DNA of 56,983 bases from Candidatus Gastranaerophilales bacterium (GTDB taxonomy: Bacteria; Cyanobacteriota; Vampirovibrionia; Gastranaerophilales; Gastranaerophilaceae): NCBI GenBank assembly GCA_947584965.1, contig CANPWQ010000007.1:1-56983 (forward strand), read 5' to 3'. The position numbers were made by a program, and so were the translations under genes. The notes below the pieces were generated by a model. The model did no database searches and was not told the DNA's origin. It saw only the letters and a program-made list of their open reading frames with translations. Positions 1-56,983 of the stretch are shown one piece after another (the first letter of the stretch is position 1; each line of letters opens with the position of its first letter).

Positions 1-423
1 GCTGCGGTTCATCAGGGCAGGCAGGGGGAAATTCCGCTGTTTGCAGGCGGAGGACTCGGGCAGACGGGAAGTTTTGCGGCTGACGCATTTAAATTGATTT
101 GTCTTGGTGCTAACGGTGTATTTACAGGCAGAATGCTTCTTGAAATAGCAGGATGTATCGGTAATGAAACGGGAAAATGTAATGCATGTAATACAGGTCT
201 TTGCCCTGCAGGGATTGCGACTCAGGATTTATGCCTTACAAAACGTCTTGACATAGACGCTGCTGCACAAAATATTGTAAATTACTTTATTGCTAATGAT
301 ATTGAATTAAAGAAACTTATGGGGCCTGTCGGCAATTCAACCCTGCCAATCGGACGTTCTGACGCTTTAATCACTGTTGATAAGCACATTTCTAACAGAC
401 TTGATATTCAGTATATTTGTTAA
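1..423 (+). CDS. Glutamate synthase, FMN-binding (central/synthase) domain, C-terminal fragment
   Basis: The reading frame is open from the first base, so the gene is cut by the window edge and only its C-terminal 140 residues are visible. They contain a glycine-rich FMN-barrel segment (FAGGGLGQTGSFAADAFK) and then the cysteine cluster GKCNACNTGLCPAGIATQD. In glutamate synthases that cluster corresponds to the segment binding the [3Fe-4S] cluster (CxxxxCHxxxCPVGIATQ). The family converts glutamine and 2-oxoglutarate to two glutamates. The GXGXG domain that follows in a full-length GltB is missing here and sits in the next gene, 15 bases downstream. This is therefore a split, archaeal-type subunit arrangement. 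The family is clear; the exact subunit name is not. Confidence 0.88.
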   Translation, partial: AAVHQGRQGEIPLFAGGGLGQTGSFAADAFKLICLGANGVFTGRMLLEIAGCIGNETGKCNACNTGLCPAGIATQDLCLTKRLDIDAAAQNIVNYFIANDIELKKLMGPVGNSTLPIGRSDALITVDKHISNRLDIQYIC

Positions 424-438
424 AATTGAAAGAAAAAT

Positions 439-1515
439 ATGATCAAAGAAACAGTAAAAATAAAAACATTAATTGATAATAAAAGGATGTCTACTCAAGA
501 ATTATTGCAGTTGATAACATCAAAAATTAATGACGGATATACTGATTTCGATATTGAAGCGTGCGGACAGCATAATATCGGAGGTTCCTCTTGGGCAAAA
601 GAAAACGGAGATGAACTTAATTTTAAAATTACAAATCCGGGGCAAAGAGTCGGTGCAATGGCACTTAAGGGAACTAAAATTTTTGTTGAGGGCAGTGCGC
701 CTGCTGATGTCGGCTGGTTAAATTCGGGTGCTCAAATAACAGTTAACGGAGATTGCGGAGATACGGCTTCTCATTGTGCTGCCGGCGGAAAAATATATGT
801 GTCGGGCAGAGTCGGTACTCGCTCGGGAGCATTGATGAAGCATGACCCTAAATTTGAACCTCCCGAGTTTTGGGTTTTAAAAAATACAGGTTCATTCAGT
901 TTCGAATTTATGGGCGGGGGCATTGCAGTTATATGCGGTTTCGACTGCGGGGGTATAGAGTCTGTCTTGGGTAATCGTTCCTGCGTTGGAATGGTGGGCG
1001 GAACTATTTATGTTCGAGGTCCTATCTCGGGCGTTGCTTCGTGTGTTGAAATAAAACCGCTTAATGAGGATGATATAAATTTTTTAAGAAACGGACTTTC
1101 AGATTTTCTTAATGCAATTAATAAATCGGGATTATATGACAGTTTAACGGATTTTTCTCTGTGGAAAAAAATTGAACCGCTTCCTGCAGGTTCAAAAGAA
1201 AAGCGGATATCCGTTGCTGAATTTAGACAGACAAAGTGGATAGATGGCGGGATATTCGGCGATTTTATACAGGATGATTTTAAAGTATATCCATTGCCTG
1301 CAACTGCTGACGGAAGAGTTCGAATTCCCGAGTGGAATAAAGAAAATTGTGTTAATTGCAAAATATGTTTGAATAACTGTCCGCAGAACGCAATAATTGA
1401 AAATGATACATTATATTCTGCTGATGAAAATAAATGTATAGGCTGCGGGATTTGTGAAGCGGTTTGCCCAAAATCTTGTTGGAGGCTAAAATCCAACAGA
1501 AAAGAAATATCTTAA
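439..1515 (+). CDS. Glutamate synthase GXGXG-domain subunit with C-terminal 2x[4Fe-4S] ferredoxin
   Basis: 358 residues. Residues about 30-230 form the right-handed beta-helix GXGXG domain of glutamate synthase (repeats such as GGKIYVSGRVGTRSG and GGTIYVRG). This domain normally makes up the C-terminus of GltB and links the glutaminase and FMN sites. Residues about 300-345 are a bacterial ferredoxin with two complete CxxCxxCxxxCP motifs (Cys304/307/310/314 and Cys333/336/339/343). The fusion suggests that the enzyme takes electrons through its own clusters rather than only through a GltD partner. The gene is 15 bases downstream of the FMN-domain gene and surely co-transcribed with it. A 162-codon antisense frame inside it is a shadow. 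Confidence 0.9.
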   Translation: MIKETVKIKTLIDNKRMSTQELLQLITSKINDGYTDFDIEACGQHNIGGSSWAKENGDELNFKITNPGQRVGAMALKGTKIFVEGSAPADVGWLNSGAQITVNGDCGDTASHCAAGGKIYVSGRVGTRSGALMKHDPKFEPPEFWVLKNTGSFSFEFMGGGIAVICGFDCGGIESVLGNRSCVGMVGGTIYVRGPISGVASCVEIKPLNEDDINFLRNGLSDFLNAINKSGLYDSLTDFSLWKKIEPLPAGSKEKRISVAEFRQTKWIDGGIFGDFIQDDFKVYPLPATADGRVRIPEWNKENCVNCKICLNNCPQNAIIENDTLYSADENKCIGCGICEAVCPKSCWRLKSNRKEIS

Positions 1516-1550
1516 TTGTTAATTTTTGTAACTTTTTTTTTTAAGATATT
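1506..1550. repeat. 10-bp perfect inverted repeat at the end of the glutamate synthase operon
   Basis: AATATCTTAA (1506-1515, including the stop codon) is exactly repeated in inverse as TTAAGATATT (1541-1550). A smaller GTTA/TAAC pair and a run of ten Ts lie in the loop. It may act as a weak transcription end or an mRNA 3' stabiliser. It is AT-rich and so could be chance. Confidence 0.3.
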
Positions 1551-1622
1551 ATGTAAATCTAAAGTTTTTTATATAAATTCCGATATATATTTTATAACGG
1601 TGTAAGGAAAAGGAGTTTGTAT

Positions 1623-2918
1623 ATGTCGGAAATTGCAAGTTTCATTAAGGCTTATATGAAAAAAAACGGTGTATCTTTAAGTGAAGTAAAGAGCAAATTA
1701 GAAGAATTTCAAAAGTCTTTTAGAAATGATAATACAAATAATTTAGCGACTATATTTGAATTTAATGAAGATACAAATTTATCTGAGGATGAATTTAAAC
1801 AAATTATTATAAGTGCATCTTCAACCGGATTATCAGAATTTAGCGAAGAAGATATTCAAATGTTTTTAGATTTGGCTGATATAAATGATGATGGTAATTT
1901 TTCTGCTGATGAATTAGGACAATTTGCATATAGTAATGTAATTTCTTCTCAATCTATTTGGAATGGTATATTATGCGGAGAGGTTACCGAATCTGATGTT
2001 ACCGATTTGGAAAGTGATTCCGGAGATGACAATGATACAACTACCGGAAGTGCCGATACTGATACAAAAGTGGATGAAAATGATGATGGGGATATAGAAG
2101 ATACAGAAAATACAAATCTCGATAAAATAAGAAAACAAATTGACGATGTTCTTTCTTTGGGTGGTAGGTTTAAAACTCCCGAAGATGTTATATCCTTTTT
2201 ATTTGATGAAGGAAAAATTACAGAAGATGAGGCTAAATTATTAAGAGCCGAATATGCACAATATAACGATGAAGATGAAGCAACAATTGAATCTTATCAG
2301 ATGCTGCTTGGTTTATCAAAACAGGAAGCAATTGAAAAAGCGGAGGAAGATGGTGTCTTAACAGGTGATCCGATAGTTAGTACTTCAACAGAAGAAATCC
2401 ATGATTTAAACGAAATGGCTATAGATAGTATATGTTCGGATTTGTCAGATTCTCTCGATTTCTGGTTTGGTAATGGAAAAAAGGCTGAAGAAATCTTTCA
2501 AGATGATTCTTTAACTCCAAATGACTGGGTTAATATTCTTGATAGTTTTAAAAAAACAAATGATAAAAATTTAATAAGAGTAATTGATGACTTATACTTG
2601 GGAGATTTCGGGCTAAAAGACATGTATACTGATATATTAGTTGATAATCTTCTTGAAGCTGCTAAAAATGGTAATGAAAAGGCATATCAAGTATTGGCTG
2701 ATTGTTTGTATGACGGTATGGAGGGTACAGGAACGTTTGATCCTTTCTATCAAAGTTTCTTTGAAAAAATAGATAATGAAACACTCTATAAAGTTATACA
2801 GAATTTTAATGGAGGCGTTTCAAAATTGAAAAAAATGATTAGGGATGATTTTAGCGGTAAAACTGAAAATAATTATATTAATAAAATTGATGAAGCAGTA
2901 AATGAATTTTCAAGTTAA
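1623..2918 (+). CDS. Acidic EF-hand-pair protein of unknown function
   Basis: 431 residues from ATG 1623, chosen over an in-frame TTG six bases upstream because AGGAG at 1611-1615 is well spaced for the ATG. There is no signal peptide. Residues about 40-105 look like an EF-hand pair: a degenerate first loop (FNEDTNLSEDEF) and a canonical second loop (DINDDGNFSADE) with Asp, Asn, Asp, Gly and Glu at calcium-ligand positions. An Asp/Glu/Thr-rich linker of about 50 residues follows, then a helical C-terminal domain that I do not recognise. It may be a cytosolic calcium sensor or buffer. It stands alone between the glutamate synthase operon and a convergent block. Confidence 0.7.
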   Translation: MSEIASFIKAYMKKNGVSLSEVKSKLEEFQKSFRNDNTNNLATIFEFNEDTNLSEDEFKQIIISASSTGLSEFSEEDIQMFLDLADINDDGNFSADELGQFAYSNVISSQSIWNGILCGEVTESDVTDLESDSGDDNDTTTGSADTDTKVDENDDGDIEDTENTNLDKIRKQIDDVLSLGGRFKTPEDVISFLFDEGKITEDEAKLLRAEYAQYNDEDEATIESYQMLLGLSKQEAIEKAEEDGVLTGDPIVSTSTEEIHDLNEMAIDSICSDLSDSLDFWFGNGKKAEEIFQDDSLTPNDWVNILDSFKKTNDKNLIRVIDDLYLGDFGLKDMYTDILVDNLLEAAKNGNEKAYQVLADCLYDGMEGTGTFDPFYQSFFEKIDNETLYKVIQNFNGGVSKLKKMIRDDFSGKTENNYINKIDEAVNEFSS

Positions 2919-2929
2919 TAATAGTAAAA

Positions 2930-2953
2930 TAGAGGGCATTTAAGCCCTCTATT
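2930..2953. terminator. Bidirectional intrinsic terminator
   Basis: Stem AGAGGGC/GCCCTCT with loop ATTTA, followed by ATTTTTG on the + strand and by a run of Ts on the - strand. It lies between the convergent EF-hand gene and the membrane-protein gene and can end both. Confidence 0.85.
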
Positions 2954-4478
2954 TTTGTTTAAAATTTATATTTGTATCAAATAATGTTTTATTATAGTAT
3001 TCATCATTTGGTATCGGTAATAAATACTCGGATTTTAACGATGTTACGGGAACGAATACTCCCGTAACATTGTTTTCAAATATTAGCTTCCAATCTTTAT
3101 GCTTTAGAATTTTATTATAAACAGGGTATTTTTTTTCTAATATCATTATATCTGTTTTATAATCTCTTATTATTTTATACCAGTCGCCTTTTACAAGGTG
3201 AAATTCTTTTAACTCCATTAGTAAATCAGGGTTATATACTTCTTCATAGCGTCCGTCCATAACAATTAAATTATCAGGGTAGAGTTTATATGCGGCATAG
3301 CTTCCCCAATCAAAGTTTATAAATAAATTTCCTTTTATATTATTAATTTTTATAAACTCTATTGCAAATCTGGGGTATGCACTTTGAGTTATAGTTATTT
3401 CTTTTTTGGCAATTAACGGTGGAAAAGATATTATAAATAAAAGAAAATATATAATTATATTTTTTATAAGTATTAGATTATTTATAATTTCGGTGTTTTT
3501 TATTTTTGTAAATAATGAATTAAATAATAAATAGAACTCATCATAAAGCAGGGTTCCTGTTGTTAATATGAAAAACGGAATATGTCTTACGCGCATTACC
3601 GATAAAATTGCAGTTACTGCGATTATGATTATTTTAGTTTTATCAAGTTTTTGGTAATTAATTTTTTCTTTTATTAAATATAAAATATGAGTTAACAGCA
3701 TTATTATAAGATAAATTTTATATTCAATAAATCCTTTTAAATAATGCAAATGAAACGGGCTGTTCCATTCCGTTATGTAGCTTCTGTCCATTAATCCCGC
3801 AAAAAATAGGAATTTTACGTACTCTATCCCGTAGGGATTAATAAATAATACAGCTAAGCAGGCAAAAAGAGTTATTAAGTATTTTTTTATGTTTTGCTTA
3901 TTTAAAAACTCTCCAATACAGTATATTCCTATAATGCCTAACCCGCTTAAACAGCCTCCGTGTATATTACACCAAAACAGCATAATTACGGGCAGTAAAA
4001 TAAGAATTTTAACTCCGCCCTGCCTTGCACGTTCCAGTATGTATATAAATAAGGCAAAGAACAGGCATGTAAATAAATAACATCTGATAACAGGTCCTAA
4101 AGAATTTTGCACTGCAAAAAACATAAGTGCATAAAATAATATGTTGTAACTGATTGTAGAAGTCGGTTTTCTTAATTCTACTGTTTTATAACAGATAAAA
4201 AGCGTTAATGCAGTCAATAAGCCTTTTAAAATTATTAATCCTGTGGCACCGAAATATTTTAATACAATATAGAATATAACGCTTGCTCCCCATTCGTGGT
4301 CGTACCAAACGTGTGTAGGAGTATATGATAATATGTCATGTTTTAACAATGACATATTTTCAACTGCAAAACCGCCTGCTATTATTCTTGCCCATAAATC
4401 ATTATCCGGAAAGCAATTTAAACAGCTAAATCCGATACAAAGTATAAAAAGGGTAATAATAAATAAAATTTTATTCAT
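2949..4478 (-). CDS. Polytopic membrane protein, GT-C glycosyltransferase-like
   Basis: 509 residues with roughly ten hydrophobic segments and a soluble C-terminal part (about 370-509). After TM1 comes a first loop with DNDLWARIIAGG and then SYTPTHVWYDHEWGAS. This resembles the Asp-Leu-Trp ... Tyr-Thr ... Trp-x-Asp-His-Glu-Trp pattern of large bacterial polytopic proteins related to GT-C (ArnT/PMT-type) glycosyltransferases, in which a first-loop acidic residue contacts a lipid-linked sugar donor. The transferase role is inference, because no acceptor or donor gene is adjacent. It overlaps the preceding secreted-protein gene by 8 bases, so the two are translationally coupled. Confidence 0.6.
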   Translation of the reverse strand: MNKILFIITLFILCIGFSCLNCFPDNDLWARIIAGGFAVENMSLLKHDILSYTPTHVWYDHEWGASVIFYIVLKYFGATGLIILKGLLTALTLFICYKTVELRKPTSTISYNILFYALMFFAVQNSLGPVIRCYLFTCLFFALFIYILERARQGGVKILILLPVIMLFWCNIHGGCLSGLGIIGIYCIGEFLNKQNIKKYLITLFACLAVLFINPYGIEYVKFLFFAGLMDRSYITEWNSPFHLHYLKGFIEYKIYLIIMLLTHILYLIKEKINYQKLDKTKIIIIAVTAILSVMRVRHIPFFILTTGTLLYDEFYLLFNSLFTKIKNTEIINNLILIKNIIIYFLLFIISFPPLIAKKEITITQSAYPRFAIEFIKINNIKGNLFINFDWGSYAAYKLYPDNLIVMDGRYEEVYNPDLLMELKEFHLVKGDWYKIIRDYKTDIMILEKKYPVYNKILKHKDWKLIFENNVTGVFVPVTSLKSEYLLPIPNDEYYNKTLFDTNINFKQK

Positions 4479-5079
4479 CTTGGGTTTTTACTTTTATTAC
4501 AACAATTGAGTCTTGTTCAATATTTAAATCTTTGCCTTTTTCAACGTAAACAAGCGGAGTGCTTTCATATAAATTTTTACCTGCTGATTTAAGTCTTGAC
4601 TGGTCTTTGTTTGGTTCTAATAATCCTTTTGAAACTGCAAGCGCTTGCGAAAATCCGGGTACTTTTAATATGTGTCCGACTACGGATACTCCCGCATTTT
4701 TTGCCATTGATTTTATATCTTTAGGTGTTGAGAGTCTTAATGTACCGTTTATTTTTTCTGTTGGTGTCTTTTTTTCATTTAATGACGGAACCTCATAAGA
4801 TACTATATTTACATTTAAGTATCCGTCCCGTTTTCCTCTTTTTGGTTTTATATACTTTAGTACTTTTACTGTTATCTCGGCATTTTTTTCTAAGTTTTCG
4901 TTTTCGGAAATCTTATATTCTTCCAATGCCTTAAAATAAAGCAATTTTCCGCTTTTAATATTTTGATATTGAACTTCCTCTGTTGATACCGCATATATTT
5001 TATTAGGCAGTACTTGTGCATTTACGCTAAGAACCGTTCCAAATATTAATATAGATAAAATCAATAATAACTTTTTCAT
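4471..5079 (-). CDS. Secreted protein of unknown function
   Basis: 202 residues. The N-terminus is a clear Sec signal peptide (two Lys, a hydrophobic stretch, cleavage near VNA-QV). The mature part is rich in beta-type alternation and includes GKLLYFKALEEYK and AEITVKVLKYIKPKRGKRDGYL. A similar plan (a low-complexity strand pair, then G-x-V-x-G-K-V-L-E-V and a Lys-rich basic loop) is seen in the C-terminal region of the SLH protein at 41-43 kb, so they may share a domain. Its 3' end overlaps the start of the membrane-protein gene. I see no enzymatic motif. Confidence 0.6.
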   Translation of the reverse strand: MKKLLLILSILIFGTVLSVNAQVLPNKIYAVSTEEVQYQNIKSGKLLYFKALEEYKISENENLEKNAEITVKVLKYIKPKRGKRDGYLNVNIVSYEVPSLNEKKTPTEKINGTLRLSTPKDIKSMAKNAGVSVVGHILKVPGFSQALAVSKGLLEPNKDQSRLKSAGKNLYESTPLVYVEKGKDLNIEQDSIVVIKVKTQDE

Positions 5080-5207
5080 ATATTCCCTTTCTTTTTTTTA
5101 ATTATATCATTTTGTGTTTATACGGGATATTTTAATATTTCTTAATATATTGTTATTTATTATCAAATATTAAATTTATATATACTTTATATATATAAGA
5201 GGTAAAC

Positions 5208-5276
5208 ATGAGCGCATTAATTAAATTTATTAACAGAAAAAAAAGATTTTCAACATTTATTTTTTTAAATATTTAG
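5208..5276 (+). CDS. Possible 22-residue small ORF
   Basis: An ATG preceded at good spacing by GAGG (5199-5202) opens a 22-codon frame encoding a short basic/hydrophobic peptide (MSALIKFINRKKRF...). It ends four bases inside the 3' end of the permease gene on the other strand. The ribosome-binding site is the only support. It sits in a 193-base AT-rich gap in which I see nothing else. Confidence 0.2.
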   Translation: MSALIKFINRKKRFSTFIFLNI

Positions 5277-6577
5277 TATGGATAAATCATAAAATATGCA
5301 ATTGATAAAACAAATAAAATCCAAGTGATTATGTTTGTTTTATTTTTCTGACCTGAAAACAGTTTTAAAATCGGATAAATTATAAATCCTGCGATAATAC
5401 CTGAACCTATATTGTAAGTAAAAATCATAATACAAATTGTTAAGATTGCGCTTGCATACTCTGTAATGTCGTTAAAATCGAGTTTCTTTATAACAGAAGT
5501 CATTAAAATCCCTATATATAATAAAGCAGGTGCGTATGCGTATGGCGGGATTATGGAAATTAGGGGCGTAAAAAACAGTCCTAAAAGAAATAAAAATCCG
5601 ACTGTAAGTGCGGTAAGCCCTGTTCTTCCTCCTGCGCTTATTCCCGTCATTGAATCAATATAAGCCCCGGGGGTTGTTGTGCCAAATAACGGTGCTAAAA
5701 TAACCATAATTGAATCACAAATCATTGTACGTTTTTGATTTTTTGCTGATGAATTGTCATTATTATCAGTTTTATAATTTAAACTTATTAAAGCTCCCGA
5801 GGTATCAATATTAACCAAAAGAAAAATTACGAATAAAATGGGAATAAAATTTCTATGAAATATGCTTGGAAAATCAACTTGAATCAGTGAAGATGAAATT
5901 CCTGCGGGTAGTGTAATTATTTTTTCAGGCAAATTAATATCGCCTAAGAGTATTCCCGCAAGAGTTGCGCTAAGAATTGAAATTAAAACCGCACCTTTAA
6001 CTTTTTTATTTATCAGAATAATCAGTAAAAGAAAAGTTAAAATTCCTAAAATCACATTGAGAGAGGTAAAATTACCGGTTTCGAGCGGGATTGTTTTTTG
6101 AGTAAAGTTAACAATACCTATATCTTTAAGTGCTATAAAAATAAAAAACAGTCCGAGTCCCGTACAGAATGTAATTTTAATTGTTTCGGGGATTTTATCA
6201 ATAATATAAGTTCTAAGGTTAAAAAGAGTCATAATTAATAATACCGCCCCGCAAAGACAAATGCCCGCAAGTGCGCTTTTTATTGAAAAACTCATTGCAG
6301 TGCATATTGTATAAGAAATAAAGGCGGTTTCACCTAAAAATGGGGCAACCGCATAAGGCTTATTTGCGTACAGTCCCATAAATACACTGCCGATAAAAAC
6401 TATTAAAGCAGTTATGCACAGTGTACTTTCAAAATTAAGTCCTGCACTGGCTAGTATCTTTGGACTTAATATAAATAAATACGACATTGTGAAAAAGGTA
6501 GTTAATCCTGCCAGCAGTTCTGTTTTTACTGTTGTTTTGTATTCTTTTAACTTAAATATATTTTCTAAAATATTCAT
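5273..6577 (-). CDS. NCS2-family purine (hypoxanthine/guanine/adenine) permease, AzgA/PbuG type
   Basis: 434 residues with about 12-13 membrane segments, the family's usual length. The N-terminus TTFFTMSYLFILSPKIL, the segment NKPYAVAPFLGETAFISYT and the segment SMTGISAGGRTGLTALTVG match the AzgA/PbuG branch of NCS2 nucleobase permeases. There the PYA-APxxGxNAF and GGRTGLTA regions line the substrate path. It imports a purine base with protons. The start overlaps the stop of the solute-binding gene by 4 bases, so it is coupled to that gene. The purine branch is well supported; the exact base is not. Confidence 0.88.
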   Translation of the reverse strand: MNILENIFKLKEYKTTVKTELLAGLTTFFTMSYLFILSPKILASAGLNFESTLCITALIVFIGSVFMGLYANKPYAVAPFLGETAFISYTICTAMSFSIKSALAGICLCGAVLLIMTLFNLRTYIIDKIPETIKITFCTGLGLFFIFIALKDIGIVNFTQKTIPLETGNFTSLNVILGILTFLLLIILINKKVKGAVLISILSATLAGILLGDINLPEKIITLPAGISSSLIQVDFPSIFHRNFIPILFVIFLLVNIDTSGALISLNYKTDNNDNSSAKNQKRTMICDSIMVILAPLFGTTTPGAYIDSMTGISAGGRTGLTALTVGFLFLLGLFFTPLISIIPPYAYAPALLYIGILMTSVIKKLDFNDITEYASAILTICIMIFTYNIGSGIIAGFIIYPILKLFSGQKNKTNIITWILFVLSIAYFMIYPY

Positions 6578-7800
6578 TGTAATAAACTTTCAAGTTTTTT
6601 AATATCGTCATTGCTGAAAGGAATTTCTGACCTTTTTTCTCCATTCAAAACGGATTGAGTTTTTTCTTTAAGTATATCATTAATTCTTCCATAGTTTTCG
6701 TTTACGGGTGTGGGTTTTGTATTTTTAATCATAGAAATGAATATTTGTGAATTAGAAGGTTTATTTTTTTTATCCGTTAAAATAAATTCTTCGGCGGTGT
6801 CAATTCTTGCAGGAGTAATTAATCCGCAGTCAGCCATTTTTTCTGTTGATTGTTTTGAAGAAAGATATTTTATAAACTTAATTGCCTGTTCTTTATGCTT
6901 TGAATTTTTGGATATTGCCCACCCCGAGGAATCAATATATATTTTGTTTTTTTCGGTAGACGGAAATTCTATAATATCCCAGTCAAAATTTATAGTTTGC
7001 CTGAATTTAGGCACCATCCAGCGCCCCGAAATGTACATCGCAAGTTTTTTATTTATAAACATTTGCGCTGTTGTCATGCTTCCTATTTGCGCTTTTGAGG
7101 GTGAGATATGATATTCATTTATAAAATCCGAATATAAATTAAGAGCATCTTTGCTGTTTTGAGTATTTATAATTATATTTCTACAATCATCAGATAAAAT
7201 ACCTCCGCCGTTAGAAGCAAGGAAACTTAATAAAAATATCGGTTCTTCCTCAATATTTATTCCGTAATAATCTTTTGTTGTAACTTTTTGCGCTAATTCT
7301 TTTAATTCATATATATTATTTAATTTTTTTATATTATATATTCCGTGTTTTTTTAAAATATCCTTATTAACAAATATAACAGGTGCGGAAATATCTCGTG
7401 GAATTGCATATAATTTCCCGTTTTCGGTAAAACAATTTATTGCTTCAGGGTAATATGAATTAATATCATTTTTAAAATATTCAGATAAATCTTCAAGTAA
7501 ACCTGCTTTTATATACATTTTAATAAATAGATTATTAATAAAAACAACATCGGGTGCTAAATTTGAAGCAAATAATAAATGAAGTTTTTGAAAATAATTT
7601 TGCGGAATATGTACAAATTCAACTTTTATATTTGTTTCTTTTTTAAAATTATTAATAAGCTCTTTTAATATAACAGTTTCGCTTTGTGAACCCCATGAAG
7701 TAAATTTTAAAACTTCATTACTGTTATTTTTTGATTGAAAAAATAAAGAATAAATAAATATACATACGATTATAAATAATGAAATAAAGAGTTTTTTCAT
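6574..7800 (-). CDS. Extracellular solute-binding protein, family 1 (MalE-like)
   Basis: 408 residues. A single N-terminal hydrophobic segment (about 4-20) has no cysteine after it, so it is a signal peptide or membrane anchor rather than a lipoprotein. The mature protein has family-1 landmarks: FTSWGSQSETVILKELI at the first strand-helix, APDVVFINN, the hinge-side GKLYAIPRDISAPVIFVNKD and a late SGRWMVPKF followed by WAISKNSKHKEQAIKFIKYL. Such proteins deliver sugars or oligosaccharides to ABC permeases. No permease or ATPase gene is nearby; the gene is coupled instead to a purine permease (4-base overlap) and lies 2 bases after a membrane-anchored unknown. Confidence 0.85.
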   Translation of the reverse strand: MKKLFISLFIIVCIFIYSLFFQSKNNSNEVLKFTSWGSQSETVILKELINNFKKETNIKVEFVHIPQNYFQKLHLLFASNLAPDVVFINNLFIKMYIKAGLLEDLSEYFKNDINSYYPEAINCFTENGKLYAIPRDISAPVIFVNKDILKKHGIYNIKKLNNIYELKELAQKVTTKDYYGINIEEEPIFLLSFLASNGGGILSDDCRNIIINTQNSKDALNLYSDFINEYHISPSKAQIGSMTTAQMFINKKLAMYISGRWMVPKFRQTINFDWDIIEFPSTEKNKIYIDSSGWAISKNSKHKEQAIKFIKYLSSKQSTEKMADCGLITPARIDTAEEFILTDKKNKPSNSQIFISMIKNTKPTPVNENYGRINDILKEKTQSVLNGEKRSEIPFSNDDIKKLESLLQ

Positions 7801-7802
7801 TA

Positions 7803-8900
7803 TTATATGGTTGCCAATTCTCTTATATCATTAGCCGAAATTTCAATCATGGCCTTATAATTATCTAATCTTACAATATAAGTTTCTTTGTTTCCTTTTT
7901 GGTCATAATATCTTGCTTGAAGGTTGTATTGGGAGATATTATTAAATTCTTTAATTAAAAAAGCCTTATCTTTAATAAATCCAAAAAGTTGAGTTTTCTT
8001 ATTTTCAGCCGTTATATAAAATCCTTTGCTTTCAGAAATATTAATCTTGGAAATAATATTTTTATGATTATTAACTGAATATTCGCCGATGGCAGGAATT
8101 AATAAATCAGCCGGCGTAGAATTAGAAGCAATTAATATAGGATTTGTATGTTTTAATTTAACTTTTCCCGAATTATTATTTAATAACTTAGAAGTTTGAT
8201 TTAATGTACTTTTAATTTCATATGAAGATTTTTCTTTATTTGATTTTATCGGTATATCAAAACATTCAAATGCTTTATCATTATTTGAATGAGTTTCCTT
8301 TTCAATGTTTTCATTATTTTTAAGTGAGTTCAAAAAACTTTTAGGAACTGATGTATAACTGTTTAAATCATTATTGTTATTTGATTTTTTAGTAAGATAA
8401 AAAATCATGAAAATTATTGCAAGAATAGCAAGTAAAGATAAAGTATTTACAATATTAATACTTTTTAATTGCATTAAAAATTCATTATAATTGGAATTTA
8501 AACCGGAAATAAGATTTATGGGACAATCATTAATCATATCAACACTTATACGAATATAATTAGTATTTTTATTATCCTTAATTGCTTCATTTTGAGTAAC
8601 ATTGAGTTTTATTTTATTTCTGTCAAAACCTGAAGCGTAATGAATTTTTGTTCCGTTTTTAGCCGTAACAGTATCAGGTAGAAATACATAATAAGAACCG
8701 TCAGCAATTTTTTGGATAAATGCATTACCTTTATACTCTTCATTAAAAAGCATGTTTAATGTTAATTCTTTTTTGTTTTGAGGTTCTATTATAATTCCTG
8801 AGAGTGTATTTATATTATTCTCTGATGCAAAAACATTCATTGCCGATAAAAATACAATGAAAATAAATGTAAATATCTTTAAGTAAAATATCTTTTTCAT
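7803..8900 (-). CDS. Secreted/membrane-anchored protein of unknown function
   Basis: 365 residues: signal peptide (about 1-25, ending NVFA-SEN), an extracytoplasmic part (about 26-145), one membrane segment (about 150-168, LLAILAIIFMIFYLTKK) and a Ser/Asn-rich cytoplasmic tail of about 195 residues. A second globular part at the end contains LFGFIKDKAFLIKEF and YIVRLDNYKAMIEISANDI. I do not recognise the family. It is the first gene of the leftward block 8900-5273 and lies 2 bases before the solute-binding gene. A signal or receptor role would be guesswork. Confidence 0.6.
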   Translation of the reverse strand: MKKIFYLKIFTFIFIVFLSAMNVFASENNINTLSGIIIEPQNKKELTLNMLFNEEYKGNAFIQKIADGSYYVFLPDTVTAKNGTKIHYASGFDRNKIKLNVTQNEAIKDNKNTNYIRISVDMINDCPINLISGLNSNYNEFLMQLKSINIVNTLSLLAILAIIFMIFYLTKKSNNNNDLNSYTSVPKSFLNSLKNNENIEKETHSNNDKAFECFDIPIKSNKEKSSYEIKSTLNQTSKLLNNNSGKVKLKHTNPILIASNSTPADLLIPAIGEYSVNNHKNIISKINISESKGFYITAENKKTQLFGFIKDKAFLIKEFNNISQYNLQARYYDQKGNKETYIVRLDNYKAMIEISANDIRELATI

Positions 8901-9024
8901 GTTTAATTTTTCTTTCCAAGGGATAATATATAATTAGTTAATATGTATACAGTAATATTAAAACATCAAAATATATTTTTTGTCACTTAAAAAACAAAAA
9001 AGATAAAATAAAATGAAATAATAC

Positions 9025-9054
9025 TTAAGAAATAATTAATTTGTATGATAAAAT
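9025..9054 (+). promoter_or_regulatory. Promoter of the receiver-STAS gene
   Basis: TTAAGA (9025-9030), an 18-base spacer and an extended -10 TGATAAAAT (9046-9054). The same extended -10 recurs in front of the GT2 gene. The divergent gap 8901-9108 otherwise holds a GCTGAT/ATCAGC inverted repeat at about 9070-9096 and no other gene. Confidence 0.4.
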
Positions 9055-9108
9055 TACCTTGAAAAAAGGCTGATAATTTGATAATATAATCAGCAGAAAC
9101 GGTGTAAT

Positions 9109-10020
9109 ATGAATATATCAGATGAACAAGTAAATAAAATATTTGAATTGGCTTCTATGGGAAATAAAATGTCAATCAAAAAAGAAGAAATTACAACAAA
9201 AGAAATAAGTGAAGCATTAATTGAAATTGAAAGAAAATTAAATTCATTTACGACAGGAGTTCAAGTCGATTCATTATCCAATAAAAAAATATTAATAGCC
9301 GATGATTTAGAGTTATCTATATATCAATTGAGTACCGTACTAAAACGTATAGGAATTACACCATCCGTAGCAAGGCATAAAGAAGAAGCACTATCAGAAT
9401 TAAGTAAAGTTAAGTTTGACTGCATAATAATTGATTTATTTTTACCCGGAAGTGATGACGGTTTTGAATTAATACAAGCTGCAATTGAAAAACGAAAAGA
9501 AGTTGAGCATGATACAAAAGTTGTTGTCATTTCGGGTACTGATGATAATGCATTAATTGAACATTGTTATGAATTGGGAATTGATTTTTATATTCAAAAG
9601 GATAAAGATTGGCATTCTAAATTGCTTAAGTATTTAAGTACCTCGTTTCAGTCCGATAAAAATATAGCCTATACAAAGTATGTAATAAATAATAATATTG
9701 TTTCTTATATTATTAAAAGATTTAATGAATCAAAAATATACGATGAATTGATAAAAAGCATTAATTCTGCTATGTATATGGGGTTAAAAAATGTAATTTT
9801 TGACTTAAAAGAAATATCTGTATTTGATAGTGATAATGCATATATATTTGCTGAAATATATAAGGTATGTGCTGAAAATGGCGGTAAGTTTGTATTGGTA
9901 AATCCTTCAATTAATGTAAAAGAAGCACTTTCCTTTGCATATTTGGAAGATGTAATTCCTTATAAAAATTCAATAGAGGATGCGGTAACATTAATTGTTA
10001 ATCAGGAAGCTGCTCAATAA
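9109..10020 (+). CDS. Response-regulator receiver fused to a STAS-like domain
   Basis: 303 residues. An N-terminal helical stretch of about 55 residues precedes a CheY-like receiver (about 58-180) with all key residues: Asp65/Asp66 (ILIADD), phospho-acceptor Asp109 (CIIIDLFLPG), Ser142 (VVVISGT) and Lys164 (YIQKDKD). Residues about 190-300 resemble a STAS/anti-sigma-antagonist domain: YVINNNIVSYII, then NVIFDLKEISVFDSDNAYIFAEIYKVC and GGKFVLVNP. The serine usually phosphorylated in SpoIIAA-type proteins would fall in the FDSDN segment. No DNA-binding domain is present, so output is probably by protein contact (partner switching). No histidine kinase or anti-sigma gene is adjacent. The 3' end overlaps convergent rpiB by 23 bases. 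Confidence 0.8.
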   Translation: MNISDEQVNKIFELASMGNKMSIKKEEITTKEISEALIEIERKLNSFTTGVQVDSLSNKKILIADDLELSIYQLSTVLKRIGITPSVARHKEEALSELSKVKFDCIIIDLFLPGSDDGFELIQAAIEKRKEVEHDTKVVVISGTDDNALIEHCYELGIDFYIQKDKDWHSKLLKYLSTSFQSDKNIAYTKYVINNNIVSYIIKRFNESKIYDELIKSINSAMYMGLKNVIFDLKEISVFDSDNAYIFAEIYKVCAENGGKFVLVNPSINVKEALSFAYLEDVIPYKNSIEDAVTLIVNQEAAQ

Positions 10021-10438
10021 GCTGAATTCTTTTAATGTGTCTTTGTTCTTCAAATTCAGTATTAAGCCAAATTTCACAAATATCTTTAGCTAAAAATTGT
10101 CCGACAATTCTTTGACCTAAACATAGAATGTTACTGTTATTATGTAATCGTGAAAATTTAGCGGAAGTTGTATCCGAGCAAACAACGGCACGAATACCTT
10201 TAATCTTATTTGCGGCAATTGACATGCCAACGCCGCTTCCGCATATAAGAATACCCTTTTCAAAGCCGCCCATAGCAACTTTTTTTGCTGTATTCTGTGC
10301 TATTACAGGGTAGTCAACAGCTTCAGTCGAATAGCATCCGTTATCCGTAACTTCATAATTTTCCGATTTTAAATAATCAATTAAATAATTTTTTAATTCA
10401 AATCCGGCATGGTCACATCCGATAATAATTTTCTTCAT
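9998..10438 (-). CDS. rpiB: Ribose-5-phosphate isomerase B
   Basis: 146 residues, the normal RpiB length. IIIGCDHAGFELK at the N-terminus, the catalytic Cys66 in ILICGSGVGMSIAANK and His99 in FSRLHNNSN are all present. It interconverts ribose 5-phosphate and ribulose 5-phosphate in the cytosolic pentose phosphate pathway. Some LacAB/RpiB relatives act on allose or galactose 6-phosphate, but the CGSGVG active site and isolated position favour RpiB. It is a single gene, convergent with and overlapping the receiver-STAS gene. Confidence 0.93.
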   Translation of the reverse strand: MKKIIIGCDHAGFELKNYLIDYLKSENYEVTDNGCYSTEAVDYPVIAQNTAKKVAMGGFEKGILICGSGVGMSIAANKIKGIRAVVCSDTTSAKFSRLHNNSNILCLGQRIVGQFLAKDICEIWLNTEFEEQRHIKRIQLIEQLPD

Positions 10439-10574
10439 AAAAACTCCTGATTAATAAAATTTTATCACTTAAAATATTTGTATAGATATATGTTACAAAA
10501 GTTAAAATATTTAAAAAAAATAGCATGTTTTTTTATTATTAAGTGTTTATAAATATGTAAAGTAAGGGAAAATT

Positions 10575-11324
10575 ATGACTGAAATTTCATCCCAAAATCA
10601 AATATCCCCTGTAAATAACGGAGTCCCCGTAAATAATCCGCAGTATATTACAACTGCCGGAGGACAAAGTGTTTCGGTGCAGCCGTCAACTATAACATAT
10701 CCGTATTATCAGTACCCGACATCATCTGTTTATGACCCGAATCAAAAACAGGCAGCTTCAGGTGTAAATATTTATATATATAATCCGTCAGCATTTGGCG
10801 CGCCAAGTTCAAATTCAGTAGCGAATGCTAATTATTTACCGAATGGTACGCAACCAAAAACTGGTGCAAATAAAGTAGATAAGCCTCAGCATCCGATTGC
10901 TAATACTTCAATAATAAATGATAATAGCGAAGTAAATGAGCAAGATAAAAACAATAAAAAGAAAGATGTAGTTAATTTAACAAATGAATATATAAAATCC
11001 TTGGAAAGTTATTTAAAAAGTCCCGATAAAAACGTTAGAAAAAACGGTATAGTAGATTTAATAAAACGCTTTGAAGAAGATTCAACAAGGTATAATAATC
11101 CGGCATTAACAGCGTTATTAAATATTGCATTACAAGATCCTGATGCAAATAACAGATTGCTCGCCATGACTTGTATTTCAGGTGAAAATGCCTGCGGTGA
11201 TGAAAATACAGTAAAATTACTACAGGAGTTGCAAAAATCTGATAAATTATACGGGCAGGAAGCGCAAAGTGCAAATGAGGCATTATTGAAAGCAAATAGA
11301 ACAAAATCAACAATTAATGCATAA
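10575..11324 (+). CDS. Protein with disordered N-terminus and HEAT-like C-terminal repeats
   Basis: 249 residues from ATG 10575, with AAGGGA just upstream. Residues 1-130 are low-complexity: Asn/Gln/Pro/Ser/Tyr-rich (TYPYYQYPTSS) then charged. Residues about 135-240 form two or three helical repeats of HEAT type (YLKSPDKNVRKNGIVDLIKRF, then ALLNIALQDPDANNRLLAM). There is no signal peptide. It is probably a scaffold or interaction protein. The next gene is 38 bases downstream and has the same style of start, so the two may form an operon. Confidence 0.6.
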   Translation: MTEISSQNQISPVNNGVPVNNPQYITTAGGQSVSVQPSTITYPYYQYPTSSVYDPNQKQAASGVNIYIYNPSAFGAPSSNSVANANYLPNGTQPKTGANKVDKPQHPIANTSIINDNSEVNEQDKNNKKKDVVNLTNEYIKSLESYLKSPDKNVRKNGIVDLIKRFEEDSTRYNNPALTALLNIALQDPDANNRLLAMTCISGENACGDENTVKLLQELQKSDKLYGQEAQSANEALLKANRTKSTINA

Positions 11325-11362
11325 TAAAAAATAATCGGAAAGTAAAGGAAAAGGTAATAAAA

Positions 11363-11836
11363 ATGAATGTAAGTGCGGTAACATCAGCAATAAAGAAATT
11401 CTCCGGTAAACCATTGGGAGTCGCATCTAAGGTTATTGGAGCGGTTACTGCTGCTTCGGTTTTATATGATATGTTTGTGCACGGAAAAGAGAAAGCAGTA
11501 TCAACCGACAGAATAGAAACGGGTGATAGGGCTTATAATAATTACAGAGAGTACATGACTATGACTTCTGAAAGTGCTGTTACGGCAAAGGCTAAACATT
11601 TTTGGTATGATATAAAAAGTGATTTTTCATTATATCATCCATGGCAATTAACAAAGGGGTTTGTTATGGGTGCCGGTAACAGGTTTATTACGGCTCTTCC
11701 GCTGATTGGTTTATCTGCTGTAGCTTTAAAATGTAAAAATTTAGGTAAAGCAGCAGGTGTTTTGCTTGCTTTGCACGGAGTGAAATCATTTATTTTTGAT
11801 GTAGTCGGGCTAGGCAGAAAAGAACATATTAAATAA
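11363..11836 (+). CDS. Small membrane-associated protein of unknown function
   Basis: 157 residues from an ATG preceded by AAAGGAAAAGG. Hydrophobic segments lie at about 19-38 (VASKVIGAVTAASVLYDMF) and about 113-145 (LPLIGLSAVALK ... AAGVLLALHGVKSFIF), separated by an aromatic, charged stretch (KHFWYDIKSDFSLYHPWQL). There is no signal-peptidase site. I recognise no family. It is likely co-transcribed with the HEAT-like gene and ends at the hairpin at 11870-11900. Confidence 0.55.
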   Translation: MNVSAVTSAIKKFSGKPLGVASKVIGAVTAASVLYDMFVHGKEKAVSTDRIETGDRAYNNYREYMTMTSESAVTAKAKHFWYDIKSDFSLYHPWQLTKGFVMGAGNRFITALPLIGLSAVALKCKNLGKAAGVLLALHGVKSFIFDVVGLGRKEHIK

Positions 11837-11866
11837 CTTTAGTAAATTTATAATTAACTGTGTTAA

Positions 11867-11904
11867 TAGCCTGTTGTCTAACTACAAATCAGACAACAGG
11901 TTAA
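11867..11904 (+). terminator. Strong hairpin, probable terminator
   Basis: Perfect 10-bp stem CCTGTTGTCT/AGACAACAGG (11870-11879 with 11891-11900) and an 11-base loop. It is followed by TTAATTACTT, so the U-tract is weak. It closes the two-gene unit 10575-11836. Confidence 0.6.
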
Positions 11905-11939
11905 TTACTTAAAATTCTTGATTTGTTTTAATTGTAATG

Positions 11940-11968
11940 TTAATAGAACGCTAGATACTATATATAAT
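11940..11968 (+). promoter_or_regulatory. Promoter of the NarL-type regulator
   Basis: TTAATA (11940-11945), a 17-base spacer and a perfect TATAAT (11963-11968). The same TTAATA-N17-TATAAT arrangement precedes the zinc-ribbon gene at 43574. Confidence 0.6.
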
Positions 11969-11987
11969 CAGAGAGGACGGCATAACG

Positions 11988-12671
11988 GTGACAGAAATAT
12001 TACAAAAAAAAGAGGAAGTCAGTGTTGTAATTATTGAGGATTATAAATTAACAAGAGTAGGACTTAAATCGACATTAAATGAATATGAACACATAAATGT
12101 AATAGGAGAAGCTGAAGATGCTCAAGCGGGCATAAATTTAATAGAAAAATTACAACCTGATGTAGTATTAATGGATTTAGGATTACCCGGAATTAACGGA
12201 CTTGAAGCTACAATAAAATTAAAAGAAAAAAATTGTAAATCAAAAATAATTATATTGACCTCACATGAAAGAGGAGATGAAGTAATAGCAGCATTAGGTG
12301 CCGGAGCAAATGCATATTGTTTAAAAGATATTACGCCGGAAACTTTATCAGAGGTGATAAAAAATGTTGCAGACGGAGCTTGCTGGGTAGACCCGGGTGT
12401 ATCTTCAGCAGCATTAAATTTCTTCCCGAAACCAGAGAATGTTACTTTAATTCATTCAACGGAAGTTCAGGACGCTAGGGCTCAATTAACGGAGCGTGAA
12501 CTTGAAGTGCTTAAACACCTTGTTAAAGGTAAGAGTAATACAGAAATAGCTAAAGAACTAATTGTCAGTGTACATACAGCAAAAGCCCACGTTTGCAGCA
12601 TTCTTCAAAAATTGTGTGTTGATGACAGAGTACAAGCAGCAGTTAAAGCTATAAAAGAAAATATAATTTAG
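11988..12671 (+). CDS. NarL/FixJ-family response regulator
   Basis: 227 residues, normal for the family, starting at GTG 11988 behind AGAGGA. The receiver domain (about 12-128) keeps the acidic pair Glu17/Asp18, phospho-acceptor Asp63 (VVLMDLGLPG), Thr91 (IIILTS) and Lys113 (YCLKD). The LuxR-type helix-turn-helix (about 163-225) shows LTERELEVLKHLVKGKSNTEIAKEL and SVHTAKAHVCSILQKL. It is a phosphorylation-dependent transcription factor. No histidine kinase gene is adjacent, so it is an orphan regulator and its targets cannot be seen here. Confidence 0.92.
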   Translation: MTEILQKKEEVSVVIIEDYKLTRVGLKSTLNEYEHINVIGEAEDAQAGINLIEKLQPDVVLMDLGLPGINGLEATIKLKEKNCKSKIIILTSHERGDEVIAALGAGANAYCLKDITPETLSEVIKNVADGACWVDPGVSSAALNFFPKPENVTLIHSTEVQDARAQLTERELEVLKHLVKGKSNTEIAKELIVSVHTAKAHVCSILQKLCVDDRVQAAVKAIKENII

Positions 12672-12696
12672 ATTATATAAATATTCTTTTTAATTA

Positions 12697-12705
12697 TGAT
12701 AAAAT
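12697..12705 (+). promoter_or_regulatory. Extended -10 of the GT2 gene
   Basis: TGATAAAAT identical to the element before the receiver-STAS gene, 37 bases before the GT2 start. No convincing -35 is seen. Confidence 0.35.
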
Positions 12706-12741
12706 ATTTTAAGTGTTAAAACTGACGTTAGGATATTAATA

Positions 12742-13614
12742 ATGGTTAAATTGTCGGTAGTTATGAGCACTTATAACAGAGCGCAGATACTGTTGGAAAC
12801 GGTTAATTCCGTTTTAAATCAATCGTTTGCGGACTTTGAATTCATAATTATAGATGACTCTTCGACTGATAATACTAATGAATTAATTAAAAATATTAAT
12901 GATAATCGTATTAGATTGTATAAAAATATAGAAAATCGAGGTTGTACTTTTAATTATCACACAGCGCAGAATTTAGCAAATGGAAAATACATAGTTCATA
13001 TTGATGATGATGATATTTCTTTACCTGACAGATTTAAAATTCAATATAATTATATGGAGGAGAATAAGAATGTAGCATTATCAGGGACTTTTATAGAAAC
13101 ATTCGGCGAAAATGCACGTCCTTCATGGGTATTTTATACGGATAGTGATTTAATTGATTTCTCTATGAACATATATAACCCGATATGTCATTCATCGGTT
13201 ATATATCGGAAATCATTTATGGAGTTAAATAATATAAATTATAATATGAATTATATATGCTCGCAGGATTATGAATTGTATATGAAAATATTGGAGAATG
13301 GCGGAAAAATAACAAATATTGCTGATACACTTGTAAAGTACCGTATGCACTCAGACAGGTTAACTGATAATTGGCAAACACAACAAATACAAATTAATAA
13401 TGCCGAAAAGGTAAAAAAAAGACTGCTAAGCAGAATGTTTAATTTGGAAGAAATTGAACATATTATGGAACTGTTAAAAGATTTTCCGTTTAATAACTAT
13501 AATGCTGAAAGTGTTCTTGAGGCTGTTGATTTAATTGCTCAAAAGAACAAGTATAAAGATGAAATAATACAATTGTTTAAAGAAGATGTAAAAAGCGGTA
13601 AATACAAATTTTAG
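12742..13614 (+). CDS. Family 2 glycosyltransferase
   Basis: 290 residues. The N-terminal GT-A fold shows LSVVMSTYNRAQILLETVNSVL, the UDP-sugar-binding IIIDDSSTDNT and the metal-binding acidic run VHIDDDDISLP. A later ICSQDYELYMKILENG supplies the ED/QD-type catalytic base region, followed by TLVKYRMHSDRLT. It transfers a sugar from a nucleotide donor, probably to a surface glycan or lipid. There is no membrane segment. It is preceded by AGGA at spacing 8 and lies alone before the tRNA. The donor and acceptor cannot be told. Confidence 0.87.
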   Translation: MVKLSVVMSTYNRAQILLETVNSVLNQSFADFEFIIIDDSSTDNTNELIKNINDNRIRLYKNIENRGCTFNYHTAQNLANGKYIVHIDDDDISLPDRFKIQYNYMEENKNVALSGTFIETFGENARPSWVFYTDSDLIDFSMNIYNPICHSSVIYRKSFMELNNINYNMNYICSQDYELYMKILENGGKITNIADTLVKYRMHSDRLTDNWQTQQIQINNAEKVKKRLLSRMFNLEEIEHIMELLKDFPFNNYNAESVLEAVDLIAQKNKYKDEIIQLFKEDVKSGKYKF

Positions 13615-13660
13615 CTCTTTACAATTGAAAATTTTTTTATTAATATAAAAATACGCTTTT

Positions 13661-13747
13661 GGAGGAGTGCCGGAGCGGTTGATCGGAGCGGTCTTGAAAA
13701 CCGTCGTACGTGCGAGCGTACCGTGGGTTCGAATCCCACCTCCTCCT
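13661..13747 (+). tRNA. tRNA-Ser (anticodon UGA)
   Basis: An 87-base class II tRNA. The acceptor stem is GGAGGAG/CTCCTCC, and the anticodon stem-loop GCGGT-CTTGAAA-ACCGT gives anticodon TGA. A long variable arm (GTACGTGCGAGCGTAC) and the T-arm GTGGG-TTCGAAT-CCCAC complete it. No CCA is encoded. The discriminator base is T rather than the usual G of serine tRNAs. It lies 2 bases from the stop of the leftward SGNH gene. Confidence 0.95.
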
Positions 13748-13749
13748 AT

Positions 13750-14964
13750 TTATTGGTTTATTATCAATAACTTTAGTTCGTTCTCGGTTAGATCGCTTTC
13801 ATATAAAGGGTATTCATACACATTATCAAAGCTACCATTATAAACATCTTTTATATAAGAATTAATTTGCTTTTCGTTTTTTGACATATATTCAATTAAA
13901 GAGGTTCTTTGTTCTTTTAAAATTTCATTTACATTTTCTTTCGTTACGTAAGTAGCAAAATCTTTTTCTGAATTTGATTTATCTATTATAGAATTTAAAA
14001 TTTTAAGAGTAAAAGCATATCGATTTGCATGAATAACATCCCTAAAATAAAATCCTAAAGGCATTGTTGTATATTTATTCACATATGCCATGTCATAATA
14101 AGGAACAATTTGGGTTACCATTTTTTTCCATGCTTCTACGTCATCATAAATACCTTGTGAATATACATCTGCTAAATATAATGCATTAACAGGTGGTATA
14201 AAATAAATTCCGTTTAATTGTTTCTCCTTAATTAAATTGTGTATTTTTTTTAGTGTTTCAAAATTATCATATTCACATGTTTCATCATATGTATATCTTC
14301 TTCTATCATTAACCGTATATATTAATCTTTTAGGGGGATTTATGTTTACTTGATTTATTTCTTCAGGATTTACTTCTTCATGATTTATTTCTTCATGATT
14401 TACTTTTTCTATTTTCTCTTTTATATTTGAAAATATTTTTTTAATAGACCCTTTGGTAGCATCTAATGAAAAATTTAACTTCAAAAAGTCAGTTAATGCG
14501 TTAGATGGTTTTCTCGGTATTGTATAATGATTATAACATTTTATATAAGTATTAAATTCTAAAGAAACAATTACATTTTTTGTTTCGGGATGAAGTTTTA
14601 AAAAATGTTTTAATAAGCATAATTGTTCATTTGCTGAAGTTTTATTTAGAGTAATTACTGCTATATTACCATATTTTTTTATGAAATATTGAGTATTAAT
14701 TGGGGATGCTCCAGAAGAGCCGCTTATTAATAAATAATCATATTTAATATTTTTTGTTAAATTAATACATGTATATACATAGTCTCTTTTAGGGATTATC
14801 TCTAATATATAATCCGGATTCGGATTTTTTGTAAAGTCGAAATATGCAGGATTCGGATTCCCTTTTAAATTGAATGGGTCTGTTATTATATTCATTATAA
14901 TTATTCCTGCTATTAGGATTGATAATATAATTACAAATACCAGATTTTTATATAATTTTTTCAC
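13750..14964 (-). CDS. SGNH-like, membrane-anchored partner of the MBOAT (AlgJ/AlgX/DltD-like)
   Basis: 404 residues. A single N-terminal membrane anchor (about 9-28) precedes an extracytoplasmic domain. LLISGSSGASPIN near residue 80 looks like the nucleophile block of AlgX/AlgJ/DltD-type SGNH proteins. DVIHANRYAFTLKILN near residue 315 supplies the Asp-x-x-His block. With the adjacent MBOAT this suggests transfer of an acyl group across the membrane to an extracellular glycan. The gene is the third of a three-gene operon, 12 bases after the MBOAT. It carries an in-frame 15-base tandem repeat (see separate entry). Function is inferred from motifs and neighbours. Confidence 0.65.
   Translation of the reverse strand: MKKLYKNLVFVIILSILIAGIIIMNIITDPFNLKGNPNPAYFDFTKNPNPDYILEIIPKRDYVYTCINLTKNIKYDYLLISGSSGASPINTQYFIKKYGNIAVITLNKTSANEQLCLLKHFLKLHPETKNVIVSLEFNTYIKCYNHYTIPRKPSNALTDFLKLNFSLDATKGSIKKIFSNIKEKIEKVNHEEINHEEVNPEEINQVNINPPKRLIYTVNDRRRYTYDETCEYDNFETLKKIHNLIKEKQLNGIYFIPPVNALYLADVYSQGIYDDVEAWKKMVTQIVPYYDMAYVNKYTTMPLGFYFRDVIHANRYAFTLKILNSIIDKSNSEKDFATYVTKENVNEILKEQRTSLIEYMSKNEKQINSYIKDVYNGSFDNVYEYPLYESDLTENELKLLIINQ
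14352..14403. repeat. 15-bp in-frame tandem repeat, 3.5 copies
   Basis: Copies of GATTTATTTCTTCAT at 14352, 14367, 14382 and a partial at 14397 encode the pentapeptide unit N-H/P-E-E-I/V on the - strand. The 15-base period keeps the frame, so copy number can change without breaking the protein. Confidence 0.85.
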
Positions 14965-14976
14965 TAATAAAACCTC

Positions 14977-16410
14977 CTAAAAAATAAAATAAATAAATTC
15001 ACTGCTTTTTGTAATAAAAAGTGTACTTATAAATAATAATACCGCAAGAATAATTGTATATATAGTATTATTCTTTTTAGCGTAAATTAATGCTAATTCG
15101 GTAGAATTTTTACTTATAAAGCTAAGATATACACATAAAATAAAAATTATTAAACTTAAAGATAAATCAAAAGAAGTCGGGAAAAATTTTATGTTTATAC
15201 CGTTTAGCACAATAGCTTCAAACGTTGTATGATATCCGATTAATGATTTTAGAATTATGAAAGTTTCCTTTAAATCATTGAAGCCAATAAATGCGGATAA
15301 AAATACTAACGTAATAAATGTTAAAAATATTGAAAATGCCTTTGGAAGATTAATATTAAATTTCATCCAAATCTTATTTAAACAAACTAATACACCATTT
15401 AAAATACCATAAACTATGTTAACGTGATTAGAACCTTGCCATAATCCGTAAATAAAAAATACTATCATAATATTGATGCAAGATGTAAAAAGGCTTTTAG
15501 ATTTTTTCATTAAAGGATTATAAATATAGTCTTTAAAAAATCTGATTAATGTCATATTCCATCTTGACCAATAATCCAGAATACTTTGAGCTTTATATGG
15601 TGAATTAAAGTTCCAAGGAATAATTATATTGAAAAGGTAAGCAGACCCTAATGCCATATCACAATATCCCGAAAAATCAAAATAACCTTGAAATACTTTA
15701 GCAATTGAATAGAACCATGTTAAATAAAAGTCAGAATATATTTCAAATTGATTTATGTGATCAATAAAAGGTGTAAAATGATCTGCAATTACCACCTTTT
15801 TTAATAATCCAACAGTTGTAAGGAATATTCCAATAAATATGTTTTCTTGATTTATAAATCTTTTAGATAAATCATTAAACTGTGGTATTATTTCCTGATG
15901 TCTTACGATAGGACCTGCTACAAGTTGCGGAAAAAATGAAACAAAAAGAGCATAATCAAAGAAATTATAATCTTTAATCTCTCCCTTATAGCAATCAATA
16001 ATGTATGATATTTGCTGGAGTGTAAAGAAACTTATACCAAGCGGTATAATATAATCCATTGCATTAAATGGAGTATGTAATAATGAAGAGTATATTTTAT
16101 ATATAAATAAAAAATATTTAAACCCTATTAGTATTCCTATGTTTGTAATTAATGCCAATATTAATATAAATGTTTTTTGTTTTGCGGTTAAATTTCGTTT
16201 AAATAATAAACTGAATAAATAATTTATTATTATGGAAACAACCAGAATATATACGTATTCTATTTTATATGAACCATAAAAAAACAAAGAAGCCAGAAGA
16301 AGAAAGCATGTTGCAATTTTAAACAATTTAAATTTGTTTAGAAGAAAATATAAACAAAAAACAACAGGAAGGAATAATAATAAGTATTCTATCGAATTAA
16401 ACAGCATCAT
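14977..16410 (-). CDS. Divergent MBOAT-family membrane O-acyltransferase lacking both signature histidines
   Basis: 477 residues, about 11 membrane segments, AlgI/DltB-like along its whole length (IPLGISFFTLQQISYIID, FVSFFPQLVAGPIVRHQEI, FQGYFDFSGYCDMALG). MBOATs move an acyl group through the membrane to an extracytoplasmic acceptor. The two conserved histidines are replaced: the block normally RRWHIS is SRWNMT (Asn285), and the block normally LWHGANW is LWQGSNH (Gln325, codon CAA). The GGSRRG loop is also gone. The second MBOAT at 22723 keeps all three. This copy is therefore inactive, has altered chemistry, or uses His329. It overlaps the upstream SGNH gene by 14 bases. Confidence 0.85.
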   Translation of the reverse strand: MMLFNSIEYLLLFLPVVFCLYFLLNKFKLFKIATCFLLLASLFFYGSYKIEYVYILVVSIIINYLFSLLFKRNLTAKQKTFILILALITNIGILIGFKYFLFIYKIYSSLLHTPFNAMDYIIPLGISFFTLQQISYIIDCYKGEIKDYNFFDYALFVSFFPQLVAGPIVRHQEIIPQFNDLSKRFINQENIFIGIFLTTVGLLKKVVIADHFTPFIDHINQFEIYSDFYLTWFYSIAKVFQGYFDFSGYCDMALGSAYLFNIIIPWNFNSPYKAQSILDYWSRWNMTLIRFFKDYIYNPLMKKSKSLFTSCINIMIVFFIYGLWQGSNHVNIVYGILNGVLVCLNKIWMKFNINLPKAFSIFLTFITLVFLSAFIGFNDLKETFIILKSLIGYHTTFEAIVLNGINIKFFPTSFDLSLSLIIFILCVYLSFISKNSTELALIYAKKNNTIYTIILAVLLFISTLFITKSSEFIYFIF

Positions 16411-17485
16411 TTCTCCTTATTTTAATATCAGCGTCTAAATATTTAACATTTTTAATTTTTTCAACCAAATCATTATTATCTTTAATATAATTTTCAAGCA
16501 TAAGAGTATCTTTGTTCAAATAAGACTCTATATTTTCTTTTGTAACATAAGTCCCTATTTTTTTATTATCGGATAATAAGTCATTAACAATTAAATTGTT
16601 ATATGTATTTGAAGGATGAATATTATCGACAAAGTTAAAATTGTTTTCATCTAAAGGTGTTGAATTATAATCATTTGCAAAGGAGTAATCATAAAATGGA
16701 GTAATTTGAGCCAATTTCCTTTTTAACTCTTGGTTAGTTTTCCACTGTCCTTTTTCATACAAATGAATTTTTTTTGTTATATGTATAGGGGAATAATATA
16801 TAACAAGTTCAATATTATTTTTATCTGCAAAATCTTTAACTTCTTTAATTTTATTTAAATGTTCCAAGCTAAAATTATTATTATAAACTTTTTTCGCTAT
16901 TTCTCTGTAAGGATAAACGTAAATTATATCTTTACCGTGATTTTTTATGGAGTCCCTAACAGTTACTAAGCTGTATTTAGTGGTGTTATAAGAAAAAAAC
17001 AGATTTATAAAATCTTGAAAATCAAAGAAATTATGAGGTAAAGAGAGGAGAGTATCTTTGACTTCGTCATTTTTATCATTCCAAAAATCGTCATAAAATA
17101 GACCCCAGTATATTTTTTTAATATTAGGAGCTAATTTATTAATATTATATATGACCTGAGCAACTTCATCTACTTTTGCGACAGGGATAGTAAAGAAAGC
17201 AACATTATCAAGCCCCATGCCGTAATGAGAAAGGAGGCAGTTGCCTGTGAAAGCAATATCTTTATTTTTGCTGTTTAATTTTATATCCGAATATATTATT
17301 GTACGTTTATTTGAGTACTTATGAGTTTTAACATTATTAAAACTGTTTATGGTTGAATCTCTAAAAATATAATACGGGTCTACAATATAATTAAATGTAA
17401 CGATTAAAGCAATTAATAAGACGAAAATAAATATAAATAAAATATCTTTATGTTTATTTGTATCATTATTATTGTTATTTTTCAT
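16397..17485 (-). CDS. SGNH-like, membrane-anchored partner of the MBOAT, with Cys at the nucleophile position
   Basis: 362 residues from the ATG at 17485, preferred over the ATG at 17497 because GGTGGA lies just before it. After a basic Asn-rich head there is one membrane anchor (about 17-38), then an extracytoplasmic domain of the same plan as the gene at 13750. DNIHPSNTYNNLIVNDLL (Asp-x-x-His block) matches DVIHANRYAFTLKIL there. KTQ-free LLSHYG follows a GNC where the paralogue has GSS, so the expected nucleophile Ser appears as Cys. The two SGNH proteins flank the MBOAT in one operon, this one first. Acyl-transfer function is inferred. Confidence 0.6.
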   Translation of the reverse strand: MKNNNNNDTNKHKDILFIFIFVLLIALIVTFNYIVDPYYIFRDSTINSFNNVKTHKYSNKRTIIYSDIKLNSKNKDIAFTGNCLLSHYGMGLDNVAFFTIPVAKVDEVAQVIYNINKLAPNIKKIYWGLFYDDFWNDKNDEVKDTLLSLPHNFFDFQDFINLFFSYNTTKYSLVTVRDSIKNHGKDIIYVYPYREIAKKVYNNNFSLEHLNKIKEVKDFADKNNIELVIYYSPIHITKKIHLYEKGQWKTNQELKRKLAQITPFYDYSFANDYNSTPLDENNFNFVDNIHPSNTYNNLIVNDLLSDNKKIGTYVTKENIESYLNKDTLMLENYIKDNNDLVEKIKNVKYLDADIKIRRNDAV

Positions 17486-17555
17486 TTTATCCACCATACT
17501 CGTAAATTCAATAAAATTAAATAATTTAAAAACTTTACTATTCTACATGACTATA

Positions 17556-17584
17556 TTATCATAAATATATAAATTGGTTAGTAT
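17556..17584 (+). promoter_or_regulatory. Promoter of the acyl-CoA ligase gene
   Basis: TTATCA (17556-17561), a 17-base spacer and TAGTAT (17579-17584). The predicted start of transcription is about 10 bases before ATG 17601, leaving no room for a normal Shine-Dalgarno; none is seen. The same 115-base gap must also hold the promoter of the leftward MBOAT operon. Confidence 0.4.
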
Positions 17585-17600
17585 AGTAGTTTGACAAGAT

Positions 17601-19421
17601 ATGGAATATAAGTATAAATCATTGTTTGATGTTTGGCAGGATAGTTGTAAAAAATATTCTGAATTAACAGCATTTTCCGATAATAAAGAAGAAGTAATAA
17701 TAACATATAATCAGGCATTTAGGGAGTTGTGCTTTTTAGCGCAAGAGTTTCAAAAATTAGGATTAAAAAGGTTTGACCATGTTTGTTTATTCGCTTGCAA
17801 TTCACCACGCTGGCTCATAATAGAACAGGCAGTAATTACGCTTGGCGGTGTTTGCGTATCAAAAACATCGGAAATAAATATAAAAGAATTGGATTATGTA
17901 TATAATAACAGTGATTCTGTTGTACTTATTACTGATAAAAAGGATATTATTAATCATTTTATTGAATCTGACGATTTCAAAAATAAGGTTAAATTTATAC
18001 TATACATAGGAAATGATGAATATAGTAGTGTGAATGATTTTAAAATATATAATTTGAGCGACCTTTTAAAAAATTTAACAGATGAAACCCCAATAAAAAC
18101 GGATTGGGAAGAAGAACCTTTTGACACAGCATATATAAATTACACATCAGGAACATCTTCTTCTCCTAAGGGAGCCATGCTTCCTAATATCGGTATGTCT
18201 TATGTAGTGGAGGAACTTCAGAAATTCAACGATATAAAAGAAGGTAAAACCTTTGTTGTAACCTTTCCGCTATCAAGTGCAGGCGGTAAGAGTTTTAATC
18301 TTCTTTGTTTTTCGCAAGGCTGCAGAGTTATGTATACACCTTATAAGGAATTTTATGAAGTTATTGACAGGTATAAGCCTGAATATCTGCACTGCGCACC
18401 TAAAATAATGCAAACCATGCACGAAAAATTAATGAATGCGGTTAAAGAAAAGGGGATTTTATTTCAATATATTTATAATACTGCATTTAATATTTCTAAA
18501 CTTATACAAAATGCTGAAAGAAAATGCAATGTTTGCGCTAAAATTTTAAAACCCGTTAAAAACTTTTTGGATAAAAAAGTATACAAACAAATCAGAAATA
18601 CTCTTTTAACTGATGAAACAACGGTTTTTGTCGGTTCAGCTCACTTGGCAAAACCGTTAGAAGATTATTTTAACATTATAGGTATTCCGCTCATCCAGCA
18701 CTACGGGCTGACTGAAACAACGGGGCTTGCCGTAAGCAATACGCTTGAAAGTCAGAAAAAACACCCCTATACTGTCGGCATTGCATTTGATGGTACTACA
18801 ATCAGAATTATTGACCCTGAAACTCATAAAGAAATGCCGACTGGAGAAGTCGGGTTAATTACATTGGGCGGAATTGAAATATTAAAAGAGTATTATAAAA
18901 ACGAAGAAGCGACTAAAAAAGCTATTTTAGAAGAACATTTTTTAAATACAGGCGACCTTGGTTATGTTGATAAAGAGGGCTATCTGGTCGTTTTATCAAG
19001 GTACGATGATGTTATTGTAATGTCAAACGGTTATAATGTTTATACACCGTTATTGGAAAATGAGGCAAAAGACTCTGAATTTGTTAATCAGATTGCAATA
19101 GCGGGTCACGGCAAACCATATTTAACTGCTATTATTGTTTTAAATAATATTGAATATCAATCATGGTGTGAAAAAAATTCTATAAACGGAATTGATGCAA
19201 ACAAAAATGATAAGTTTAAAACATTTCTGATTGAAAATTTAAACGAAAAAATAAAAAGAAAAAATGACTGGAAGTATTACGAAAAACTTAAAAAAGTGTA
19301 CTTTTTAAGTGAACCTTTTACGGTTGAAAATGGACTTTTAACAGGAACTTTAAAGGTTAAATATCAAAAAGTAATTAATACTTACAAAAAAGAAATCGAA
19401 AAATTATACGAGGAGAAATAA
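17601..19421 (+). CDS. AMP-forming acyl-CoA (or acyl-ACP) ligase
   Basis: 606 residues, the length of long-chain FadD/Aas-type ligases. The P-loop block YTSGTSSSPKGAM (about 181-193), the adenine-binding YGLTETTG, and NTGDLGYVDKEGYLVVLSRYDDVIVMSNG with the hinge and downstream Tyr are all present. It activates a fatty acid with ATP and transfers it to a thiol. It may serve recycling of exogenous fatty acids or supply the acyl donor for the MBOATs at 15 and 23 kb; that link is inference. The U32 gene starts at the very next base after its stop, so the two are coupled. Confidence 0.88.
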   Translation: MEYKYKSLFDVWQDSCKKYSELTAFSDNKEEVIITYNQAFRELCFLAQEFQKLGLKRFDHVCLFACNSPRWLIIEQAVITLGGVCVSKTSEINIKELDYVYNNSDSVVLITDKKDIINHFIESDDFKNKVKFILYIGNDEYSSVNDFKIYNLSDLLKNLTDETPIKTDWEEEPFDTAYINYTSGTSSSPKGAMLPNIGMSYVVEELQKFNDIKEGKTFVVTFPLSSAGGKSFNLLCFSQGCRVMYTPYKEFYEVIDRYKPEYLHCAPKIMQTMHEKLMNAVKEKGILFQYIYNTAFNISKLIQNAERKCNVCAKILKPVKNFLDKKVYKQIRNTLLTDETTVFVGSAHLAKPLEDYFNIIGIPLIQHYGLTETTGLAVSNTLESQKKHPYTVGIAFDGTTIRIIDPETHKEMPTGEVGLITLGGIEILKEYYKNEEATKKAILEEHFLNTGDLGYVDKEGYLVVLSRYDDVIVMSNGYNVYTPLLENEAKDSEFVNQIAIAGHGKPYLTAIIVLNNIEYQSWCEKNSINGIDANKNDKFKTFLIENLNEKIKRKNDWKYYEKLKKVYFLSEPFTVENGLLTGTLKVKYQKVINTYKKEIEKLYEEK

Positions 19422-21278
19422 GTGGCAAAAGGTCAAAGCAGTACGATAGAAATTTTATCGCCAGGGAAAAATTTAGAATATGCAAAAGAAGCAATAAGAT
19501 GCGGGGCGGACTCAATATATATAGGTGCTCCAAAATTTTCACTGCGTCATGAACAGGGCAATACAATGGAAGATATTAGAGCACTTGTTGAATATGCTCA
19601 TAAATACTGGGTTAAAATATATATTCCTCTTAACTGTTTATTGTTTACGGATGACGATATTAAACTTGCAAAACAAATGATAAATGAGTTCTATGAAATG
19701 GGAATAGACGGGCTTATTGTTCAGGATATCGGGATACTGGAGCTTGACCTGCCGCCTATCCCGATTATATTAAGCACAAATGCTATGTGCTTTAAAAAAG
19801 AAGATGCGCAGTTCTTTGAAAAATGCGGAGTAACAAGGATAGTTCTTCCCCGTGAACTTACTTTTGAAGAAATTAAAGATATAACGGATAATTCAAATAT
19901 TGAAATAGAAACCTTCTGCTATGGGTTTTTATGTGTAGGTTACAGTGGAAATTGTTATCTTGCTTATGTGGAAAACTTAAAAAAGACTCAATCATCTGAT
20001 AAGGCGCATTATTTAGCTTCAAACCACGGAGTTTGCCCTGAAAGATGTATGGGAAATTGGACTTTAAAAGATAACAAAGGAAACATAATCAGAGAAAATG
20101 ACAGATTGTTTAATTTAAGATTTTTAAGTCTTGATAAAGAAATTGAAAGGCTTGTTGATATAGGAGTTGACTCCTTTAAAATAGCAGGCAGAGAAAAGGA
20201 TTTAAAGCACGTTAAAAATTCAACCGCAATATTTTCGCGAATTGCGGACAATCTAGTAAAAACAAAAGGACTTAAAAGAATATCATCGGGCAGAACAATT
20301 TTAGGCTTTGAACCCGATTTATCCAAAAACTTTAATAAAGGTTTCACGGACTTTTTCTTTAACGGAAGAAAAAAGGAAATGTATTCAAAATATCATTTGG
20401 TCGGAACAAAAGTCGGTGTTGTTAAAGATTTTGACGGTAATTCATTTGTCCTTAGCGGTGATATTACTCTTAATATCGGCGATAAATTAAGATACCAAAA
20501 AGACAATAAACAGGTTCAAACAATTGCAATAACCGATATTAAGAACGGAAGATACTTTGCTGACGGAATAAATGACGACATAACAGGACTTGAACTATAC
20601 AGATATATTGATGTAAAAGGATTTAAAGAAGTTGAGGAGTCTGTTAATTACCGCGTTATTTCGGTTGAACTTGATATTAACAAACAAAACGGTGAATACA
20701 ACATAATTGCAGTTGATGAGGATAATAATAAAATTGAGCTGTCTGTTCCTAAAGGGAATATAAAATACAGCGCTGATGAACTTCAAAAGAGTCTTTTTAA
20801 ACTTGATATTGATTGCGAGTTTGCAGTTGATAAGGTTACATCACAATCAGATATATTTCTTGATGACATTGAAAAATTTAAAGAAAATATTTTTGAATTG
20901 TTAAGAAGTGAAAGAGCAAAAAATAGACCCGTAAAAAGAGTACAAGTAGAAAAAAACAATCATCCGTATTACAAAAAAGAACTCACATACCTTGCAAATG
21001 TAACAAATAATATGACAAAAGCGTTTTATGAAAGGCACGGAGTCGAAAAAATTGAAGCGGGACTTGAAACTGGTATTCCTCTTGAAGATAAAAGAGTATT
21101 TTCTTCAAGATACTGTTTAAGAAATGAGCTTGGCGTTTGTTCAAAAACAAATCCGCAAAATATTCCGCCTTTACCGTGGCACTTGGAACAGTTAGAAAAC
21201 GGAAACAAATTTAAAGTTGAGTTTGACTGCGCAAAATGCTCTATGTATTTATACTGCGAGGATGAGGAAAATAATTAA
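19422..21278 (+). CDS. Peptidase U32-family protein (RlhA/YhbU-like)
   Basis: 618 residues from GTG 19422, immediately after the ligase stop. The N-terminal barrel has ILSPGKNLEYAKEAIRCGADSIYIGAPKFSLR. The U32 signature cysteine region is GYSGNCYLAY and then NHGVCPERCMGNW. A C-terminal cysteine set (YCLRNELGVCSKTNP, FDCAKCSMYLYCE) may bind an Fe-S cluster. Known members hydroxylate tRNA or rRNA (TrhP, RlhA) rather than act as proteases; E. coli RlhA makes 5-hydroxycytidine in 23S rRNA. This one has the long C-terminal domain of the RlhA type, but the exact substrate is uncertain. Its stop overlaps the cstA start (TAATG). Confidence 0.82.
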   Translation: MAKGQSSTIEILSPGKNLEYAKEAIRCGADSIYIGAPKFSLRHEQGNTMEDIRALVEYAHKYWVKIYIPLNCLLFTDDDIKLAKQMINEFYEMGIDGLIVQDIGILELDLPPIPIILSTNAMCFKKEDAQFFEKCGVTRIVLPRELTFEEIKDITDNSNIEIETFCYGFLCVGYSGNCYLAYVENLKKTQSSDKAHYLASNHGVCPERCMGNWTLKDNKGNIIRENDRLFNLRFLSLDKEIERLVDIGVDSFKIAGREKDLKHVKNSTAIFSRIADNLVKTKGLKRISSGRTILGFEPDLSKNFNKGFTDFFFNGRKKEMYSKYHLVGTKVGVVKDFDGNSFVLSGDITLNIGDKLRYQKDNKQVQTIAITDIKNGRYFADGINDDITGLELYRYIDVKGFKEVEESVNYRVISVELDINKQNGEYNIIAVDEDNNKIELSVPKGNIKYSADELQKSLFKLDIDCEFAVDKVTSQSDIFLDDIEKFKENIFELLRSERAKNRPVKRVQVEKNNHPYYKKELTYLANVTNNMTKAFYERHGVEKIEAGLETGIPLEDKRVFSSRYCLRNELGVCSKTNPQNIPPLPWHLEQLENGNKFKVEFDCAKCSMYLYCEDEENN

Positions 21279-22708
21279 TGATAACATTTTTTATAGGCTT
21301 ATTAATATTACTTATCGGCTATTTTACATATTCAAAATATATAGAAAAACAGTTTTCGCCTGATGATAGAAGCGTTCCCTCCCAAGATTTATATAACGGC
21401 GTTGATTATGTCCCTCTGCCCTCATGGCGAAATCAGCTTATAAATTTATTGAACATTGCAGGCATGGGACCTATTTTATCAGCATTACAAGGTGTTGTGT
21501 TCGGCCCGATATTCTTTCTTATAGTTCCTATCGGATGTATTTTAATGGGGTGCGTTCATGACTATTTTAGCGGAATGATTTCTATAAGAAACAAAGGTTA
21601 TCAAATAACACAAATAACAAAAAAGTATTTTGGTAAAACTTTCTTTAATACTTTTACGGTTATAGTTTCAATAATGTCGATATTGTGGATTACGGTATTT
21701 ATATATTCGGCAGGAGATTTATATTTAGGGAAAATATTAAACGAAACAGATTTTACGTTCCATAACCCTGTTGCAGTCGTAACATATATTGTGGTCGGCA
21801 TTTACTTCTTTGTAGCCGCATTATTCCCGATAAATAAATTAATGGCAAAAATATACCCGTTTATAGGACTTTTATTTGTTATAGGTTCAATATTACTTTT
21901 AATCGGATACGTGTCAAAAGGGTTAAGTCTGCCCGAGTTTGATATTCATCATCTTAATTGGCATTATAAAAATTTACCTTTAATTCCGTTTTTCTTTATG
22001 ACGGTAAGCTGCGGACTGTTATCGGGTTCACATGCTACTCAAACCGCAATTGTTGCAAGAACTATGAAAAATGAATATGAGGGCAGAAAAGTATTTTTTA
22101 AAACTATGTGTTTTGAAAGTTTAATAGTAATGATTTGGGCGGCAGGTGCGTTATATGTTTATCATAATGCGCTTGTGGATGAGAGTATGTTCGGCACGGT
22201 TAACATAGTAAATGTTATAGCAAAACAGTTTACGCCGTTTAATTTGTCTTTGGTTGTTGTTGCAGCGGTATTATGCCTGCCTTTAACTTCAGGTGATACA
22301 GCGCTTCGTTCTCTAAGAATGGTTGTCGCTGACGCACTTGACTTAGACCAAAAACCGATTAAAAACAGATTAGTTATTATATTGCCCGCAATGCTTGGCG
22401 TTTTCTTATGTTTATTCTACGCTAAAGCCTATCAAAACCAATTTGCGGCACTTTGGCAGTATGTAATGTTATTTAACCAGTTACTTGTTATTCCGACCTT
22501 CTTAATAGCAACAATTATTTTGTATAAAAATAAGAAGAATTACCTGTTAACGCTAATTCCGGGGTTATTCTATATATTTATAATTTCATCATTCATATTT
22601 AACGCAAAAATCGGCTTGAATTTGAGCCTGCCGATTGCGGAAGCGCTCGGAATTATTGTAATGTTTATAAGTCTTTATGCTATTATTAAAAGGTGCCGAA
22701 AAGAATAG
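21278..22708 (+). CDS. cstA: Carbon-starvation protein CstA family transporter, short form
   Basis: 476 residues with about 13 membrane segments. The family blocks are NLLNIAGMGPILSALQGVVFGP, HDYFSGMISIRNKG, CGLLSGSHATQTAIVARTM and a late LPLTSGDTALRSLRM. CstA proteins import pyruvate or peptides. E. coli CstA is about 700 residues, so this is the short branch found in anaerobes. It is translationally coupled to the U32 gene (one shared base) and 14 bases from the second MBOAT, so 17601-24147 is one operon. Substrate is not determined. Confidence 0.88.
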   Translation: MITFFIGLLILLIGYFTYSKYIEKQFSPDDRSVPSQDLYNGVDYVPLPSWRNQLINLLNIAGMGPILSALQGVVFGPIFFLIVPIGCILMGCVHDYFSGMISIRNKGYQITQITKKYFGKTFFNTFTVIVSIMSILWITVFIYSAGDLYLGKILNETDFTFHNPVAVVTYIVVGIYFFVAALFPINKLMAKIYPFIGLLFVIGSILLLIGYVSKGLSLPEFDIHHLNWHYKNLPLIPFFFMTVSCGLLSGSHATQTAIVARTMKNEYEGRKVFFKTMCFESLIVMIWAAGALYVYHNALVDESMFGTVNIVNVIAKQFTPFNLSLVVVAAVLCLPLTSGDTALRSLRMVVADALDLDQKPIKNRLVIILPAMLGVFLCLFYAKAYQNQFAALWQYVMLFNQLLVIPTFLIATIILYKNKKNYLLTLIPGLFYIFIISSFIFNAKIGLNLSLPIAEALGIIVMFISLYAIIKRCRKE

Positions 22709-22722
22709 TTTAGAGAGGAAAG

Positions 22723-24147
22723 ATGCTTTTTAATTCACTGGAATTTCTTTTTATATTTTTGCCGATAGTGTTTACAGTTTATTTTCTTATAAGCAAAACA
22801 AGGCTGATAAAATATTCTAATCTTTGGCTTTTAATAGCGTCTTTATACTTCTATGCTTATTATAAAATTGAATATCTTCCTTTAATAATAATTTCAATTT
22901 TATTTAACTATACAATGGGATATTTTATCCAAAAAGATTTTAAACAAGGAATGAAAAAATTTCTGCTTATATTTGCAATCGTTGGAAATTTAGGACTGTT
23001 ATGCTATTACAAGTATTTTAATTTTGTACTTGAAACAATAAACAGTTTTAATTTAACTCATTTTGATACAATGAAAATTTTATTGCCTTTAGGTATCAGC
23101 TTTTTTACGTTCCAGCAAATTTCATACATAACAGATACTTATAAAGGCGAAGCAAAGCAGACAAACATAATAGATTACTCATTGTTTGTATCATTTTTTC
23201 CGCAGTTAATAGCAGGTCCTATATGTATGTATAAGGAATTAATTCCTCAATTTCAGGATATGGCAAAAAAGGTTATTAACCGCGAAAATATATATAGAGG
23301 TTTGTTTCTTATAACAATAGGTTTATTTAAAAAAGTAATACTTGCAGATAACTTTACTAACTTTATACAAGATGTAATGCACTTAGAAGCTATGACGGAA
23401 TTTTATACGTCTTGGGCATTCGCATTTTCAATAGCACTTCAAGGGTATTTTGATTTTTCGGGCTATTGCGATATGGCACTTGGTATTGGTGCATTATTTA
23501 ATATTGAACTGCCCATAAACTTTGATTCGCCTTATAAATCAAAAGATATATCGGATTACTGGCGCAGATGGCATATTACAATGGGAAGATTTTTAAAATA
23601 CCACGTTTATATCCCTATGGGCGGAAGCAGACGCGGTGAACTTAGAACTTATTGGAATTTGTTTTTCGTATTTTTAATAACAGGTATTTGGCATGGCGCA
23701 AACTGGCCCTGCATTTTATACGGTACAATTAACGGAATTTTTGTGAGTATAAATAAACTTTGGAAAAAAACAAATATTCAAATTAATGATAAACTTGCGG
23801 TATTTATTACCTTTATAACAATGGTATTTATAGCTCCGCTGGTTATGATTAAACATGTTCATCAATACTTTTTATCGGTTAAATCAATGCTTGCTATAAA
23901 TACTCATTTTATCCCCGCAACTGTTGATAACTTTAATTTTGTATTTTCAAACCCTCAATTAAAATTAAATATCATACTCTTTGTAGCAAGTTTTATAATA
24001 GTATTTTGCTTTAAAAATTCTAACGAGCTTGCGCCAAAATATGCAGCTTCAAAAAATATTTTTATATCAATACTTTTAGCAACTGTATTTATAATTTCGG
24101 CACTTTCTATCACAAAAGGCTCTGAATTTATTTATTTTAATTTTTAA
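22723..24147 (+). CDS. MBOAT-family O-acyltransferase (AlgI/DltB-like), complete active site
   Basis: 474 residues with about 11 membrane segments. It aligns end to end with the MBOAT at 14977 but keeps the full family signature: WRRWHITMGRF with His284, YIPMGGSRRGELR, and GIWHGANWPCILYG with the catalytic His324. GAGAGG lies before the ATG. It should be a working transmembrane acyltransferase, acting on a glycan, teichoic-type or lipid acceptor. No SGNH or other acceptor-side partner is adjacent; it could share the SGNH proteins of the 13.7-17.5 kb operon. It overlaps the convergent DUF1015 gene by 4 bases. Confidence 0.9.
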   Translation: MLFNSLEFLFIFLPIVFTVYFLISKTRLIKYSNLWLLIASLYFYAYYKIEYLPLIIISILFNYTMGYFIQKDFKQGMKKFLLIFAIVGNLGLLCYYKYFNFVLETINSFNLTHFDTMKILLPLGISFFTFQQISYITDTYKGEAKQTNIIDYSLFVSFFPQLIAGPICMYKELIPQFQDMAKKVINRENIYRGLFLITIGLFKKVILADNFTNFIQDVMHLEAMTEFYTSWAFAFSIALQGYFDFSGYCDMALGIGALFNIELPINFDSPYKSKDISDYWRRWHITMGRFLKYHVYIPMGGSRRGELRTYWNLFFVFLITGIWHGANWPCILYGTINGIFVSINKLWKKTNIQINDKLAVFITFITMVFIAPLVMIKHVHQYFLSVKSMLAINTHFIPATVDNFNFVFSNPQLKLNIILFVASFIIVFCFKNSNELAPKYAASKNIFISILLATVFIISALSITKGSEFIYFNF

Positions 24148-25394
24148 ATATTATTTAATTTATTTATTACTATACCCGACAACAATTTTGGATAAAAATA
24201 TGTTGATTTTTGAGGCATTCTGTATCCTGCTGATGATATTTTAAGTATATCGCTCATTTTGGGATATGCCATAATAAAGCAGGCGCTTGCATTTTCTTTA
24301 ACCGAATTAAATGCTGTTTTTTCCTGCTTTTCGTATTTTATTCCGTCTTGAGCCATAAGTTCTTCCTGAGAATATCCAAGTTCTTTTTTTAAAATAAGTT
24401 CATGTAAAACGGTTAAATCGAGTTCTTGAAGTTCTTTAGGCTGTTGTATTGTTTTTTCAATTCCGTTTTTTAATTTTAAAACATAATAGTTTGAATCATT
24501 TTTTAATATTAAACCGGTGGTTATTTGTTTTTTATTCTCTTGTTCGATTTTATTTAAAAATTCTTCTTTTGAATTTATTATTTCAACATCATAGTATTTT
24601 TTAACTTTGTTTAAAATATCATCGTGTTCAAAGTTTTTTTCTATAATTCTGTGTGTAGGATATATTATTAAATTTTCATCAGAAGCGTTTGTAAAATAGC
24701 TCATAACAAACTTTGCATATTTATTGTCGGGATGTAAATTTGAATAGTTCATTGAGGTTTCATACCTGTGGTGTCCGTCAGCTATTAAAAGTTTTTTATC
24801 TTTCATTACTTCTTTAATAATATTAATGTCTTGTTCATTATCAATAATCCATACAATATTTTCTACCCCGTTATCATCATTAACATCAATAAATGGTGTT
24901 GTGGCTTCATATTTTGAAAAAACTTTTTTCTCCAGTAATTTTTGTTCATCGTTATAGACCATAAATATTTGAGAAAAGAACGCACCTGTTGCGCTAACTA
25001 AATTTAATCTGTCCTGTTTTGGACCGCCCATTGTATATTCATGGGGCAGGATATTTTTAAGTGCGAAATCTTGTATTTCATTGCAGGCAATAAAACCTCT
25101 GCGTTCAATATGTTTGCCGTTTTCTAACGTATATTTTTGTATAATATAAAATATTGCAGGCTTTTGAGTCTTTTGTAATATATTCTCATCCTGCCATTTT
25201 TCAAAATTTTCTTTTGCGTCAGCGTACCTGTCTTTTGCTTTGGAAAGAATCAGCCTTATAACATTATATTCACTTCTGTTATACAAATCATTTTGATATT
25301 CTTCATTTATAACATCATAAGGAGGTGCAATTACATCTTGCATATTTACTTTTTCCTGATTATATATAATTGCATTTATAGGTATTACTTGCAT
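24144..25394 (-). CDS. DUF1015-family protein
   Basis: 416 residues from ATG 25394; an in-frame TTG six bases upstream is too close to AAAGGA to be the start. Family blocks are AIIYN ... DVIAPPYDVI near the N-terminus, LPHEYTMGGPKQDRLNLV, and LLIADGHHRYETSMNY. The DGHHRYET block is the ParB/sulfiredoxin-like active-site segment. Some members are ATP- or ADP-dependent serine kinases (SbnI, archaeal SerK). A serine-kinase role would fit the neighbouring methionine genes, since O-phosphoserine feeds cysteine synthesis, but this is inference. Confidence 0.82.
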   Translation of the reverse strand: MQVIPINAIIYNQEKVNMQDVIAPPYDVINEEYQNDLYNRSEYNVIRLILSKAKDRYADAKENFEKWQDENILQKTQKPAIFYIIQKYTLENGKHIERRGFIACNEIQDFALKNILPHEYTMGGPKQDRLNLVSATGAFFSQIFMVYNDEQKLLEKKVFSKYEATTPFIDVNDDNGVENIVWIIDNEQDINIIKEVMKDKKLLIADGHHRYETSMNYSNLHPDNKYAKFVMSYFTNASDENLIIYPTHRIIEKNFEHDDILNKVKKYYDVEIINSKEEFLNKIEQENKKQITTGLILKNDSNYYVLKLKNGIEKTIQQPKELQELDLTVLHELILKKELGYSQEELMAQDGIKYEKQEKTAFNSVKENASACFIMAYPKMSDILKISSAGYRMPQKSTYFYPKLLSGIVINKLNNI

Positions 25395-25468
25395 TGTCAA
25401 ATCCTTTCATTTCTTTCTTTATTTTATTAATAAAATATTTAATATGCAATTTAAATGATATTTATTTG

Positions 25469-25495
25469 TTGACAAAATATTAAAAAATTTATCAT
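25469..25495 (+). promoter_or_regulatory. Promoter-like element without a sense gene downstream
   Basis: A perfect TTGACA (25469-25474), a 15-base spacer and TATCAT (25490-25495) on the + strand. No + strand gene follows; transcription would run into the 3' end of metW as antisense. The same bases read on the - strand give TATGATAAA, a plausible -10 for the DUF1015 gene. The rest of the 25395-25605 gap shows nothing. Confidence 0.35.
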
Positions 25496-25605
25496 ACGTT
25501 TTTCTAAAAAAACAAAAACTGAATTTTAAAAACTTTTGATGATATATTTACGAAAGATGATAGTTAATTTATCGGGTAATAGTGATTAGTATATTGATTT
25601 TGTTA

Positions 25606-26235
25606 TTAATTTTTATTTGATATAATAAAAATCACTTCTTCAGCAAGCAGATTAGAGAAAATATTGTATTGTATGCCTTTTCGAACAGTTGCTCTTGTCG
25701 TATAAATACCTTGAAGAATTTTTATGTTATGTTTTTGCGCATATTCAAAAAAATCTTTAATTGTTAAAAGGTGAATGTTGGGAGTGTTGTACCATTCAAA
25801 CGGTAATACTTTTGACTTGGGCATATTACCTGTAATAAAAAATCTGAATCTTATTCTCCAATATGCAAAATTAGGAAAACTAACAATACATTTTTTACCA
25901 ACTCTCAGCATTTCATCTAAAACAAATTCGGGATTACATACTGACTGTAAGGTTTGATTTAAAATTACATAATCATACGATTTATCCGCAAATTGTTTTA
26001 ATCCCTCATCTATATCTCCTTGTATTACGGATAAACCTTTTTCAATGCAGGATATTACCTGCTCTTGCGATATTTCAATTCCGTTCCCGATAATATTTTT
26101 AGTTTTTTTAAGCAATTCAAGTAAATATCCGTTCCCGCAGCCTAAATCTAAAACTTTTGAGCCGTTTTCTATCATTTCTGATATTAATGAATAATTAACA
26201 TGGAGTCCTTTTGATTGTGTGTAGTGATTATCCAT
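25606..26235 (-). CDS. metW: MetW-like methyltransferase-fold protein
   Basis: 209 residues, the normal MetW length. The SAM-binding fold has VLDLGCGNGYLLELL and GNGIEI. The MetW hallmark block is SFPNFAYWRIRFRFF ... PKSKVLPFEWYNTPNIHLLTIKDF. In proteobacteria and relatives MetW pairs with MetX in homoserine O-acyltransfer and methionine synthesis. Here it overlaps metX by 8 bases as the last gene of metY-metX-metW, which confirms the pairing. Confidence 0.9.
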   Translation of the reverse strand: MDNHYTQSKGLHVNYSLISEMIENGSKVLDLGCGNGYLLELLKKTKNIIGNGIEISQEQVISCIEKGLSVIQGDIDEGLKQFADKSYDYVILNQTLQSVCNPEFVLDEMLRVGKKCIVSFPNFAYWRIRFRFFITGNMPKSKVLPFEWYNTPNIHLLTIKDFFEYAQKHNIKILQGIYTTRATVRKGIQYNIFSNLLAEEVIFIISNKN

Positions 26236-27361
26236 TATTATCTCCTTTAATATGATTGTTTAGAAAACTCCCGATTATTTTGCTTTGAACATCGTATTCA
26301 AGCAAAAATGCGTCATGTCCGCAGGGGGATTTTATTTCGCAATATGAAACATCTTTATTTAATCGCATTAAAGTATTTACGATTTCTTTTGCCTGTGATG
26401 AGGGAAACAGCCAATCGGAGTCAAAGGAAATAATAAGGAACTTTGATTTAGTGAGTTTAAAGGCATTTTCAAGCGAGCCGTATTTATTTTCAAGGTCGAA
26501 ATAATCAACAGCTTTAGTTATGTACAGGTAGCTGTTTGCGTCAAATCTGTCGACAAAAATTTCACCTTGGTGTTTTAAATAGCTCTCCACCTGAAAATCT
26601 ATATCAAAATTAAAATCATAATGCTCTTTATTTTGAAGCCTTCTTCCGAATTTATTATACATGGCTTCTTCACAAAGATAGGTAATATGACCAATCATTC
26701 TGGCAATAGATAAGCCTCTGTCGGGTTTAATTTCTTTATCATAATAATCGCCGCTATTCCAAGCGGGGTCTGAAATTATAGAGTTCCTTCCGACTGCATT
26801 GAAAGCTATTGCTTGCGGTGATAATTTAGAGGTAGTTGCAATTAATATTGCTGATTTTACAAAATCGGGATATGTAATTGAAAACTGCATTGCCTGCATA
26901 CCGCCCATTGAACCGCCTGCAACGGAATACAAACTTTTAACTCCGAGATAATCAAGAACTTTTTTTTGAATTTTTATTGTATCTTCAATAGTAAAAACGG
27001 GGAATGTTATTCCGTAAGGCTTACCTGTATTCGGATTAATGCTTGATGGTCCCGTTGTTCCGCTGCAGCCTCCAAAAATATTTGTGCAAACTACAAAATA
27101 CTTATTGGTATCAAATGGTTTATCAGGACCTATTAGCTCATCCCACCAGCCTGCTTTCTTATCATCTTTGCTTTTATATCCTGCGGCGTGAGCGTCGCCT
27201 GTCAATGCGTGAATTATTAAAATTGCGTTATCTGCATTTTGGTTAAGAGTTCCGTATGTTTCATAAGCAACGGTGACGGGTGAAAATTCAACTCCGCTTT
27301 CAAGTTTAATATTTTCATCTATTGTATAATATTGAGTTTTAACAATTCCTATGCTGTTCAT
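26228..27361 (-). CDS. metX: Homoserine O-acetyltransferase (MetX)
   Basis: 377 residues, normal for MetX. The alpha/beta-hydrolase triad is visible: nucleophile Ser151 in AGGSMGGMQAMQF, Asp in ISFDSDWLFP and His in CGHDAFLLEY. The N-terminal NAILIIHALTGDAHA and GPSSINPNTGKPYG blocks are typical. It acylates homoserine, giving the substrate for MetY. Whether it uses acetyl- or succinyl-CoA cannot be decided from fold alone. It overlaps metY by 4 bases and metW by 8. Confidence 0.93.
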   Translation of the reverse strand: MNSIGIVKTQYYTIDENIKLESGVEFSPVTVAYETYGTLNQNADNAILIIHALTGDAHAAGYKSKDDKKAGWWDELIGPDKPFDTNKYFVVCTNIFGGCSGTTGPSSINPNTGKPYGITFPVFTIEDTIKIQKKVLDYLGVKSLYSVAGGSMGGMQAMQFSITYPDFVKSAILIATTSKLSPQAIAFNAVGRNSIISDPAWNSGDYYDKEIKPDRGLSIARMIGHITYLCEEAMYNKFGRRLQNKEHYDFNFDIDFQVESYLKHQGEIFVDRFDANSYLYITKAVDYFDLENKYGSLENAFKLTKSKFLIISFDSDWLFPSSQAKEIVNTLMRLNKDVSYCEIKSPCGHDAFLLEYDVQSKIIGSFLNNHIKGDNNG

Positions 27362-28623
27362 TTTCTTGATATTTCTATTGCATTATCAATGTCTTCTATA
27401 ATGTCGTCAATATTTTCAAGCCCGATAGAAGCGCGCATATAATCATTTGTAATGCCTGCTTTTATTTTTTGCTCATCAGAAAGCTGTCTGTGGGTTGTTC
27501 CTGCGGGATATGTAATAATAGAGCGTACATCACCCAGATTAGTTGCGTGAATAAATAATTTTAATGCCTCTATAAATTTTGTTCCGTCGCCGTCTACTCC
27601 AAAACCTATCAATGAAGAAGCACCTTTGGGTAAATATTTTTTCGCAAGCTCAAAATCTTTACTGCTTTTTAAGAGCGGGTATGTGACAAAATTTATATGA
27701 GGGTGATTTTGTAAGTGTTCGGCAAGTTTTAGTGCATTTTCGCAGTGCCTGTCCATTCTAACATGCAATGTTTCAAGTCCTAACATCGTTAAATAAGCGT
27801 TAAACGGACTCATACAGCAGCCTAAATCTCTTATTAAATGAGTTCTGCATTTTGCTATGTATGCGGCATTTTTAAACGCCTCCGTGTATATTATGCCGTG
27901 GTAGCTTTCATCGGGAGTAGTGAGCATTTTAAATTTGTCATTGTTTTCCCAATGGAATTTACCGCTGTCAACAATAACACCTCCCATTGCATTGCCGTGT
28001 CCCGATAAATATTTTGTTGTGGAGTGAACTATAATATCCGCTCCATATTCAATCGGTCTTAAAAGATATGGTGTTGCTACCGTATTATCAATAATTAAAG
28101 GAATTTCGTGTTTATGAGCCAATTTTGCCAAATTTTCAATATCTGCAACTTTTATGCTCGGATTGCCTATGGATTCCGCATATATACATTTAGTTTTATC
28201 GGTTATTGCTTTTTCGTAGTCTTCAAGATTATCCGTATTTATGAATTTTACGTTTATTCCCATTTGTTTAAATGTTTTTGCAAATAAATTATATGTTCCG
28301 CCGTATATTTTTGCGGATGTAACAATTTCATCTCCGCACTCTGCTATATTTAATATAGCGATTAGTATTGCCGATTGCCCCGAAGATACGCTTAATGCCC
28401 CTACACCGCCTTCCAGCATTGCAATTCTTTTTTCAATCATTTCGCAAGACGGGTTTGTTAATCTTGAATATATGTCGCCCTCTACTTTTAAATCAAACAG
28501 ATTAACTGCGTGTTCTACGCTGTCAAAGCTGTATGCCGTTGTTGCATATATCGGCATTGATATGGCATGATTTTGTTTTTTTAAATCCGTAAATCCTTGT
28601 GTAGCTATTGTTTCAAATTTCAT
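27358..28623 (-). CDS. metY: O-acetylhomoserine sulfhydrylase (MetY)
   Basis: 421 residues, fold-type I PLP enzyme of the Cys/Met metabolism family. PLP lysine Lys204 lies in VHSTTKYLSGHGNAMGG. SSGQSAILIAILN binds the phosphate and IIDNTVATPYLLRPIEYGADI precedes the lysine. The length of about 420 residues and the GVIVDSGKF insertion fit MetY rather than MetB/MetC. It makes homocysteine from O-acylhomoserine and sulfide. It is the first gene of metYXW. A TATAAT -10 (28648-28653 on the - strand) leaves a leader of only about 20 bases, so there is no room for a SAM riboswitch. Confidence 0.92.
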   Translation of the reverse strand: MKFETIATQGFTDLKKQNHAISMPIYATTAYSFDSVEHAVNLFDLKVEGDIYSRLTNPSCEMIEKRIAMLEGGVGALSVSSGQSAILIAILNIAECGDEIVTSAKIYGGTYNLFAKTFKQMGINVKFINTDNLEDYEKAITDKTKCIYAESIGNPSIKVADIENLAKLAHKHEIPLIIDNTVATPYLLRPIEYGADIIVHSTTKYLSGHGNAMGGVIVDSGKFHWENNDKFKMLTTPDESYHGIIYTEAFKNAAYIAKCRTHLIRDLGCCMSPFNAYLTMLGLETLHVRMDRHCENALKLAEHLQNHPHINFVTYPLLKSSKDFELAKKYLPKGASSLIGFGVDGDGTKFIEALKLFIHATNLGDVRSIITYPAGTTHRQLSDEQKIKAGITNDYMRASIGLENIDDIIEDIDNAIEISRK

Positions 28624-28647
28624 AATTATCTCTTATCCTTTTTATTT

Positions 28648-28653
28648 ATTATA
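28648..28653 (-). promoter_or_regulatory. -10 element of metYXW
   Basis: Perfect TATAAT on the - strand, 24 bases before the metY ATG. The -35 region is weak (TTATGC or TATGCA). Confidence 0.45.
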
Positions 28654-28669
28654 ATCTATAGCTTACCAC

Positions 28670-28697
28670 TTGCATAATTATTTTTAAATGTTATTAT
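28670..28697 (+). promoter_or_regulatory. Promoter of the His-leader transcript
   Basis: TTGCAT (28670-28675), a 16-base spacer and TATTAT (28692-28697). It predicts transcription from about 28704, about 17 bases before the leader-peptide ATG. Confidence 0.4.
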
Positions 28698-28703
28698 TAA
28701 TTT

Positions 28704-28852
28704 GAAATAGGGAAGTAAAAATGTTAAATATAGTTTTAAAACATCATCATTGCCATAGCAACCTAAAAAGGCTGTTGAATTGGTAATGCGGTTTTAAAAT
28801 TTTTTCAATTCTTACAAAACGGTCTTTTTAGGTAGAAAAAACCGTTTTTTTG
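28704..28852 (+). promoter_or_regulatory. Transcription attenuator (antiterminator/terminator) after the His leader
   Basis: Antiterminator: ACCTAAAAAG (28761-28770) pairs perfectly with CTTTTTAGGT (28824-28833), and inside it GAATTG (28777-28782) pairs with CAATTC (28806-28811). Terminator: AAAACGGT (28816-28823) pairs with ACCGTTTT (28841-28848), with a further TTTT/AAAA pair in the loop and a T-run to 28851. A ribosome reaching the stop codon (28784) would cover 28761-28782 and free the terminator. A ribosome held at His codons 8-9 would leave these segments free to form the antiterminator. The order is that of classical attenuation. Confidence 0.65.
28721..28786 (+). CDS. Leader peptide rich in histidine codons (21 residues)
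   Basis: ATG 28721 follows AGGGAAG at good spacing and opens a 21-codon frame ending in TAA. Codons 7-12 read K-H-H-H-C-H: four of five consecutive codons (8, 9, 10 and 12) are CAT. This closely resembles the his-operon leader peptide (K followed by a histidine run). It lies upstream of a terminator and an alternative pairing, as in amino-acid attenuators. The gene controlled is the membrane protein at 28877, not a biosynthetic gene. Confidence 0.7.
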   Translation: MLNIVLKHHHCHSNLKRLLNW

Positions 28853-28876
28853 TACTTATGGAATTGGAGAAAAATA

Positions 28877-30142
28877 ATGTTAACATCTATTATATCGGCT
28901 ATCGGCAACAACAACAGTATATATCCTTTATTAATAAGAGATTGCGGAATAGAAAATCCTGTTAAAGTCGCAATGACTTATAAACAAAATAAATCTGATA
29001 AATATATTGCCAGAAATGCGGTAAGGGAAAGAATTATTGATGAATACGCTACATCTGCGGTTTGGCTTGGCGGTATTCCTTTAGTAGAAAAAATTTGTAA
29101 TAAATTTATAAGTAAAAAAGGTTTTAATCCAAATATAAGTAGTGAGCTTTTAAACGGAGATACTTTTCAGAATATTACGGCAAATATTGAACAGTTTAAA
29201 ACGAAAGCTCCTGATGCGGTTAAAGATTTAATAAAAATAAGAGATAATCAAAAGTTATATCAAAAGTTAAGCGGAGCAAAACTGCTTGCTTCAATTGCCA
29301 TTCCGACATTAATTATGGGATTTGTTCTTCCGAAATTAAATTTTGGAATTACAAAAAAAATTATGAAAAACAATTTAAAAGAAATGGTTATTCCAAAAAA
29401 TCAAGTTACATTTGAAGAATTTGATAAAAAAATAAAAAGAAAAAATAATCCTTCCTTTGGTTTAAATCCGTTTTCAGCGCTGAATAATTTAACAACGGTA
29501 CAAAAAATGGCTGTAACTGATTTAGGGCTTAGTGCGGGCAGAATATCTACCGCAAGAAATAAGAATGAGGCTTTTGACAATGCCGTTAAAATGACGGGAA
29601 TGATTTATTTAAATTATATTGCTCCTAAACAGACAGCAAAACTTTTTGATAAATTGACAAAGAAAATATTTAAGTTAAATGTTAATTTAGACCCTGTTGT
29701 TTTTTGTGATAAAGAATTTATCAATGCAGTTAAGAATAAATCACTTCAATTTCCCATGTCTGATAGTCCTCAAGACGTTTTAAAATTTATTGATTTAAAC
29801 CCTGAAGCGGTTATAACAAAACTGGCGGCAAAAACTAAATTAATAAAGATGTATGACTCAACAACAAGAGACCCCCGAAAATACGTAAGTATAAAGGACT
29901 TAAATGAATTTATTAAAAATATTAAAGATTTTAGCGAGAGTGCAATAAATTCAGGCAGGATTGATGAGTTTGCCAGAAAGGCAAAAACTGCAAAATGTTT
30001 AAATATAGTGGCAAATGTAGCATTAAGTTCATTCCTTTTGGCATTTTGTCTGCCTAAAGTTCAGTTTTTTATCAGAAAAATGGTGACAAAAAGTAAACTT
30101 GAACCGGGATTAGTGCAAAATCAGCGTGATGAAAAGGTATAA
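28877..30142 (+). CDS. Two-TM protein of unknown function, histidine-free, under the His attenuator
   Basis: 421 residues from ATG 28877, with GGAG 28865-28868 at spacing 8; an earlier in-frame TTG at 28850 falls inside the terminator T-run. Two hydrophobic segments share a motif: about 135-153 (SIAIPTLIMGFVLPKLNFG) and about 374-394 (ANVALSSFLLAFCLPKVQFF). This suggests an internal duplication. A P-S-F-G motif sits near residue 192. The protein contains no histidine at all but does contain Cys and Trp. I recognise no family; it looks lineage-specific. Its stop lies inside the convergent MFS gene (22-base overlap). Confidence 0.7.
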   Translation: MLTSIISAIGNNNSIYPLLIRDCGIENPVKVAMTYKQNKSDKYIARNAVRERIIDEYATSAVWLGGIPLVEKICNKFISKKGFNPNISSELLNGDTFQNITANIEQFKTKAPDAVKDLIKIRDNQKLYQKLSGAKLLASIAIPTLIMGFVLPKLNFGITKKIMKNNLKEMVIPKNQVTFEEFDKKIKRKNNPSFGLNPFSALNNLTTVQKMAVTDLGLSAGRISTARNKNEAFDNAVKMTGMIYLNYIAPKQTAKLFDKLTKKIFKLNVNLDPVVFCDKEFINAVKNKSLQFPMSDSPQDVLKFIDLNPEAVITKLAAKTKLIKMYDSTTRDPRKYVSIKDLNEFIKNIKDFSESAINSGRIDEFARKAKTAKCLNIVANVALSSFLLAFCLPKVQFFIRKMVTKSKLEPGLVQNQRDEKV

Positions 30143-31344
30143 GAATAATTTCTTAATCTTATAAAAAAGTAAATGCTTATTATACATAAAATTGCACCAA
30201 GAACGGTTAATGCTTTAGAAATTCCGACTGCGTGAGTAAATGAGCCTGCAAAAAAATTACTTATCGATACTGTTCCCATGTAGCATATTGAATGTATACT
30301 CATAACACGGCCTCTGATATCATCATCAACAACGGTTTGAATTAATGTATTAATGCTTGTTAAAGTTCCTATTGTTCCTATTCCGACTAATAACATTGCA
30401 AACATAGCGATTGATAAAATGTTAGTATGCCCGAGAATAATAAATCCTGCACCGAATAAAAATACGGCGATATTTAAAATTAATTTTAATCCTTTAATGC
30501 TTGATTTCGCTGCTAAAAACAAAGAAACCGCAATTGCGCCTATTCCTGCTATGCTCATAAGGAAACCTAATGTATCAGCGTTTTTGTGCATAACATCTGC
30601 CGTGTATATAGGCATTAACATAGGATATGTCATCCCGAGGAAACTGAAAAGCGCAATATATGACATTAATACCCCGATTTTTGGCGTATTCAATATGTAA
30701 TTTATCCCCTCTTTCAATCCCTCTGAGACTGTTTCATTTTTTATTTTTTCATCTTTTATTTCATTAATTTTCATACGTTTTACAAGAATATTAATCGGAA
30801 TAAAACACAAAAAGTTAATTAAAAAACAATAGCCCGCGCCGATTGTAGAAATAACAATCCCTGCGATGGCAGGACCGAGAAGTCTTGCGGCATTAAAACA
30901 AGTTGCATTAAGTGCAATGGCATTGTTTAAATCTTTTTTATCATCAACAAGCAGGATAAACATAGACTGCCTTAGGGGGCTGTCTATTGCCGCAATAATA
31001 TTTAAAAATACACCCAAAACGGCAATGCTCCATATCGGGTAATGATTTGTTAAAACCATTACCGACATTATAAAAGCCTGCAGTGCAAATAAATTTTGTA
31101 TTATTATTAATAACTTTTGTTTATCAAATTTATCTATTATAACGCCTGCAAATGGAGTAATTAAAAATAAAGGCAGAGCGCTTAAAAACATTATTGAACC
31201 CATTACAAAAGCTGATTTTGTAATATCATAAACAAGCCAGCTGATTGCAACATTTTGAGTCCAGATTCCTATTTGTGCAACCATTAATCCGGGGAAAAAT
31301 AATTGAAAATTTTTATATTTTAATGCTCTAAAAATTGATTTCAT
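30121..31344 (-). CDS. MFS transporter, EntS-like (MFS_3) branch
   Basis: 407 residues with 12 predicted membrane segments. The N-terminus FRALKYKNFQLFFPGLMVAQIGIWTQNVAISWLVYDIT and the signature loop PFAGVIIDKFDKQKLL belong to the enterobactin-exporter-like branch of the major facilitator family. DSPLRQSMFILLV and ARLLGPAIAGIVI are also typical. It probably exports a small molecule or drug. It is a single gene, divergent from ispD with a short 48-base gap. Confidence 0.87.
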   Translation of the reverse strand: MKSIFRALKYKNFQLFFPGLMVAQIGIWTQNVAISWLVYDITKSAFVMGSIMFLSALPLFLITPFAGVIIDKFDKQKLLIIIQNLFALQAFIMSVMVLTNHYPIWSIAVLGVFLNIIAAIDSPLRQSMFILLVDDKKDLNNAIALNATCFNAARLLGPAIAGIVISTIGAGYCFLINFLCFIPINILVKRMKINEIKDEKIKNETVSEGLKEGINYILNTPKIGVLMSYIALFSFLGMTYPMLMPIYTADVMHKNADTLGFLMSIAGIGAIAVSLFLAAKSSIKGLKLILNIAVFLFGAGFIILGHTNILSIAMFAMLLVGIGTIGTLTSINTLIQTVVDDDIRGRVMSIHSICYMGTVSISNFFAGSFTHAVGISKALTVLGAILCIISIYFFIRLRNYSYTFSSR

Positions 31345-31392
31345 AATATTAATGTTATCATAAATAATAAGTTAATAATAAAAGGAAACAAT

Positions 31393-32085
31393 ATGAAATC
31401 ATACGCACTTATTCTTGCCTCAGGGAAAGGAAAAAGATATGGAACGGATACCCCAAAACAATTTATAAAAATTATGGGAAAAACAATACTTGAGCATTCA
31501 ATTGAAGCATTTGAAAAAAATCCTTTAATTGATGAAATAACAGTAGTTATCACTCCCGAATATAAAATGCAGGCGGAGGATATAATTAAAAACAATAATT
31601 ATAAAAAAGTAAAAAATATTATAAATGGCGGAATTGAGCGTAAAGACAGTTCATATCTGGGTGTTATGTCAATTGCAGAGAATTGCAAAGAAGAAGTAAA
31701 TGTTTTAATTCACGATTGCGCAAGACCGCTTGTTTCTCAAAATATAATATCAAACTGCATAGAAGCATTAAAAAATCATGAAGCAGTCAATGTGGCTGTT
31801 CCTTTAACTGATACTGTTTTTAAAATAAATGATAATCATATTGATAAATTATTAAACCGTGCCGAATTAATGAGGAGCCAAACCCCACAGTGTTTTAGGC
31901 TTTCTCTTATAAAAAAAGCGCACGAACTTTCAAAAAACGATAAGGATTTTACCGATGACTGCGCATTAGTTGTTAAACACAATATGGCAGAAGTTTTTGT
32001 TATAAATGGTGATATTGAAAATATTAAAATAACTTATCCTATAGATTATTTTATTGCGGAAAAGTTATTTCAAAACGGGAAATAA
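31393..32085 (+). CDS. ispD: 2-C-methyl-D-erythritol 4-phosphate cytidylyltransferase (IspD/TarI family)
   Basis: 230 residues from ATG 31393 behind AAGGA. The nucleotide-binding ALILASGKGKRYGTDTPKQF carries the Arg and Lys of the CTP site. ERKDSSYLGV, VLIHDCARPLVS and RSQTPQCFRLSLIKKAHE complete the IspD pattern. It makes CDP-methylerythritol in the MEP isoprenoid pathway. TarI (ribitol-5-phosphate cytidylyltransferase) is a close relative. No tar-like gene is nearby, so IspD is preferred, with some doubt because other MEP genes are not in the window. Confidence 0.8.
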   Translation: MKSYALILASGKGKRYGTDTPKQFIKIMGKTILEHSIEAFEKNPLIDEITVVITPEYKMQAEDIIKNNNYKKVKNIINGGIERKDSSYLGVMSIAENCKEEVNVLIHDCARPLVSQNIISNCIEALKNHEAVNVAVPLTDTVFKINDNHIDKLLNRAELMRSQTPQCFRLSLIKKAHELSKNDKDFTDDCALVVKHNMAEVFVINGDIENIKITYPIDYFIAEKLFQNGK

Positions 32086-32086
32086 A

Positions 32087-33256
32087 TTATACCATATCAT
32101 CAAGTGCATTATTCATTGCTTCTAATCCGTTTGATACGGATTGATTTGCATATTTTTCAGCAAGTGTGCTTACATTTACGGTAAATTGGTCATAGTCAAA
32201 ATCTTCGGGAGTCGCAAGTATTGTCCCTATTTTTTCGGCAAGCAGTCTGTCTAATTGCATTCCCGTCCCTGTTGTTCCTTTATTCCAACCGTATGCACAG
32301 TACTCTGTAATGCTCATTTCTTGCCCGTTTGCCGTAAGCGCGTATCTTATTTTATTTATATCATCATCGGTATATTTTGTACCTAAAAGTTTGTTGAATT
32401 CATTTATTTGATATTCCTCATTATATTCCTTATCAACACCTTTATCTCCGATTTTACTTCCGTTTGTTGATAATAATAAATTTTTAAATGTTCTCCGTAT
32501 CTGCTTTTGTGTATTTTCTTCAGCATTTTTATAAGTATTACTTATCTCGGATAATATTTTGTTACCTTGCGAAAGTAACTCTGAATTGCTTATTCCCGAA
32601 ATACTTACACCAATTTCATTGTGTGAGTTTTTAAGTTCATTTATATACTCATCATAATTTGAAGCTATTGAGTTTAAAACGATAATTGTAGCAATAGCGG
32701 CTTTATCAGGATTAGAATATAAATTGTTGGTAACTCCGTTTTTTGCATTTATCCCATAATCAGTTAAAATCTTTTTTTGTTCTTCGGTTAAAGCAGATCC
32801 GTTAAGAAAATCATATATTTTCATTTGCGTCATGCCTGATGATGCTGACGCTCCGCCTGTCCAAATATCTATTTGTTTTAAAACTTTTCTTAAAAAACCG
32901 CCAAACCCTGTATTTTCACTAACATATCCTTTTTCATGCCCCATTCCCGTTTCTTGACTTGACAGAGCAAGTGCAATACAGGCTAAACTGTCGTATTGTT
33001 CTTCAGTTATATTTAATTTTTCACACAGAGTTGATTTGTTATCTGTAAGTCCGTTTAAAAATTTTGCGCCGTTTTCATCGTCGCTTACGGCTGTTTGATT
33101 ATAAGTTTCATTAAAAGAAGTTCTGTTTTCTTCTGTTTTTTCAGTAGTATAAAGAATACTTATATCTTCAAGATTAATATTTTCCTCTGATTTTTGCGGA
33201 TTAATTACATTCCCGCCTTTGCCATCAGTGATTGTGGTTACATTAGGTTTTATCAT
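32087..33256 (-). CDS. Protein of unknown function with a possible lysozyme-like core
   Basis: 389 residues, no signal peptide, polar Asn/Thr-rich N-terminus. The middle (about 95-160) reads ALALSSQETGMG ... SASSGMTQMKIYDFL. A Glu after a helix followed by a Ser-Gly-x-x-Gln-x-Lys block resembles the E ... SxGxxQ layout of soluble lytic transglycosylases. This is only a weak pattern match. The remainder is helical and charged (NEIGVSISGISNSELLSQG). It may be a cell-wall enzyme exported without a Sec signal, or something else. It is convergent with ispD, with a 1-base gap between stops. Confidence 0.5.
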   Translation of the reverse strand: MIKPNVTTITDGKGGNVINPQKSEENINLEDISILYTTEKTEENRTSFNETYNQTAVSDDENGAKFLNGLTDNKSTLCEKLNITEEQYDSLACIALALSSQETGMGHEKGYVSENTGFGGFLRKVLKQIDIWTGGASASSGMTQMKIYDFLNGSALTEEQKKILTDYGINAKNGVTNNLYSNPDKAAIATIIVLNSIASNYDEYINELKNSHNEIGVSISGISNSELLSQGNKILSEISNTYKNAEENTQKQIRRTFKNLLLSTNGSKIGDKGVDKEYNEEYQINEFNKLLGTKYTDDDINKIRYALTANGQEMSITEYCAYGWNKGTTGTGMQLDRLLAEKIGTILATPEDFDYDQFTVNVSTLAEKYANQSVSNGLEAMNNALDDMV

Positions 33257-33326
33257 AACTATACCTTTAATAATTACATTTTATTAATCGGCATAATTTT
33301 TAATTACTTTAATTTTTTTTGAAATC

Positions 33327-33355
33327 TTGACATAAAACTTTATAAAAATTAGTAT
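33327..33355 (+). promoter_or_regulatory. Promoter of rnhA, predicted to start transcription at the ATG
   Basis: A perfect TTGACA (33327-33332), a 17-base spacer and TAGTAT (33350-33355). The expected +1 is about 33361-33363, and the rnhA ATG is 33362. No Shine-Dalgarno is present (ATTTTTTTATG), so the mRNA is predicted to be leaderless. Confidence 0.55.
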
Positions 33356-33361
33356 TTTTTT

Positions 33362-33841
33362 ATGAATGAAGAAAAATTGCTTGTTGAAATGTATACGGAT
33401 GGAGCCTGCAGCGGTAACCCCGGAAAAGGCGGGTACGGGTGTATATTACGTTATATGGATAAAAATTTAAAATATCATGAAAAGGAGCTTAGTGCAGGCT
33501 ATAAATTAACAACAAATAACCGTATGGAACTTATGGCGGTTATAGTTGGGCTTGAGGCTTTAAAACAGCCGTGTAAAGTAGTTATTTCTTCCGATAGTAA
33601 GTATTTTACCGACGCTTTTAAACAAAATTGGATTGACGGCTGGCAAAAAAATAATTGGAAAACGGCGGCTAAAAAACCTGTAAAAAATGTTGATTTATGG
33701 AAAAGACTATTGATTGCAATGAAACCTCATGATGTAGAAATTGTTTGGATTAAAGGGCATAGCGGGCATGAGTTTAATGAGCGATGTGATAAATTGGCGG
33801 TTAGTGCTGCATCAGGCGAAAATTTATCTGATGATGTTTAG
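33362..33841 (+). CDS. rnhA: Ribonuclease HI
   Basis: 159 residues, normal for bacterial RNase HI. All catalytic residues are visible: Asp13 ([11 protein letters not shown]), Glu56 (NNRMELMAV), Asp78 (SSDSKY) and Asp143 with His133 ([16 protein letters not shown]). The basic handle [20 protein letters not shown] is intact. It degrades the RNA strand of RNA-DNA hybrids in replication and repair. The ATG has no Shine-Dalgarno and coincides with the predicted transcription start. Confidence 0.96.
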
Positions 33842-33851
33842 TGAATTTATC

Positions 33852-33860
33852 TGATATAAT
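33852..33860 (+). promoter_or_regulatory. Extended -10 of the serpin-like lipoprotein gene
   Basis: TGATATAAT (33852-33860), a perfect extended -10 just after the rnhA stop and 21 bases before ATG 33882, which has AAGGAG. No good -35 is seen, as is common with extended -10 promoters. Confidence 0.5.
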
Positions 33861-33881
33861 GTTTAAAAAGGAGAAATTATA

Positions 33882-34931
33882 ATGAAAAGATTAATTTCGT
33901 TAATTTGTATAATGGCATTTTTAAGTGCATGCACTATGCTTTGCGGATTTAAGTTCTTTAAAAATAATTCAAAAAAAGAGCAGACAAATATTGCAAAGCA
34001 AACAGATGTGAAATCTAAACAATTAAATGATTTGTGGTGTGTTACATTTCAGCTTGTCTGGAATGAATTTTCGGATAAAATGTTAAACTCAAAACCTGTT
34101 GAGTTTATTGGCGGAAATCCTCCCATAGCTGATGAACTTAATAAAAGACTTTATACAAAAGATATTTTATCTGAAAATTCCTACTATATTGCAGACGGAG
34201 AAATAAATAAAACTTTAAAAAAGAAAATAGAAAAAGACATCAAAGATAAATTTAATGAAACAAGCGATATATTGGATAAAATTAATTGGAGTGCAAAAGA
34301 TTCTTATTTGTTTTATGCAATGTTAAAAAAGAAATTTACATTCTTAAACGCCTTTGATAAACTTGCCAATGCGCCGTTTAACGGTTCAAAATACAATGTT
34401 AAATATTTTGGTGTAAAAAAATCAGCAAAAAAAGACATTAAAGATAATATTAATGTTTTATTTTACAATTCACCTGATGAATATGCCGTAAAATTGCTGA
34501 CAAAAGAAAAAGAAAATGTAATATTATTCAGAACAGATAAAAAAGATACATTTGAAAATCATTATGAATATATAACTAAAAATATAAAATTTGATGAATT
34601 TGGAGATAAAGACGAATTAAAAGTTCCAAATATAAGTGTAGATGAGCTTATTATGTATAATGAACTCTGCGGAAAAAGGGTAAAAGATACTAATTTAATG
34701 ATAACACAAGCAATGCAAACAATAAAATTTGAAATGGATAATAAAGGCGGTGCATTAAAAAGTGAGGCTGCTATCGGTTTAATGAGAATGTCAGCGGCTC
34801 CGGTTCATGATATGCCACGTCACTTTTATTTTGATAAGTCATTTGTTTTATTCTTAATTGAAGACGGTAAAGAAAAACCGTATTTTGCGATGAATGTATT
34901 TGATACAAAATATTTGGTAAAAGGTGAATAA
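33882..34931 (+). CDS. Lipoprotein with a serpin-like C-terminal region
   Basis: 349 residues. Signal peptide with lipobox Leu-Ser-Ala-Cys (Cys17), so probably lipid-anchored. Near the N-terminus is LNDLWCVTFQLVWNEF. The C-terminal 90 residues resemble a serpin. LMITQAMQTIKFEMDNKGG corresponds to the strand and turn before the hinge, and ALKSEAAIGLMRMSAAP sits where the Ala-rich hinge and reactive loop lie. RHFYFDKSFVLFLIEDGKEKPYFAMNV corresponds to the conserved F-x-x-D-x-P-F-L-F-x-I ... FxG end. Serpins trap proteases. The resemblance is by eye, and the N-terminal half is less clear. The next gene starts 2 bases after its stop. Confidence 0.6.
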   Translation: MKRLISLICIMAFLSACTMLCGFKFFKNNSKKEQTNIAKQTDVKSKQLNDLWCVTFQLVWNEFSDKMLNSKPVEFIGGNPPIADELNKRLYTKDILSENSYYIADGEINKTLKKKIEKDIKDKFNETSDILDKINWSAKDSYLFYAMLKKKFTFLNAFDKLANAPFNGSKYNVKYFGVKKSAKKDIKDNINVLFYNSPDEYAVKLLTKEKENVILFRTDKKDTFENHYEYITKNIKFDEFGDKDELKVPNISVDELIMYNELCGKRVKDTNLMITQAMQTIKFEMDNKGGALKSEAAIGLMRMSAAPVHDMPRHFYFDKSFVLFLIEDGKEKPYFAMNVFDTKYLVKGE

Positions 34932-34933
34932 TA

Positions 34934-35296
34934 GTGTTAAAAAGACTTTTTACTATTTTTATAATGCTATTTGTTTCGGCTGATATTTCAAATGCTGTTG
35001 AGTACGATTTTAATTTGCCGCTTTCAGGTGATTCTATTGCCAATGATACTCTTCAATATAATGTATTAAAGCAAATATATTCGGACTCTATAAAAGAATA
35101 TCCTGCCTGTACGGATTTTAAAATAAAGAACACTCAAATAGTACATTATCCTTATGATGTTGTTAAGAAAAAAGATAAATATATAAAAGGATATTGGAAA
35201 GAGATATGGACACTTAATGCCTGCAATAGTACATTTCAAGTTCCTTTAACATTTATTATTCATAAAAATAATACAGATTTTATAATTGAAAAATAA
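34934..35296 (+). CDS. Small secreted protein of unknown function
   Basis: 120 residues from GTG 34934, with GGTG upstream. Signal peptide with cleavage near SNA-VEY, then a compact periplasmic domain of about 95 residues with two cysteines (PACTDF, NACNST) that could form a disulfide. KDKYIKGYWKEIWTLNACNSTFQVPLTF suggests beta strands. It is translationally linked to the serpin-like lipoprotein (2-base gap), so they may act together outside the cytoplasm. No family recognised. Confidence 0.6.
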   Translation: MLKRLFTIFIMLFVSADISNAVEYDFNLPLSGDSIANDTLQYNVLKQIYSDSIKEYPACTDFKIKNTQIVHYPYDVVKKKDKYIKGYWKEIWTLNACNSTFQVPLTFIIHKNNTDFIIEK

Positions 35297-35360
35297 TATC
35301 TTCCCGGATGATAAAAAATCCATAAATTTGTGTGATTATCAAAAAAAAGGAGGAAAAATT

Positions 35361-35663
35361 ATGCCTGAATTTTCACAACCGTTTAACGTAAATAAGTGCG
35401 AAAGAATATTGGATAAAAATGAACTTGTGCGAGCAATAAGGTTTTCAATAGCTTCAGAATTTGAAGCTATACAATTATATGAACAGTTAAGGGATTCAAT
35501 CGATAATGAATCAGCAAAAAAATTATTAACGGAAATCGCGGGTGACGAAAAAGAACATGTGGGAAATTTCTTACATTTATTAAAAATTCTTGCTCCGGAC
35601 GAAGAAAATTATTATAAAGAAGGTTGGGAAGAAGCCAAAGATGTAATGGATATTAAAGATTAA
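35361..35663 (+). CDS. Ferritin-like protein of the encapsulin-cargo (Flp) type
   Basis: 100 residues from ATG 35361 behind a perfect AGGAGG. A longer frame upstream overlaps the previous gene and has no ribosome-binding site. Two helices carry iron ligands: IASEFEAIQLYEQL (Glu, Gln, Glu) and GDEKEHVGNFLHLLKIL (Glu and His of the E-x-x-H type), followed by APDEENYYKEGWEE. This matches the short ferritin-like proteins packed in or fused to encapsulins, such as the N-terminal domain of the Pyrococcus encapsulin, which oxidise and store iron. No encapsulin shell gene is in the window. A strong terminator follows. Confidence 0.82.
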   Translation: MPEFSQPFNVNKCERILDKNELVRAIRFSIASEFEAIQLYEQLRDSIDNESAKKLLTEIAGDEKEHVGNFLHLLKILAPDEENYYKEGWEEAKDVMDIKD

Positions 35664-35689
35664 AAAACGGAGTAATCTCCGTTTTTTTG
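35662..35689 (+). terminator. Intrinsic terminator after the ferritin-like gene
   Basis: AAAAACGGAG/CTCCGTTTTT stem with loop TAAT and a seven-T tail. Confidence 0.9.
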
Positions 35690-35763
35690 TAAATTTTTTT
35701 TAAAATATTGAGCAAAAAAAATTATTATGTGATTTAAGCTAATTAAAAGAGAAAGAGGTATAT

Positions 35764-36263
35764 ATGAGAATAAACGGTATAAATTCACCTTCTTTTGGTG
35801 CTTACATCCCTGTATTATATTATGCTGTAACGGATATATAGTAAGAAATTTAAACGGAACAGTGAAGAAAAATCCTGATAAAGAGTTAGTGAAATATATA
35901 AAAAAGTATGATAAAGATTATAGAGAATGCCCTATTGTTCATTCAGTTTATGATTATGCAAATTCAACGGTATACCTTGTAACAGGCAGAGATGTTGACA
36001 CAATAAATCAAATGGCAAAACCTGTCGGTATTGCAAAAGGGCATTCAATTGATGTATTAGGACACTCTAAATCATTTGATGCAAAATATGCCGCAGAAAA
36101 TTTTATTAGTAAAACATTTAATTTTATAAAAAGAAATTGCAGACAAGTAAAAAATGAAAAAGGTCAGCCTGTACAGCTGCATGTATATTATGAACCTAAG
36201 TATACAAAAACGGGAAACCTTAGTTCATTTGTATTCCAGAAGGCTGTTTTTAAACCTGAATAA
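35764..36263 (+). pseudogene. Frameshifted gene of unknown function (P-S-F-G protein)
   Basis: ATG 35764, behind AGAGGT, opens MRINGINSPSFGAYIPVLYY and stops at 35839-35841. A different frame then continues without break from before 35835 (NGYIVRNLNGTVKKNPDKELV) to 36263. It includes VHSVYDYANSTVYLVTGRDVDTINQMAKPVG. A one-base shift between about 35823 and 35838 would join the two into one protein of about 165 residues. The downstream part alone could start at GTG 35862, but it lacks a ribosome-binding site. It may be a real frameshift mutation, a sequencing error or a programmed shift. No family is recognised. Confidence 0.6.
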
Positions 36264-36280
36264 TTGTTATTTAGTATATC

Positions 36281-38686
36281 TTATCCGACTTTTTTAAACA
36301 TTACTGTGGATTGTCCTGCCATTTTGACGGGGATTAGATTATCACCGTTGCTCTCAAATGTGTATAAATTTTTGAAATCACCGCTGCCGCCGTATTTTTT
36401 ACTGTCTGTATTGAGTATTTCTACCCACTTTCCTTTTGGAAACTTAATGTAATAATATGACGCAAAATTGCTCGGATATGAGAAATCTTTAAAATTAGTT
36501 ATGGTATATATTTCATTATTTGATTTCCCGTCAAAGGCATGAGTCGCTATTACATTTGACGGATAGTGCTTTACCGTGTTTTCTGCAATTAATCTTCCTC
36601 TTGTCAAAGCCGGATTTTCTGCGTTAATCTTGTTTAAATCCGTAGTTAATGCTTTTATTTTGCTCATTGTATTTTTGCCGTTATTTGAATATTCGATTGA
36701 GCCTAATTTCGACTCTTGTAACGCAGGTTTTGATGTATCATAGCCTTTTTCGGTATATAAATAATCTTCTGTCGGCATTGATTCAAATTGACGGAAAAAT
36801 CTGAACGGAGTTAAATCGCCTTTTTCATCACCTTGAAATACCATTTTTAACCCCGGAATAGAGTATGTGAGGGCAAGAGCCATTTTGTATTTACTTACGC
36901 ATTTGTTATACATATACTTTAATTTATTATATGAAACGGTTGTTTGTGATTTTATACCCAAATTCATTAGTACTTCTGTTTTAAATGCTTTCTTCAAGGC
37001 TTGTTTTTTCTGCGGAGTCATATTCTTATCGAAAGTATCATACTTATCAAGCATTCCGCTTTGAAGCATTATGGCGAGTTTTTCGGATGTAAATTGCGCC
37101 TTTTGAGCTTTAACCGTTTGTATAGCAGAGTCCAGAGGACAATTTTTCATTTCGCTATACTGTCTTGCGCGCTCTATGTCTTGAGAGTTTAATGTTATAT
37201 TTTCATTGAGATTAAGCATAGGAACAAGCAATTTGGCAATTAATCTGCTGCCTTCAAAATTACCTATTTCATCGTGGCTCATAACATATTTTACGCTGTC
37301 TTGCGCGCAATAAAACGCTTTTTCAAGTTTATCCAAATCTATATTACCGTATAAACTTTCATTTAATGTATGGTAATAGTTAAAATCCCATTCACTATCA
37401 TAACCGAGCCTGCCAAGTGATGTATTTCCGTTTGAAATTTCCTCAATCGCACGGCAGTGTTCGTTTTCACTTTTGCCCTCTGCTGATTCATAATCTTCTA
37501 ACGGATTTACTACTCTTTTATCATGAACTTCGTCCGGATTTGACCAAAATTGTCCGTTGTCATTAACGCTTACTTTGTCTCTCCCGTCCTCTGCAATTAA
37601 AAATGCATCGGGTTTATGATAATTAATTTCAGCCGCTATTTGTTTCATTGTGAAATCGGATTCCATAAACTTTGTCATATCAAGTCTTAATCCGTCGCAA
37701 TGGTAATTATCCAGCCAATTAATTGCGGCATTTACCATATAGTCACGGACATATCTTGAGTCTTTGCCCTCATAATTAAAAGCTTCTCCGAATTCATTTG
37801 AACCTTTTATATACGGTCCTGTTTGCTTTAATGATGCGCCGTCAGGTCCTAAATGGTTAGGGATCATATCCATTATGACGTTTAGTCCGATTTTATGAGC
37901 ATAATCTATTAAAGATTTTAACCCGTCAGGACCACCCAAATGCTCAGCTGCTGCGTGTTTATCTACTCCGTCATAACCCCAGTTAAAAGAATATGTGTTT
38001 TCAGCGGGCATTATCTCTATTGCATTAAACCCCATTTGCGCAATAGAATTTAATACCGATTTTGCACTTCTGAATGTGCCTCTTTTTGTTAGAGTTTCTG
38101 TGTTAAATTCATATATTCGCGCTTCATTTACGGGAGTTAAGCCATTTTGTGCATTTGCTTTTCTGGATATTCTGTTTTTGTTATTTTCAAACCAGTCTTT
38201 GTCACTCCATTCAAATAAAGAGTGGTCATATAAGGTCGATTCTCCAAGCAGGGTTTCCTGTCTGAATGAATACGGATCTTTTACTTTGTCAATATCTCCG
38301 TTGCCTTTATATATTGTGTAATAATATTTATCGCCATGTGCGGCTTTCTCGGCAGGTATTGCTTTTTCTGTTTGAAAAATTCCGCTGCCTTCATTCTTGA
38401 GTTCGTATGTGTTTTGTTCACTTCCGTCTTTTTTTTCAATTGTTACTGTTACTTTTTTTGTATCGGGGTATGTGAATATTTTAAATGAAGCCTCTTTTGT
38501 TTTCGGATCAATAACGGCACCCCAGCTTTTATGCTCACTCCAGCTTCTGCCAAAACTTGGTTTATAATATACATTTGATAATTCTTTTAATTGCTTTTGT
38601 TTTTTTATACTTGTTTTTGCGAGAACTTCTTTTTTAGCCTGACCAAGATTTTGTACTTTAGCATTAACAACTTTTTTAACTTCCAT
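36281..38686 (-). CDS. GH13 alpha-glucan enzyme (TreZ/GlgB-like) with N-terminal extension and helical insertion
   Basis: 801 residues from ATG 38686 (AAAGGGG upstream); the 26 codons before it in frame have no support. A basic head with P-S-F-G (residues 43-46) leads into a CBM48-like domain (about 55-150) and the GH13 barrel. Region I is DMIPNHLGP (273-281), region II is DGLRLDM with nucleophile Asp336, region III is LIAEDG with acid/base Glu366, and region IV is SHDEIGN (His471, Asp472). WGYDGV and GGPDGLKSLIDYAH resemble TreZ and branching enzymes. A helical insertion of about 115 residues (485-600) separates region IV from GLKMVFQGDEKGDLTPFRFF. It acts on glycogen-type glucans; exact reaction uncertain. 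Confidence 0.85.
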   Translation of the reverse strand: MEVKKVVNAKVQNLGQAKKEVLAKTSIKKQKQLKELSNVYYKPSFGRSWSEHKSWGAVIDPKTKEASFKIFTYPDTKKVTVTIEKKDGSEQNTYELKNEGSGIFQTEKAIPAEKAAHGDKYYYTIYKGNGDIDKVKDPYSFRQETLLGESTLYDHSLFEWSDKDWFENNKNRISRKANAQNGLTPVNEARIYEFNTETLTKRGTFRSAKSVLNSIAQMGFNAIEIMPAENTYSFNWGYDGVDKHAAAEHLGGPDGLKSLIDYAHKIGLNVIMDMIPNHLGPDGASLKQTGPYIKGSNEFGEAFNYEGKDSRYVRDYMVNAAINWLDNYHCDGLRLDMTKFMESDFTMKQIAAEINYHKPDAFLIAEDGRDKVSVNDNGQFWSNPDEVHDKRVVNPLEDYESAEGKSENEHCRAIEEISNGNTSLGRLGYDSEWDFNYYHTLNESLYGNIDLDKLEKAFYCAQDSVKYVMSHDEIGNFEGSRLIAKLLVPMLNLNENITLNSQDIERARQYSEMKNCPLDSAIQTVKAQKAQFTSEKLAIMLQSGMLDKYDTFDKNMTPQKKQALKKAFKTEVLMNLGIKSQTTVSYNKLKYMYNKCVSKYKMALALTYSIPGLKMVFQGDEKGDLTPFRFFRQFESMPTEDYLYTEKGYDTSKPALQESKLGSIEYSNNGKNTMSKIKALTTDLNKINAENPALTRGRLIAENTVKHYPSNVIATHAFDGKSNNEIYTITNFKDFSYPSNFASYYYIKFPKGKWVEILNTDSKKYGGSGDFKNLYTFESNGDNLIPVKMAGQSTVMFKKVG

Positions 38687-38776
38687 ATAACCCCTTTGAT
38701 ACACACTACTTATATTACCATTTTTGCCAAATAAATAAAGTAAAATGGCAATATAAAATTGCATTTTATTACTTGT

Positions 38777-40648
38777 TTATTTACATTTATTTATATTGCT
38801 TTTAATAAATCCGACTTGATTTCTTCCGTTTTCTTTTGCGTTGTATAAACATTTATCGGCATATTCAATTAATTCCGTAGGTGTTTTACCGTTCTGAGGG
38901 TATGTTGCACATCCCAAACTTATAGTTATATTTACTTCCAATTCAGGAGTTAGCGGATATTTTTTTGATGAAATAGTTGTGCAGATTTTTTGAGCTATAT
39001 TAACGGCTGTTTCGTTATTTGTATTATTAAGGATGATTGTCATTTCTTCCCCGCCGTATCTGCATACGTAATCTTCATTTCTTACGCAACTCTTTAAAGT
39101 GTTTGCAACGTGTTTTAATACGGCATCTCCTACTTGATGTCCGTATTTATCGTTAAATTTTTTAAAGAAATCAATATCTATCATTATCAGTGAAAATTGA
39201 CTGTTGTTTCTTTCAGCCTGTCTTATTTTTTCACTCATTCTTTCTTGAAAATACCTGTGATTATATAATTCCGTTAATCCGTCAGTAGTGGCAAGTTTAT
39301 AGGTATATTCAAAATCTCTTGATTTTATAAGGTATTTTATAATGTACGAACATACAAATACAAAGGCTGTAAGTATCAAGGGGATTACATTCCATACCCA
39401 TATATTATATTTATCCATAAGATATGTTGAATAGTATAAATAAGCTCCGTTTAATATCGTAAATAATATGATTGATATGTATACCGAGCGAATTTTAAAT
39501 GCTGTGTATGAGGCTAATATCATTAATATTAAGCATATTAAAATATTGTATTTTAAATCCGCTTTTTTTATTAAATTGTTATCAATTATATTATTTAAAA
39601 GTGTTGTGTGAATTTCTACTCCGGGGAAGTATTTGCTTGTAGGCACGGTTTTTATATCTGATAGTGAAAATATATTAGTACCGATATAAACTATTTTATT
39701 TTTGAAAAAATCATTTTCAATAAGCTGTTTTTTTCCGTTCTCTTTCGCTTCTATAGATTTTAAGACTTCCCAAAAAGAAACATATTTAAAGGTTTTTTCA
39801 TTTTCAAGCCCGCTTGGTCCGTACCAGTTTAAAATTACTTCCGCATTTTTTGTTAACGGAATTTGTCTTTTGCCCAGTATCAAATTATTATTTTTATCAA
39901 TTTTGACTTCATTAATATTTGCGTTTTCATATTTATTCAAATAATCTATTGCGAGTTTAAGTGTCATATAAAGATAATAATTATCTTTATTCATTTGAGG
40001 ATAATTAACGACTAAGGGAATAGTTCTTAAAAAACCGTCATCCTCTTTAGGGGTATTTATATGCCCGACATTTTGCGTAGCTTCAATAATTTCAGGCAGT
40101 ATCGTTCTGCAATTTTGAAATTTATAAATATCAATATTATCTGACTCGATTTTAATATTTGTTTTGATGTTTTTACTTAAAATCGGCGGGGTTCTAAGCT
40201 CGCTTGAATAATCATCAAAATTGATTGCAGTATATGTATTTTGGTATTTTTTAAATCCGTTAATTAATTCATCATCACTTTTTGGAATTCTTTTTAAGTT
40301 TTTAATAAACAGCAAATCAAAAGCAACATATTTGGGGTTTTGAGCTTGTATATAGTCTAACATTTTAGCATAAACACTTCTCGGAATTGGCCAATCTCCG
40401 TATGTTTCAAGCAAATATTCGTAAGAAGGGTCATCTACTGTTACAATTACAATATCCTTATTAACCGACTTATTTTTCGCAATTATATTCTGCCTTATGT
40501 CAAATGTTTTATTTTCCATTAACCTTAAAACATTTATAGTTTCATTTTTAGGAATAATAAAACAAAATAATCCTACAAGTATAACAAGCAGAAGTGAGAA
40601 AAATATATCATATCTGTGTCTGTATAAATTATTTATAAATGAATTCAT
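38777..40648 (-). CDS. CHASE2-domain diguanylate cyclase
   Basis: 623 residues: one N-terminal membrane segment (about 14-32), an extracytoplasmic CHASE2 sensor (about 35-345, IVIVTVDDPSYEYLLETYGDWPIPRSVYAKMLDYI and KIVYIGTNIFSLSDIKTVPTSKYFPGVEIHTTLL), three membrane segments (about 350-425) and a GGDEF domain (about 455-615). The active site is RYGGEEMTIIL, a GGEEM variant. DIDFFKKFNDKYGHQVGD carries the metal and GTP residues. RNED five residues before the active site is a complete RxxD inhibitory site. It should make c-di-GMP in response to an external signal. It is preceded by a small ORF that overlaps its start by 20 bases. Confidence 0.92.
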   Translation of the reverse strand: MNSFINNLYRHRYDIFFSLLLVILVGLFCFIIPKNETINVLRLMENKTFDIRQNIIAKNKSVNKDIVIVTVDDPSYEYLLETYGDWPIPRSVYAKMLDYIQAQNPKYVAFDLLFIKNLKRIPKSDDELINGFKKYQNTYTAINFDDYSSELRTPPILSKNIKTNIKIESDNIDIYKFQNCRTILPEIIEATQNVGHINTPKEDDGFLRTIPLVVNYPQMNKDNYYLYMTLKLAIDYLNKYENANINEVKIDKNNNLILGKRQIPLTKNAEVILNWYGPSGLENEKTFKYVSFWEVLKSIEAKENGKKQLIENDFFKNKIVYIGTNIFSLSDIKTVPTSKYFPGVEIHTTLLNNIIDNNLIKKADLKYNILICLILMILASYTAFKIRSVYISIILFTILNGAYLYYSTYLMDKYNIWVWNVIPLILTAFVFVCSYIIKYLIKSRDFEYTYKLATTDGLTELYNHRYFQERMSEKIRQAERNNSQFSLIMIDIDFFKKFNDKYGHQVGDAVLKHVANTLKSCVRNEDYVCRYGGEEMTIILNNTNNETAVNIAQKICTTISSKKYPLTPELEVNITISLGCATYPQNGKTPTELIEYADKCLYNAKENGRNQVGFIKSNINKCK

Positions 40649-40778
40649 ATTTATAATTATTATTTATTAGGGAATAATTTTCAATTTCTTCAATATTCTT
40701 TATAAATATATTTGTTAAATCCGAAATTTCATCAGGATTAATAAGAAAATTTAATAGACAGTATTCGTTAAGATTCAT
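40629..40778 (-). CDS. Possible 49-residue small protein upstream of the cyclase
   Basis: ATG 40778 follows GGGGAAACGGA. The peptide is acidic and Asn/Tyr/Ile-rich (FLINPDEISDLTNIFIKNIEEIENY) with no membrane segment. It overlaps the cyclase start by 20 bases in another frame, which suggests translational coupling. An earlier in-frame ATG at 40811 has weaker support. No family recognised. Confidence 0.4.
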   Translation of the reverse strand: MNLNEYCLLNFLINPDEISDLTNIFIKNIEEIENYSLINNNYKYEFIYK

Positions 40779-40910
40779 TCCGTTTCCCCGCTTATAATTA
40801 CATTTTAGCAAAGTATTGCAATGAAAAATCAGCTTTAAAGATGAATTTAAATTATTTATTCAAATTTATAAATTTTCGGTAATTATCCATATAAATACTT
40901 AAATAAGGCA

Positions 40911-40970
40911 ATGAATAGACAGGGCATAACATATCATAATTCAAAGAAAGTAAGTAAAAAAAATATATAG
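40911..40970 (+). CDS. Possible 19-residue leader ORF before the SLH gene
   Basis: ATG 40911 (AAGG just upstream, tight spacing) encodes a basic peptide, MNRQGITYHNSKKVSKKNI, ending 7 bases before the hairpin at 40978-41008. It has no repeated codon that would suggest attenuation. It may be chance in AT-rich DNA. Confidence 0.2.
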   Translation: MNRQGITYHNSKKVSKKNI

Positions 40971-40977
40971 AAATATA

Positions 40978-41008
40978 AAAAGAAATGTTTGCCTGTAACA
41001 TTTCTTTT
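40978..41008 (+). promoter_or_regulatory. Perfect 12-bp hairpin in the SLH-gene leader
   Basis: AAAAGAAATGTT (40978-40989) pairs fully with AACATTTCTTTT (40997-41008), loop TGCCTGT, ending 18 bases before ATG 41026 and 9 before its AAGGAGG. It resembles 5'-UTR stem-loops that stabilise mRNAs of abundant surface proteins. The terminal T-run also allows terminator-type control. Confidence 0.55.
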
Positions 41009-41025
41009 ATGAACAAGGAGGAAAA

Positions 41026-43047
41026 ATGAAATTAAACAAAATGACACTTGCCGCCGTAGTAACACTCGGAGTATTGGCAAGTACAAATGCAGGTTTTACA
41101 CAAGAAACAGCAACTGAAACATCAAATGAGCTTTTAGCAGCTTGCCCTTTGTCTGGATGTTCTTCTCCCGTAACACCGCAAACAGCAACATGTCCTAAAT
41201 GCCATAAAGATATAGACAGCTGCGGTTGTCAGAGTAAAACAACAGCACTTCCGTGCGAAGAAAAAAAGAGCTGCGACTCTTGTAATAAAATATCCGACGA
41301 TTGCAATGTATGCCCGCCTATAGCGGAATGTCCCGCACCGTCAAATCCGACCTGTGCGGTATGCCCTAACACAATCGGCGGTAAAAAATTTGAACAACAA
41401 GTATATGCATATCCTAATGCTATATACGGACACAATCAAGTTGTCGGCGAAAGAAATAACGGTATATTCTTAGGCGACGATTCAAGAACAGGATTTAGCG
41501 GAATTCCCGTTGCTGATGTACCGACAATTGGCGGATGCGGATGTCAGGACGGTTCTATTACAGGAGCTGCAGCACCTATGCCTTGCTTAGATGATGCGCC
41601 TTATTTGAACGGCATTCCTGTTGACAGAAACCCTATACACATAGACGGCGCCGGCTGCCCTGTTCAAATTCATACAAATACCAGTATGGATGTAATGCAC
41701 CGTTCTTTAGAACCTTTTGAATATTCCGCAACAACAGGCGGTGCTGCTCCGATAGTAAGTTCTTATGAAGATGTTCCTGACGGCTACTGGGCCAGCTGCG
41801 ACATCAACAAATTAACGGATAATAACATACTTGCAGGTTATCCTGACAGAACATTTAAACCGAATTTGCCTGTTTCAAGAGCAGAAATGGCTACTATGGT
41901 AGTTAAAGGGTTTAATCTTGATGATAATGTAACCTGCCCGAACAATATGTTTAGTGATGTTCCGCAATCTCACTGGGCTAATAAAACAATAGCTAAGGCA
42001 GTTTCTAACGGTATAATGGCAGGTTATCCGAATAATATGTTTAAACCAAATCAACCTATATCAAGAGCAGAAGCATTTGCTATAATGGCAAAAGGTATAA
42101 ACTGCCCTATGGATGATTGCAAAGCAGATGAAGTATTAAGCCAATACTGTGACGGAAATACAGTACCCGGCTGGGCTAAAGTCCCTGTTGCTAAAGTGCT
42201 TGAATCCGGCGGAATATCTGATTTCCCAAATGCTCATGAAATATCTCCGAACAGAGATGCAAGCCGTGCAGAAATCGCTTCTATGTTAGAAAATGTTAGA
42301 GTTGCTTTAGGTTACAGTAAGGATGATAAAGTAGCTTCAGACTGTGGTTGTACGCCGAAAAAAGCATTCTATCAAAATGAAGAAGTAGTTACTATTCCTA
42401 CACTGCAATTATCTTTCAGTGATGAAATAAGTGCAAAATCAGCTAATATCGGCGACAGATTTTCTGCAATTACCATAGACTCCGTAACGATAGACGGTGT
42501 AGAATTCCCTGCAGGCTCTAAAGTTTACGGTAAAGTTCTTGAAGTCGTAAGACCTACAAAAAATTGCCAAGGTGCTTTAAAATTATCGTTTGAAACTATT
42601 AAAAACGGTAAATGTAAGGCTCAATTACCTAACCAAATTTTAACTGCTCAAGTTAACAGAATTAAAAAACCGAATGTTGTTGCAAGAGTTGTTGAATTCC
42701 CGTTCACTTGGGTTGGCGGTTTATTAGGTGATGTCGGCAGAACAGTCGGCGGTGCAATTGTTAGTGCTTCTAACGCTGTTGAACAAGTCGTTTCAGGTGT
42801 TGGTGTAGGTACGGGCGAAATATTCCAAGGTCAATTTAAGGCTGCGGGAAGAAGCTATGTCGATGTTGGTAAAGCTATTGTTACTGCTCCTGTTGATTTA
42901 ACAAGAACTGCTTTATCAGGTACTATGGGATTATTCCAGTATACCGGCGACGAAATCAGCTACCTTGTTGATCCTAACGGTATGAAAGTTTCTTCGGTTA
43001 ACCCGAAAGAGAAAGTTACAATCGCTTTTGGCTGCCAAGAACAATAA
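41026..43047 (+). CDS. S-layer-homology surface protein with cysteine-rich N-terminus
   Basis: 673 residues with strong AAGGAGG. Signal peptide (about 1-25). Residues about 35-130 are rich in CxxC pairs (CPKCHKDIDSCGC, CDSCNKISDDCNVCPP), probably zinc or disulfide sites. Three SLH modules span about 240-425: DVPDGYWASCDINKLTDNNI, DVPQSHWANKTIAKAVSNGI, and a third lacking the DVP start. The first two carry the GYP ... FKPN-P-SRAE signature; the third is degenerate (ISPNRDASRAEIASML). The C-terminal half holds IGDRFSAITIDSVTIDGVEFPAGSKVYGK and a Gly/Val-rich stretch. SLH modules bind cell-wall glycans, so it is probably an abundant envelope protein; cyanobacterial SLH-porins are related in plan, but no porin barrel is clear here. 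Confidence 0.88.
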   Translation: MKLNKMTLAAVVTLGVLASTNAGFTQETATETSNELLAACPLSGCSSPVTPQTATCPKCHKDIDSCGCQSKTTALPCEEKKSCDSCNKISDDCNVCPPIAECPAPSNPTCAVCPNTIGGKKFEQQVYAYPNAIYGHNQVVGERNNGIFLGDDSRTGFSGIPVADVPTIGGCGCQDGSITGAAAPMPCLDDAPYLNGIPVDRNPIHIDGAGCPVQIHTNTSMDVMHRSLEPFEYSATTGGAAPIVSSYEDVPDGYWASCDINKLTDNNILAGYPDRTFKPNLPVSRAEMATMVVKGFNLDDNVTCPNNMFSDVPQSHWANKTIAKAVSNGIMAGYPNNMFKPNQPISRAEAFAIMAKGINCPMDDCKADEVLSQYCDGNTVPGWAKVPVAKVLESGGISDFPNAHEISPNRDASRAEIASMLENVRVALGYSKDDKVASDCGCTPKKAFYQNEEVVTIPTLQLSFSDEISAKSANIGDRFSAITIDSVTIDGVEFPAGSKVYGKVLEVVRPTKNCQGALKLSFETIKNGKCKAQLPNQILTAQVNRIKKPNVVARVVEFPFTWVGGLLGDVGRTVGGAIVSASNAVEQVVSGVGVGTGEIFQGQFKAAGRSYVDVGKAIVTAPVDLTRTALSGTMGLFQYTGDEISYLVDPNGMKVSSVNPKEKVTIAFGCQEQ

Positions 43048-43072
43048 TTCAATTTATCTCTATAGAGGTGCA

Positions 43073-43104
43073 AAGGTCCCCGCGAATACTCGGGGACTTT
43101 TTGT
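43073..43104 (+). terminator. Intrinsic terminator after the SLH gene
   Basis: GTCCCCG/CGGGGAC stem (43076-43082 with 43091-43097) and tail TTTTTGTTTTT. Confidence 0.93.
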
Positions 43105-43169
43105 TTTTAATAAATTTACAATGTTAAAATAATATTGTAAAATAATAGTGCGTTTTTTGGTGGATTAAT

Positions 43170-43325
43170 ATGGCAGATAAGGCTGATAATATCCTTGATA
43201 TTGACTGTCCGGCTTGCGAAAATACAATGGTAAAAAAATATTCAGACTATACAAAAGAAATTCAAGTTGATTATTGCTACCATTGCGGCGGTAAATTCTT
43301 GATTATTGTGAACTTTAAAGAATAA
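43170..43325 (+). CDS. 51-residue TFIIB-type zinc-ribbon protein
   Basis: ATG 43170 behind GGTGGA. One zinc ribbon makes up nearly the whole protein: DCPACENTM, then about 20 residues, then CYHCGGKFLIIV. The spacing and the C-x-x-C-G-G-K-F block match the second ribbon of the gene at 43574 (CYSCGGKFLDYGE), so the two are paralogues. It is probably a small zinc-binding interaction protein. Confidence 0.7.
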   Translation: MADKADNILDIDCPACENTMVKKYSDYTKEIQVDYCYHCGGKFLIIVNFKE

Positions 43326-43336
43326 GAGAAAAATAT

Positions 43337-43462
43337 TTGTCTCAATGCCAAAAAATTAATGAAATGATTAATGAATGTAATATATATTCGGTGGAAAGAT
43401 ATACTCCTGTTTTTGCAAGTAATAGGCATATTTATAATTCTCCTAACAAGAAAATATCGTAA
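43337..43462 (+). CDS. Possible 41-residue ORF between the zinc-ribbon genes
   Basis: TTG 43337, 11 bases after the small zinc-ribbon gene, opens a frame that includes CQKINEMINECNIYSVERY. The only ribosome-binding support is a weak AAGAGA. No family recognised. The remainder of this gap, 43463-43573, holds only the next promoter. Confidence 0.2.
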   Translation: MSQCQKINEMINECNIYSVERYTPVFASNRHIYNSPNKKIS

Positions 43463-43513
43463 ATATATATAGACCTAAAATTACATTAAAATCCGTTATT
43501 AAAAATATATTGT

Positions 43514-43542
43514 TTAATATTTATTCAAAAAAGTAGTATAAT
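43514..43542 (+). promoter_or_regulatory. Promoter of the double zinc-ribbon gene
   Basis: TTAATA (43514-43519), 17-base spacer, TATAAT (43537-43542): the same arrangement as before the NarL regulator. Confidence 0.6.
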
Positions 43543-43573
43543 AAGATAAAAACAAGAACTGAAGGGGAAAAAT

Positions 43574-44134
43574 ATGGCTGATAACAATGAAGTAATAATT
43601 AAGTGTCCTGCGTGCGGGTGTGATATGGAAAAAATATTTATGCCATCGGCGGGCGTTAATATAGATGTATGTACTAATGGATGTGGCGGTATTTATTTCG
43701 ATAACAGAGAATTTAAAGCATTTGATGAACCGCATGAAAATATTGCTCCTTTAGAAGAATTGTTTAAAGATAAAGAATTTAAACAGGTTAATGAAAATGA
43801 AACAAGGTACTGTCCTGTTTGCGGCAATGCAATGATTAAAAATTATGCGGATGTAAACAAGGAAGTTTTGGTTGATGAATGTTACTCGTGCGGAGGTAAG
43901 TTCCTTGATTATGGTGAAATAAAAAAAATTCGTTCTTTAAATTCGCCGGAAAACAAACAAAAATCTAAAGATGTATTTAAAGAATTATACGCAAACGTAG
44001 GATTGGAACTACTGGAGGAAAAAAATAGAAAAAACACAATTACTAAAAAAATTAAATATTCCGTTCGAATAATCTTTGTATTATTAATGCTAATATTAGC
44101 TTTAATATTTATTATGCTTAAGGCTTTTAAATAA
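43574..44134 (+). CDS. Double TFIIB-type zinc-ribbon membrane protein
   Basis: 186 residues behind AAGGGGA. Ribbon 1: IKCPACGCDMEKIF ... VCTNGCGGIYFDNREF (about 8-48). Ribbon 2: YCPVCGNAMIKNY ... CYSCGGKFLDYGEI (about 77-117). A charged linker follows, then one C-terminal membrane segment (about 160-182), so the ribbons face the cytoplasm as a tail-anchored protein. Ribbon 1 has an extra residue in its second knuckle (C-x-x-x-C-G-G). It may be a protein-interaction or metal-sensing module; no specific function is known to me. Confidence 0.78.
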   Translation: MADNNEVIIKCPACGCDMEKIFMPSAGVNIDVCTNGCGGIYFDNREFKAFDEPHENIAPLEELFKDKEFKQVNENETRYCPVCGNAMIKNYADVNKEVLVDECYSCGGKFLDYGEIKKIRSLNSPENKQKSKDVFKELYANVGLELLEEKNRKNTITKKIKYSVRIIFVLLMLILALIFIMLKAFK

Positions 44135-44170
44135 AATATTAAATTAAAAGATTGAAACATAAATAAAATA

Positions 44171-44200
44171 AAAACCCTCAATTATTGAGGGCTTTATTTT
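44171..44200. terminator. Bidirectional intrinsic terminator
   Basis: CCCTCAA/TTGAGGG stem (44175-44181 with 44185-44191), loop TTA, A-run before and TTTATTTT after. It serves both the zinc-ribbon gene and convergent yebC. Confidence 0.85.
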
Positions 44201-44951
44201 ATATATCAAGTTTTTCCATCATTTCATCGGATATATCAAAATTTGAATATACATTTTGAACATCATCGTGTTCTTCAAGTTTTTCCATTAACCTGAGAAT
44301 ATTTGTTGCTGTTTTTTCATCAGTTATTTCTATTGAATTTTCGGCAATTCTTGTAAGCTCTGCCGATGTTCCCTTAAAACCGTTTTTTTCCAATGTCTCA
44401 ACGCAAGTTTGGAAATCTTCGGGAGATGTTATTACCTTATAAACTTCATCTTCTTCAACAACATCTTGAGCATTTGCTTCAATAGCAGCTTCAAATAATT
44501 TATCAAAATCCGTATCTTCTTTAGGAAATTCAATGGAACCAACCTGTTTAAACATCCAGCCAACACAGCCTGTTTCACCAAGGTTCCCGCCGAATTTTGA
44601 AAAATAGCTTCTAATATCTCCTGCCGTGCGGTTGCGGTTATCGGTCATTGCTTCGATAAATATTGCTGTTCCGCCTGCACCGTAGCCCTCATAAGTTAAT
44701 TCTTCAACATTATCTGCTCCGCCTGCGCCCGAGCCTTTTTCAATCGCTCTTTTTATATTATCGTTAGGAAGACCTGCAGCTTTTGCTCTGTCTATTGCTG
44801 TTCTTAATCTAAAGTTACCCGCAGGATCAGGGCCTCCAAGTTTTGCTGCCACTATTAATTCTCTTGAATATTTTTGAAAAGCAACGCCTCTTGCCGCATC
44901 TACTGCAGCTTTTTTGTGTTTAATCGTTGACCACTTTGAGTGTCCTGACAT
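44199..44951 (-). CDS. yebC: YebC/PmpR family protein
   Basis: 250 residues, the family length. The N-terminus [21 protein letters not shown] and [22 protein letters not shown] are diagnostic. The middle has [30 protein letters not shown]. Members bind DNA or act as translation factors that help ribosomes at polyproline (YebC2, TACO1). The name transcriptional regulator is historical. Single gene, divergent from the TPR gene. Confidence 0.95.
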
Positions 44952-44969
44952 ATATTTCCCTTTCCTATA

Positions 44970-44997
44970 TTGTTTGTTTTTTATTTTATTGTAATAT
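44970..44997 (+). promoter_or_regulatory. Promoter of the TPR gene, predicted leaderless
   Basis: TTGTTT (44970-44975), a 16-base spacer and TAATAT (44992-44997). The expected +1 is about 45003-45005, at ATG 45004, and no Shine-Dalgarno precedes it. Confidence 0.4.
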
Positions 44998-45003
44998 AAA
45001 GTT

Positions 45004-45783
45004 ATGGAAAATGAAACCGATACAAATTTAAAAAAGGCTCTTGATTATTTCAAGGCAGCGGATTATGAAAATGCAGCTGACGCGTTTATTTCAGTGCTTG
45101 AAAATGATAATAACAATCCTAATATTTTAAATAATATCGGACTTTGTTATTCAAAACTTGCAAAAGATGATTTAGCTGTTGAATATTTTATGCGTACGCT
45201 TTCCATTAACCCAAAATCCGTTCAAACATATATTAATTTATCGGACGTGTATTTCAGAAATAAAAATATAATTGATGCAATTAATCTGCTTGAAAATGCA
45301 GTTACTTTAATGCCCAAAGAAATTGCTTTAAAGCATTATCTTTCAAGGTTTTATTTTGAAGATTGCAGATATGATTTAGCAATGACTCAATTGTTTGAAA
45401 TTTTGGATATAGATAGCGATAACCTTGACGCGTACTGGGATTTAGGTAACATTCAATTTGAACTGGGTGATTATGACAGCGCGGTTGATAATTATGAAAA
45501 CGTACTTGAAAAAATTACAGATAATGCAGTTCTATACTATCAAACCGCAATAGCTTATGAAGCTAATGATAATATGGATAAGGCAATTTCAAATCACTTA
45601 AAAGCAATATCCGTAAACGAAAATTTTCATCCCTCATATAAAAAACTCGGAATTTTATTTATGGCTCGCAATGATAATGAGAGTGCAATTGAGTATTTTG
45701 AAGATTATCTAAACTTTGATTTGCCCGATGATGAGAAAAAAACTATTAACGATATAATTAATAGAATAAGTAAGCAGTCTTAA
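45004..45783 (+). CDS. Tetratricopeptide-repeat protein
   Basis: 259 residues, all helical, with about seven TPR units (for example [87 protein letters not shown]). No signal peptide or enzymatic domain, so it is a cytosolic scaffold. It is the first gene of a likely unit with glutaredoxin and the Hcp-like protein. The start has no Shine-Dalgarno. Confidence 0.85.
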
Positions 45784-45814
45784 CCGGTAGAGTGATATTT
45801 TTAATGCTTGTATC

Positions 45815-45847
45815 CCTGATAATTTATTTGTTATTAATATTATCAGG
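45815..45847 (+). promoter_or_regulatory. Hairpin overlapping the glutaredoxin ribosome-binding site
   Basis: CCTGATAAT (45815-45823) pairs perfectly with ATTATCAGG (45839-45847), loop 15 bases. The right arm covers the first three bases of AGGTGG (45845-45850), the Shine-Dalgarno of grxC. It could be a translational switch, or simply an AT-rich inverted repeat. Confidence 0.4.
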
Positions 45848-45855
45848 TGGTTTAT

Positions 45856-46122
45856 ATGAAAGAAGTTGTAATGTATACGGTAGATTACTGTCCTTTTTGT
45901 AAAAAGGCTGAAATGCTTTTAAAAAGTAAAGATATTCCGTTCAAAAAGATAGATATAACTAAGGATGAGGATGAGCATAGAAAAAAACTAGGTGAGTATT
46001 ATGATATTCAAGGCAGAGTAACTGTTCCTCAAATAATTATCGGGGGTAAACGTATAGGCGGTTTTGATGTTTTAGATAAGCTGAATAATGCCGGTGAACT
46101 GGATAAAATGCTTGAAGATTAG
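45856..46122 (+). CDS. Glutaredoxin (GrxC type)
   Basis: 88 residues from ATG 45856; an in-frame GTG at 45847 lies inside the Shine-Dalgarno and is rejected. Dithiol active site TVDYCPFCKKAEMLL. The glutathione-binding TVPQIIIGGKRIGGFDVL carries the cis-Pro and GG. Similar to E. coli Grx3 in length and motif. It reduces disulfides or glutathionylated proteins. It ends 8 bases before the Hcp-like gene, so the two are surely co-transcribed. Confidence 0.92.
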   Translation: MKEVVMYTVDYCPFCKKAEMLLKSKDIPFKKIDITKDEDEHRKKLGEYYDIQGRVTVPQIIIGGKRIGGFDVLDKLNNAGELDKMLED

Positions 46123-46130
46123 AGGATATT

Positions 46131-47723
46131 ATGAATAAATTTTTTAATAATTATAATTCGTTATGTATGGGGGCAAATTCTCCTGCTGTTTTTTCGTTTG
46201 ATCCTTATTTTTCCGCGATTAAAGATATGCTTGTTGCAGAATTACGTCAAATTGTTTATTATATCGAAAAACTAAAAGACTTTGATGTTGATATGTCAGG
46301 ATATACCGATAAAGTTATTGAGTTTGTTTCTGTATTAATTGTTAATCTGGATTTCAGACGTGAAAGTTTTTTTGTTATTGTCGAGGATTTATACAATAAT
46401 AAAAACAATCTTCAACAGTTATATTCGGATATATGCCAAAAATTTGATATTAAACCGGAAATAATTAATCAAGACGAATTAGCGTTATCCGATAAAGAAT
46501 CTATAATTAAGGCATTAAATGAACACGAAAAGAATTTAAATGAAAAAAAAGAACATTTAACGGTTAATAAAAAAAATCTTTATGAAATAATGATTAATTT
46601 AGTTCTAAATGCTTGTAATTGCTTGATGGAGCTTAACCGATACGGGGAAGATTTTATTGAGGCAAAGGAAGAAGTTTTAAAACTTTTTAATGCTTCTAAT
46701 TTTCCTGCTTCTACCGAAGAAGTTTGGATTGAAAAAATTAAAGAATTTTCACGTTGGAATTATGAAATAAGCAAACGACTCGATAATAAAATTGCTGAAA
46801 AATTCGGACCTATGGAAAAATCACAAGCTCAATTCCTTATAAAAGAGGGGAAGGCTATATTAGTTTCAGGTTCAAGTCTTTATGATTTGGATAAAATTTT
46901 AAATACTGTGAAAGGCTCGGATGTTAATGTATATACTCATCATAACTTGATTACAGCTTTTCAATACAAGAAATTTAAAACTAATCCAAACTTAGCAGGT
47001 CATTATCAAAAGACTAACAATAATTTTTCACTTGATTTTTCTTCGTTCCCCGGACCTATTTATATAACTAAAAATTCTCTGCCTAAGACTGATATAATCA
47101 GGGGGCAAATTTATACATCGGCGAAGTATCCCGCTTTTGGTATCGGAAAAATTTTAAATGATGACTTCGCTCCAATAAAAGATTATGCTTTGAATTCTGA
47201 GGGTTTTAAGAAAAATGAGATTATTAAAACTCTTGATATCGGTTATGATAACAATGAATTAATCAATAATGTTAATGAAATATTAAATAAATTTTATTCC
47301 AAAGAAATAAGTAAAATTGTAATTATAGGAATTACTGATAAATTATCATCCCCAAACGATTATATTAGTCAATTTGTATCAGAAGCACCGGAAGATTGGT
47401 TTATAATTTCTTATTCATACGATTTTAAACGTGATAATTTTTGGTTTGCAAATCCGTATTTTGACTTTTCTATGTTATATAAAATTATTGAACAATTAAA
47501 TGGTGAAATTGTTTCAGAGAATTTAAGCATCTTTTTAACTGATTGCAGTATAAATACTATATCTCATATATTTAATCTTCTTCATTTAAATGTATGCAAT
47601 ATTTTTCTTGGACCATGCTGCCCTAATATAATCAATCCTATTTTATCAAACGGATTAAATAAATTATTTAATGTTCATGAAATGATCTCTCCGAATGAAG
47701 ATATTAAATTAATATTGAAATAA
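46131..47723 (+). CDS. Hybrid-cluster-protein (Hcp)-fold protein without cluster ligands
   Basis: 530 residues. The C-terminal two-thirds follow Hcp: KAILVSGSSLYDLDKIL (Hcp SGHDL), VNVYTHHNL (YTHGEM), FPGPIYITKNSL (FPGPI-MTSNC), IVIIGITDK (LGGCDG), HLNVCNIFLGPCCPNIINPIL (LGVKNI-LGPTLPAFLSPNV). But each position that in Hcp binds the hybrid cluster has changed: His to Ser248, Glu to Asn272, Cys to Ser316, Cys to Thr402. The N-terminal Cys cluster of Hcp is missing too. It therefore should not bind the Fe-S-O cluster or reduce NO or hydroxylamine. A regulatory or scaffold role near the glutaredoxin is inference. Confidence 0.75.
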   Translation: MNKFFNNYNSLCMGANSPAVFSFDPYFSAIKDMLVAELRQIVYYIEKLKDFDVDMSGYTDKVIEFVSVLIVNLDFRRESFFVIVEDLYNNKNNLQQLYSDICQKFDIKPEIINQDELALSDKESIIKALNEHEKNLNEKKEHLTVNKKNLYEIMINLVLNACNCLMELNRYGEDFIEAKEEVLKLFNASNFPASTEEVWIEKIKEFSRWNYEISKRLDNKIAEKFGPMEKSQAQFLIKEGKAILVSGSSLYDLDKILNTVKGSDVNVYTHHNLITAFQYKKFKTNPNLAGHYQKTNNNFSLDFSSFPGPIYITKNSLPKTDIIRGQIYTSAKYPAFGIGKILNDDFAPIKDYALNSEGFKKNEIIKTLDIGYDNNELINNVNEILNKFYSKEISKIVIIGITDKLSSPNDYISQFVSEAPEDWFIISYSYDFKRDNFWFANPYFDFSMLYKIIEQLNGEIVSENLSIFLTDCSINTISHIFNLLHLNVCNIFLGPCCPNIINPILSNGLNKLFNVHEMISPNEDIKLILK

Positions 47724-47756
47724 AAAAAGAGGAAGGATTAATATCTTCCTCTTTTA
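47724..47756. terminator. Bidirectional intrinsic terminator
   Basis: AAAAGAGGAAG (47725-47735) pairs with CTTCCTCTTTT (47745-47755), with a 9-base loop. It serves the TPR-grx-Hcp-like unit and the convergent unknown. Confidence 0.88.
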
Positions 47757-47774
47757 ATTTTGTATTGTATTTTT

Positions 47775-49112
47775 TTATAAAGTTTGATTTGCTGCATCGG
47801 TACCTGCAAGTGTCTCAAGAACTGCTAAAATATTTTCATATCCGTATTCTGCGTATAACTCAGGTTCTTCAACTTTTAATCTGTTAATTGTACTTTTTAT
47901 CGGAGAATGCAGATCAATACCTTTGTTTCTCAGTAAGTAATATATATTAGTTTTTAATTGTGCAAATTTAGCAGATGTGACATTTAATTTTGTCATTCCC
48001 CATGCATCTGCAGCTTCATCAATTTTATCAAAGCCTTCTGTAAGATTTTCTTTTATATTATTAGCGGTTTTTCTTACAACATTTGGATTTGCATCTTTAA
48101 ATTCTTGTAAATTAGCTTTAGCTTCTTCTACTGCTGCTTTATTTTTTGTACCTTGAGCTTCTTTTAAATCAGCTTTTAATGATTCGAGAGTATTTTGTTT
48201 ATTAACTTTATTTAAAGCTGCTTCGCTAAAATCTGAAGCGGAAAGATTTTCCCAATCTGAAATTGCTTTTAATTCTGCTTCTGTTAACGGTTCACCTTTC
48301 GCTTGTTTAGCAAGTGCATCAGCATTAGCTTTTCTCATTTGATTAAGTTCTTTAACTTCTGCTCTTACATTTTTTGCTGTTGATAAACTCGATGTTACAG
48401 ATGTTTGAATTTTGCCAAATTGGTTTACTGTAGATGATGTCATATCTTTTACTAAAGCAGCACCTTTTGAAAGTAGCGATGCATCTTTACCAAGTTGTCC
48501 CATTGCGGAACAATTTTCACCCAAACTTTGAAGTTCAGCTATTTCCGTCTTACTAAAACCTGCTGCGCTTGCTCCTGCTGTTGATGTTTTCATTACCGCA
48601 CTATAACTTGCTTTTGCCCCTGCAACGGACAAGCCTGTTGTTAATGCACCACCGCCTATATCTTGCCATGCAAGTTTTGCTTCTGCATCCGTATCAGCAG
48701 TTGCTGCATTATATATGCCTTTTCCAATTTGAATAGCACCGGATACTGCTCCTATACCACATGCGACAAGCCCAACTGCCGGGAATGCGATACATAATGC
48801 TGCCGTTGCTGCTGTTAATAACGTTTTACCAAGTGAAAATTTACCATCTTTACCCGTAAAGCATCCTTTAACCATATTTACGGCTGTTTTTCCAATACCT
48901 TTTATAGTGTTCCAAAGTGCACTTCCTAATCCTATTTTTCCGTCATCTTTACCGTCCGTACAGGTTTCACCACCTTGTGATACAAATTGGTCATTTTCAT
49001 AATTTGTATTTGTTACATTCGTAGTTTTCTTGGCTTGAGAGTTGTTTACATTTGTATACCCTTGCCATTTCGTATAATCAATACCATTTCCTAACACGTT
49101 AACTGATGTCAT
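47775..49112 (-). CDS. Ala/Gly-rich protein with hydrophobic centre, unknown function
   Basis: 445 residues, no N-terminal signal. Polar head (about 1-65) with Asn/Thr; a short Asp-rich motif GKDDGKIGLG; a hydrophobic Ala/Gly-rich region (about 85-180, ATAALCIAFPAVGLVACGIGAV) that could insert in or cross a membrane; then a long coiled-coil part (about 235-340, KNVRAEVKELNQMRKANADAL, SLKADLKEAQGTKNKAAVEEAK). The plan, with no Sec signal, a central hydrophobic region and a coiled coil, resembles secreted translocator or pore proteins in general. No homology is claimed. Confidence 0.6.
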   Translation of the reverse strand: MTSVNVLGNGIDYTKWQGYTNVNNSQAKKTTNVTNTNYENDQFVSQGGETCTDGKDDGKIGLGSALWNTIKGIGKTAVNMVKGCFTGKDGKFSLGKTLLTAATAALCIAFPAVGLVACGIGAVSGAIQIGKGIYNAATADTDAEAKLAWQDIGGGALTTGLSVAGAKASYSAVMKTSTAGASAAGFSKTEIAELQSLGENCSAMGQLGKDASLLSKGAALVKDMTSSTVNQFGKIQTSVTSSLSTAKNVRAEVKELNQMRKANADALAKQAKGEPLTEAELKAISDWENLSASDFSEAALNKVNKQNTLESLKADLKEAQGTKNKAAVEEAKANLQEFKDANPNVVRKTANNIKENLTEGFDKIDEAADAWGMTKLNVTSAKFAQLKTNIYYLLRNKGIDLHSPIKSTINRLKVEEPELYAEYGYENILAVLETLAGTDAANQTL

Positions 49113-49212
49113 ATATACTCCTTTTCCCCATCCTATTTCTTTATATGTTAATAAAGTATTTTTATTTGTATAAATTTACAATTTGAAAATGGTTTGTTAA
49201 GGAATGTAAACA

Positions 49213-49250
49213 AAATAATAGCGCAGTAGTACAATTTGCGCTATTATTTA
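49213..49250 (-). terminator. Terminator of the fatty-acid operon
   Basis: Perfect 12-bp stem AATAATAGCGCA (49214-49225)/TGCGCTATTATT (49237-49248), followed on the - strand by TTTTGTTT. It lies 17 bases after the fabF stop. Confidence 0.85.
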
Positions 49251-49266
49251 TTACCTTTTGTTGTTT

Positions 49267-50526
49267 TTAGTTATATTTTTTATATATTAAAACTGCATTA
49301 TGACCGCCAAAGCCGAATGAATTTGTTAATGCTATGTTCACAGACATTTTCTCAGCTTTATTTGCTACATAGTTTAAGTCTGCTACTTCTTCATCAAGGT
49401 TATCAAGGTTAATTGTTGGAGGAACTATGCTATCATTTATAGCGTGAATGCAGATAACTGATTCTGCGGCACCGGATGCACCAAGCATGTGCCCCGTTTC
49501 TGATTTTGTAGAACTTACTCTTAATTTTGGATTTTTTTTGCGATCGCCAAATATCTGTTCAATTGCTTTTGTTTCTGCAATATCTCCTAAATGAGTACTT
49601 GTTCCGTGGGTATTGATATATTCAACATCTTCAGGTTTTATTCCTGCATCTTTTAGTGCAAATTCCATTGCTTTTGCGGCACTTGAACCGTCAGGACATG
49701 GCGCTACTACATCATGAGCGTCTCCTGTTTGTCCAAAACCTATTACTTCGGCAAGAATTTTTGCACCGCGTTTTTTTGCGTGTTCAAGTTCTTCTAAAAT
49801 TAAAACGCCCGCACCTTCTGCCATTACAAAACCGTCGCGGTCTTTATCATAGGGTCTTGATGCTTTCGTTGGTTCATCATTCCTTTTGGATAAGGTTTTT
49901 GCCGCAGTAAATGCACCCAGTCCTATTGTACAAATTGCAGCTTCACTGCCTCCTGCTATTACTGCGTCTGCTTCACCGTATTGAATGGCTCTAAATGCGT
50001 CACCGATACAGTGAGCAGCTGTTGCACAAGCAGATACTACAGCTTTGTTTACCCCTTTAGCTCCCATTTCAATTGATATTTTTCCTGCCCCCATATCACA
50101 TATTAACATTGGAATTGTGAAAGGTGAGCATTTTGTAGGTCCTTTACTCAACATGTCGGCATAACTTTTTTCGATTGTATGAAATCCGCCTGCCGCAGAA
50201 CCTACTATACATCCGAATCTATACGGGTCTATTCCCGAATTCTTTATTCCTGAAGCCTCTACTGCTTCTCTTGCCGCTACTATTGCATATTGCAAGAATT
50301 TATCAAGTCTTCTTGCTTCTTTGGGCTCAAAATAGTCAATAGGATTAAAAACTGATTCTTTTATTTCACCGCCGATTAAAACAGTGTGTCTGCTCATATC
50401 TTCCATATTCTCAATTCTTGAAACAGCACTTCTGCCGTTAACTACGCCATCCCATAACTTATCAGAGCCGACTCCATAGGGTGATACTACACCCATTCCT
50501 GTTACTACTACACGTCTTTTTGTCAT
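49267..50526 (-). CDS. fabF: Beta-ketoacyl-ACP synthase II
   Basis: 419 residues. Catalytic Cys167 in VVSACATAAH, His307 in NTHGTSTHLGD, Lys341 and His346 in STKSETGHMLGASGA. N-terminal RRVVVTGMGVVSPYG and C-terminal TNSFGFGGHNAVLI are typical. It elongates acyl-ACP with malonyl-ACP. It is the last gene of the rpmF-fabF operon, 88 bases after acpP. Confidence 0.96.
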   Translation of the reverse strand: MTKRRVVVTGMGVVSPYGVGSDKLWDGVVNGRSAVSRIENMEDMSRHTVLIGGEIKESVFNPIDYFEPKEARRLDKFLQYAIVAAREAVEASGIKNSGIDPYRFGCIVGSAAGGFHTIEKSYADMLSKGPTKCSPFTIPMLICDMGAGKISIEMGAKGVNKAVVSACATAAHCIGDAFRAIQYGEADAVIAGGSEAAICTIGLGAFTAAKTLSKRNDEPTKASRPYDKDRDGFVMAEGAGVLILEELEHAKKRGAKILAEVIGFGQTGDAHDVVAPCPDGSSAAKAMEFALKDAGIKPEDVEYINTHGTSTHLGDIAETKAIEQIFGDRKKNPKLRVSSTKSETGHMLGASGAAESVICIHAINDSIVPPTINLDNLDEEVADLNYVANKAEKMSVNIALTNSFGFGGHNAVLIYKKYN

Positions 50527-50614
50527 TTTTCACCTATTTTTTCTGTTAATAAAATGAGGAGAACTTGCACTATCCAAGCACCCCTCATTAAATCTATATT
50601 GATTTATCGGGCAA

Positions 50615-50848
50615 TTATGAATTTGCTTCGATATAATTTACAGCATCTTGTACTGTTGCGATTTTTTCTGCTTCTTCATCAGGAATTTCGCATCCGAATT
50701 CTTCTTCAAATGCCATTACTAATTCTACCGTATCTAATGAATCAGCACCTAAATCGGCTGTAAAACTTGCTTCGGGAGTAACTGCGCTTTCATCTACGCT
50801 TAATTGTTCTACAACAACTTTTTTTACTCTCTCAAGAATGTCACTCAT
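50615..50848 (-). CDS. acpP: Acyl carrier protein
   Basis: 77 residues, acidic helical. The phosphopantetheine site is Ser37 in [20 protein letters not shown]. It carries acyl intermediates for FabD, FabH, FabG and FabF, whose genes flank it, and for PlsX. Confidence 0.97.
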
Positions 50849-50933
50849 TTTTTCTACCTCATTTTAACTAATACTTATTATTTTTATTATGATTTTATTA
50901 TACTATTTACATATAAATTTGCAAATTTGTAAA

Positions 50934-51662
50934 CTATACAACCAATCCGCCGTCTACGCCGATTACCTGACCTGTTATATATAAACCGTCTTGAGCCAAA
51001 AACTTTACTGTTTTTGCAATATCTTCAGGTTGTCCGAGTCTTTTTAACGGTATATGTTCTGACATTTTTTCGGGGTCTAAATCTTTTGTCATGTCGGTTT
51101 GTATAAAGCCGGGGGCTATTGCGTTAACTCTTATGTTTCTTGAGCCGAGTTCTTTTGCAAGTGTTTTTGTTAAACCTATTAATCCTGCTTTTGCTGCGGA
51201 ATAATTTGCCTGCCCCGCATTTCCCATAACTCCTACTATGCTTGACATATTAATTATACAACCGCTGCGTTGTTTTACCATTGTTTTTATTACTGCATTT
51301 GACATGTAAAATGCACTATTTAAATTGGTATTTATTACTGCTTCCCAATTTTCCGCATTCATTCGCATAAATAATCCGTCGCGGGTTATTCCTGCGTTAT
51401 TTACCAATACATCAACTCCGCCAAATTCGGACAGTATTTCTTCTGTTGCTTTTGTACATGCTTCTTTATCTGCTACGTTAAATTTATATGCTTTTGCTTT
51501 TACTCCGAGTGCTTTTAAATCATCTATTGTTTTATTAGCAGCTTCATCATTTCCCGCATAACTTACAGCTATGTCATAACCTGCTTTTGCAAGTTCTAAA
51601 GCGCATGCTCTGCCTATACCTCTTGAAGCACCCGTAATTATAGCAACTTTATTTTCGCCCAT
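50934..51662 (-). CDS. fabG: 3-oxoacyl-ACP reductase
   Basis: 242 residues, short-chain dehydrogenase. NADPH loop VAIITGASRGIGRA, NNAGITRD, catalytic Ser140/Ser141, Tyr154 and Lys158 (YSAAK), GFIQTDMT and the C-terminal ITGQVIGVDGGLVV. It reduces beta-ketoacyl-ACP. It overlaps fabD by one base; position in the operon fixes the FabG name among many SDRs. Confidence 0.95.
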   Translation of the reverse strand: MGENKVAIITGASRGIGRACALELAKAGYDIAVSYAGNDEAANKTIDDLKALGVKAKAYKFNVADKEACTKATEEILSEFGGVDVLVNNAGITRDGLFMRMNAENWEAVINTNLNSAFYMSNAVIKTMVKQRSGCIINMSSIVGVMGNAGQANYSAAKAGLIGLTKTLAKELGSRNIRVNAIAPGFIQTDMTKDLDPEKMSEHIPLKRLGQPEDIAKTVKFLAQDGLYITGQVIGVDGGLVV

Positions 51663-52612
51663 TATACAAGCTCCTTTTCTTTATTGTTTGTAATTTCGCT
51701 TATTGTGCTTTCTAAAGACTCCACGTCTGAAATATTATATGTATTGATTTCCGTATCTATTTTTTTATTTAATCCGGCAAGCACTTTCCCCGGTCCGAGT
51801 TCGATAAAATTACATACTCCGCTTGATTTTATATTTTTTATTGTTTGTGTCCACATAACTGATGAATATATTTGTTTCGGAAGTTTATTTTTAAATTCTC
51901 TTCCTTGAGTTTCCGCATTTGCGTCAACATTTGTATATACAGGAATTATTGTATTGTTAAATTCATAATTTTCTACAAAATTAACAAATTCCTCGCCTGC
52001 TTTTTTCATTAACGGTGAATGAAAAGCACCTGATACAGCTAACGGAATTACTCTTTTTGCTCCTGCTTCCTTAAATTTATCAAGATTATTATTGATTTGT
52101 ACTTTATCCCCTGTTATTACTACTTGCCCCGGGGAGTTAAAGTTAGCAACATAAACATTTTCTATTTGATTTACTATATTTATAACCTGTTCATCGGATA
52201 ATCCGAGTACTGCTGCCATTGAACCGTTTGTTTCTTCTGCGGCTTCATTCATTAAAAATGCTCTTTTTTGTATTAATTCAAATACCGTTTTTAAATCAAT
52301 TGCTCCTGCTGCATATAATGCCGCATATTCTCCAAGACTGTGACCTGCACTGCAAGCTATATCTATATTGCATTTTTCTTTTAATGCTTCATAAGCTGCA
52401 AGTGAAACTGTTAATATGCATGGCTGTGAATTTATTGTTTTAGTCAGTTCTTCTTCGCTTCCGCTAAAACAAATTTCTGAAATAGCCCGACCTAAAACTT
52501 TATCTGCTGTTTCAAAAACATTTCTTGCAGCAGGCGAATTTTCATATAATTCTTTTCCCATTCCCTGCTTTTGAGCACCTTGTCCCGGAAATATTAATGC
52601 AAATTTATTCAT
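51662..52612 (-). CDS. fabD: Malonyl-CoA:ACP transacylase
   Basis: 316 residues. N-terminal FPGQGAQKQGMGKEL, nucleophile Ser92 in SAGHSLGEYAALYAAG, and SGAFHSPLM with the catalytic His. It loads malonyl groups on ACP. It shares one base with fabG downstream and one with fabH upstream, so the three are tightly coupled. Confidence 0.96.
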   Translation of the reverse strand: MNKFALIFPGQGAQKQGMGKELYENSPAARNVFETADKVLGRAISEICFSGSEEELTKTINSQPCILTVSLAAYEALKEKCNIDIACSAGHSLGEYAALYAAGAIDLKTVFELIQKRAFLMNEAAEETNGSMAAVLGLSDEQVINIVNQIENVYVANFNSPGQVVITGDKVQINNNLDKFKEAGAKRVIPLAVSGAFHSPLMKKAGEEFVNFVENYEFNNTIIPVYTNVDANAETQGREFKNKLPKQIYSSVMWTQTIKNIKSSGVCNFIELGPGKVLAGLNKKIDTEINTYNISDVESLESTISEITNNKEKELV

Positions 52613-53610
52613 TAAGCTATACCCTCTCTTAATCTTACTACCGTAGTTCCGACTGTCATGCCTGCGCCAAAGCCTGTTAATATTGCAGTAGCGGGAAGTT
52701 TAATCTTCCCTGATTGTATAGCTTCAGTCAATGCTATCGGTATTGATGCTGCCGATGTATTTGCATAATCTTTTATATTAGATATTACATTTTCGGGGTT
52801 GAATTTTAATCTTTCTTCTAATGCTTCTATTATTCTCATGTTTGCTTGGTGCGGAACCAAATAATCTATTTCCTCCATTTTTAGTCCGGATTTTTCAACG
52901 CATTCTTCAATATATATCGGCAATTTAGTTACTACATACTTATAAACTTCTTTTCCGTTCATTTTGACAAACATTGGTTCTTGTTCATTAGGTTCAACCA
53001 GCGGACAATTTTTACCCGGGATAGGCATTTTAATATAATCACCTAAATTTCCCTCTGCTTTTAGGCTCACGGCAAGTATGTCATCTTGTTCGTCATCTGA
53101 TACCGTTAACATCATTGCGCCTGCTCCGTCGCCGAATAATACGCATGTTGTTCTGTCTGACCAGTCAAGACATCTTGAAACTGCGTCTGTTGCAACGATT
53201 AATACTGTTTTGGCGGTTTCCGATTTTATTAATGCTCTTGCAATTCCCATTCCGTAAATTAAACCAGAGCAAGCTGCAGTAATATCAAAACATGCCGCAT
53301 TCATTGCTCCGACAGCTGCTTGTATTTCGCACGCCGTTGATGGATATGCGTGTGTTTCTACGCTTGCTGCGGCTATAATATAATCAATATCTTCAACATT
53401 TATTTTTGACTGTTTTATTGCTTTTTGAGCTGCCTTTATTCCCATATCAACAGCCGTTTCATTTCCGGATAATACGTGTCTTCTTTCTATTCCTGTTCTT
53501 GTTCTTATCCATTCATCAGAAGTATCTATTATTTTTGTTAAATCGTCATTGGTTACAACAGCTTCCGGTACTTGGAAACTTACCCCCGCTATTTTTATAG
53601 GAATACTCAT
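52612..53610 (-). CDS. fabH: Beta-ketoacyl-ACP synthase III
   Basis: 332 residues. Cys-His-Asn triad: Cys114 in DITAACSGLIYG, His254 in VPHQANMRII, Asn284 in DYANTSAAS. TRTGIERRHV is the typical early CoA-binding block. It starts fatty-acid synthesis by condensing acyl-CoA with malonyl-ACP. Five bases after plsX. Confidence 0.96.
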   Translation of the reverse strand: MSIPIKIAGVSFQVPEAVVTNDDLTKIIDTSDEWIRTRTGIERRHVLSGNETAVDMGIKAAQKAIKQSKINVEDIDYIIAAASVETHAYPSTACEIQAAVGAMNAACFDITAACSGLIYGMGIARALIKSETAKTVLIVATDAVSRCLDWSDRTTCVLFGDGAGAMMLTVSDDEQDDILAVSLKAEGNLGDYIKMPIPGKNCPLVEPNEQEPMFVKMNGKEVYKYVVTKLPIYIEECVEKSGLKMEEIDYLVPHQANMRIIEALEERLKFNPENVISNIKDYANTSAASIPIALTEAIQSGKIKLPATAILTGFGAGMTVGTTVVRLREGIA

Positions 53611-53615
53611 ATTAT

Positions 53616-54677
53616 TTATATCTCCCCGTAGTATGATGAAATCTTTTTGTTCACCCCTGCTTCAACAGCATTATATGCAACTTTTACTGCATTTTTAATT
53701 GCGTAAGCACTTGAGCGTCCATGGCAGATTACTGTTGTTCCTTTTACCCCAAGTAAAAGAGCTCCGCCAAATTCTTCATAATTTATTTTTACATATATTC
53801 TTTTTAATATCGGTCTTACTAATAAGCCTATGATTTTTGATAATATATCCTGATAAAATTCCTGTTTTATCATATAAAACAGCATTCTTGCAACGCCTTC
53901 AATTGTTTTTAATGTTACGTTACCTACAAATCCGTCGCACACTATTACGTCGCAATTTCCTAAAAATATTTCTTTCCCCTCTGCATTTCCGATAAAGTTT
54001 AATTCGTCTTTATTTTCATCAAAGAGCTTATAGGTATCTTTTGCAAGTTCATCGCCTTTTCCAGCTTCTTCGCCTATATTTAGCAGTGCTATACGCGGAT
54101 TTTCTATTCCTAATACTGATTTTGCATAAGTCGAACCCATTAATCCGAATTGATATAACATTTCAGGTGTACAGTCAGTATTTGCCCCCGAATCTATTAA
54201 TACAAGAGGTCCTTTCATTGTAGGAATAACTGTAGCTATGGCAGGTCTTTCAATTCCGTGAAGCCTGCCCAATCCGAATAAACTTGCACCCATTGCTGCG
54301 CCTGTCGAACCTGCTGCAACAACCGCATCAGAACTTCCTGTTACTACCGCATTTACTGCAAGAACTATTGAAGAATTTTTTTTCTTTCTTATTGCCTGCC
54401 CGGGAGCTTCTCCCATTTCTATGACTTCTGAAGCATGTGTCTTTTTTATATCAAGTGATTTTGTATTTACTCTTATCCTTTTTGGAGGAAATATCCCTCC
54501 TCCAACAGTGCAAACAATGCCTTCTTGGTCTATTCTATCCAATTCGCGCTCAATGTCATATAATTTCCCGACTAACTCAATAGGAATATTATATTCCATT
54601 GCAGCCCAAACTGCTCCCTCAACTATCGCTCTGGGCGCATTATCTCCGCCCATTGCATCTATAGCTATCCTAGTCAT
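53616..54677 (-). CDS. plsX: Phosphate acyltransferase PlsX
   Basis: 353 residues. IAIDAMGGDNAPRAIVEGA at the N-terminus, GSTGAAMGASLFGLGRL in the middle, ALLNIGEEAGKGDEL and CDGFVGNVTLKTIEG further on: all diagnostic for PlsX. It converts acyl-ACP to acyl-phosphate for PlsY in phospholipid synthesis. It lies between rpmF and fabH, the classical arrangement. A 195-codon antisense frame spanning plsX and rpmF is a shadow. Confidence 0.96.
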   Translation of the reverse strand: MTRIAIDAMGGDNAPRAIVEGAVWAAMEYNIPIELVGKLYDIERELDRIDQEGIVCTVGGGIFPPKRIRVNTKSLDIKKTHASEVIEMGEAPGQAIRKKKNSSIVLAVNAVVTGSSDAVVAAGSTGAAMGASLFGLGRLHGIERPAIATVIPTMKGPLVLIDSGANTDCTPEMLYQFGLMGSTYAKSVLGIENPRIALLNIGEEAGKGDELAKDTYKLFDENKDELNFIGNAEGKEIFLGNCDVIVCDGFVGNVTLKTIEGVARMLFYMIKQEFYQDILSKIIGLLVRPILKRIYVKINYEEFGGALLLGVKGTTVICHGRSSAYAIKNAVKVAYNAVEAGVNKKISSYYGEI

Positions 54678-54701
54678 ACTACTATATCCCCGTTATTTTT
54701 T

Positions 54702-54908
54702 CTATTCTTCTTCTTTTTTTGCTTCAGTTTTTACTGCTTTTTTACTTACTTGTTTCCCTTTGTATGTTCCGCATTCAGTGCATACTGTATGTGTTAATAT
54801 TGTTGCTCCGCAGTTTGTACAAATTGTTGTTTCAGGTACTGTTCCTTTCCAATTTGCTCTTCTGTGTCCTTGTGCCGATTTTCCTGTTCTTTTCTTTGGT
54901 ACTGCCAT
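54702..54908 (-). CDS. rpmF: 50S ribosomal protein L32
   Basis: 68 residues. MAVPKKRTGKSAQGHRRANWK is the universal L32 start. Zinc knuckle CTNCGA ... CTECGTYKGKQV is the four-Cys (C+) form. It is the first gene of the fatty-acid operon. A C+ L32 implies no need for a zinc-free paralogue under normal zinc. Confidence 0.96.
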   Translation of the reverse strand: MAVPKKRTGKSAQGHRRANWKGTVPETTICTNCGATILTHTVCTECGTYKGKQVSKKAVKTEAKKEEE

Positions 54909-54982
54909 AATTATTTATCCTTTTCTAGCTTTATTTTTTTTATTGAGCATTATTATTCTTTTATATTCCGCCCTCTTTAAAA

Positions 54983-54990
54983 TTTATACC
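54983..54990 (-). promoter_or_regulatory. Probable -10 of the rpmF-fabF operon
   Basis: TGGTATAA on the - strand (extended -10, TATAAA form), about 75 bases before the rpmF start. The -35 is not clear. The remaining 54909-55076 gap shows no other gene. Confidence 0.35.
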
Positions 54991-55076
54991 ACAAACACAT
55001 TTATTTAGTATATGTATTATTACACTTTGGTTAACAATTTTTATTTTATTGTAATTTGAAGATGTCTTTTTTCAAT

Positions 55077-55107
55077 AAAAAAGGAGCAGATTTTCTGCTC
55101 CTTTTTG
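55077..55107 (-). terminator. Intrinsic terminator after the coiled-coil pair
   Basis: AAAAAGGAGCAGA (55078-55090)/TCTGCTCCTTTTT (55094-55106), 13 bp with loop TTT; on the - strand it ends in TTTTTTATTG. Confidence 0.9.
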
Positions 55108-55122
55108 TATATTTTTTGATTA

Positions 55123-55461
55123 TCAGCGACCTGAGCTGTATGTAAATGATTTTTGTACCGAATTTTGCAGTGCACTATCTGCCGATTGTAACTCTGTATT
55201 CGCCGCTTGAAGTTGTGTTTGATATTTTTGTATTTCTATATCTATTTTCTTTTCCATTGCTTCTAATTCAGCTTTTTTTGCTTCTAATTTTTTTACTGCC
55301 GGTGAATCTTTATCTGCAAAATCATTTATTTCTGATGTATATTGGGCTATCTGTTCCGTCATCTCAAGTTTTACTTGAGTCCGTTCTGTTATTTTTGCCT
55401 CAAGACTATTGATGAAATTTGTCAGATACATTGTTCTGTTAAAATTAATCAGAAACCCCAT
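55123..55461 (-). CDS. Small coiled-coil protein of unknown function
   Basis: 112 residues. A hydrophobic head (MGFLINFNRTMYLTNFI) is followed by two long helices with heptad spacing: ITERTQVKLEMTEQIAQYT and VKKLEAKKAELEAMEKKIDI, then an Asn/Ser-rich tail ending FTYSSGR. No signal peptide. It starts 5 bases after the coiled-coil gene upstream, so the two are one unit and may form a complex. No family recognised. Confidence 0.6.
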   Translation of the reverse strand: MGFLINFNRTMYLTNFINSLEAKITERTQVKLEMTEQIAQYTSEINDFADKDSPAVKKLEAKKAELEAMEKKIDIEIQKYQTQLQAANTELQSADSALQNSVQKSFTYSSGR

Positions 55462-55466
55462 TTTTT

Positions 55467-55751
55467 TTACCTTGTTTGATTTAGTGATCGACCTTTTAAG
55501 AATAAGTGTTCCGAGTTTTGTGCCAGTATTAACTCGGTCTTTTTTAATTTGTACCTTTCATAGTTTATTCGGTTTTGTATATTTCTTAATTTCTTTTTTA
55601 TTGTTGCCAGTTCTTTCAGTTGTCCGATTACTTCTGCTATAAACATTTTTATCGGATTTCTTTTCTTTAAAAAGACTCTAGTGAAATCAAGAAAATTCTT
55701 TAACCGATTAAAATATAATTGTATTGTAGTCGCCGTTGTAGGTTTCGCCAA
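55467..55751 (-). CDS. Small basic helical protein of unknown function
   Basis: 94 residues, very basic and helical (LKNFLDFTRVFLKKRNPIK, LKELATIKKKLRNIQNRIN, ERYKLKKTELILAQNSEHL). AAGGAG precedes the start. It is five bases upstream of the acidic/neutral coiled-coil gene. A basic/acidic helical pair is typical of partners that bind each other. No family recognised. Confidence 0.55.
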   Translation of the reverse strand: MAKPTTATTIQLYFNRLKNFLDFTRVFLKKRNPIKMFIAEVIGQLKELATIKKKLRNIQNRINYERYKLKKTELILAQNSEHLFLKGRSLNQTR

Positions 55752-55932
55752 TTTTTTCTCCTTACTTAAGCAAGACTACATAATTAATAAAACATTTAAT
55801 TAAAAATTATTGCCTGTTTTATTTTTTAAATTTATCTTGCTTTTTTTTCTTTCATATCGTCGAATTGCTTAATATTCTTACTTTTTTTATCGGCAATTTT
55901 ATTTTTTTCTTTAATAATTTTGATTTTATTTT

Positions 55933-55977
55933 AAAAAAAAATTTACATTTTTTTACAAAGATGTAAATTTTTTTAAA
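55933..55977 (-). terminator. Terminator after the uridine-kinase-like gene
   Basis: AAATTTACAT (55939-55948) pairs with ATGTAAATTT (55961-55970), extended by flanking A- and T-runs on both sides. On the - strand it ends in a run of nine Ts. The rest of 55752-55997 is A/T-rich with no supported gene; a frame reading KIADKKSKNIKQFDD has no start codon. Confidence 0.75.
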
Positions 55978-55997
55978 TTTTATAACCCTTTTTTCGT

Positions 55998-56843
55998 TTA
56001 TCTGTAAAAGTTAATCACATCATTTATAAGATTTATTACTTTTGTTGTCAGTTCTTCTATATATTCCGAACTTGCTAATCCGTTTACAACTATATCAGCA
56101 TTTTTCATTGTTGGTCTTATATATGTTTGTGCTGTTGTATTTACATCTTCAAATTGATGTTGAGCAGCTGCTCCTGTCTTACCTCTTGATATTGCACGCG
56201 TAAACCATCGTTCTTTTATTTTTTCAAACGGCGTAAATACGTACACTTTTATATCAAACAAGTCAACAAGCTCTTCGCCTAATACGTATAAGCCCTCTGC
56301 TAGTATTGCTCTTGTCGGATTTTTATATGCTCTGTTTGGAATACTTTCACAAGTTACAAAATCGTATTCCGGTGCATTTACTCCGCAGCCATGTTTTAAA
56401 CTTATTAAATGGGCACGCATTAATTCCAAATTTATTGCATCGGGGCGGTCAAAACTGAAACCTGTTTTGTATAGTGCTTCGTAACCGCCTGCTGTTTTTA
56501 ATTCCTCAGAGGTATCTTTATAATAATCGTCACAACACAGTGATGTATAAGTTTCTCCGTATAGCTTTTTTCTTATGGCTTTTGACATATAGTTTACAAG
56601 TGTCGTTTTTCCGGAGGCTGATTCTCCCGTAATTCCTATAAGACATTGTTTTTCTTTATTGCCTGTATACTCTTTTATTATTTTTAATAATATATTTTCG
56701 TTTAATGATAATATAAGCGGTTGTTTTTGTTTTCGGTCTTCTTCGAGGATTTCTTTTAATCCGTCCAGTATCTTAAATACTGCAAGATTAATGTTATTAT
56801 CTTCTTGAACACTTTTTTCAATTAATCTGATTTCAGTTGGCAT
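55998..56843 (-). CDS. Uridine kinase/phosphoribulokinase-family P-loop kinase
   Basis: 281 residues. Walker A in GITGESASGKTTLVNYM, CCDDYYKDTSEELKTAGGY (substrate-binding Asp-Asp-Tyr-Tyr), SFDRPDAINLELM and ILAEGLYVLGEELVDLFDIKVYV. This is the uridine kinase (Udk) fold. An N-terminal extension of about 75 residues before the P-loop is longer than in Udk, which is about 210 residues in total. The substrate may be uridine, cytidine or another ribose or ribulose compound. GGAG precedes the ATG. No other pyrimidine gene is near. Confidence 0.8.
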   Translation of the reverse strand: MPTEIRLIEKSVQEDNNINLAVFKILDGLKEILEEDRKQKQPLILSLNENILLKIIKEYTGNKEKQCLIGITGESASGKTTLVNYMSKAIRKKLYGETYTSLCCDDYYKDTSEELKTAGGYEALYKTGFSFDRPDAINLELMRAHLISLKHGCGVNAPEYDFVTCESIPNRAYKNPTRAILAEGLYVLGEELVDLFDIKVYVFTPFEKIKERWFTRAISRGKTGAAAQHQFEDVNTTAQTYIRPTMKNADIVVNGLASSEYIEELTTKVINLINDVINFYR

Positions 56844-56885
56844 TATTTTCTCCGCTCTTTTTCTTCCTTGTTTGCTTAAAATCCA

Positions 56886-56891
56886 ATTATA
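56886..56891 (-). promoter_or_regulatory. -10 of the uridine-kinase-like gene
   Basis: TATAAT on the - strand, 43 bases before the start; no clear -35. Confidence 0.4.
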
Positions 56892-56920
56892 AAATAATTT
56901 GTTAGTGCATGTTTCTTTTT

Positions 56921-56983
56921 TTAACTTTTATTACTAAACATTGTTACATATTCTTCTAAATCTTTTATTCTTTTTGTTATATT
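56921..56983 (-). CDS. C-terminal end of an unidentified gene cut by the window edge
   Basis: The - strand frame entering from the right edge reads NITKRIKDLEEYVTMFSNKS and stops at 56921. It is open over all 20 visible codons with a helical, ordinary composition, so a real gene end is likely. It cannot be identified from so little. Confidence 0.4.
   Translation of the reverse strand, partial: NITKRIKDLEEYVTMFSNKS

Follow-up and report, generated by a model that had tools for sequence, protein, structure and literature searches.

The described system standing closest to the locus reported here is arguably the hisL attenuator of the his operon of E. coli and Salmonella, which, as outlined in those parts of PMC9413887 that deal with it, shares with our locus a run of His codons within a leader ORF, mutually exclusive antiterminator and terminator structures, and a ribosome whose position decides between the two. 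The differences concern the lineage and the sequence (no Rfam match was found), the target, which here is not a his gene, the antiterminator strand, which here lies inside the ORF, right after the His codons, a possible extra helix over the Shine-Dalgarno site, and a target protein that avoids histidine. The His-leader attenuators of Firmicutes likewise combine several consecutive His codons with a terminator and an antiterminator, and the portions of PMC9413887 and PMC2965389 covering them place them upstream of his operons, possibly histidine transporters, and hisS/hisZ copies, i.e., known enzymes or transporters, whereas the target at our locus is a membrane protein without a known family. 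The nearest physiological parallel is found in histidine auxotrophs among Firmicutes and Actinobacteria, for which the relevant section of PMC9413887 describes a regulated histidine transporter controlled by a T-box or HisR, the target protein described below bearing no transporter likeness itself. The part of PMC2965389 (2010) concerned with distribution places leader-peptide attenuation in Proteobacteria and Actinobacteria, with bacilli added, and the best matches retrieved from the open-licence literature contained no report of a leader peptide or attenuation for Gastranaerophilales or Melainabacteria, and none on the target gene family.

The locus lies on a contig of a Candidatus Gastranaerophilales genome, the whole analysed stretch of which (56,983 nt) is referred to as the window hereafter. 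The leader ORF, MLNIVLKHHHCHSNLKRLLNW followed by a stop codon, occupies positions 28721-28786 of the plus strand and contains, just as the preceding sequence-only reading had it, four CAT codons (codons 8, 9, 10, and 12), which form the regulatory stretch CAT CAT CAT TGC CAT at 28742-28756 (“region 1”). Its own Shine-Dalgarno sequence is AGGGA (28709-28713, plus strand), ending 7 bases 5′ of the leader start, and a purine motif with GG no more than 16 nt upstream of the leader ATG was counted by eye in 23 out of 30 relatives; relatives L042, L045, L052, L055, L057, and L060 were seen, also by eye, to have no purine-rich Shine-Dalgarno motif at this place, and translation of their leaders may start on transcripts that are leaderless or have only a very short 5′ end. 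A putative promoter, TTGCAT and TATTAT separated by 16 nt (28670-28697, plus strand), for which the expected transcription start would be at about 28704, was read from the sequence by eye and is matched by comparable hexamers in the corresponding position of relatives (e.g., L032 and L036), while not being among the calls of a consensus promoter scan. On the other side, divergent from the leader, metY, metX, and metW (ordinary methionine synthesis genes) stand in a row on the minus strand at 25606-28623. The gene directly downstream of the leader, referred to as the target gene, spans 28877-30142 of the plus strand and encodes a 421-aa membrane protein built from two related halves.

Between the His codons and the target gene, the RNA can be paired in more than one way. 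The sequence-only reading had drawn a 10-bp antiterminator (28761-28770 with 28824-28833) and a terminator hairpin (28816-28823 with 28841-28848) as alternatives, both of which are indeed present; the two helices as given, however, share nothing, and the exclusion is real only because the antiterminator in its full extent is a 16-bp helix, G-U pairs included, between 28761-28776 (“region 2a”, inside the leader ORF) and 28818-28833, which overlaps the 5′ arm of the terminator at 28816-28823. Both the 3′ strand of the antiterminator and the 5′ arm of the terminator are thus contained in a single shared strand, “region 4a” (28816-28833), while the 3′ arm of the terminator, together with its T-run, makes up “region 4b” (28841-28851), identified by complementarity and by the count of T-rich stretches. 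The antiterminator is prolonged by a second pairing, that of GAATTG close to the end of the leader ORF (“region 2b”, 28777-28782) with 28806-28811, the latter being part of “region 3” (TTTTTTCAATTC, 28800-28811), which, in turn, is complementary to the segment containing the GGAG of the target gene (“region 5”, GAATTGGAGAAA, 28861-28872; all regions are on the plus strand). The geometry proposed in that reading holds as far as the logic of attenuation per se goes, yet it needs the 16-bp helix and the possible Shine-Dalgarno helix (3:5) to be complete. The leader segment folds more stably than expected (z = −3.09, with 0 out of 200 shuffles being equally stable). A search of the whole window against the RNA families of Rfam 15, his leader and T-box among them, with the curated gathering scores as cut-off, returned only a tRNA, and a mechanical terminator scan, which admits loops of 3-8 bases only, a range exceeded by the loop of the terminator hairpin as originally drawn, called none at the leader.

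Orthologs of the target gene (E up to 1e-40) were present in 227 of the 383 genomes sampled from the bacterial family to which the window belongs, representing 23 out of 41 genera, and the upstream DNA was examined for 129 of these 227. A His-rich leader, defined as a short ORF with at least three His per six codons, preceded the gene in every one of the 129, its stop codon lying 70-196 nt upstream, so that the His codons had been lost by none (0/129) of the examined relatives keeping the gene, a check that had been set beforehand; these counts are, nevertheless, not those of independent events, because the species are related. The leaders carry 3-7 His codons each (548 CAT and 29 CAC over the 129), and the first of these falls at codons 8-11 in 123 of the 129, the peptide being otherwise variable (e.g., MFTPSVKRHHHNHHHCH, MLIKSIKTQQHHHIHIVPNRLAD, and MKNIVSRQFHHHHHSNLKRL). 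Equivalent searches for a His leader, performed as controls, found one at 1 out of 41 other genes of the window, at none of 30 Arg-type paralogs (see below), and at 1 out of 29 hisD loci. A set of named relatives (the best 80 out of 226, overlapping the 129-ortholog set) had the His leader in 80 out of 80 loci; many of the records in question are labelled as Candidatus Gastranaerophilales or Melainabacteria, others as uncultured bacterium, and two as Fusobacterium sp.

Covariation was evaluated on an alignment of 46 leaders (9 of the 55 selected having been omitted), and both alternative helices were found to covary. In the antiterminator (ON) structure, 88.2% of the cells were paired and two-sided changes numbered 113, versus 38.8 for shuffles; pairing was best at slide 0, dropping to about 56% after a slide of a single column. 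The first 30 orthologs, aligned with none left out, gave 84.9% paired cells and 54 two-sided changes against 21.7. The terminator stem had 75.7% of its cells paired over the 46 leaders and 62 two-sided changes against 28.2, with each of its 9 pairs (9/9) having undergone a two-sided change. Since terminator and antiterminator both covary, strand 4a retains its complementarity to two different partners. An alignment-free comparison over all 129 leaders, in which regions 2a and 4a of one species were paired with each other or with those of other species, gave a mean duplex energy of −23.8 kcal/mol for own-species pairs versus −14.5 kcal/mol for swapped ones, the own-species duplex outdoing at least 80% of the cross-species swaps in 115 of the 129. 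The accessory helices varied in this respect. Region 2b was paired with region 3 in 85.6% of the cells of the aligned leaders, and own-species pairing of 2b alone could not be distinguished from that with swapped species; a hairpin between the His codons and 2b showed no covariation above shuffles, its duplex energies being −11.0 for own versus −8.0 for swapped species. For the Shine-Dalgarno helix, 78.2% of the cells were paired and two-sided changes did not exceed those in shuffles (aligned leaders), with duplex energies of −10.0 for own versus −7.4 for swapped species.

The effect of the ribosome was approached by a folding model, in which a ribosome masked the RNA either at the second His codon (“stalled”) or at the stop codon, and the RNA was cut just after 4a. 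Under these premises, the 2a:4a helix is predicted to form (mean probability above 0.5) in 125 out of 129 leaders with the ribosome stalled and in 17 out of 129 with the ribosome at the stop codon. The equilibrium fold of the full-length leader retains 2a:4a only in part in the stalled state (mean of 0.38), which is why the switch would have to rely on folding during transcription. The proposed course of events would be as follows: with histidine present, the ribosome would reach the leader stop codon and cover 2a and 2b, whereupon 4a would pair with 4b as the terminator and region 3 would be free for the Shine-Dalgarno site, turning the gene OFF; with histidine absent, the ribosome would halt at the His codons, and, with 4b and the Shine-Dalgarno site still to be transcribed, 2a would capture 4a and 2b would capture region 3, turning the gene ON. 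Stalling, termination, and Shine-Dalgarno masking in vivo are inferred.

The two exits of the OFF state might not be used equally by all of the members. In 87 of the 129 leaders, the one in the window included, the segment separating 4a from the Shine-Dalgarno site contains a T-rich stretch (at least 6 T in 8, a criterion laxer than stem-end calling), versus 33.5 expected from shuffles. Calling T-runs from the end of a predicted stem yielded low counts (e.g., 18/129), probably because the T-run is itself base-paired to the stem's A-run. The remaining 42 of the 129, having no T-run, would therefore need the Shine-Dalgarno route. Predicted accessibility of the Shine-Dalgarno site in the full-length RNA was 0.46 with the ribosome stalled versus 0.40 with the ribosome at the stop codon, with 79 out of 129 leaders gaining accessibility on stalling and 15 out of 129 losing more than 0.1. 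Some known attenuators act by sequestering the ribosome-binding site and not by termination, as the sections of PMC9413887 on this subject indicate, and T-boxes sequestering the Shine-Dalgarno sequence are dealt with in the part of PMC1262725 used here; the same outcome would be expected in those 42 members, whereas in many others termination and (putative) Shine-Dalgarno masking seem to be stacked on one and the same leader, unlike in the attenuators described in those parts of the sources.

The protein encoded downstream, for its part, avoids the amino acid that the leader senses. The target protein of the window has no His among its 421 residues, and 71 out of 80 orthologs in the named set (0.03% His overall) and 21 out of 30 in the first ortholog set (0.08%) have none either, while the His content is 0.94% in the Arg-type paralogs, 0.79% in leaderless paralogs, and 1.40% in other genes of the window. 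Such avoidance is to be expected if the protein must be made while the histidine tRNA is empty, and a low content of the cognate amino acid is also known from biosynthetic enzymes.

The distribution of the gene points in the same direction. hisD, called by TIGR00069 over the same 383 genomes, was found in 101 of them, with 221 genomes having the target gene only, 95 hisD only, 6 both (G045, G052, G260, G340, G347, and G378, retained as exceptions), and 61 neither (Fisher p = 6e-40, a statistic that ignores kinship); put differently, hisD is present in 6 of the 227 genomes with the gene versus 95 of the 156 without it. The exclusion is also seen within genera: the gene, hisD, and both are present, respectively, in 7, 31, and 0 genomes of genus g1, in 14, 14, and 1 of g22, and in 14, 11, and 3 of g6. 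Some match to PF00977 (hisA/hisF) occurs in all 41 genomes of g1, with an E-value of 1e-46 or better in 31 of them and a weak one (the best no better than 1e-7) in the same 10 that are without hisD, the window's own genome among them, and the loss therefore extends beyond hisD. Three of these 10 (G003, G028, and G034) have neither hisD nor the target gene. All of the assemblies are drafts, and any one missing gene might simply fall into a gap. The two highest-scoring hisD matches of the family (G260:C10 and G378:C9) are located in genomes that also have the target gene, with argG lying about 6 kb from hisD on the same contig in G378, which suggests re-acquisition of hisD by transfer in these two. 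Gastranaerophilales carrying the target gene, on the whole, seem to be histidine auxotrophs.

On these comparisons, namely the conserved cognate codons, the covarying exclusive helices, the avoidance of the cognate residue, and the exclusion of hisD, the leader is very probably a ribosome-mediated attenuator that senses how far histidine tRNA is charged and regulates the adjoining downstream gene in cis. The idea put forward by the sequence-only reading, that of histidine attenuation of a non-biosynthetic membrane-protein gene, is thereby strongly supported by the 129 out of 129 leaders and by the covariation of the alternative pairing, whose loss would have spoken against it.

The strong hydrophobic segments of the target protein are at residues 136-154 and 374-392, its halves match each other (hhalign probability of 92.4%, E = 5e-7), and its AlphaFold model is confident (pLDDT of 86.6) and nearly all helical. 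Searches of Pfam and NCBIfam with the protein gave 0 families at E 0.001, 29 members of the family compared with known families gave only scattered matches (E of 0.0012 or worse), PHROGs, PADLOC, and PDB sequence searches with the protein revealed no convincing relative, and a structure search with the predicted model returned nothing that matched clearly, helix matches to ABC exporters having been discounted as a common helical arrangement. The most frequent neighbouring family was present at 25 of the 80 named loci only, and no relatives in viral contigs were confirmed.

That the protein helps to obtain histidine in cells unable to make it is, in our judgement, about an even call. The same attenuator might instead drive a general starvation effector, involved in growth arrest, membrane remodelling, or self-digestion rather than acquisition, and this possibility, which we consider real and yet rather less probable, would go well with the lack of transporter likeness, of a widely shared neighbour, and of more than two strong hydrophobic segments; it would, however, leave it unexplained why the gene is rare among genomes with hisD (6/101), which should likewise benefit from a general response to starvation. 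The “new target class” for histidine sensing that had been suggested for this locus is, accordingly, new as a protein family, but the target protein probably still serves histidine supply and not some unrelated process, because it is found mainly in genomes without hisD.

The window's genome also contains a sister gene (G000:C24:1-2493, L061), 27% identical, whose leader has paired Arg CGN codons. Among relatives of this “Arg-type” at E 1e-50, the best 30 out of 250, all from the window's genus (L061 and L257-L285), have an Arg-CGN leader without exception (30/30; e.g., MKYTQNRRNLIKEGFTI followed by the stop codon, with CGACGT), and just upstream of the gene in 26 of the 30, there is a second RR leader, which ends in WxL and the stop. 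The genes themselves use CGN for none of their 171 Arg codons, only AGA/AGG. The comparison groups do use CGN, the leaderless paralogs for 40 of 167 Arg codons, the window genes for 85 of 376, and the His-type genes for 147 of 418; the Arg content of the Arg-type is 1.29% versus 3.20% for the His-type. Nine WGL-type paralogs from outside the window's genus had no CGN among 105 Arg codons either. Leader codons and gene codons thus avoid each other for two different amino acids. Selective charging theory, as set out in the part of PMC1183508 at hand, holds that leaders are made of the most starvation-sensitive codons, with E. coli and Salmonella biosynthetic operons as its subject; the CGN leaders and AGR-only genes of the Arg-type fit this prediction, here in membrane-protein paralogs instead of biosynthetic operons.

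The reach of Arg control is narrower than the paralog family as a whole. argG was above the cut-off in 22 of the 383 genomes (23 with a split copy in G281), and an Arg-type match (E 1e-50) was counted by eye in 10 of the 23 argG genomes, all belonging to genus g37, and in 240 of the 360 genomes without argG, an association that is weak and is therefore not used as support. Among 20 diverged paralogs, an Arg pair in a short upstream ORF was seen by eye in 12 and was absent from 8, meaning that Arg control is not common to every paralog. An upstream ORF ending in MNLxWGL and the stop, or similarly, recurs before many of the diverged paralogs (L372-L391), with an Arg pair or without one (e.g., a CGN pair is absent from L372 of the argG-bearing genome G076), and the conservation of this C-terminus would fit an arrest peptide or a separate RNA element. 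A different paralog, 32% identical (L073, at ~1.6-1.85 kb of G071:C93), with 1 His in 461 residues, is preceded by two tandem His-rich short ORFs, one being MNTLFTQAERHHHHN followed by the stop codon and the other, containing HHHHCEHH, overlapping the gene out of frame; this is perhaps an independent second origin of His control. A leaderless subfamily of about 515 aa (G000:C22:17992-19419, L086, and its relatives L089-L096) has 0.79% His and 3.57% Arg, and no His- or Arg-rich short ORFs were seen in its upstream DNA. The broader notion of a paralog family of “amino-acid-famine” membrane proteins, in which each leader senses one amino acid and the gene avoids that amino acid or its codons, is put forward tentatively, as one that we would not quite bet on.

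The paralogs bear, at the same time, on a different reading of the leader peptide, namely that of an arrest peptide or metal sensor, in which a His/Cys-rich nascent chain binds metal or stalls in the tunnel regardless of histidine supply. HHHCH-like peptides can bind metals, and several of the leaders do read HHHCH or HHHNHHHCH; the positions and neighbours of the His residues, however, vary widely, only the presence of at least three His within six codons being constant, and it is tRNA charging, not metals, from which target proteins without His, Arg-leader paralogs without CGN, and a gene tracking the absence of hisD would all follow, making this explanation quite unlikely. An even smaller chance is given to the small RNA or the leader peptide acting in trans with the gene as a bystander: in the 87 of 129 members with a T-run, termination would set free a short leader RNA, which would fit the stand-alone RNA also entertained in the sequence-only reading, but the leader precedes 129 out of 129 orthologs examined, the protein's own His content is tuned to it, and a covariance model, which finds related leaders only, detected just 6 copies in 58 genomes, each upstream of the target gene and one of them in the window's own genome (where the pattern CAYCAYCAY occurs at 92 places versus 21 for the backward pattern, and where other His leaders, of unrelated sequence, may exist). 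A chance His-rich ORF beside ordinary AT-rich hairpins, conceivable inasmuch as a cluster of this kind (at least three His per six codons) is found in 3 of the window's 370 ATG ORFs that are 14-30 codons long, one of the three being the leader itself, is refuted by the 129/129 conservation and the covariation of both alternative helices.

With the attenuator reading, leader-peptide attenuation, a kind of regulation already known, reaches a cyanobacteria-related lineage, where its target family is new and may have a new function as well. A widespread, unassigned protein family (227 of the 383 genomes) gains, without culture, a regulatory signal and a physiological setting: the target gene, which occurs mostly where hisD is absent, is probably expressed when histidine is lacking, and needs almost no histidine for its own product. 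Together with its Arg-sensing paralog, it provides concrete candidates for amino-acid acquisition in uncultured gut bacteria, and the Arg-type paralog, with its CGN leader and AGR gene, offers a natural test of selective tRNA charging. If the tentative view of the whole paralog family is true, its members could be made while the matching tRNA is empty, and they would constitute a previously unknown amino-acid scavenging machinery in Gastranaerophilales, replacing the biosynthesis that these bacteria have lost.
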